Origin: Gammaproteobacteria bacterium
GTDB taxonomy: Bacteria > Pseudomonadota > Gammaproteobacteria > Magnimaribacterales > Magnimaribacteraceae
Length of the DNA stretch: 34,933 nt
Direction of reading: 5' to 3'
Assembly: GCA_012965075.1 (NCBI GenBank)
Contig: DTSY01000062.1
Location: forward strand, 1 to 34,933
Positions 1-34,933 of the stretch are shown here, piece by piece. Each line of letters starts with the position of its first letter. Position 1 is the stretch's first letter. The position numbers and the translations under genes are program-made. Below the pieces are notes generated by a model. It saw only the letters and a program-made list of their open reading frames with translations. It did no database searches and had not been told where the DNA came from.

Positions 1-2
1 CT

Positions 3-1511
3 CAATATAGCAATATAAATATCTCTGCTAGAGGCAATTTCTCCGTAGATGAGGTACTGGCTTTGACTCTGGATGTTGAAAAAGAAGTGCTGCAAGTCGA
101 AGATATTGAAACTTCTTATACTAGAACTGGTTCGGGCAGAAGTAGGTTTGGCAGAGGTTCGTCTCCTGATCGTATAGCTTCCATAACAACCGATTATTAC
201 GATAAAGATGAAAGAGCAACAGGCAAAGATGGTTACGCTATATTAAATGAAATTAGGGAGCTGACAAAAGACCATTCTGGAATCCTAGTCCAAGTTGAAT
301 CTGAGAAGCATGGCCCGCCAATTGGTCGAGCCATAGATATTAATGTTCTTGGAGAAAATCCCAGGACTCTTATGGCAGCCACTCAAAAAATTACTAGGTT
401 TATTGAAACTGAGATTGATGGACTTATAGATGTTGAAAATGATCTACCGAAAAGAGGCCTTGAATGGAAACTGGATATAGATAAAACAAAAGCTGCACAA
501 TTAGGTGCAAGCTTAAACGATGTGGGTGCTGCAGTTCAGATGATCACCGGTGGTATCAAAGTAGGAGAATACAGGCCTTTAGATGCTGACAGAGAATTAG
601 ATATCAGGGTTAGATTTCCCAAAGCAGAAAGAAATATTGACCAACTTGAAAAGCTTACAGTGAAAACTAATAAAGGGCTTGTTTCTGTTAGTAGTTTTCT
701 AGAATCAAAGGCTGTGCCTGAAACCACCAAAATAAATAGATTGAATGGAAAAAGGGTCTATAAAATTTCCGCTGAAAAAGAAAAAGGGGTAATCGTTTCG
801 GAAAAGATGCGTCAAATCAAAGAATGGATGTCCACCGCTGATTTGGGTCCAGGAATTTCTATTAGTTATGGTGGATTTGAAAAATACAACGCTGAAGCAA
901 CGAACTATTTATACAATGCTTTTCTATTAACATTATTTTTAATGATGATAATGATGGTAGCCCAATTCAATAGTTTCTATCAGGCTATAGTTATCCTTTC
1001 TGCAATAGTTCTCTCATTTGGAGGAGTTTTCCTTTCTCTATTAATTTTTAATAGGCCCATAAGTACCATGCAAACTGGTATAGCTTTTATTGCTCTGACT
1101 GGAATTATTGTTAATAACAACATTGTTTTAGTGGATACCTTTAATGTGCTAAGAAAAAACTATCCTGAAGCAACCGTAAAATCTGTAGCCCTTAGAACGG
1201 CTGTTTTAAGATTACGTCCCGTCTTCCTTACCTCATTTACCACTATTGCTGGTCTCCTTCCAATAGCCCTAGGTTACAGTGTCGACCTAATAGGTAGGAC
1301 TCTTAAGGCAGGGTCATTTATATCTAGTTATTGGGAACAGATGGCAGGGGCACTGGCAGTAGGTTTAGCTGTAGGCACAGTACTTACTCTAGTTGTAACA
1401 CCTTGTGCATTAGTAGTTCCTGAAGCTTTTAGAGATATTTTCTCCAAAATAAAGAGTTCCTTGACCAGGATTGAAAGAAGGATTTTCGGTAAAGAATCTA
1501 CACTAAGTTAA
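3..1511 (+). CDS. RND/AcrB-family efflux transporter permease, C-terminal part (5' truncated by window)
   Basis: The frame is open to the left edge (QYSNINISARGNFSVDEV... precedes the TTG called as start at 63). Protein has RND motifs: GRAIDINVLGENP porter domain, the C-terminal TM block, and IVVNNNIVLVDTFN...LRLRPVFLTSFTTIAGLLPIALG. Confidence 0.93.
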   Translation, partial: QYSNINISARGNFSVDEVLALTLDVEKEVLQVEDIETSYTRTGSGRSRFGRGSSPDRIASITTDYYDKDERATGKDGYAILNEIRELTKDHSGILVQVESEKHGPPIGRAIDINVLGENPRTLMAATQKITRFIETEIDGLIDVENDLPKRGLEWKLDIDKTKAAQLGASLNDVGAAVQMITGGIKVGEYRPLDADRELDIRVRFPKAERNIDQLEKLTVKTNKGLVSVSSFLESKAVPETTKINRLNGKRVYKISAEKEKGVIVSEKMRQIKEWMSTADLGPGISISYGGFEKYNAEATNYLYNAFLLTLFLMMIMMVAQFNSFYQAIVILSAIVLSFGGVFLSLLIFNRPISTMQTGIAFIALTGIIVNNNIVLVDTFNVLRKNYPEATVKSVALRTAVLRLRPVFLTSFTTIAGLLPIALGYSVDLIGRTLKAGSFISSYWEQMAGALAVGLAVGTVLTLVVTPCALVVPEAFRDIFSKIKSSLTRIERRIFGKESTLS

Positions 1512-1526
1512 AACTATATTAAAATT

Positions 1527-1550
1527 CTCTAATCAAACTAGAGTCTTTTA
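1527..1550 (+). terminator. possible weak intrinsic terminator after the RND gene
   Basis: CTCTA-atcaaac-TAGAG hairpin (1527-1543) followed by TCTTTTAATTTT. Confidence 0.3.
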
Positions 1551-1590
1551 ATTTTAATAACATCAATATTGAGAATTGGAGTACTTACCT

Positions 1591-3645
1591 GTGTTAAAGA
1601 GGAAAAGGAATATACCTTATCTCCTAATTTTATTATTTTCTTTTTCACTTACAGCGGAAGTTGAAGAAGAGATAATTGTAGAAGCTAAAAAGATAGACAG
1701 TATTTCGGATTGGAAAGCAGATGTTTCTTCCACAAGCCTAAATTCTGAAGAGATTACTTTAATAGATGCGCAACACCCTAAACAGGTGTTCACTAGAGTT
1801 CCCGGGGTGTGGGTAAGCAGAGGATCAGGACAAGAACACCTAACTTCCATCAGATCTCCTGTACTTACAGGACCAGGAGCTTGCGGTTCTTTCCTGATAC
1901 TAGAGGATGGTATTCCAGTTAGGCCAAACGGGTTTTGTAATGTTAATGGACTTTTTGAAACTCAGACTGAAATTGCTTCGAGTATTGAAGTGATTAGGGG
2001 TCCTGCAAGTGCTAGATATGGAAGCAATGCCATGCACGGAGTAATTAATGTTGTCTCAAAACCTATAGAAGACATAAATACAATTTCTTCAAATATAGGC
2101 CCTAATGGATATACAAATTTTAAGTCATCAATTGGAAATTCTGATGACTGGAGAATTAACTCTTTCTTTTCTACAGATGATGGATTTAGAGAAGAATCTG
2201 GGTACCATCAACAAAAATTGCAAATAAAAAATAGGTTTAATCTATATAACTCAGATGCAATCTTTAACTTAAGACTAACTAATCTTAATCAAGAGACAGC
2301 TGGATATATATCAGGAAAAGATGTTTACAAAGACAGAAGACAAAGTAAGGAAAATCTTAATCCTGAAGCTTATAGGGATGCTTTCTCTTTAAAATCTAGT
2401 CTAAAATTCTCTTTGGGCCCTAAGGATAAGATCGTTTCTTTTATACCTTATTTTAGAAAAACCAAAATGGAATTTCTTCAGCACTATCTTCCTGGAACAC
2501 CTGTAGAAAAAAACTCTCATTCAAGTCTTGGGTTTATAGGATTGCACTCAGGTATATCAAAAAATATTGAAATAACTTCTGGTATTCAGGTTGAAATAGC
2601 TAAAGTTGAATTAGAAGAATTACAAGAATTCGCTTTAACTACTAGTTCAGCTTTTAACAATGCAGTTAGACCGCAAGGGTTTCACTACTTCTATGAAGTC
2701 GATTCAAGATTAATAGCATTATTTGTTGGGTTTAATGATTTCTCTCTTACAGAAAATTCGTTTCTCTTTGGAGATTTGAGACTAGAGCACAATGAGTACT
2801 CCTATAAGAATAAAATGTTGAGTGGAAATACCAGAGATGATGGCACCGTTTGCGGATTTGGTGGATGTTATTACTCGAGACCTGAAGATAGAGAAGATAA
2901 TTTTGAAGAAGTAAGTTTTAGACTAGGAATAGAAAGAGAATTAGATTTTTTAACTTTATTTTCTCAGGTAAGTATGGGGTTTCGACCCCCCCAAATGACT
3001 GAATTATATAGGTTGCAGAAAAAACAGATTGTTGGGGATATAGATTCTGAGAAATTAGTGATGTTGGAAATCGGAAGTAGATTTTCAGCAGAATATTTTG
3101 AAGGCTCATTGAGCTTATATTCAGGTAAAAAAAGGGATTCCATATTTAGGGATGCAGAGAATTTTATTCAAGATCATGGGAAAACAAACCATAAAGGCTT
3201 AGAGCTATTCGTGAGATTAGAAATCAATGAAACAAATTCTCTTTTCTTAGCTGGAACTTTTCAAAACCATAAATACGATTTCTCTTCTGAGACCTCTATG
3301 AAAGAGAAGATAAACTCAGGTAATTATGTTGATACTTCACCTAGAACTTCCTTTAACCTTAGATGGGTTAATTTATTCTCAGATAATATGAAGTACGAAA
3401 TTGAGGTTGAACGCATGGGTTCATACTATACGGATGCAGCGAATTTACATAAGTATGAAGGCCACACCTTAATACATTCAAGATTTGTTTATTTTTATCG
3501 AGACAAACTCACTCAATTTATCAGGGTTCATAATCTATTAGATGAGGATTATGCAGAACGTGCTGACTTTAATGCTTTTGGAGGAGATAGATATTTTCCT
3601 GGACTTCCTAGGCAAGTTTACTTTGGTTTGGAATACACCTTTTAA
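1591..3645 (+). CDS. TonB-dependent outer membrane receptor
   Basis: Signal peptide, TonB-box-like EEEIIVEAKK, plug domain (SIEVIRGPASARYGSNAMHGVINVVSK), C-terminal beta strand ending in F (VYFGLEYTF). GTG at 1591 has GGAG 9 nt upstream and is preferred over the TTG at 1576. Confidence 0.9.
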   Translation: MLKRKRNIPYLLILLFSFSLTAEVEEEIIVEAKKIDSISDWKADVSSTSLNSEEITLIDAQHPKQVFTRVPGVWVSRGSGQEHLTSIRSPVLTGPGACGSFLILEDGIPVRPNGFCNVNGLFETQTEIASSIEVIRGPASARYGSNAMHGVINVVSKPIEDINTISSNIGPNGYTNFKSSIGNSDDWRINSFFSTDDGFREESGYHQQKLQIKNRFNLYNSDAIFNLRLTNLNQETAGYISGKDVYKDRRQSKENLNPEAYRDAFSLKSSLKFSLGPKDKIVSFIPYFRKTKMEFLQHYLPGTPVEKNSHSSLGFIGLHSGISKNIEITSGIQVEIAKVELEELQEFALTTSSAFNNAVRPQGFHYFYEVDSRLIALFVGFNDFSLTENSFLFGDLRLEHNEYSYKNKMLSGNTRDDGTVCGFGGCYYSRPEDREDNFEEVSFRLGIERELDFLTLFSQVSMGFRPPQMTELYRLQKKQIVGDIDSEKLVMLEIGSRFSAEYFEGSLSLYSGKKRDSIFRDAENFIQDHGKTNHKGLELFVRLEINETNSLFLAGTFQNHKYDFSSETSMKEKINSGNYVDTSPRTSFNLRWVNLFSDNMKYEIEVERMGSYYTDAANLHKYEGHTLIHSRFVYFYRDKLTQFIRVHNLLDEDYAERADFNAFGGDRYFPGLPRQVYFGLEYTF

Positions 3646-3691
3646 AATAAACATAAAACTTTATTAGAAAATTAGATAAACTCTAGTTCTT

Positions 3692-3925
3692 ATGGCTGAA
3701 AAGAAAGTTGCAGTAAATTTTGAGAAAGCAATAAAAGACTTAGAAAAAATTGTAGAAGACTTAGAGTCTGGTGACTTAAGCTTAGAAGAATCTCTCAAGG
3801 CTTTTGAAAAAGGCATTAAGTTAACTCGCCAATGCCAAGGAGAACTTGAAAAAGCCGAACTCAAGGTACAAAAGTTAGTTGAAGAAAATGGAGAGCTTAA
3901 AACTACGCCTCTAAATAATGACTAA
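3692..3925 (+). CDS. xseB: Exodeoxyribonuclease VII small subunit
   Basis: FEKAIKDLEKIVEDLESGDLSLEESLKAFEKGIKLTRQCQGELEKAELKVQKL is typical XseB; located immediately upstream of ispA-dxs. Confidence 0.95.
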   Translation: MAEKKVAVNFEKAIKDLEKIVEDLESGDLSLEESLKAFEKGIKLTRQCQGELEKAELKVQKLVEENGELKTTPLNND

Positions 3926-4790
3926 TTCAGGAAGCTGGATAGTTCCTTACAAAGAAAGAATAAATTCCGCTCTGGAATCTTTGCTTCCTGATGATGACAG
4001 TATTCTTACTAAAGCTATACGTTATTCCGTTTTAAACGGAGGAAAAAGATTAAGACCTCTCTTAGTTTATTTATCTTCTGAATTAGGCAATTCCACTAGC
4101 GAAGCTCAGGATTTGGTGAGTAGCGCTGTTGAACTAATTCATTGCTATTCACTGATTCATGATGATCTCCCTTCAATGGATGATGATTCACTAAGAAGAG
4201 GCTTACCAACCTGTCATAAAAAGTTTGGAGAGGCTATAGCCATACTGGCAGGAGATGCTCTTCAGCCTATGGCATATTCTTTATTGACCCATTCGAATGA
4301 AATAGAAGATAAATTAAAAGTTAATTTAATTGCTTTGTTGAGTGAAGCTTGTGGTCAGAATGGAATGGTTGAGGGGCAAATATTGGATATTTCGGACCAT
4401 AAGTCTCTTTCCCTTGAAGAACTAGACTATATGCACAATAAAAAAACCGGAAGTTTGATAAGAACTTGCCTTGAGATGGGTGGTTTGATCTCTTATTTAC
4501 AAGAAAATGAGATAGATCTCCTTAAAGAATATGGAGAAAAGATAGGCCTTGCTTTTCAGATTCGTGATGACATTATTGATCTTGAATCTCCTTCTGAAGT
4601 GAGTGGTAAAAATCAAGGTACTGATGTATTAAAACAAAAGGTAACTTATCCGAAGGTGATTGGAATGGAGGCTTCTAAGGAAAAGGCAATTGAGCTATGC
4701 AAAGAAGCACAAGAAATAGTAACAAACTTATCTGGAAATCCTGTCAAATTGATTAAACTTTCGAACTTTATATCAAACAGGCACTATTAA
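3918..4790 (+). CDS. ispA: Polyprenyl (farnesyl) diphosphate synthase
   Basis: First Asp-rich motif DDLPSMDDDSLRRG, second motif QIRDDIID, GGKRLRP; xseB-ispA-dxs synteny. Confidence 0.95.
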   Translation: MTNSGSWIVPYKERINSALESLLPDDDSILTKAIRYSVLNGGKRLRPLLVYLSSELGNSTSEAQDLVSSAVELIHCYSLIHDDLPSMDDDSLRRGLPTCHKKFGEAIAILAGDALQPMAYSLLTHSNEIEDKLKVNLIALLSEACGQNGMVEGQILDISDHKSLSLEELDYMHNKKTGSLIRTCLEMGGLISYLQENEIDLLKEYGEKIGLAFQIRDDIIDLESPSEVSGKNQGTDVLKQKVTYPKVIGMEASKEKAIELCKEAQEIVTNLSGNPVKLIKLSNFISNRHY

Positions 4791-4792
4791 TT

Positions 4793-6691
4793 TTGAAGAT
4801 TTTTGAAGAAATACCAATTAAAGAACCTTCTGGGGAATTATTAGGGACGGTTAACTTTCCTTCAGACTTGAGAGAGTTGGACTTGAAAGATCTTCCAAAA
4901 TTTTCAGATGAATTAAGAGAGTATCTTCTCTATAGCGTTGGTCAAACAGGAGGTCATTTCGGAGCAGGTCTAGGAGTAGTAGAACTGACAACTGCTCTTC
5001 ATTATGTTTTTGATACACCTAAAGACAGAATTGTCTGGGATGTTGGTCATCAGGCCTATCCACACAAGCTAATTACTGGCAGGAAAGAGGCCATGGATAC
5101 AATTAGACAAACCAATGGGCTAGCACCCTTCCCTTCTAGATCAGAAAGTGAGTACGATACTTATGGAGTTGGCCATTCAAGCACTTCGATAAGTGCTGCT
5201 CTAGGTATGGCAGCTGCTGCCAGATTAAAAGAAGAGGATAAACAAGTTGTAGCTGTTATTGGTGATGGGGCTATGACAGCCGGTATGGCTTATGAAGCTC
5301 TTTCGCACGCTGGTTCCATTGATGAGAATATTCTCGTTGTACTTAACGATAACCAGATGTCTATCTCCGAAAACGTGGGAGGTCTTAAAAATTATTTGGC
5401 TAAGGTTTGGGCAAGTCCTCTTTATAACCAAATAAGAAAAGGAGGAAAAACCGTTCTTCGCTTTATACCAGCTGCAACCAGGATAGCCAGAAAAGCCGAG
5501 ATTCAAGCTAAAGGCCTGCTTACACCTGGAACATTGTTTGAAGAACTCGGACTATCTTATATTGGGCCTGTTAATGGTCATGATCCAGTTGCTATGGTAA
5601 AGATATTAAATGAACTGAAAAGTATGGAAGGGCCAAGACTTCTGCATGTCATTACTCAAAAAGGTAAAGGATTTCTACCTGCAGAACTAGATCCCATTGG
5701 CTATCATGCTATTAACAAAATAAAACCCCTAAAAAGACAAGAGGAGGAGGAGGAGGAGGGACAAAAACTTCCAACCTACTCTCAAATATTTGGTGAGTGG
5801 TTATGTTATAAGGCAGAAAAAGATAGTCTTCTGACAGTTATAACTCCAGCGATGAGAGAAGGATCTGGCTTGATTGAATTCTCAACAAAATACCCGGATA
5901 GATACTTCGATGTTGCTATAGCAGAACAACATAGCGTTTCCTTGGCGGCAGGAATGGCATGCGAAGGACTCAAACCAGTAGTAGCTATCTACAGTACTTT
6001 CCTACAGAGAGCTTACGACCAACTTATACATGATGTTGCCTTACAGAACCTTAATGTGCTGTTCGCAATTGATAGAGCTGGCTTAGTTGGCGCAGATGGC
6101 CCAACACATCAAGGAGTATTTGATATTTCCTATCTACGTTGCATTCCAAACATAATAGTCATGACACCCTCTGATGAAAGCAATGCCTGGAAGATGTTAA
6201 ATACCGGATTTGATTATCAGGGACCAGTAGCCATCAGATACCCTAGGGGTTCAGGGCCTGGAGCTAAAGTAGAAAAAAATGATTCAACTATTGAACTAGG
6301 CAAGAGTTCATTAATTAAAAATTCTCAGGGTAAGAAAATTGCAATTATGAATTTTGGCTCTACTTTAGATTTAGCAGCTGAATTAGCTGAAGATTTCAAT
6401 TCCTGTCTAATCGATATGAATTTTGTTAAGCCTTTAGATCATAAAAGAATTAAAGAATTAGCTGAAGAATATAAACTCCTTATAACCATCGAAGAAAATG
6501 CCATTAAAGGAGGTGCAGGATCGGCTGTGTCTGAATTCTTAGCTGATAACAATCTAAATGTTTCTCTTTTAAATTTTGGTATTTCTGATGAGTTCGTCCA
6601 GCATGGGAGTCCAGATAGTCAGAAAGTGAGTTCTGGGTTAGGCAAAGAAGAGATAACAGAAAAGATCAGTAAGAGACTTGGAGAGTTATGA
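4793..6691 (+). CDS. dxs: 1-deoxy-D-xylulose-5-phosphate synthase
   Basis: GQTGGHFGAGLGVVELTTALHYVFDTPKDRIVWDVGHQAYPHKLITGR, GDGAMTAGMAYEALSHAG, DRAGLVGADGPTHQGVFD. TTG start. Confidence 0.97.
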   Translation: MKIFEEIPIKEPSGELLGTVNFPSDLRELDLKDLPKFSDELREYLLYSVGQTGGHFGAGLGVVELTTALHYVFDTPKDRIVWDVGHQAYPHKLITGRKEAMDTIRQTNGLAPFPSRSESEYDTYGVGHSSTSISAALGMAAAARLKEEDKQVVAVIGDGAMTAGMAYEALSHAGSIDENILVVLNDNQMSISENVGGLKNYLAKVWASPLYNQIRKGGKTVLRFIPAATRIARKAEIQAKGLLTPGTLFEELGLSYIGPVNGHDPVAMVKILNELKSMEGPRLLHVITQKGKGFLPAELDPIGYHAINKIKPLKRQEEEEEEGQKLPTYSQIFGEWLCYKAEKDSLLTVITPAMREGSGLIEFSTKYPDRYFDVAIAEQHSVSLAAGMACEGLKPVVAIYSTFLQRAYDQLIHDVALQNLNVLFAIDRAGLVGADGPTHQGVFDISYLRCIPNIIVMTPSDESNAWKMLNTGFDYQGPVAIRYPRGSGPGAKVEKNDSTIELGKSSLIKNSQGKKIAIMNFGSTLDLAAELAEDFNSCLIDMNFVKPLDHKRIKELAEEYKLLITIEENAIKGGAGSAVSEFLADNNLNVSLLNFGISDEFVQHGSPDSQKVSSGLGKEEITEKISKRLGEL

Positions 6692-7174
6692 CAATATAAT
6701 CGCCGAGAGAGCAAAAGCGGAAATTAATCCAGCTAGAACATCATCCATCATCACTCCGTAAGAACTCTCTAGGCGGTCAAAATAACTTATAGGAAAAGGT
6801 TTCCAAATATCAAAAACACGAAATAAAACAAAAGACAAAACAATCCAAGGCCATGGAGATTGAGAAATAATTAATGGGAAACAAGCTATCCACATTCCAA
6901 CAAACTCATCCCATACAAAGATTCGTGCGTCCTTTTCTTCTCCCATTGTTTTCTCATATATAAACAAGCCAAAAAAGAAGCCCGAAATAAGTAAAAATAA
7001 ATAAAAAATGACAGTATAAATAAAGGCAAAAGGCTCAAGAAAAGGAACTATTAAAAAATAAAATAATAAACCAGCCATCAAAGTACCGAAAGTTCCTGGG
7101 GCCCATGGAGAAAGACCTGAACCAAAACCAACCGCAAACCAAGTTAAAGGGTTCTTATAATTCACTAATCGCAT
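6686..7174 (-). CDS. pgpA: Phosphatidylglycerophosphatase A
   Basis: GFGSGLSPWAPGTFGTLMA ... WDEFVGMWIA ... FRVFDIWKPFPI ... GVMMDDVLAGL are PgpA signatures. Confidence 0.93.
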   Translation of the reverse strand: MRLVNYKNPLTWFAVGFGSGLSPWAPGTFGTLMAGLLFYFLIVPFLEPFAFIYTVIFYLFLLISGFFFGLFIYEKTMGEEKDARIFVWDEFVGMWIACFPLIISQSPWPWIVLSFVLFRVFDIWKPFPISYFDRLESSYGVMMDDVLAGLISAFALSAIILS

Positions 7175-7181
7175 TTCTATT

Positions 7182-8132
7182 TTAAAAGTGCTGGTAACCC
7201 GAAGAAGCCTTTAAGAAAACTCCATCTGGGGAAAAAATATCTACTTCATCGCCTTCATTAATTGAACCGATTTCACAAATAGGGATATTTTCTTCTTTGG
7301 CGATCCTTTTAATTTTCTCTCTTTTTGATTTATCTGAAGTAAAAAGAATCTCGTAATCATCTCCTCTATTAATCTCATCTATTGTTAAGGAGTTAGATAA
7401 GAAAGTTGGAATTTTTTCGAGGCAAATTACTGCGCCAACTTTACTTGCTTTACAGATATGATCTAGATCTTGAAACAGACCATCAGAGATATCTATAGCC
7501 GAGGAGGCTATATCCAATAGTTTAGAACTCACCTCGAAACGTATTTTTGGTCTTAGATACCTATTTTTATCGAGTCTTGTTAAATTACCACCCCTTAAGT
7601 TATCAAGAGCAGAAGAAGCGGCACCAATGCATCCGGTGACATAAATCACATCACCAATTCTGGCACCTTCTCTAGTTAAAGCCTTTCCTGCTTCTACATA
7701 TCCTCCGACTTGAACAGTGATAGATAAATTACCTTTAGTGGTATCACCTCCTATTAAAGGAATCTTTAGTTCCGCTGAAATGTCTTCTAAGCCTTTTTTA
7801 AAATCTGATAGCCATTTAGGATCATACTTCTTAAGAGAAAGGGCTAAAGTAAACCAGGCAGGAGTAGCCCCACATGCAGCTAAGTCACTTAGAGCTACTG
7901 AAACAGATCTATAAGCAATGTCAGAGGCATGCATAGATTCTAAAAAGTGCACCCCACCTATAGAGGTATCTACTGAAATTACACTTTCTTTTCCTTTTGG
8001 AGAAGAAATAACAGCTGCATCGTCACCAATAGGAACTCTGATTCCCTGTTCTACTAAAAAAGCAGAACCAATTTCAGAAAAATATTCCTGTATTAATTGG
8101 TGTTCGTTTAAAGTTTTAACACCTTTAACCAA
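7182..8132 (-). CDS. thiL: Thiamine-monophosphate kinase
   Basis: IGDDAAV, SVDTSIGGVHFL, GGDTTKG, ISDGLFQDLDHI. The ORF-track start at 8192 overlaps the upstream thiolase gene by ~50 nt. TTG at 8132 is an alternative; the exact start is uncertain. Confidence 0.92.
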   Translation of the reverse strand: MVKGVKTLNEHQLIQEYFSEIGSAFLVEQGIRVPIGDDAAVISSPKGKESVISVDTSIGGVHFLESMHASDIAYRSVSVALSDLAACGATPAWFTLALSLKKYDPKWLSDFKKGLEDISAELKIPLIGGDTTKGNLSITVQVGGYVEAGKALTREGARIGDVIYVTGCIGAASSALDNLRGGNLTRLDKNRYLRPKIRFEVSSKLLDIASSAIDISDGLFQDLDHICKASKVGAVICLEKIPTFLSNSLTIDEINRGDDYEILFTSDKSKREKIKRIAKEENIPICEIGSINEGDEVDIFSPDGVFLKASSGYQHF

Positions 8133-8139
8133 ATTGAAC

Positions 8140-9333
8140 TTACTCAGGTATAGATTCGAATAAACCGGTAGCTCCCATGCCTCCACCAACACACATAGTT
8201 ACTATTCCGTATTTACCGCCTCTTCTTCTAAGCTCCCTGGTTAGATGCCCTACTTGCCTAGATCCAGTCATTCCAAAAGGATGTCCTATTGCAATAGAGC
8301 CTCCGTTAACATTTAGTTTTTCAGTTGACAGGCCAAGTTGATCTCTGATGTAGACTACTTGAGAAGCAAAGGCTTCGTTAAGTTCCCAAAGATCAATATC
8401 ATCTACAGTCAGGTTAGCCGACTTCAATAGTTTAGGTATTGAATAGAGGGGACCTATTCCCATTTCATCAGGCTGACACCCAACCACTGTAAATCCTCTA
8501 AAATAAGCTAGTGGTTTAACTCCTAGCTCATTTGCCTTTTCTTCACTCATAACCATAGTTACAGAGGCGCCATCTGATAATTGAGAAGAATTACCAGCTG
8601 TAACTGAACCTTCTTCAGGGTCAAAAACTGGATTAAGACTTGCTAGCCCTTCTAGTGTAGTCTCCGGTCTGTTGCAGTTATCTTTATCCACAACCGCATC
8701 AACTTCCTTTTCTGCACCTGTTTCTTTATTCACCAAAAGCATTTTAGTTTCCATGGGAATAATCTCATCATCAAAAAGACCTTGGTCCTGACCTTTAGCA
8801 CACCTTTCTTGGCTTGACAGAGCGTACTCATCTTGTGATTCCCTGGAAACACCATATCTTTTTGCCACTGTTTCAGCTGTAGTACCCATGGCGTGGTATA
8901 TTCCTGGAGCTTCTTCTGCCAGTTTTTCATTCACATACATGTGCATATTACCTTTTCCTTGAGTTGTACTAATTGACTCTACTCCACCAGCAATGATGCA
9001 ATCTGCAAAACCACTCTGTACCTGAGTAGCTGCCATAGCAATGGTTTGAAGACCTGAGGAGCAGTATCTGTTTACTGTTGTCCCTCCAACCTCAATTGGA
9101 AGTTTTGATAGCACTGCCACATTTCTTGCTATGTTGTGACCCTGTGCTCCTTCGGGAGCGCCACAACCTAAAATCATATCTTCCACCGTTGAAGGATCTA
9201 CTTCGGGATTCCTGTCCATTAAGGCATCAACAATATAGGCTGTCATGTTGTCTGCTCTGGTTTGATTAAAACCACCTCTGAAAGACTTTGCCAGACCAGT
9301 TCTGACACTATCTACTATTACTGCTTCAGCCAT
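8140..9333 (-). CDS. Acetyl-CoA C-acyltransferase (thiolase)
   Basis: Thiolase motifs: NRYCSSGLQTIAMAA (active-site Cys), NVNGGSIAIGHPFGMTGSR, MCVGGGMGATGLFE. Confidence 0.93.
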   Translation of the reverse strand: MAEAVIVDSVRTGLAKSFRGGFNQTRADNMTAYIVDALMDRNPEVDPSTVEDMILGCGAPEGAQGHNIARNVAVLSKLPIEVGGTTVNRYCSSGLQTIAMAATQVQSGFADCIIAGGVESISTTQGKGNMHMYVNEKLAEEAPGIYHAMGTTAETVAKRYGVSRESQDEYALSSQERCAKGQDQGLFDDEIIPMETKMLLVNKETGAEKEVDAVVDKDNCNRPETTLEGLASLNPVFDPEEGSVTAGNSSQLSDGASVTMVMSEEKANELGVKPLAYFRGFTVVGCQPDEMGIGPLYSIPKLLKSANLTVDDIDLWELNEAFASQVVYIRDQLGLSTEKLNVNGGSIAIGHPFGMTGSRQVGHLTRELRRRGGKYGIVTMCVGGGMGATGLFESIPE

Positions 9334-9427
9334 AATTTCTCCTAAAAAACTTTTTTATTAATATCGGGCGGCTGATGTTAGGTTAGAGCGCAAGAATTGG
9401 CAAGAAAATAACATATCTTCATAAGCA

Positions 9428-9724
9428 TTATTTGTTTAGAGAGTCTTTAAACCAATCCGGAACAATATCAATGTCATACTTTCTTGCTAATTTGGCAACC
9501 AAAGGAATGGTAATAGGAGAAAAAGGTAACATAGTAAGAGCCCCAAAACCCAGCTCCTTTAGCACTATATTTAGCTGCTTGTTGGCCTTTTCTAAATCTT
9601 CTTTTGTAATATTTCCTTGAGTAAAAGAATAATAAGTCTTCAGCATTTCTCTAGAGCTCTCAGTGTCATGTTTTAGGGTAGCTTTAAGTAAAGCTAAAGC
9701 CCTTCTTATATTCCTGCCTAACAT
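9428..9724 (-). CDS. Small conserved protein resembling a LETM1-like ribosome-binding-domain motif
   Basis: 98 aa; C-terminal GFGALTMLPFSPITIPLVAKLARKYDIDIVPDWF resembles the LETM1-like LPF...P...LA.K.....P pattern. Family assignment tentative. Confidence 0.6.
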   Translation of the reverse strand: MLGRNIRRALALLKATLKHDTESSREMLKTYYSFTQGNITKEDLEKANKQLNIVLKELGFGALTMLPFSPITIPLVAKLARKYDIDIVPDWFKDSLNK

Positions 9725-9821
9725 TATCTTATTAAGTTTTTAGTCTCTTGTTTTTTATAAATATTCATTAGATACTAACAAAGAACACAAAGTATTAACA
9801 AAAACATTCGGAGCCGTAAAA

Positions 9822-12053
9822 ATGAATAAATCTTTCCCAATATTTACCGTGGGTGCAATTGTAGTTGCAGTGCTAATTTACTTCTTTTATAACAGTAAAG
9901 AGTCTCAAGGAGGTGTTATTGAGGATGAAATCAGCTCTCCAATAACTTCTTCTTCATCTGTAGGGCTTATAGATGATAAAAGAATCATTGAAGCTGAAGG
10001 TGAACCTGAGAATTGGATTGCTCACGGAAGAACATATGAAGAGCAAAGATTTTCTCCCTTAACAAAAATCAATAAAGAAAGTGTCTCTGACTTAGGACTT
10101 GCCTGGTATAAGGATATGGGAACTAACAGAGCTCTAGAAGCTACACCAATAGTTGTAGATGGAATTATGTTCTTCACAAGTACTTGGAGTCGAGTCTATG
10201 CGGTAGAAGCAAAAACAGGTAAGACACTATGGTCTTTTGATCCTGAAGTCCCTGGAGAATGGGCAAGAAAAGCCTGTTGCGACATAGTCAACAGGGGTGT
10301 GGCTGTTTATCAAGGGAAAGTATTCTTTGCGAGCTTAGATGGAAGATTGTTTTCACTCAACGCTGAAACAGGGGAAAAGATATGGGAAGTAGATACCATA
10401 ACTGATCGTACAAGAGCCTACACAATTACAGGGGCACCAAGGGTAGCAAAAGGAAAGGTCTATATAGGCAATGGCGGTGCAGAGTACGGTGTTAGAGGAT
10501 ACGTCACTGCCTATGACACAGAGACTGGTGAACAAGTATGGAGATTTTTTACTGTTCCGGGAGATCCGTCATTGGGATTTGAAGATCCGGCCATGGAAAT
10601 GGCTGCTAAAACTTGGAAAGGTACGAATTGGTGGGAATTTGGTGGAGGAGGAACTGTTTGGAACTCAATTGTCTACGACCCAGACTTTAATAATATCTAT
10701 TTAGGAGTTGGCAATGGATCTCCTTGGACAAGGGAAATCCGATCTCCAGGTGGAGGAGATAACCTATTCCTTGCTTCGATAGTTGCTGTCGATGCAGATA
10801 CAGGTAAGTACAAATGGCATTATCAGACGACTCCTGAAGACAATTGGGATTACACGGCCGTTCAAGACATGGCTTTAGCTGATATGGAAGTTGATGGAGA
10901 AAAGAAGAAAGTTCTCCTACAAGCTCCAAAAAATGGATTTTTCTACGTTATTGATAGATCTAACGGTAAAGTACTAAGAGCCCATCCATTTGCTGCGGTT
11001 ACTTGGGCTACTCATGTTGACTTAGAAACAGGAAGACCGGTTGAAAATCCTGAAGTAGATTATTCTGAGAATGGATCTTTTGTTCTACCGGGACCTTTAG
11101 GAGCTCATAATTGGCAAGCAATGTCAGTGGACTTAGATGCGGGCCTTGTATATATACCTGCCCAAGAAAATGCCTTCTTTTATGCGATTGATGAGAACTA
11201 TAAGAAAACAGGTATATACAAAAGAAACCCAGGCAGATGGAATATGGGGATAGAAATGAGTTCTTTAGCCCAAAATGTACTTTCTAACCTAGAATCAATG
11301 CCCGAACCAGGGGGTTTTCTTAAAGCTTTTGACCCTTTAACTGGTGAAACTAAATGGTCTGTGCCTATTCCGCATTACTGGAATGGAGGAGTTCTAGGCA
11401 CGGCTGGAGGACTGGTTTTTCAAGGAGATGCTCTTGGTATATTCTCAGCTTACGATAAGGAAACGGGCGAAAGGTTATGGGAATTTAATACTTATACTTC
11501 TATGCTTGCGCCCCCAATTTCTTTTGAAATAGATGGAGAGCAGTACGTTTCAATCCTAACAGGATCTGGTGGGGGAGATCTGTTTGGAGGAGAACCTCTA
11601 CCGCCGATAGAAATACAAGCCTCTCTTACCTACAACAATTTTGGAAGATTGCTAGTTTTTAAATTGGGCGGCCAAAAGGAGTTACCTATACCGGATGTAA
11701 GAGATAAAACTATCCCCGAACAGGTCCTAGCAGATGCCAGTAACGATCAAATCCGTAATGGAGAAAGTAATTACAATCAATACTGTGCCGTATGTCATGG
11801 CTTTGTAGTCAAGTCTGCTGGAGGACTACCAGATTTAAGAAAGATGACTACAGACACCCATGATCTATTTAACAAAATAGTGCTGGAGGGTATCTTAGGA
11901 AGTAATGGTATGGCAGGTTTTGCAGATGTCCTTTCCGAAGACGACGTAGATAATATACATCATTACGTTAGGGCCAGAGCTCATGAAGATAGGGAGGTTT
12001 CCTTAGGAAATATGGAAGCACCTCAATTCACTTGGTATGGGGTAGAAGACTAA
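9822..12053 (+). CDS. PQQ-dependent quinohemoprotein alcohol dehydrogenase with C-terminal cytochrome c domain
   Basis: PQQ propeller repeats (AVEAKTGKTLWSFDPEV, SLNAETGEKIWEVDT, AYDTETGEQVWRF), vicinal Cys pair KACCDIVNRG, active site DNWDYTAVQ, C-terminal heme motif CAVCH. N-terminal TM/signal anchor. Confidence 0.92.
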   Translation: MNKSFPIFTVGAIVVAVLIYFFYNSKESQGGVIEDEISSPITSSSSVGLIDDKRIIEAEGEPENWIAHGRTYEEQRFSPLTKINKESVSDLGLAWYKDMGTNRALEATPIVVDGIMFFTSTWSRVYAVEAKTGKTLWSFDPEVPGEWARKACCDIVNRGVAVYQGKVFFASLDGRLFSLNAETGEKIWEVDTITDRTRAYTITGAPRVAKGKVYIGNGGAEYGVRGYVTAYDTETGEQVWRFFTVPGDPSLGFEDPAMEMAAKTWKGTNWWEFGGGGTVWNSIVYDPDFNNIYLGVGNGSPWTREIRSPGGGDNLFLASIVAVDADTGKYKWHYQTTPEDNWDYTAVQDMALADMEVDGEKKKVLLQAPKNGFFYVIDRSNGKVLRAHPFAAVTWATHVDLETGRPVENPEVDYSENGSFVLPGPLGAHNWQAMSVDLDAGLVYIPAQENAFFYAIDENYKKTGIYKRNPGRWNMGIEMSSLAQNVLSNLESMPEPGGFLKAFDPLTGETKWSVPIPHYWNGGVLGTAGGLVFQGDALGIFSAYDKETGERLWEFNTYTSMLAPPISFEIDGEQYVSILTGSGGGDLFGGEPLPPIEIQASLTYNNFGRLLVFKLGGQKELPIPDVRDKTIPEQVLADASNDQIRNGESNYNQYCAVCHGFVVKSAGGLPDLRKMTTDTHDLFNKIVLEGILGSNGMAGFADVLSEDDVDNIHHYVRARAHEDREVSLGNMEAPQFTWYGVED

Positions 12054-12057
12054 TAGA

Positions 12058-12618
12058 TTAATTTTCGAACTTAGTCTTGGGAGGTAAACTCGGAGGAGCT
12101 ACCTCTTGAAATTCAAAAGAAGGATTTCCTTCCACGTTGTTATTTGAAACAGATTCTTCGTATGGATTTGCCATTTCATCAAACTTATCTGCATCTAAAA
12201 CTCCATAAGTTTTTCTACCGTTAAGCTGTGTTCCGTCTTTAAGCTTCAGTAAAGCCGATTGGGCAATCTTATGATTTTTTTCATTCCAAACTAGGCTATA
12301 AGCTCTAGGTTTTCCAAATGGAATGCCCGCCTTATCCATATACCTAATCCAAAAATAAATTTTTCCTTCTCTTTTATTAAACTTATCGGGCTCGTCTATA
12401 GAAACCCAAATAAGTCTGAATTCCTCTGGTATTTCTTGTGTTGAAGGCCATCCTAATACCTGCTTGTATCCAATCCAGGTGAAGACATAAAAAGAAGCCA
12501 TTACTACGACTACTACTGTTTTTAATTTATTTGAGAACTTGGAATAAAGGCAGAAGATTAAGAGTAAGGCCGTTATGGCTACGTAAGCAGAAACTAATAA
12601 AATCCTTTCTTCAATCAC
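12058..12618 (-). CDS. Uncharacterised membrane protein: two predicted TM helices plus a soluble C-terminal domain
   Basis: N-terminal hydrophobic segments ILLVSAYVAITALLLIFCLYS and VVVVVMASFYVFTWIGY. Overlaps the next upstream gene by 8 nt, so likely co-transcribed with it. Confidence 0.8.
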   Translation of the reverse strand: MIEERILLVSAYVAITALLLIFCLYSKFSNKLKTVVVVVMASFYVFTWIGYKQVLGWPSTQEIPEEFRLIWVSIDEPDKFNKREGKIYFWIRYMDKAGIPFGKPRAYSLVWNEKNHKIAQSALLKLKDGTQLNGRKTYGVLDADKFDEMANPYEESVSNNNVEGNPSFEFQEVAPPSLPPKTKFEN

Positions 12619-13249
12619 TTTTATTTTCTATTAAAGGAGATCTACCCAATGCTTTGGTAAGTAACCTTTTTTGTATTTGATTTACATTAGAAATATTTTT
12701 TTTAGCATCAACTGAGAATCTAACTGCAGTTTTTTCATCACCAACTCCTTCCAATTCATGACTTCCATAGTAAATAAGCTCGACTTCTGGATTGAGTTTT
12801 TCAACCTTAACGTTAACAGTTAAAGGTTCATCATAATTAGCCTGATAGTGTAGGAGGTTAACCACATATTCCCCCGATTGAAGCGCTCTAATGGTGACTG
12901 TTTCTTGATTAATAGGATTTGAAATCATCGCTCCATCAACATTCATCTTGTCCGCAAAGATTCCTCTATCGTCTCTATCCAAATGCATTAGTCCAGTATC
13001 TCGGTTGTGATACCAAACTAATTCCCCTTGAGGACTTTCTACTATGGCATCTACATCATCAGGGTGCTGGTCTGGCCATCTAACCGAAATAAGAATTTCT
13101 GCTTTCGAATCTATCTTACCTCCCTCACTTGGATCAGATATCAGCATGAATGCGATTGCAAACATGAAAGCAAAACCTAAAAGAGAATTGAAGAGCAAAT
13201 CAGTAAAAGCATCTTGGCCTTCGCCATTACCAAGAATTCTATGTTTCAT
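12611..13249 (-). CDS. ExbD/MotB-like single-TM protein with a beta-type periplasmic domain
   Basis: DAFTDLLFNSLLGFAFMFAIAFMLIS matches the ExbD/TolR/MotB pattern of an Asp at the start of the single TM helix. C-terminal part VRWPDQHPDDVDAIVESPQGELVWYHNRDTGLMHLDRDDRG is not an OmpA peptidoglycan-binding domain. Confidence 0.75.
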   Translation of the reverse strand: MKHRILGNGEGQDAFTDLLFNSLLGFAFMFAIAFMLISDPSEGGKIDSKAEILISVRWPDQHPDDVDAIVESPQGELVWYHNRDTGLMHLDRDDRGIFADKMNVDGAMISNPINQETVTIRALQSGEYVVNLLHYQANYDEPLTVNVKVEKLNPEVELIYYGSHELEGVGDEKTAVRFSVDAKKNISNVNQIQKRLLTKALGRSPLIENKSD

Positions 13250-13258
13250 TTGAATCCT

Positions 13259-13858
13259 TTAATCAAGATCTTTTGAAGTAAGGCTATTTATTAACTTACT
13301 GAGTGATGAATCAAGCAAGAAGTATTGGAATTTGAGAATAGTACTAGTAACCAAGCCCGAAAGAGTTGTGTATAAAGCCACTGCCATACCTCCGGTCATA
13401 GCAGAGAGTAAAGGCTGTATTTTTTCTGGATCAAAATCTTTCATTTCGCCAATAGGCAAAAGCATTAGGATAAATCCTACAACCGTCCCGGTTAAGCCAA
13501 GTTTTAATAAAATATCAGAAATCATGTGACCCAGGGCATGCCTATTTGATAATTCATCTTCAAGTATCTTTAAAAGATTTTGTCTTCCAACTGGTGTCTT
13601 TGACTCTGCTGTCTTTAAGAAATCAGAAACCTTACCCGCTCCTTTCATTTCAGAATCTAAATTTCTGGCTATGTAGATCCAGTGCAGAGTGGCAACCAGA
13701 TAAATTGCCAGGATGAGAAATGAAATCTTACTTTTATCTGATACCAAGATCAGATTTAAAAAATTGAGATCATAGAGGAGATAAAAAGCAAAAATAATTA
13801 CAGTCAGCAAGACAATTGATCTTTGTAAAAGATATTGAGGTTTTTCTTCTTTTAACAC
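13259..13858 (-). CDS. MotA/TolQ/ExbB-like proton channel family protein
   Basis: LGLTGTVVGFILMLLP ... AMTGGMAVALYTTLSGLVTSTILKFQYFLLD matches TolQ/ExbB/MotA TM2-TM3 signatures. GTG start; 9 nt upstream of the ExbD-like gene. Confidence 0.8.
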   Translation of the reverse strand: MLKEEKPQYLLQRSIVLLTVIIFAFYLLYDLNFLNLILVSDKSKISFLILAIYLVATLHWIYIARNLDSEMKGAGKVSDFLKTAESKTPVGRQNLLKILEDELSNRHALGHMISDILLKLGLTGTVVGFILMLLPIGEMKDFDPEKIQPLLSAMTGGMAVALYTTLSGLVTSTILKFQYFLLDSSLSKLINSLTSKDLD

Positions 13859-13944
13859 TAAATGTAGTTACTAATAGTAAGTAAATAAAATGGATTTGCT
13901 TTTAGTAGAATAACTAATTATTGGTAAATATAACAGTTTCATAA

Positions 13945-14604
13945 ATGAATAAAACCGAAAGAGCACTGGTGATATCAGAGTCTTTGGATGTACTGTATCC
14001 TGACCCCCCTATTCCACTGAATCATAAATCGATTTTTACTCTGCTGATAGCAGTTATCCTTTCAGCTCAATGCACTGACATCAGAGTTAATAAGATAACT
14101 CCTTTATTGTTCAAAAAGGCTAACGATCCACAGAGGATGATCAAACTCGGTACCGAAGAGATAAAGAAGATAATCAAACCATGCGGGTTATCCCCTCAAA
14201 AATCTAAATCTATTTTTGAACTATCAAAAATTCTAGTCAAACAACATCAAGGTAAAGTACCCAAATCTTTTGTAGAGCTTGAAGCTTTGCCCGGAGTTGG
14301 TCATAAGACAGCCTCAGTGGTTATGAGTCAGGGTTTTGGCTATCCTGCTTTTCCTGTTGACACCCACGTTCATCGCTTAGCCCAAAGGTGGAAATTAACT
14401 AATGGAAAAAATGTCCAGCAGACAGAGAAGGACCTCAAAAGAATTTTTCCAGAATCTGAATGGAATAGGTTACATATTCAAATTATTTTGTATGGAAGAG
14501 AGTTTTGTACCGCCAGAGGCTGTAACGGAACCTCTTGCAAAGAAAAGCCTTGCTCAATTTTAAACTCAAACAGAAAGCGACCCATTAAAACCAAGAAGCC
14601 TTAA
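13945..14604 (+). CDS. nth: Endonuclease III
   Basis: HhH motif LEALPGVGHKTASVVMSQGFG, catalytic Lys in GHKTA and Asp in PAFPVDTHVHRLAQR, C-terminal Cys cluster CTARGCNGTSCKEKPC. Confidence 0.93.
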   Translation: MNKTERALVISESLDVLYPDPPIPLNHKSIFTLLIAVILSAQCTDIRVNKITPLLFKKANDPQRMIKLGTEEIKKIIKPCGLSPQKSKSIFELSKILVKQHQGKVPKSFVELEALPGVGHKTASVVMSQGFGYPAFPVDTHVHRLAQRWKLTNGKNVQQTEKDLKRIFPESEWNRLHIQIILYGREFCTARGCNGTSCKEKPCSILNSNRKRPIKTKKP

Positions 14605-14612
14605 ATTAAGTA

Positions 14613-14641
14613 CTGAGATGCTGTGTGCCGTTAGGTATAAT
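14613..14641 (+). promoter_or_regulatory. Putative sigma70-type promoter for glyA
   Basis: TATAAT at 14636-14641 and CTGAGA at 14613-14618 (4/6 to TTGACA), 17 bp spacer; start codon 21 nt downstream. Confidence 0.45.
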
Positions 14642-14661
14642 TAGACTTCTTAAAAAAAATT

Positions 14662-15924
14662 ATGGTCTCAAATAATCAATCTATACAAGATTACGATCCT
14701 GATCTATGGAAGGCTCTTAAAGGAGAGTTAGACCGACAAGAAGATCACGTAGAGCTTATAGCCTCAGAAAACTATGCCTCTGTGAGTGTTCTTGAAGCGC
14801 AAGGCTCAGTTTTAACCAACAAGTATGCAGAAGGTTACCCAGGGAAAAGGTATTACGGTGGATGTGAATTTGTAGATGTTGCAGAAAGTCTTGCCATTGA
14901 ACGAGCAAAAGAACTTTTTGAAGCTGACTTCGCTAATGTTCAACCCCATTCCGGATCTAGTGCAAATCTAGCTGTTTATTTGGCTTTGTGTGAACCGGGC
15001 GATGCGATACTCGGGATGAGTCTTGACCATGGAGGTCATTTAAGCCATGGAACAAGCGTAAATTATTCCGGCAAAATTTATAAGGCTTTTCAATATGGAT
15101 TAGACGAAGAAACTGGAGATATAGATTATAAACAAGTTGAATCCTTAGCTAAAAAGCATAAACCTAAACTTATTATTGCTGGCTTTTCCGCTTTTTCAGG
15201 AATAGTTGATTGGAAAAAATTCAGATTAATTGCTGATGAAGTTGGAGCTTATTTACTGGTAGATATGGCACATATAGCTGGGCTAGTAGCCGTGAACCTT
15301 TACCCTACACCCATTCCATTTGCCGATGTAGTAACAACCACTACACATAAAACCTTAAGGGGTCCGAGAGGAGGCCTTATCCTAGCCAAGCATAATGAAG
15401 AAATACAAAAGAAAATAAATTCTTCGGTAATTCCGGGGTCTCAAGGAGGCCCTTTGATGCATGTTATAGCTGCAAAAGCAGTTTGCTTTAAGGAAGCAAT
15501 GGAGCCTGAATTCAAATCATATCAGGCTCAAATATTAAAAAATGCTAATACCATGTGCCAAGTTTTTCAGGAAAGAGGGGTTGAGATAGTCTCAAAAGGT
15601 ACTAAAAATCATATGTTCCTTGTGGATCTAATTAATAAAAGTATCACGGGGAAAGATGTAGAAGAAACATTGGGTAGAGCTAATATAACTTTGAATAAGA
15701 ATGCCGTTCCTAATGACCCTCAATCGCGTTTTGTTACTAGCGGACTAAGAATCGGAACACCTGCAGTAACCACCAGAGGATTTAAGGAAGACGAAGTTTC
15801 TATAGTAGCTTCATGGATTTGTGACATTCTTAAAGATTTAGAAAATGAAGCTGAAATTAATAGAGTAAAATCTGAAGTTAAAAATCTTTGTGCACAGTTT
15901 CCAGTGTATTCTTTTAAAAACTAA
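14662..15924 (+). CDS. glyA: Serine hydroxymethyltransferase
   Basis: [51 protein letters not shown]. Confidence 0.98.
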
Positions 15925-15926
15925 TT

Positions 15927-16382
15927 ATGCATTGCCCTTTCTGTAGCCATACCGATACCAAAGTCATAGATTCCAGATTGATTGCTGAAGGATCACAAAC
16001 TCGAAGAAGAAGAGAATGCCCTGCGTGCGGTGAGAGATTTACTACCTTTGAGTCTGCTGAATTATTGATGCCAAAAGTAATCAAGTCTAGGAATAATATG
16101 CGAGAACCTTTTAATGAACAAAAGTTAAGAGAAGGTCTGTATCGAGCATTGGAAAAAAGACCGGTAGGAGAAGAAGAGGTAGAGACCTTAATAGAAGACA
16201 TCAAAAAGGATATTAGATCATCTGGAGAAAGAGAGGTTAGATCCAGATTAATAGGCGAAGTAATTATGAAACGCTTAAGGCGTGTAGATGAAGTTGCCTT
16301 TATACGTTTTGCCTCTGTGTATAGAAGGTTTGAAGACATAACTGAATTTAGTGAAGAAGTTGATAAGCTAGCTAAAGATTAG
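15927..16382 (+). CDS. nrdR: Transcriptional repressor NrdR
   Basis: [42 protein letters not shown] zinc ribbon plus ATP-cone; followed by ribD. Confidence 0.98.
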
Positions 16383-17491
16383 TGAAGGATTTTCACCGTG
16401 AGCATATGCTGAGTGCTCTATCAGTAGCTGAAAAGGCAAGATACTTAGCCTCACCAAATCCCATGGTAGGTGCTGTCATAGTTAAAGATAACAAAATTAT
16501 TGGAACCGGCTTCACGCATAAACCTGGAAAAGATCATGCTGAAATAGACGCCATCAAGAATGTCTATACCAAATTTAAAGACAAAGCTGCAAACAGGCTA
16601 AAAAATAGCTCTATTTATGTAACCTTAGAACCCTGTAGTAAACAAGGAAGAACTCCTGCTTGTACCAAATCCATAATTGAAGAAGGCATAAAAGAAGTTT
16701 ATATAGGGTGTCAAGATCCTTCTCAGAAAGGAGTTGAAAAGCTAAAGAAAGCTGGGCTTAAAGTTAAATCTGGTTTACTAGAAAACGAGTCCTTAGAACT
16801 AAACCGAGGTTTCTTCTCAAGAATTAATCGTAAGCGCCCTTTTGTTACATGCAAGATAGCCTGCTCATTAGATGGGGGTATTGGGCTTAAAAATGGAGGG
16901 AGTAAATGGATAACTTCAAAGGAATCAAGAGCAGATGTGCACAAATTAAGAGCATACTCAGACGCAATTTTGACTGGTATTGGGACAGTTCTAACAGATA
17001 ATCCAAAACTGACAGTTAGAAACAAAGAATTTAAAAGGCTGGGTAAGGGGATCCACCCCAAAAGATATGTCTTAGATAGCAAATTAAGATTAAAGGGTGA
17101 CGAGAATCTGTTAACAGATGGATTAGAAACCACTATTTTTTGTCATAAATTGAGGAAGGTTGACTACCAAAATTCTCACGTAAAGATAGTTGAAGCTGGA
17201 GGAAAATCTAAACGAGTTTCATTAAAAAAAGTAATGGATTATCTTAATAAAGAGGAATGTAATTATCTTATGGTTGAAGCAGGCTCAAAAATAAACACCA
17301 GTTTTATAACTTCAAAATTAATAGATGAACTAATATTTTATGTTGCGCCTACAACACTAGGAAAGAACAAAATAAATTTCTCGGAATTCGAAAGTTCTTT
17401 TTCAAACATAGGTACAATCCGTCTGGAACTAAAGGAAATCAACGAAATAGGACCTGATTTTAAACTTATTACTAAACCAATATATTCGTAA
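16382..17491 (+). CDS. ribD: Bifunctional diaminohydroxyphosphoribosylaminopyrimidine deaminase / 5-amino-6-(5-phosphoribosylamino)uracil reductase
   Basis: Deaminase motif HAEIDAI ... VTLEPCSKQGRTPACTKSII; reductase domain FVTCKIACSLDGGI. GTG start overlapping the nrdR stop. Confidence 0.95.
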   Translation: MKDFHREHMLSALSVAEKARYLASPNPMVGAVIVKDNKIIGTGFTHKPGKDHAEIDAIKNVYTKFKDKAANRLKNSSIYVTLEPCSKQGRTPACTKSIIEEGIKEVYIGCQDPSQKGVEKLKKAGLKVKSGLLENESLELNRGFFSRINRKRPFVTCKIACSLDGGIGLKNGGSKWITSKESRADVHKLRAYSDAILTGIGTVLTDNPKLTVRNKEFKRLGKGIHPKRYVLDSKLRLKGDENLLTDGLETTIFCHKLRKVDYQNSHVKIVEAGGKSKRVSLKKVMDYLNKEECNYLMVEAGSKINTSFITSKLIDELIFYVAPTTLGKNKINFSEFESSFSNIGTIRLELKEINEIGPDFKLITKPIYS

Positions 17492-17493
17492 AG

Positions 17494-18585
17494 ATGGAAC
17501 TTAATAAAATCCAAGAATTAATTTCAGACCTTTCTGAGGGAAAGATGATTATTCTCATGGACGATGAAGAAAGAGAGAACGAAGGAGATTTGATTCTTGC
17601 TGCTGAAAAAGTAACAGCTGTAGCCATAAATTTTATGGCTACACATGCTAGAGGATTAATTTGCTTGGCTTTAAGTCAAAAAAGATGTGAACAACTTAAC
17701 CTCGAGCCAATGGTCAAAGATAATAGAACTCAGCAAGGAACCGCTTTCACAGTTTCCATCGAAGCAGCAAAGGGTGTAACAACAGGTATATCCGCTGCAG
17801 ATAGAGCAACAACTATCTTAGCTGCAGTGAAAAAAAACGCTTCTCCAAAAGACATAGTTCAACCAGGACACGTGTTCCCTTTAAGATCGTCTGATGGTGG
17901 TGTCTTAACTAGAGCAGGTCATACAGAGGCGGGACTGGATTTAACCAAATTAGCTGGACTTGAAGAAGCTGCTGTAATAGTTGAAATCATGAATGAAGAT
18001 GGAAGTATGGCAAGAAGAAAAGATTTGGAGAAGTTTGCGAAGAAACATGATCTTAAGATTGGAACTATTGCAGACCTAATTCATTACAGGAATATTAATG
18101 AAAAAAGTATTGAAAAGATTGAATCAACAAAGGTTAAAAATGAATATGGAGAATTTGTTCTGATAGCTTATCAAGATACGATCTTTAACCAGATTCATTT
18201 GGCTTTAGTAAAAGGAAAAGTATCTGCAAATAAAGATACCTTAGTAAGAGTACAAACTCTTAATACTCTTCAAGATGTCATGGGCATAAATGAGTTTGGT
18301 AGCAGATTTTCGTATTCTCAATCTCTAGAGAAAATACAAGGGGAGGAAGCTGGTATTCTTCTTTTATTATCTGAAAGAGAAACTCCTCAAGAAATCCTTA
18401 AAAACATGAAATTTTTAAAAGGTGAGCGTAAGCATACGAGAACTGAGACTGTGGATAACAGGATAATTGGAATAGGTTCACAAATTCTAAGGGATTTAGG
18501 TGTAAAAAAGATGAAACTACTTGGCTCAGAAGTAAAATACCCACTGGCTGGATTTGATTTAGAAATAACGGAATTTATAAATTAA
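17494..18585 (+). CDS. ribB: 3,4-dihydroxy-2-butanone-4-phosphate synthase fused to a degenerate GTP cyclohydrolase II-like domain (RibBX type)
   Basis: RibB motif MDDEERENEGDLILAAE and HVFPLRSSDGGVLTRAGHTEA. The C-terminal RibA-like region lacks the zinc cysteines and the QEGRGIGL motif. Confidence 0.94.
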   Translation: MELNKIQELISDLSEGKMIILMDDEERENEGDLILAAEKVTAVAINFMATHARGLICLALSQKRCEQLNLEPMVKDNRTQQGTAFTVSIEAAKGVTTGISAADRATTILAAVKKNASPKDIVQPGHVFPLRSSDGGVLTRAGHTEAGLDLTKLAGLEEAAVIVEIMNEDGSMARRKDLEKFAKKHDLKIGTIADLIHYRNINEKSIEKIESTKVKNEYGEFVLIAYQDTIFNQIHLALVKGKVSANKDTLVRVQTLNTLQDVMGINEFGSRFSYSQSLEKIQGEEAGILLLLSERETPQEILKNMKFLKGERKHTRTETVDNRIIGIGSQILRDLGVKKMKLLGSEVKYPLAGFDLEITEFIN

Positions 18586-18592
18586 GAAAACT

Positions 18593-19066
18593 ATGACTCC
18601 AAAAGGAAAAAAAGAATTTAAAGCGTCGAATGCTTCCATTAATGCCAAATATGGATTGCTCTCTACTCAGTGGAATAAGTTTGTTGTGGATGTAATGTTA
18701 GAAAGTGCTGAAAAAGAGCTGACTTCTCAAGGCGTGGAACCAAACAATATTGTGAAAATTGAAGTACCAGGAGCCTATGAGTTGCCTTTAGCGGCAAAAA
18801 GGATGCTCGAAAATGATATCGACGCAGTCATTGCTCTGGGTGCCGTCATTAAGGGGGAAACACCTCACTTTGATTTTGTTTCAAGTAGCTGTGCAAATGG
18901 ATTAACCAGAGTCTCATTGGATGCAAATAAACCAGTTCTCTTTGGAGTTCTAACAACAGAGACCGAAGAGCAGGCCATTCAAAGAGCAGATCCAAAAGAA
19001 GGCAATAAAGGGGCAGAAGTAGCTCAAAGTGCTATGGAGTTACTTGAGCAATTAGCATCTCTATGA
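18593..19066 (+). CDS. ribH: 6,7-dimethyl-8-ribityllumazine synthase
   Basis: VPGAYELPLAAKRML, ALGAVIKGETPHFDFV, LFGVLTTETEEQAIQRA. Confidence 0.96.
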   Translation: MTPKGKKEFKASNASINAKYGLLSTQWNKFVVDVMLESAEKELTSQGVEPNNIVKIEVPGAYELPLAAKRMLENDIDAVIALGAVIKGETPHFDFVSSSCANGLTRVSLDANKPVLFGVLTTETEEQAIQRADPKEGNKGAEVAQSAMELLEQLASL

Positions 19067-19461
19067 CTAAGTCATCTAAGACTCATTCTCCAACAAGGTC
19101 AAGAGACAAGGTTCTGCAAACTTTATACGAATTAGAGTTGAGCGGAGAAGATTTAAAAGATGTACTCAAAAATCACCCTTCAGAGAAATCTAATGCATTT
19201 TATAACGATATGCTAAAAGGAGTTTTAGACAACCAAGAGAATATTGACGAAATAATCCAAAATAATCTTGACCGACCTTTTCAACAACTTGACGTTATAG
19301 AAAAGAATGCGATCAGGATTGGATTATTTGAACTAATGAACAAAGAGCTAGACGCCGCAATAGTTATCAATGAATCTATCAGAATGACCAAGAAATATGG
19401 TTCGGTTGAAGGATATAAGCTGGTTAATGCAGTCTTAGATAAAATTATTAAAGCGAGCTAG
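19063..19461 (+). CDS. nusB: Transcription antitermination factor NusB
   Basis: TRSRDKVLQTLYELELSG ... LDVIEKNAIRIGLFEL ... AAIVINESIRMTKKYGSVEGYKLVNAVLDK. Overlaps ribH (ATGA). Confidence 0.95.
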   Translation: MTKSSKTHSPTRSRDKVLQTLYELELSGEDLKDVLKNHPSEKSNAFYNDMLKGVLDNQENIDEIIQNNLDRPFQQLDVIEKNAIRIGLFELMNKELDAAIVINESIRMTKKYGSVEGYKLVNAVLDKIIKAS

Positions 19462-21715
19462 AGCTAAACTTTACAAATATTGGTGAAGACCAGGCTCTTT
19501 CTTCAGTTAAAGATAAGCAATCTCCTGTGCCTTTGCCCTTGGGATCTCCACAAAGATTAACTTTTATACATCTACCATTTTGATCTAACTCACAATCCAA
19601 GCCACTGGCATTAATGGCTTCAGTTGGTTCTTGCACTGCTCTGACGTAATAGACTATTTCTCTGCTGCTGCCTTCAAATTGTTCATCAATAAACTCAACC
19701 TGACAACCCTCTTGTGATGGCTCGCATTCAAATGTTCTCCATGGATCTTCTATCAATGCATTGATGGGTTCACCTTCATAAACTTGAGGCCTTATTCTTA
19801 TTACTTCAATCCTAGAGATATTCTTTCTTTCATCAGAGGGATTGAAACATTCTCCCCTGCATAACCTCTCTAACACCTCAGAACCTAGATTGTCGTTATC
19901 CAAGGGGCTGCATCCAGGTAATTGTTTCTGTGCCCCCAGTGCTTTCACCTGGAATTTTGGAGAAGCAGACATTTCAGTTTCAGCACCCATGGGAATAGAT
20001 AATCCACCAGGGTGATTTACTAAATCAAACCAGAGTAAGATTCTTTCTCCACTGGTTGCGTAAACCTCACGGTTACTTAAAGCCCCCCAAATCTCTTCCC
20101 TGTTCCTTGACTCGACATGCGCAGCCACCAATCCTCCTGTATAGAGAAAAGAAGAAGCTCTTTCAGACTGAAGAGGTAGGGTTACCTTGGAACACTGGAT
20201 GCCATAGCACTCCAGTTTGGAGTCAGGATCAAGATCTAATTTTTGTGCTAAAGGCAATTTAGGATCAGATAATCTTGGATTCATAAAGTTTCTACCTGTT
20301 TCGCTTTCCATATCAACACGAGATTCAGTATTTAATTTCCTTTTACTTTCTTTATAGCCTGTCCCCGGTCTGGCCTGGTGGTTATCACTAGAACCTATAA
20401 AACCATATCTGAATCTTAAGGGCTCTTCAGTTGAAAAATCCGTTAGTGCTAAAGCGTATTGAGCTGACATTTTAGGTCGATAATCAAAAGCTGGTAAAAA
20501 GCAATCTTTGCATTGTCCTGAGTCTTTCCACTCCATAGGATCGTATCCCGGTACAGTCAGCAACCCTAATGGATTGGAACTCACAAATATTTGCCTAGCT
20601 TCTATTGCTCTTTTATTACATTCTTCATCAGATCCTGCAGATACTCTACATCTCTCCCTGATAATTTCTCCAGCTTGGAAGCAATCTGGTACATAACTTT
20701 GACTGGGTTGATTACACAACAAGGTCTCGTCATTTTGAACCTCCATTGGAGCCCAAGGTCTATATTCCTCAGAATTTCCATGCCCTGAATAAATTTCTAA
20801 AAGTTTATTAAAGGAAGCATTGTGTGCATTCGGGTTCAGTTGCAAGTCCCAAGAAGTCAAAGGAGGAGTTACATTTCCCCATGCACTTCCGTGTGGGATG
20901 ACTAATGTATCTAAATTTAACTGTTCAAGTTTTCTGAATAGCTCTGCAGAGGTTTCTGCTTTTTCATAACAATCAGAATTGGGGTTGAGTGCTTCTCCTT
21001 GCTTGCAATCTTTAGAAGCTTTTGCAACTAAGGATTTGAATCTCCAGTCCAAGTAATTTTTTCTATTAGGAAAATCTAACAGTACCGCAGCGGCAGTTAC
21101 CAGAGTAGTACTACCAAAAGCAAAGCTATTAAAAGCTCCTGAAGTAGTTGAAATAGGCATCGAAGGCACTTCTTCTTTATCTATACCCCTAATAATTATG
21201 TTCTTATGTCCATAATGAGTATCTTTATTCACACTGGCTTGAGTCCACTCCCAACCTAAGAAAGGCACTAAAGGTGGCTCGTCTAAATCGTCAGAAACTT
21301 GCACACAGTTTTGAATTGAGTCTAGGCTATCTTTCCATTCTCTTTTAGTTAACCACTCAGCATGATCAGTAACTGCAAAGAAATCTAGATTTGAACAAAA
21401 TCGAGCAAAGTTACATGCGTCAGCTACCGGATGAGTTCCCTCTCCATTTGCGATAGGGAGATTTAACAACAATGCATCAAACGAGAAAGTTGTATGAACA
21501 TGCAAATCACCAAAGAGTATCTTTTTAGCTGTGGGCTTCTCAGTAAACGCGTCTTCCTTTATAAGGGTAGAGCTAATTTTATTAAGTTCAATAACCTCTC
21601 CAGGCCCTTGATAAACCCCGAACCAATTAAAGAATATCCCTATCAACAGAAATAAAATTGCTGAAAGGATGGAAGCTAAGGCATACAGTAGCCACTTCCT
21701 TAACTGTTTAGCCAT
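19448..21715 (-). CDS. DUF3604 family protein with PHP-like metal-binding N-terminal motifs, membrane anchored
   Basis: LFGDLHVHTTFSFDA and DFFAVTDHAEW motifs, GSSDNHQARPGTGY; N-terminal TM segment. Confidence 0.85.
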   Translation of the reverse strand: MAKQLRKWLLYALASILSAILFLLIGIFFNWFGVYQGPGEVIELNKISSTLIKEDAFTEKPTAKKILFGDLHVHTTFSFDALLLNLPIANGEGTHPVADACNFARFCSNLDFFAVTDHAEWLTKREWKDSLDSIQNCVQVSDDLDEPPLVPFLGWEWTQASVNKDTHYGHKNIIIRGIDKEEVPSMPISTTSGAFNSFAFGSTTLVTAAAVLLDFPNRKNYLDWRFKSLVAKASKDCKQGEALNPNSDCYEKAETSAELFRKLEQLNLDTLVIPHGSAWGNVTPPLTSWDLQLNPNAHNASFNKLLEIYSGHGNSEEYRPWAPMEVQNDETLLCNQPSQSYVPDCFQAGEIIRERCRVSAGSDEECNKRAIEARQIFVSSNPLGLLTVPGYDPMEWKDSGQCKDCFLPAFDYRPKMSAQYALALTDFSTEEPLRFRYGFIGSSDNHQARPGTGYKESKRKLNTESRVDMESETGRNFMNPRLSDPKLPLAQKLDLDPDSKLECYGIQCSKVTLPLQSERASSFLYTGGLVAAHVESRNREEIWGALSNREVYATSGERILLWFDLVNHPGGLSIPMGAETEMSASPKFQVKALGAQKQLPGCSPLDNDNLGSEVLERLCRGECFNPSDERKNISRIEVIRIRPQVYEGEPINALIEDPWRTFECEPSQEGCQVEFIDEQFEGSSREIVYYVRAVQEPTEAINASGLDCELDQNGRCIKVNLCGDPKGKGTGDCLSLTEERAWSSPIFVKFSSSSL

Positions 21716-21722
21716 TTGCAGC

Positions 21723-22100
21723 CTAGCCAGAGGAGGTTTCAGGTTGTATTAATAAGTAATTTTTTAAGCTCTCAAGCTCAACGAAGTAATAATCTCTCTT
21801 GGGCTGCTCCTCTAGGAGTTCAACCTTAAAAATTCTTCCATCTCTAAAACTTTCAAGTAGTTTTATCTTTTCACCTTTTTTAACTCTATACAGATCTCTT
21901 GCATCAATAAATAACCTGTAAGGAGAGTCTAAGAAATCTCTATTTAGACTCAGCTCAATGGCATCGTGCTTGTAGTGATACAAGACCTGTGAGTTGTCTC
22001 TTTTTAGTTTAAGTTCATTGCCTATTTCATAAGCTATGGTCTCATTGGCGAATACAGCCAGTGAGAGAGCTGAAAGGATTGATATCAACAAGTATTTCAT
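21723..22100 (-). CDS. Hypothetical secreted protein with signal peptide
   Basis: 125 aa; MKYLLISILSALSLAVFANETIA looks like a signal peptide. ORF sits tightly between purA and the DUF3604 gene on the same strand. Confidence 0.65.
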   Translation of the reverse strand: MKYLLISILSALSLAVFANETIAYEIGNELKLKRDNSQVLYHYKHDAIELSLNRDFLDSPYRLFIDARDLYRVKKGEKIKLLESFRDGRIFKVELLEEQPKRDYYFVELESLKNYLLIQPETSSG

Positions 22101-22102
22101 TT

Positions 22103-23386
22103 CTATAGAGGGTATTTTCGGATAATTGCATCCTCACGTCTAGGGCCCGTTGAAATCATGACTATGGGGGCCCCACAAAGTTCTTCGACTTTGGCTATGA
22201 AATCAATTGCTTTGTCATTCAAATCTTCAAATCTTTGAACGCCTGCTGTGGGTTCTTGCCAACCCTCCAGTTCGATGTACTGAGGCTCAATATCATTCAG
22301 AGCCAAGGATTCTAAAATATCCTCTCTTGATAACGAACTAGAATAATCTGAACATATCTTTATTTTCTCTAAACCATCTAGTACGTCTATCTTTGTTAAG
22401 CAGATTCCATTAATACCATTCAAATAAACTGTGTGAGACAGTAATACTGCATCTAACCAACCGCACCTTCTAGGCCTTCCGGTCGTGGCACCTACTTCCC
22501 CTCCTTTTTCAGCAAGATAACTGCCTATTTCATCATTTAATTCAGTTGGAAAGGGTCCTTCTCCCACTCGGGTTGTATACGCTTTACATATACCTAAAGA
22601 ATAATCAATGCTGGTTGCACTGACGCCTGCACCAGAAGCTATTCCTCCTAAAGAAGAGTTACTCGAAGTTACAAAAGGATAAGTTCCTAGGCTGTAATCT
22701 AAAAGAGCACCTTGTGCCCCTTCAAAAAGAATTGTTTTGTTGCTTTCTTGAAATGCTTTTAATTCTGCGATCACATTTCCCACAAAAGGTTTCAATCTTT
22801 CTGCCTGCTTAAGATTTTCATCCAGAAGCTCATTTAAATCTTCTTGTTGATCTTCGTCATGTCTTTTGATCAAGAAGTTGTAGATATCAAGAGCTTCTTC
22901 CAATTTTACTTTCAGTGCGTTGGGATCATATAAATCTGCTACCCTTATAGATCTTCGGCCTACCCTATCTTCATAGGCTGGCCCTATTCCTCTTCCTGTT
23001 GTTCCAATTTTTGTTCCACTTCTTGATCTTTCTCTAAGTTGATCAATTTTTTTATGATAGGGCTGAATAAGACACGCAGCGTTACTCACTACCAACCTAT
23101 CCTTTAGATCCCCTATAAACTCAAAAGCATCATCTATTTCAGAAAAAAGTGCTTCGAGACTGATGACAACACCCCTTCCCAAAAAACACTTAATATTCTT
23201 ATGACATATAGACGAAGGCAGTAAATGAAAAACCACTTCTTTTCCATCAATGATCAGGGTATGCCCAGCATTATGACCGCCTTGATATCTAACAGCGGCA
23301 TCGATGTCCTTTGACAGAAGATCGACTACCTTACCCTTGCCTTCATCTCCCCATTGCAAACCTAAGAGAGAAATCGAGTTACTCAT
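22103..23386 (-). CDS. purA: Adenylosuccinate synthetase
   Basis: LLGLQWGDEGKGKVVDLL, QGGHNAGHTL, GTTGRGIGPAYEDRVGR, GATTGRPRRCGWLDA. Confidence 0.98.
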   Translation of the reverse strand: MSNSISLLGLQWGDEGKGKVVDLLSKDIDAAVRYQGGHNAGHTLIIDGKEVVFHLLPSSICHKNIKCFLGRGVVISLEALFSEIDDAFEFIGDLKDRLVVSNAACLIQPYHKKIDQLRERSRSGTKIGTTGRGIGPAYEDRVGRRSIRVADLYDPNALKVKLEEALDIYNFLIKRHDEDQQEDLNELLDENLKQAERLKPFVGNVIAELKAFQESNKTILFEGAQGALLDYSLGTYPFVTSSNSSLGGIASGAGVSATSIDYSLGICKAYTTRVGEGPFPTELNDEIGSYLAEKGGEVGATTGRPRRCGWLDAVLLSHTVYLNGINGICLTKIDVLDGLEKIKICSDYSSSLSREDILESLALNDIEPQYIELEGWQEPTAGVQRFEDLNDKAIDFIAKVEELCGAPIVMISTGPRREDAIIRKYPL

Positions 23387-23435
23387 TAACAGCGCCTACT
23401 GAAAATATATCTGAAACGGCATTTAAGTTAGATTC

Positions 23436-24308
23436 TTAATCTATCTTAGAATTATCTAGATACTTGAAAAAATCACTATCAGGGTCAATTATTAAAATAT
23501 CTCCTTTTGATTGAAAGGTCGCTTGATAGGCTTTAAGACTTCGGGTGAAATCATAAAATTCTGGGTCTTTGGTGTAAGCCTCAGCATAAGTAGCTGTCGC
23601 CTTTGCATCTCCGCTGCCTCTTGTTTCCTCTGCTTCCCTATAGGCGTCTGCCAGAATGATGGTTTTGTCTTTATCAGCTGTAGCTCTTATTTTCTCAGCT
23701 ACTTCATTGCCTTGAGCTCTTAATTCCCTTGCAAGCCTTTCTCTTTCTGTACGCATTCTGTTGTAAACGGAGTCGCTTACTTCAAAGGGTAAGTCGATTT
23801 TTTTGACCCTAAGGTCTATAACCTCTACACCTAGTTCTTGCTGGGCTATTTTATCTAATGAAGTGGCTAAGGAATTCATCAACTGATCTCTTTCTCCTGA
23901 AACAACTTCTTTAACTGTTCTGATACCAAACTCATTTCTTAAACCGGTATCAACCCTTTGACTCAGAAGACGCTTAGCTCTTTCTTCATCTCCTCCTGTT
24001 GTGGTGAAATATTTGGCTACATCTTTGATCCGCCATTTGATAAATGAATCAACCATCAGGGCTTTCTTTTCTGAAGTTAAATACCTCTGTGGTACAGCAT
24101 CCAAAGTTAATATTCTTCCATCAAAATATTTGATTGAATTAACGATCGGCCACTTAAAGTGCAATCCCGGTTGAACATCAAACTCAACAATCTCTCCAAA
24201 TCTCAGCTTCACAGCCCTTTCAATCTCACTAACAACATATATAGACTGTGAAATAATTATGACCGCAATAAGACTTAAAGCCGAAATAATAATACTAGAT
24301 CTTTTCAT
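23436..24308 (-). CDS. hflC: FtsH protease modulator HflC
   Basis: SPFH/band 7 protein (SEIERAVKLRFGEI...VQPGLHFKWP) directly downstream of hflK. Confidence 0.95.
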   Translation of the reverse strand: MKRSSIIISALSLIAVIIISQSIYVVSEIERAVKLRFGEIVEFDVQPGLHFKWPIVNSIKYFDGRILTLDAVPQRYLTSEKKALMVDSFIKWRIKDVAKYFTTTGGDEERAKRLLSQRVDTGLRNEFGIRTVKEVVSGERDQLMNSLATSLDKIAQQELGVEVIDLRVKKIDLPFEVSDSVYNRMRTERERLARELRAQGNEVAEKIRATADKDKTIILADAYREAEETRGSGDAKATATYAEAYTKDPEFYDFTRSLKAYQATFQSKGDILIIDPDSDFFKYLDNSKID

Positions 24309-24322
24309 TTAACATTCCTCCC

Positions 24323-25441
24323 TTATTGCCTATTTCTTTTTCTGATCTCTTCAATCACTCGATCAGTTAATTCTCTAATGGATGAAGTGCTACCAGTACC
24401 GGAGCTTGAAGGTTGTACCGATACAATTTCTTCACTTTGCCTAACAATTTTATCCAGTGGCAAATAGAGAATGTTGTTACCGCCTTCCACATCTATCATA
24501 ACTTTTGTACTGTTAGTCATTACGTTTTGTACTGCTTCCAAATAAAGTCTATTTCTTGTTACATCTGGAGCTTTCTGGTACTCAGAAAGTAGCTGAGTGA
24601 ATCTGGAAGCATCACCTTGAGCTTCAGCAATGACTTGAGCTTGGTAAGCTTCTGCATCTTGGATCATTCTTTGGGCTTGACCTCTGGCTTCCGGAACCAG
24701 TCCATTCGCATAAGTTTCAGCTTCATTTCTTACCCGGACTTCGTCTTCCCTAGCTTTTATCACGTCATCAAAAGCAGCTTGCACTTGATCTGGAGGAGAA
24801 GAGTCTTCTATGTTTACGATGACTACCTCCAATCCAGTATGATACCTATCAAGATATTCCTGCAATCTGGCCTTAGTTAATTGCGCTATTTCCTCCCTTC
24901 CTGTAGTTAAAGCATCATCCATAATCGAACTACCAACAACATGTCTCAAGGCACTCTCAGTTGCTTGGGCTAAGCTATTATCAGGTTCTCTAATATCTAA
25001 AACGTATTTTTCTGGATTAGTGATCTGATACTGCACTGAAATAGTTACATCTACAATATTTTCATCTTTTGTCAGCATAAGAGCATCGTGCCTATGCGGC
25101 CTTACTCTAACAACATCAACTATTGTCCAATTATCAATCATCGGGGGATTCCATCGTAAGCCCGGGCCTTTTGTTTCCATGTACTCACCCAGTCTCAAGA
25201 CTACTGATCGCTCCGCTTGTTCCACCTGGTAAATACCCAATCCAGTCCAAATAAGAATAACCAGAATAAAACCAAACAGAATATTTTTTTTGGAAACCCC
25301 AGGTCCAGATCCGCCTGAAGATCCTCCTAGAATACTTCTTATTTTTTCTTTGAATTTATTTATGGCCTCATCTATATCAGGAGGACCATCCTTTCTCCCC
25401 CAAGGGTCTTTATTGTCATTATTATTTCCATTCCAAGACAT
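24323..25441 (-). CDS. hflK: FtsH protease modulator HflK
   Basis: MSWNGNNNDNKDPWGRKDGPPDIDEAINKFKEKI...QVEQAERSVVLRLGEY; SPFH domain. Confidence 0.96.
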   Translation of the reverse strand: MSWNGNNNDNKDPWGRKDGPPDIDEAINKFKEKIRSILGGSSGGSGPGVSKKNILFGFILVILIWTGLGIYQVEQAERSVVLRLGEYMETKGPGLRWNPPMIDNWTIVDVVRVRPHRHDALMLTKDENIVDVTISVQYQITNPEKYVLDIREPDNSLAQATESALRHVVGSSIMDDALTTGREEIAQLTKARLQEYLDRYHTGLEVVIVNIEDSSPPDQVQAAFDDVIKAREDEVRVRNEAETYANGLVPEARGQAQRMIQDAEAYQAQVIAEAQGDASRFTQLLSEYQKAPDVTRNRLYLEAVQNVMTNSTKVMIDVEGGNNILYLPLDKIVRQSEEIVSVQPSSSGTGSTSSIRELTDRVIEEIRKRNRQ

Positions 25442-26736
25442 CAGATTGCTTCCTTAATTTTATTATTCTTTAAGTCTATACCTTTGTTAGAAATTAGACT
25501 GTTTAGTTCATTTTTATCTATTTCCAACTGCAATTGTATCAGACCTCTCTCACTTGTTGTCTCTTCTAAGACCCTGCCTAGAGAATAAAGTTTAGATCTA
25601 ATTTTTCCTTGGTTGGGTTGTAATTCTATCCACTCTTTAATCATGAATTTTTTTCTGTTGAATTGAATAGAATTTACAAGGTTTTCCATGCCTGTGTTCT
25701 TGAGAGCTGATACCCAGACTTCATTATTGTTATTAGAAGTCCCTTCAGAAATTTCATCTATATCTACTTTGTCAGATTTATTGTTTACCCGAATACAAGG
25801 AATGTTTGATATTCCTAATTCCTTCAAAATCAATAAGACTTGCTCAGTTTTATAAATGAAATCAGGATCTGAAATATCAACCACATGAACTAAAATATCT
25901 GCTGATTTCAGTTCATCTAAAGTGGCTTTGAAAGATTCTATTAGTTCTGTAGGTAAATCGGATATAAACCCAACAGTGTCTGAAAAAAGAACATCCTCTA
26001 AACCTGAAACAGAATTTTTTCTAGTGACCGAATCAAGGGTAGCAAAAAGCTTGTTGGCTACATAAAGCTGACTTTCCGTTAATAAGTTAAACAAAGTTGT
26101 CTTACCAGCATTTGTATAACCGACTAAAGCAACTAGGGTTTTATTACTTTTTTTTCGTGAATACCGATTGATCTCCCTTTGCTTGTGAGACTTACTTAAC
26201 TTATTTTTTATATTCTTAATTCTTTGATTAATGAGCCTCCTGTCAGTTTCTAACTGAGTTTCCCCTGGACCCCTCAAACCGATACCTCCTTTTTGCCTTT
26301 CTAAATGACTCCATCCTCTGACGAGCCGAGTAGAAAGATGAGACAACTGTGCAAGCTCTACTTGAAGTTTACCTATATGGCTAGAAGCTCTTACTGCAAA
26401 TATATCTAAAATTAAGCCAGTCCTATCAAGCACTCGAGCTTCAAAAATATTTTCTAGATTTCTTTCTTGTGAAGGGGTCAAATCGTGATTAAAAATAACT
26501 AACTCTGATTCTGTTTGTTCTAAGGAATCCTTTATTCTTTCAGCCTTTCCTTTAGTTATAAATAGACCCGAAGTAGGTTTAACCTGTTTAGAGAAATCTT
26601 CATCAGAAATCTCTGCTCCAGATGAAAGTACCAATTCTCTAAACTCATCAAAAGCTTTTAATGAGGAAGACCTCTCTCTTCTCTTGGGGAACTCAACCTG
26701 AACTATTACAGCCTTCTGATAAACAGATTCAACCAT
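25441..26736 (-). CDS. hflX: Ribosome-associated GTPase HflX
   Basis: GIGLRGPGETQLETDRR, VALVGYTNAGKTTLFNLLT, LFATLDSVTRK, FSDTVGFISDLP. Confidence 0.96.
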   Translation of the reverse strand: MVESVYQKAVIVQVEFPKRRERSSSLKAFDEFRELVLSSGAEISDEDFSKQVKPTSGLFITKGKAERIKDSLEQTESELVIFNHDLTPSQERNLENIFEARVLDRTGLILDIFAVRASSHIGKLQVELAQLSHLSTRLVRGWSHLERQKGGIGLRGPGETQLETDRRLINQRIKNIKNKLSKSHKQREINRYSRKKSNKTLVALVGYTNAGKTTLFNLLTESQLYVANKLFATLDSVTRKNSVSGLEDVLFSDTVGFISDLPTELIESFKATLDELKSADILVHVVDISDPDFIYKTEQVLLILKELGISNIPCIRVNNKSDKVDIDEISEGTSNNNNEVWVSALKNTGMENLVNSIQFNRKKFMIKEWIELQPNQGKIRSKLYSLGRVLEETTSERGLIQLQLEIDKNELNSLISNKGIDLKNNKIKEAI

Positions 26737-27675
26737 TTATTTTTTTAGTCTCAACTTCTTTTCTATTAACTTAACAGAAGCGTTAATGTTTTGACTCAAC
26801 AGACACAAATTCTTCCATCCTCTTAACCAAGTCATTTGACGCTTGGCTAATTGTCTTGTTGCATTCACGGCTTTAACTATCATTTCTTCGTAGGTAGTCT
26901 TCCCTTCTAAATGGTCACATATTTGTCTGTATCCTACACTCTTCATAGAACTTTTCTTAGAATCCATTTGTTTAGAGTCCAGTAACCTTTCCACTTCTTG
27001 CACTAGACCCGCTTCCAGCATTAATAAGAACCTTTTCTTAACGTCTTGTCTCAAAGACTCCCTGCTTTCTGGTTCAACAGCAAATTGCATAACCTCCCTA
27101 GATTTTAAAAGTTGACTACCTTGATCTCTTTGCCGCCATTCAGTCATAGTTTTAGAACTGACTAGATAAACCTCTAAAGCTCTTTGTATACGCTGCGAAT
27201 CATTCGGATGAATTCTTGAAGCAGATTCAGGATCAATTTCAGCAAGTTTTGTATGAAGAGATTCCCATCCATGTTTTTTTGCTTCATAAGATAATTCGTT
27301 CCTAACATTTTGATCAGCTTTTGGCATTCTTGAAATACCGCTTAGTAAAGACCTGAAATAAAGCATAGTTCCACCTACTAGAAGTGGAACTTTTTTTGAT
27401 TTATCACATAAATCTAGTTCTCTTGTAGCATCATTAATAAAAAGAGCTGTTGAATAAGATTTCCAGGGATCTATAAAACTAAGTAATTTATGTGGATGCT
27501 TGTCCAGAATCTCCTTTGGGGGCTTACCAGTTCCAATATCCATCCCTTTATAAACTTGTACTGAATCCACGCTGATAATCTCTAATGAAACAGCCTTAGA
27601 CAAAGAGATAGCCAAATCCGTTTTCCCAACTCCAGTCGGGCCCATAATTGTCACAAGAGGTAATCGTTCTTCCAT
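26737..27675 (-). CDS. miaA: tRNA dimethylallyltransferase
   Basis: TIMGPTGVGKTDLAISLS, SVDSVQVYKGMDIGTGKP, GGTMLYFRSLLSGI. Confidence 0.96.
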   Translation of the reverse strand: MEERLPLVTIMGPTGVGKTDLAISLSKAVSLEIISVDSVQVYKGMDIGTGKPPKEILDKHPHKLLSFIDPWKSYSTALFINDATRELDLCDKSKKVPLLVGGTMLYFRSLLSGISRMPKADQNVRNELSYEAKKHGWESLHTKLAEIDPESASRIHPNDSQRIQRALEVYLVSSKTMTEWRQRDQGSQLLKSREVMQFAVEPESRESLRQDVKKRFLLMLEAGLVQEVERLLDSKQMDSKKSSMKSVGYRQICDHLEGKTTYEEMIVKAVNATRQLAKRQMTWLRGWKNLCLLSQNINASVKLIEKKLRLKK

Positions 27676-28782
27676 CTAAAACAATAGATTAGCTACTTTC
27701 TTAGCCAAAGGCAGTGAACAAGTTAGTCCGGGGCTTTCTATTCCAAACAAGTTTACCAATCCTTTTATTTTGTGTTGTTTTGAAGTCTGTATAACAAAAT
27801 CAGCTGGCTCTTCCGTAGGACCATAAATCTTTGGCCTAATACCCGTGTAATCTGGAAATAATTTATCAGGGTTTAGGTCAGGCCAGTAAGTTTTTATTGC
27901 AGAAACAAAATCATCTTTCCGAGATTCATTGAAGCTGTAATCTATACCCTCTATCCAGAATACATCAGGACCGAATTTAACTTTACCACTCATATCAAAA
28001 CTTAAATGCACACCAAGACTGTCTTTTGTAGGGAGCGGGTAAACTAGATGTTTTTTAAAAGGATGATTGCCGCTAAGTTGAAAGTAATGTCCTTTTGCGA
28101 AATAGCTTTTAGGAAGAATGCCTTCCGGTATCCCTTTAATTTTCCTAGCTAAGTCGACTGCATGCAGTCCAGCAGAATTAATTACATTATCCGCTTCTAT
28201 AGTGAAGCTTTCCTCTGCTCTTACATGCAAAGTAATACCGGTGGAATCTGAAACTTCTATCTCTTCAACTTCTGAGTTATAACTAGTTATTATGTCCTTC
28301 TGCTGTACTTCTGTTTCAAGACTTAAGATTAATTCTGCTGCATCTATTATCCCTGAACTGGGGCAGTAAAGAGCAGATTCTGCAAGAATTTCAGGTTGAA
28401 ATCTATGGATCCTTTTTTTTGAGATAAGCTCAAGATCTTCTACATTATTCCTCTTACCATTTTCCACAAGAGATTCCAATTTACCTTCTTCTTCCGACGT
28501 TGAAGCAATTACTAATTTCCCAGTATTCCTATGCCAGATGTTTCTTCCCTTTGCGTATTCATAAAGGAGCCTATTTCCTTCAACACATAATGTCGCTTTA
28601 TTAGAGCCTGTAGGGTAGTAAATACCTGAATGGATAACTCCTGAATTTCTGGAAGAAGTTTCTTCACCTGCCCTAGAATTTTGTTCAAGAATAATTACTT
28701 CATGACCTTTTCTAGAGATTTCTTTAGCCACGGCAAGACCGACAATTCCAGCCCCAATAACAACAGTATCAGTTTTTAAAAT
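27676..28782 (-). CDS. lhgO: FAD-dependent L-2-hydroxyglutarate oxidase-like protein (LhgO family)
   Basis: SSRNSGVIHSGIYYPTGSNKATLCVEGNRLLYEYA is LhgO-like. The frame upstream of the called GTG (28731) encodes ILKTDTVVIGAGIVGLA, restoring the GxGxxG FAD motif; start proposed at ATT 28782 with AAAGGA 6 nt upstream. Confidence 0.85.
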   Translation of the reverse strand: MLKTDTVVIGAGIVGLAVAKEISRKGHEVIILEQNSRAGEETSSRNSGVIHSGIYYPTGSNKATLCVEGNRLLYEYAKGRNIWHRNTGKLVIASTSEEEGKLESLVENGKRNNVEDLELISKKRIHRFQPEILAESALYCPSSGIIDAAELILSLETEVQQKDIITSYNSEVEEIEVSDSTGITLHVRAEESFTIEADNVINSAGLHAVDLARKIKGIPEGILPKSYFAKGHYFQLSGNHPFKKHLVYPLPTKDSLGVHLSFDMSGKVKFGPDVFWIEGIDYSFNESRKDDFVSAIKTYWPDLNPDKLFPDYTGIRPKIYGPTEEPADFVIQTSKQHKIKGLVNLFGIESPGLTCSLPLAKKVANLLF

Positions 28783-28846
28783 CTTATTTCCTTTTAAATT
28801 TCAATAATATCTTCCTAATATTAAATCAACTAAACCGAATGCAAAA

Positions 28847-28862
28847 GGCAAAAAAACTTGCC
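28847..28862 (-). terminator. Small hairpin with T tract on the minus strand, upstream of lhgO
   Basis: Minus strand GGCAA-GTTTTT-TTGCC followed by TTTT. Confidence 0.35.
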
Positions 28863-28892
28863 TGTGGAAGGGATTTGAACCTGCTAACAAAG

Positions 28893-28930
28893 AAAACCGA
28901 CCACAAATTAACTTATTTGCAGCCGGTTTT
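28893..28930 (-). terminator. Probable terminator hairpin downstream of amtB
   Basis: Minus-strand RNA AAAACCGGCUGCAAAU-AAGUUA-AUUUGUGGUCGGUUUU forms a 16-bp stem (three G-U wobbles) ending in a U run, shortly after the amtB stop. Confidence 0.7.
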
Positions 28931-28943
28931 TTTAGGATGAAAA

Positions 28944-30227
28944 TTAACTTAAATCGTAACTTCTTTCTTCGTGTTCCGTTACATCTAATCCTTCATTCTC
29001 AGATTCTTCTGAAACTCTTAAGTCAGTTACTAAACCAACGAGTTTTAAAATTACCCAAGTAGCTACAGCGGTCCAAAGGAATATAACTCCTATACCTTTA
29101 AGTTGAATAACTAATTGAACTAAAGGTCCCCCATCGGCTACACCACTAGCGCCTGAGCCAAGGAAGCCTCCCTGAGTTCCAACAAAACTTAACATGATAA
29201 TTCCAAGCATTCCCCCCACTCCGTGAACTGGGAATACATCAAGGGAATCATCGATGTTAAAGACTCCTTTAATGGCTTGAGTTGCGTAGTAACACACTAG
29301 TCCAGCCAATAATCCAATAAGAAGTGCGCCTTCAGGGCCTACGGTGCCTGCAGCAGGAGTAATGGTGGCCAATCCCGCAACCATGCCCGTGGCTATGCCA
29401 ACTACCGTTGGCTTACCCTGTTTGATCCACTCAAGAGCCATCCAAGTGAAGGCTGCTACAGCAGCGCTGATGTGGGTAACCAGCATGGCCATGCCAGCAT
29501 CTGTACTAGCTGCTACAGCACTTCCAGCATTAAATCCAAACCAGCCTACCCAAAGCATAGCAGCTCCCATGACCACTAAACTTCTGTTGTGAGGTGGCAT
29601 GGCAGAACCGGGAAAGCCTTTTCTTTTACCCAAAACCAAGGCAGCCACTAAAGCTCCTACTCCACAAGTCAGGTGAACAACTAATCCGCCAGCAAAATCT
29701 ATTACCCCCCATTGAGCTAGCAAACCTCCACCCCAAACCATATGGCAAGCTGGTAGATAGACAAAGGTTAGCCACAAAACTGTAAAAAGGCACATGGCAG
29801 AGAACTTCATTCTTTCAGCAAAAGCACCAACTACCAGAGCAGGTGTAATAATGGCAAAGGTCATTTGGAACATTACAAACACTGTCTCTGGAATAGTTCC
29901 AGAAAGAGTATCTCTACCTATACCTGAAAGGAAAGCAGCGCTTAGATCGCCTACAAAAGCACCATCTCCTCTGAAGGCCAAGCTGTATCCGTAAACAACC
30001 CAAACGATTGAAGCAATGCACGCTATGGTAAAACACTGCATTAAAACTGAAACGGCGTTCTTACTCCTGACTAAACCCGCATAAAATAAAGCCAAACCAG
30101 GCAAAGTCATAAAAAGCACTAATGCCGTGGAAGTTAACATCCAGGCGGTATCTCCAGTATCTAGGCCTTCAGCAGATGCCGATAAGGAAAACAGACCTAT
30201 AGTTATTAATAATAATTTCTTAAACAT
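28944..30227 (-). CDS. amtB: Ammonium transporter
   Basis: DTAWMLTSTALVLFMTLPGLALFYAGLVRSKN, CHMVWGGGLLAQWGVIDFAGGLVVHLTCGVGALVAALVLGKR, FPVHGVGGMLGIIM; downstream of glnK. Confidence 0.97.
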   Translation of the reverse strand: MFKKLLLITIGLFSLSASAEGLDTGDTAWMLTSTALVLFMTLPGLALFYAGLVRSKNAVSVLMQCFTIACIASIVWVVYGYSLAFRGDGAFVGDLSAAFLSGIGRDTLSGTIPETVFVMFQMTFAIITPALVVGAFAERMKFSAMCLFTVLWLTFVYLPACHMVWGGGLLAQWGVIDFAGGLVVHLTCGVGALVAALVLGKRKGFPGSAMPPHNRSLVVMGAAMLWVGWFGFNAGSAVAASTDAGMAMLVTHISAAVAAFTWMALEWIKQGKPTVVGIATGMVAGLATITPAAGTVGPEGALLIGLLAGLVCYYATQAIKGVFNIDDSLDVFPVHGVGGMLGIIMLSFVGTQGGFLGSGASGVADGGPLVQLVIQLKGIGVIFLWTAVATWVILKLVGLVTDLRVSEESENEGLDVTEHEERSYDLS

Positions 30228-30248
30228 AATTACCTCTCTAAATTAAAT

Positions 30249-30674
<426 letters not shown>

Positions 30675-30713
30675 TTAGAACTTGGGGTAAAAGCTTGTAG
30701 TTAAGACTGAATT

Positions 30714-30730
30714 AGTACTTAAGAAGTGCA
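30714..30730 (-). promoter_or_regulatory. NtrC-like enhancer box (proximal)
   Basis: Minus strand TGCACTTCTTAAGTACT: left half matches TGCACY, right half weaker. Confidence 0.5.
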
Positions 30731-30743
30731 AAATAACCTAATC

Positions 30744-30760
30744 TGCACCAACTTAAGGCA
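30744..30760 (-). promoter_or_regulatory. NtrC-like enhancer box (distal)
   Basis: Minus strand TGCCTTAAGTTGGTGCA: 12/17 match to TGCACCAAAATGGTGCA with an intact GGTGCA half-site. Centre is 30 bp from the proximal box. Confidence 0.55.
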
Positions 30761-30772
30761 GAAACAATTTTA

Positions 30773-32059
30773 TTAAGTTAGAAATTGAGATAAATGCTTA
30801 TCCAATGATTTATTTATCTTGATCAAAACCCCTCTGTTTTTCTCAAAAACTTCTAATGAGGCCCTTCCTATCTTTTCTTTTTTCTTTGGATCAGAGACGA
30901 CCTCTATAAAATAGCCGGTAAGATCTTTTCTTTTTCCAATCAAGATAAGAGAGTTATTTTTTTGGAGTTCATCAGCTATTTCTTGGAAGTTTCTTAAACT
31001 TTTTCCAGAACACAAAGGTAGACCTAGAGAAGCCGGTTCTAGTAAGTTCTGTCCGCCATGGTCCACAATACTGCCACCTACAAATGCTACGTCTGATACC
31101 GAATAAAGAAAATTTAATTCCCCCATGGTGTCTCCCAAAAGAACTTGGATTTCTGGGGTAACGTCTTCTTTTTTTGAACGTCTAGCAACAGTAAGGTTTC
31201 TATTCTGAATGTACTCGTAAACTGTCTCAAACCTTTCTGGATGTCTTGGAACTATAATCAACAAAGCTTCATTAAGTTTGGAAAGTATTTCAAGAAAGGA
31301 GTCCAGAACAAACTCCTCCTCTGTTTCATGAGTACTCGCAGCAATCAAGGTAGGTCTTTCTCCACCATTAGCCCAGGATTCTCGAATAGAAGTAGAGATT
31401 GATTGCATTTCTTCTGGAATCTCCTGGTCGAATTTCAAATTGCCACAAACGTGAATTTCCAGAGAATTATTTATTTCTTTAAATCTCTTGGCATCTGAAT
31501 CATATTGAGCAATGAGCAGATCTAAATTACCCAAAGCTTCTGAAGCTAGAAGTTTAATGTTGTTGTAATTATCTTTAGATTTTTCAGATAGTCTTGCATT
31601 AACTAAGGCTGTAAAAATGCCTCTTTTTTGGCATACAGCAAGAATATTTGGCCAAATTTCAGTTTCCAACACGATAAAAGCTTTGGGGTTCCATCTATCT
31701 AGAAACCTATTTAGGCAAGAAGGTAAGTCTAAAGGTACATATTGGTGTTTTACTCTCGCACCCAACTTATCTAATAGAATTTTTGACCCGGTTGGAGTAC
31801 TAGTCGTAACTAGTATTTCCGAACTGGGGTATGTATCTAGAAGACTTCTTACCAATGGTATTGAAGCATTAACTTCCCCTACTGAGACAGCATGAATCCA
31901 CAAGACATTTTTTCCTTCTGAAGGTGAATTAGATCCAAATCCTAATCTCTCATTCCATCGTTTTAAGTAATCTGGATTCTGGATACCTCTTATTACTAAC
32001 CTGACAAAATATAGTGGAATAGCTAAATAAAAGATGGCTGTATAGATAAGTCTCAGCAT
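30773..32059 (-). CDS. waaA: 3-deoxy-D-manno-octulosonic acid (Kdo) transferase
   Basis: WIHAVSVGEVNASIPLVRSLL, LVTTSTPTGSKIL, VLETEIWPNILA, FVGGSIVDHGGQNLLEPASLGLPL. Confidence 0.96.
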   Translation of the reverse strand: MLRLIYTAIFYLAIPLYFVRLVIRGIQNPDYLKRWNERLGFGSNSPSEGKNVLWIHAVSVGEVNASIPLVRSLLDTYPSSEILVTTSTPTGSKILLDKLGARVKHQYVPLDLPSCLNRFLDRWNPKAFIVLETEIWPNILAVCQKRGIFTALVNARLSEKSKDNYNNIKLLASEALGNLDLLIAQYDSDAKRFKEINNSLEIHVCGNLKFDQEIPEEMQSISTSIRESWANGGERPTLIAASTHETEEEFVLDSFLEILSKLNEALLIIVPRHPERFETVYEYIQNRNLTVARRSKKEDVTPEIQVLLGDTMGELNFLYSVSDVAFVGGSIVDHGGQNLLEPASLGLPLCSGKSLRNFQEIADELQKNNSLILIGKRKDLTGYFIEVVSDPKKKEKIGRASLEVFEKNRGVLIKINKSLDKHLSQFLT

Positions 32060-32103
32060 CAGTCTATGCTAACATACGAAACCTTGAGTAAACGACCTAT
32101 CCC

Positions 32104-33066
32104 ATGATCATAGTAACTGGATGCAACGGTTTTATAGGTTCTAATTTAGTTGCAAAACTTAATGAACTTGGCGTTAAAGACATTATTGGAGTTGACGATC
32201 TCTCTAAGAAAGACAATCTTATCAATATCGCACACTGCGAACTTCAAGAACTTTTAGATATCAAAGACTTTGAAAATACTTATTTGCAAGAGAATCAGAA
32301 CCAAGAACATATAACTCATATTTTTCATCAGGGCGCCTGCTCTGATACCTTGGAGTGGGATGCTGAATATATGATGAAAAACAATTATTCTTTTTCCCAA
32401 AGGCTACTGGAATTTGCAGAAAAAAATTCTATTGCCTTTATTTATGCCTCTTCCGCAGCGGTGTATGGAGATGCCAAAAAATTTGAAGAGATCAGGGAAA
32501 ATGAGAACCCCATAAACCTTTATGCTTTCTCTAAATACCTCTTTGATCAGTTGATAAGGCAAAAAATTAATAACAGCAACATTCAGATAGTTGGATTGAG
32601 ATATTTTAATGTGTACGGTCCAAATGAATCCCACAAAGGTCACATGGCAAGTGTGGCCTATCATCTCCATAAACAGTTAAAAAAGGGAGAGGAAGTTAAG
32701 CTTTTTAAAGGATCCGATGGATATGAAGCGGGAGAACAAAGGCGCGATTTTGTCTACGTAGATGACGTGGTTAAGGTTAATCTTTGGTTCAAGGAAAATC
32801 CAGAAGTCTCAGGTATCTTCAACGTAGGCACTGGAAAGAGCCAGACTTTTAATGAAGTGGCTAATTCCGTTATCAATTTCCACGGAAAAGGATCAATTAA
32901 ATACATTCCCTTCCCAAAAGAACTGATTGGTTCTTATCAAAGTTTTACAGAGGCCAACATTGATAAATTAAGAGCAGTGGGTTACCTGGAAAACTTTTTA
33001 GACGTTCAATCCGGGGTTAAGCTTTACTTAGAAAAACTTCAAAACTGGCCCCAGAATGAAAGATAG
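32104..33066 (+). CDS. hldD: ADP-L-glycero-D-manno-heptose 6-epimerase
   Basis: IIVTGCNGFIGSNLVAKLNELG, FHQGACSDTLEWDAEYMMKNNY, YGPNESHKGHMASVAYHLHKQ, EQRRDFVYVDDVV. Confidence 0.97.
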   Translation: MIIVTGCNGFIGSNLVAKLNELGVKDIIGVDDLSKKDNLINIAHCELQELLDIKDFENTYLQENQNQEHITHIFHQGACSDTLEWDAEYMMKNNYSFSQRLLEFAEKNSIAFIYASSAAVYGDAKKFEEIRENENPINLYAFSKYLFDQLIRQKINNSNIQIVGLRYFNVYGPNESHKGHMASVAYHLHKQLKKGEEVKLFKGSDGYEAGEQRRDFVYVDDVVKVNLWFKENPEVSGIFNVGTGKSQTFNEVANSVINFHGKGSIKYIPFPKELIGSYQSFTEANIDKLRAVGYLENFLDVQSGVKLYLEKLQNWPQNER

Positions 33067-34042
33067 TAAAAATGAACCGCATAATAATGAAGTAAAGCTT
33101 GAGCTTTCCATGTTCTCTCCAAGTTATCTTTTAACCTGGTTGGGGACGGGGTTCCTTTATGTACTAACTCTGTTGCCTATCCAGATCCAATTATTCTTAG
33201 GGGGTCAACTTGGATCAATTCTTCTTTTTATTAGTCCTCAAAGAAAAAATATTACACAAATAAATCTTCAACTTTGTTTTCCAAACAAGACTCAAATTGA
33301 ACTAGAAAAAATGGTTAAGGAAGTCTTTAAGGACATTGGTAAAGGACTAATAGAAACAGGAATAACCTGGTGGAAATCAGACCGATTTATAGACAAACTC
33401 ATAAACAAAAAATCAAATTTTGAACAATTAGATAGCAATAACGAAGGTTGTCTAATTTTGCTAAAACATTCAACGCATGCAGAGTTAGATATACGAATCA
33501 TATCTAGAATTCTCAGGGTAGGAGGAATGTATAAAACCCAAACAAATAAAGTTATGAACTACCTGATGATTAAAGCCAGGAACAAGTATTTAATTGGTAC
33601 CGTTACTAATCGACAGACTAGAAGAGGACTAAAATGGCTTCGTAATGGGCTTAAATTTCTCTATGCGGCTGATCAAGATTATGGGGGGAAGGGATCAGAG
33701 TTTGTGCCTTTTTTTGGGATACAAGCAGCTACAATTTCACTGCCTTCAGATCTATTTAAAAAAGGTACTAGGGTTTATTTTTTTAATGTTATCAGAGTCA
33801 ATTCCAGTTACGAGATTACCTTAGATGAATTTAGCCAGCAGACAGATAAAGATGGTTTTTTAAATGAAATGAATAATTTTTATCAGAAAGCTATTTTAGA
33901 AGCCCCCACGCAATACTTCTGGATGCACAGAAGGTTTAAGACCAGACCAGAAGGGGAAGAAGGGTTATATCCTCATTGGAAAAGAAGAGAAGCCAGAAGA
34001 GAAAGAGAAAGAAATAAAAAAGTTAAGAGTCTAAATCCTTAA
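33056..34042 (+). CDS. Lipid A biosynthesis (lauroyl) acyltransferase, LpxL/HtrB family
   Basis: LILLKHSTHAELDIRI carries an HX4E acyltransferase motif; RRGLKWLRNGLKFLYAADQDYGGKGSEFVPFFGIQAATI typical of LpxL/LpxM. Confidence 0.9.
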   Translation: MKDSKNEPHNNEVKLELSMFSPSYLLTWLGTGFLYVLTLLPIQIQLFLGGQLGSILLFISPQRKNITQINLQLCFPNKTQIELEKMVKEVFKDIGKGLIETGITWWKSDRFIDKLINKKSNFEQLDSNNEGCLILLKHSTHAELDIRIISRILRVGGMYKTQTNKVMNYLMIKARNKYLIGTVTNRQTRRGLKWLRNGLKFLYAADQDYGGKGSEFVPFFGIQAATISLPSDLFKKGTRVYFFNVIRVNSSYEITLDEFSQQTDKDGFLNEMNNFYQKAILEAPTQYFWMHRRFKTRPEGEEGLYPHWKRREARRERERNKKVKSLNP

Positions 34043-34933
34043 TTTTCTTTATTAAGTTAGAAGTTGAAAAGCCTTTAACCAGCTTGATCGTTTTTACCTG
34101 TCCTCCCTTTGAGAGTACTTCTTTGGAGCCGACAATATCTTTGACTTTATAGTCTTGACCCTTAACTAGTACATCGGGTTCTAACTCTTTAATTAACTTT
34201 AGTGGAGTGTCTTGTGAAAATGAGGTAACCCAATCTACGCTGTCTAATGCGGCCACCTGAAGTGCTCTGTGTCTTAAGCTATTGATGGGTCTTTTATTGC
34301 CTTTCAGTCTTTTCACTGAGCGGTCTGTATTCAAAGCGACTATCAATCTATCGCCTAATTTCTTAGCTTCACTGAGATAAGTTATGTGGCCAGGATGAAG
34401 TAGATCAAAACACCCATTGGTGAAAACAATTTTTTTAGAATCTTTCTTAGCTGCTTTCACCAGATCTTTAATCTCACTATTAGAAATAAGCGAATCACCT
34501 GAATTCAAACTCTGGCTTAGTTCAACTAACGAAGGAGAAGCGGTTCCGGATTTACTCACTACTATGCCTGCTGCCACATTAGCTAACTTGACTGAATCTT
34601 CTAAACTCATACCGCTGGACTGAGCTGTTGCCAAACTAGCAATCACGGTATCTCCAGCACCCGACACATCGAAAACATCCTTTGCTTCAGTAGGGAAGTC
34701 AGATCTATTTATTTTCCCTTTATCTTTTTTGAACAGGGTCATCCCTTCTTGCCCCCTGGTAACCAGAAGTGCCTGCAGGGCTAACTTTTTAATTAGTTTA
34801 TTAGCTTTATTTGTAAAATCAGACTCGGAAGAGATCCCTCCAACTTCGGTAGAAAATTCCAAGAAATTCGGAGTGATAATGTAAGCACCTTTGTACTTGT
34901 TGAAGTTATTGCCTTTGGGATCAATAAAGACGG
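34023..34933 (-). CDS. hldE: Bifunctional D-glycero-beta-D-manno-heptose-7-phosphate kinase / 1-phosphate adenylyltransferase (N-terminal part outside window)
   Basis: C-terminal nucleotidyltransferase FTNGCFDLLHPGHITYLSEAKKLGDRLIVALNTDRSVKRLKG, kinase motif DVSGAGDTVIASLA. Frame is open through the right edge (ITPNFLEFSTEVGG). Confidence 0.95.
   Translation of the reverse strand, partial: VFIDPKGNNFNKYKGAYIITPNFLEFSTEVGGISSESDFTNKANKLIKKLALQALLVTRGQEGMTLFKKDKGKINRSDFPTEAKDVFDVSGAGDTVIASLATAQSSGMSLEDSVKLANVAAGIVVSKSGTASPSLVELSQSLNSGDSLISNSEIKDLVKAAKKDSKKIVFTNGCFDLLHPGHITYLSEAKKLGDRLIVALNTDRSVKRLKGNKRPINSLRHRALQVAALDSVDWVTSFSQDTPLKLIKELEPDVLVKGQDYKVKDIVGSKEVLSKGGQVKTIKLVKGFSTSNLIKKIKDLDS

Follow-up and report, generated by a model that had tools for sequence, protein, structure and literature searches.

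To our knowledge, only a handful of ion-driven transducers of the MotAB/ExbBD/TolQR kind are known. In the characterized MotA/MotB-like systems, an A/B pair couples ion flow to movement. Here, we analyzed a window of 34,933 nucleotides, a contig of a 1.29-Mb genome whose close relatives are SAR86-cluster bacteria. It carries three genes, A, B, and C, that make up a genuine and apparently undescribed three-gene family, probably a new branch of the MotAB/ExbBD/TolQR superfamily.

The three genes lie on the minus strand between positions 12058 and 13858 (Table 1). A and B are separated by 9 nt (13250-13258), and B and C overlap by 8 nt (12611-12618). The initial annotation had described this layout, and its coordinates proved exact. 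The operon comprises exactly these three genes. It is bounded on the C side by a convergent PQQ-dehydrogenase gene, 4 nt away at its end, and on the A side by a divergent, presumably endonuclease III-like (nth) gene that starts at a distance of 86 nt.

Table 1. Positions of the A-B-C trio, its main sequence features, and the flanking genes in the window
Feature	Position	Strand	Basis
Gene A, putative MotA/TolQ/ExbB-type ring subunit, 199 aa	13259..13858	-	PF01618, family profile versus PDB, hydropathy
Gene B, putative ExbD/MotB-like stator-type protein, 212 aa	12611..13249	-	AlphaFold2, conservation
Gene C, two predicted helices and a folded periplasmic domain	12058..12618	-	AlphaFold2, conservation
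A Thr165 codon	13364..13366	-	Alignment of homologs, TolQ alignment
A Thr125 codon	13484..13486	-	Alignment of homologs, TolQ alignment
B Asp17 codon, membrane helix	13199..13201	-	Alignment of non-redundant homologs
B predicted periplasmic domain	12680..13096	-	AlphaFold2, profile comparison, alignment
Type II quinohemoprotein (PQQ) alcohol dehydrogenase with cytochrome c domain, convergent with C	9822..12053	+	TIGR03075, PDB 1kv9
Presumed endonuclease III-like (nth) gene, divergent boundary, outside the module	13945..14604	+	Reading frame

The proposal that the three proteins act together was already part of the initial annotation, and a survey of gene neighborhoods agreed with it. Among homologous loci collected with profiles built from few seeds, the order A-B-C was complete in 173 of 179, most exceptions being contig ends or frame-calling artifacts. 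Of another 32 loci from alphaproteobacteria, 29 contained all three genes; the incomplete ones lie at contig ends (L239 and L242, with A also not found beside L242) or are very divergent (L253). Between congeners, pN/pS was 0.05 to 0.07 for B, 0.15 to 0.20 for A, and 0.18 to 0.22 for C. The three are real genes under purifying selection, with B the most constrained. Because these ratios are low and the ordered arrangement recurs so widely, the trio goes beyond chance, and A, B, and C form one genetic unit.

Besides A, the same genome encodes three PF01618 proteins, as well as two with PF02472. Because these separate genes lie at other loci, the trio is not the cell's TolQR or ExbBD. Together with the absence of an ExbD match to B, they rule out a canonical Tol, Ton, or flagellar system, so that placement in a characterized TolQRA/ExbBD-TonB system, the outcome against which the initial annotation had set its reading, was not what we found. 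Zorya was likewise ruled out. The likeness of A to ZorA in PADLOC was weak and below threshold (best value, 6.7e-5), and none of the 32 window proteins is ZorC-, ZorD-, or ZorE-like, as the first reading of the neighborhood had suggested.

The description of A as a TolQ/ExbB/MotA-like protein was upheld by a match to PF01618 at 8.3e-9 and 35.7 bits, above the curated cut-off of 22.9, which places A in the superfamily. When compared with the PDB, the family profile of A matched MotA best (8gqy, 1.7e-6) and also TolQ (9kpz, 3.8e-5). Hydropathy analysis predicted four helices, at residues 10-28, 45-63, 116-134, and 157-175. The last two contain Thr125 and Thr165, both of which align with threonines of TolQ. 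Thr165, aligned with the second ion-path Thr of TolQ, is present in all 122 distinct homologs, and Thr125 is present in 115, with Lys in its place in three gammaproteobacterial copies (L170, L175, and L177). In viral copies, the cytoplasmic loop that joins helices 2 and 3 is 26 residues long at the median, versus 54.5 residues in cellular copies. A loop this short, and shortest of all in phages, speaks against a rotor partner in the cytoplasm. Since the cytoplasmic part of A is small, and smallest in phages, work would be delivered in the periplasm.

B is the most conserved of the three proteins, with 70 to 93% identity within the family. It has one predicted membrane helix (residues 11-37) followed by a periplasmic beta-sandwich (52-190), modeled by AlphaFold2 as an all-beta domain with a mean pLDDT of 86.9. 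A single helix was predicted in 178 of 179 copies, and Asp17, the residue to which the initial annotation had drawn attention in this helix, is conserved in 82 of 85 non-redundant homologs; together, these features give B an ExbD/TolR/MotB-type topology. No sequence match of B to the ExbD, TolR, or MotB families was detectable: PF02472 (ExbD/TolR) did not match the window B and was found only at other loci in the genome search, and Pfam, NCBIfam, and PADLOC gave no family match to the window B or C. For this reason, the role assigned to B rests on layout, topology, and one Asp. Neither Pfam nor the all-beta model revealed an OmpA-like peptidoglycan-binding domain, in keeping with the original reading of B. 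In eleven Bradyrhizobium-family genomes (L164 to L169, L171 to L174, and L176), position 17 is Val, an Asp lies five residues earlier, and position 21 is Lys. Because of this branch and the three copies with Lys at position 125 of A, the ion site is not universal. These ion-path variants are possible natural loss or charge-swap variants.

In the periplasmic domain of B, which may contain a metal site, W58, D65, D67, L90, D93, D94, G96, E116, and G126 are invariant. The suggestion that this domain resembles DUF2135 (PF09906) stood in part. The register is sensible, with an hhalign E value of 4e-4 against the DUF2135 profile, but the match is weak (probability, 35%) and remains below the cut-offs: PF09906 gave no match over cut-off to the window B and matched 8 of 54 B homologs with a best E value of 0.004 (0.0039), also below cut-off. 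A structural search, which the initial annotation had listed for B and C, was run with Foldseek against the PDB and returned nothing at an E value of ≤0.001 for either protein; matches to predicted viral proteins had low TM-scores.

C, first read as two transmembrane segments with a soluble tail, has two predicted helices (residues 6-24 and 32-50), a folded periplasmic domain (66-138), and, after a variable linker, a conserved PPxxLPxK-type peptide at the C terminus. AlphaFold2 modeled the domain as a small alpha/beta fold (mean pLDDT, 87.7). G56 and K181 are invariant, and P-x(0-4)-K occurs near the C terminus in 158 of 177 copies. The linker is rich in Gly and Glu in many viral copies. The charge distribution suggests that the domains of both B and C lie on the periplasmic side. 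A Pfam TrAA12 match in one C homolog (L106) fell on a Gly/Asp/Glu-rich linker and was taken as spurious. In one sub-branch, a fourth gene directly downstream of C encodes a probable lipoprotein with a YFPL..G..W.Y motif (L227, L229, L230, L236, L237, and L238 in alphaproteobacteria; L187 to L189 in gammaproteobacteria).

Searches with B by tblastn produced matches in Rhizobium phages. In T4-like Pootjesviridae, A-B-C lies between topoisomerase and late-sigma genes, and phages RHph_N3_19 and RHph_I1_18 also carry the trio. The temperate phages 16-3, RHph_TM3_3_14B, and X2_25 have kept A, B, and C despite genes inserted between them, such as those for homing endonucleases. In these phages, the trio stands directly behind a gene for a trypsin-like, probably periplasmic peptidase. 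Temperate Rhizobium phages share this placement of the peptidase gene just ahead of A with a prophage-like locus in genome G234 (10142-11041 in L180, 5988-6698 in L181, 6577-7224 in L182, and 8989-9633 in L191), and other serine protease genes occur near the module in some viral contigs. A term search of the paper on phage AP-16-3 found no discussion of these genes.

Among viral contigs, 234 matched, many of them marine, and 80 of these were read; terminase-like genes lay near the module in 16 of these loci. Four loci filed as viral (L088, L120, L123, and L129) have cell-like neighbors (DnaK, ClpS, ClpA, and SufT-like) and are possibly misfiled bacterial DNA. Given these four, the evidence that phages carry the trio comes from the isolates and from those contigs that also encode terminase and further phage proteins. 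In a tree of B, the cellular sequences of the window's branch formed one clade (24 rows; support, 99), with most viral contigs outside it. The T4-like Rhizobium phages formed a clade of their own, and the 16-3-type phages fell near a divergent cellular branch. Because the tree places these two sets of copies apart, phages hold the trio on at least two lines. In the phage isolates, the trio is surrounded by non-structural genes, suggesting that it acts during infection. Two further loci, L223 and L224, belong to very small alphaproteobacterial genomes (G575 and G664; family f112). The B protein of L223 groups weakly with the viral clade and not with the cellular one, yet the module adjoins a transporter gene of the PQQ system, a possible case of phage-host exchange.

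The window's bacterial branch is linked to PQQ-dependent metabolism. The convergent neighbor of C scored 630 bits against TIGR03075 (cut-off, 480), matched PDB 1kv9 at 1.2e-213, and is closest to type II quinohemoprotein enzymes, a relationship that weakens the case for a direct lanthanide role in SAR86. A PQQ-dependent alcohol dehydrogenase gene adjoins the module in 38 of 41 named-genome loci, occupying the same place in 37 of the 41. The adjacency is seen in SAR86, K189A, and other gammaproteobacteria. Since nearly all of these loci are gammaproteobacterial and share one arrangement, common ancestry weighs heavily in this count. Several alphaproteobacterial families show independent arrangements: PQQ dehydrogenases adjoin L081, L228, L231 to L235, and L239, and genes for transporters or propeller proteins of the PQQ system adjoin L223, L225, and L228. 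In three partly overlapping samples, with Fisher P values that ignore ancestry, every genome with the window's branch had the PQQ system: 20 of 20 versus 3 of 21 others in the SAR86 order (P = 8e-9), 21 of 21 versus 54 of 268 in an alphaproteobacterial sample (11 families; P = 5e-14), and 15 of 15 versus 81 of 384 in a phylum sample (P = 2e-10). The system thus occurs in 14 to 21% of the remaining genomes. Two SAR86 relatives, G004 and G009, have PQQ-dependent dehydrogenase genes and lack the trio. The divergent Azospirillum-type branch showed no PQQ link (4 of 17 versus 71 of 272), and no PQQ dehydrogenase lies beside the module in phage loci. For these two reasons, the function must extend beyond PQQ, with any PQQ-specific role being a specialization.

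The best explanation, which we judge to lie somewhat on the probable side, is that the trio is one ion-driven inner-membrane machine that supports quinoproteins in cells and acts on the host envelope in phages. A, B, and C would assemble into a single complex, with ion drive suggested by the family and the conserved residues. By analogy with related systems, five copies of A would form a ring around a B dimer whose Asp17 faces the threonines of A, and ion flow would move B. Periplasmic output would then pass through the beta-sandwich of B and through C, an obligatory partner of ring and dimer that would contribute two helices, a small domain, and, at the C terminus, a tethered peptide. Bacteria of the window's branch may use the machine to support alcohol metabolism by periplasmic PQQ-dependent dehydrogenases, and the most likely way would be to energize the delivery of a cofactor, a metal, or a substrate at the envelope. 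Phages would turn their own copy on the host envelope during infection. A more specific formulation is that large and temperate phages of Alphaproteobacteria and marine bacteria have an undescribed three-subunit ion-driven motor, the cellular sister of which serves PQQ-dependent alcohol oxidation as a dedicated, energy-coupled component. This we offer tentatively, as falling just short of an even chance.

The outline of C, a folded domain and a variable linker ending in a conserved peptide, could also belong to a TonB-like energizer, in which A and B stand in for ExbB and ExbD and the peptide acts as TonB on outer-membrane receptors that import PQQ or metals. A TonB-dependent receptor does adjoin the module in L189, and genes of the PedA1A2BC type, a transporter reported to carry lanthanum in Pseudomonas (PMC12997753), flank it in L223, L225, and L228. 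We nevertheless consider this unlikely: receptors are not generally adjacent to the module, the genome has separate ExbB/ExbD-type genes, C is unlike TonB, the dehydrogenase next to C most resembles type II quinohemoprotein enzymes and not the lanthanide-dependent XoxF type, and phages would gain little. Less probable still is a regulated ion channel that performs no mechanical work, with a proton path through A and B that is opened by C or by the B domain. The conserved ion-path residues, the short A loop, and the lack of a recognizable effector gene are all compatible with such a channel. It would suit both contexts: in cells, it would offset the acid that PQQ oxidation produces in the periplasm, and during phage infection, it would adjust the membrane potential. 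However, the strong conservation of the B outer domain and the tethered C peptide would be left unexplained, and characterized A/B-type systems couple ion flow to movement. A phage-born exclusion or Zorya-like anti-phage module later captured by bacteria, to which the faint ZorA likeness of A, the phage distribution, and the patchy cellular distribution might point, is very improbable given the missing zorC/D/E-like partner and long ZorA tail and the tight PQQ linkage of the SAR86 copy in surroundings conserved across the family.

Our analysis supports the initial interpretation in part and extends it with the phage copies, the PQQ link, and the short A loop, which that interpretation had not included. 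To the ion-driven transducers, the trio adds an outer domain of a new kind, a third partner that is conserved, and homologs in phages, the last of which would amount to a virus-encoded machine of the motor type. For the quinoprotein metabolism of the periplasm, which is widespread in ocean and soil, it offers a candidate energy-coupling component that we did not find in published descriptions in the open literature. In that literature, with few subscription journals covered, we found no account of an ExbB/MotA-type trio that is encoded by phages or linked to PQQ.

Several known systems can be set beside the trio. The PedA1A2BC/Lut lanthanide ABC transporters, which belong to PQQ-dehydrogenase clusters, are neighbors of the module in several alphaproteobacteria; their proteins are unrelated to it, and the connection is one of association rather than homology. 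DUF2135 matches B in the register W..DvDl.v..P.G...E...G.Y.v, whereas B falls below every family cut-off, possesses a membrane helix, and contains an LxRDDxG motif in a domain that is longer. Zorya ZorAB is likewise an ion-driven type of pair to which A is weakly similar, but A is without the long ZorA tail, B is without a peptidoglycan-binding domain, zorC/D/E are missing, and the locus is not a defense locus. With TolQR(A) and ExbBD(-TonB), the trio shares a two-gene A/B layout with a third envelope protein, and A aligns with TolQ over the helices with matching Thr positions; in contrast, B stands outside the ExbD/TolR family, and C is unrelated to TolA or TonB. MotAB/PomAB have in common with the trio the MotA-like four-helix topology of A, which matched MotA 8gqy best, and the single helix of B with an Asp near its start and a C-terminal domain in the periplasm. 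The trio differs from them in dispensing with the OmpA-like peptidoglycan-binding domain and flagellar genes and in having a short A loop and a third subunit.
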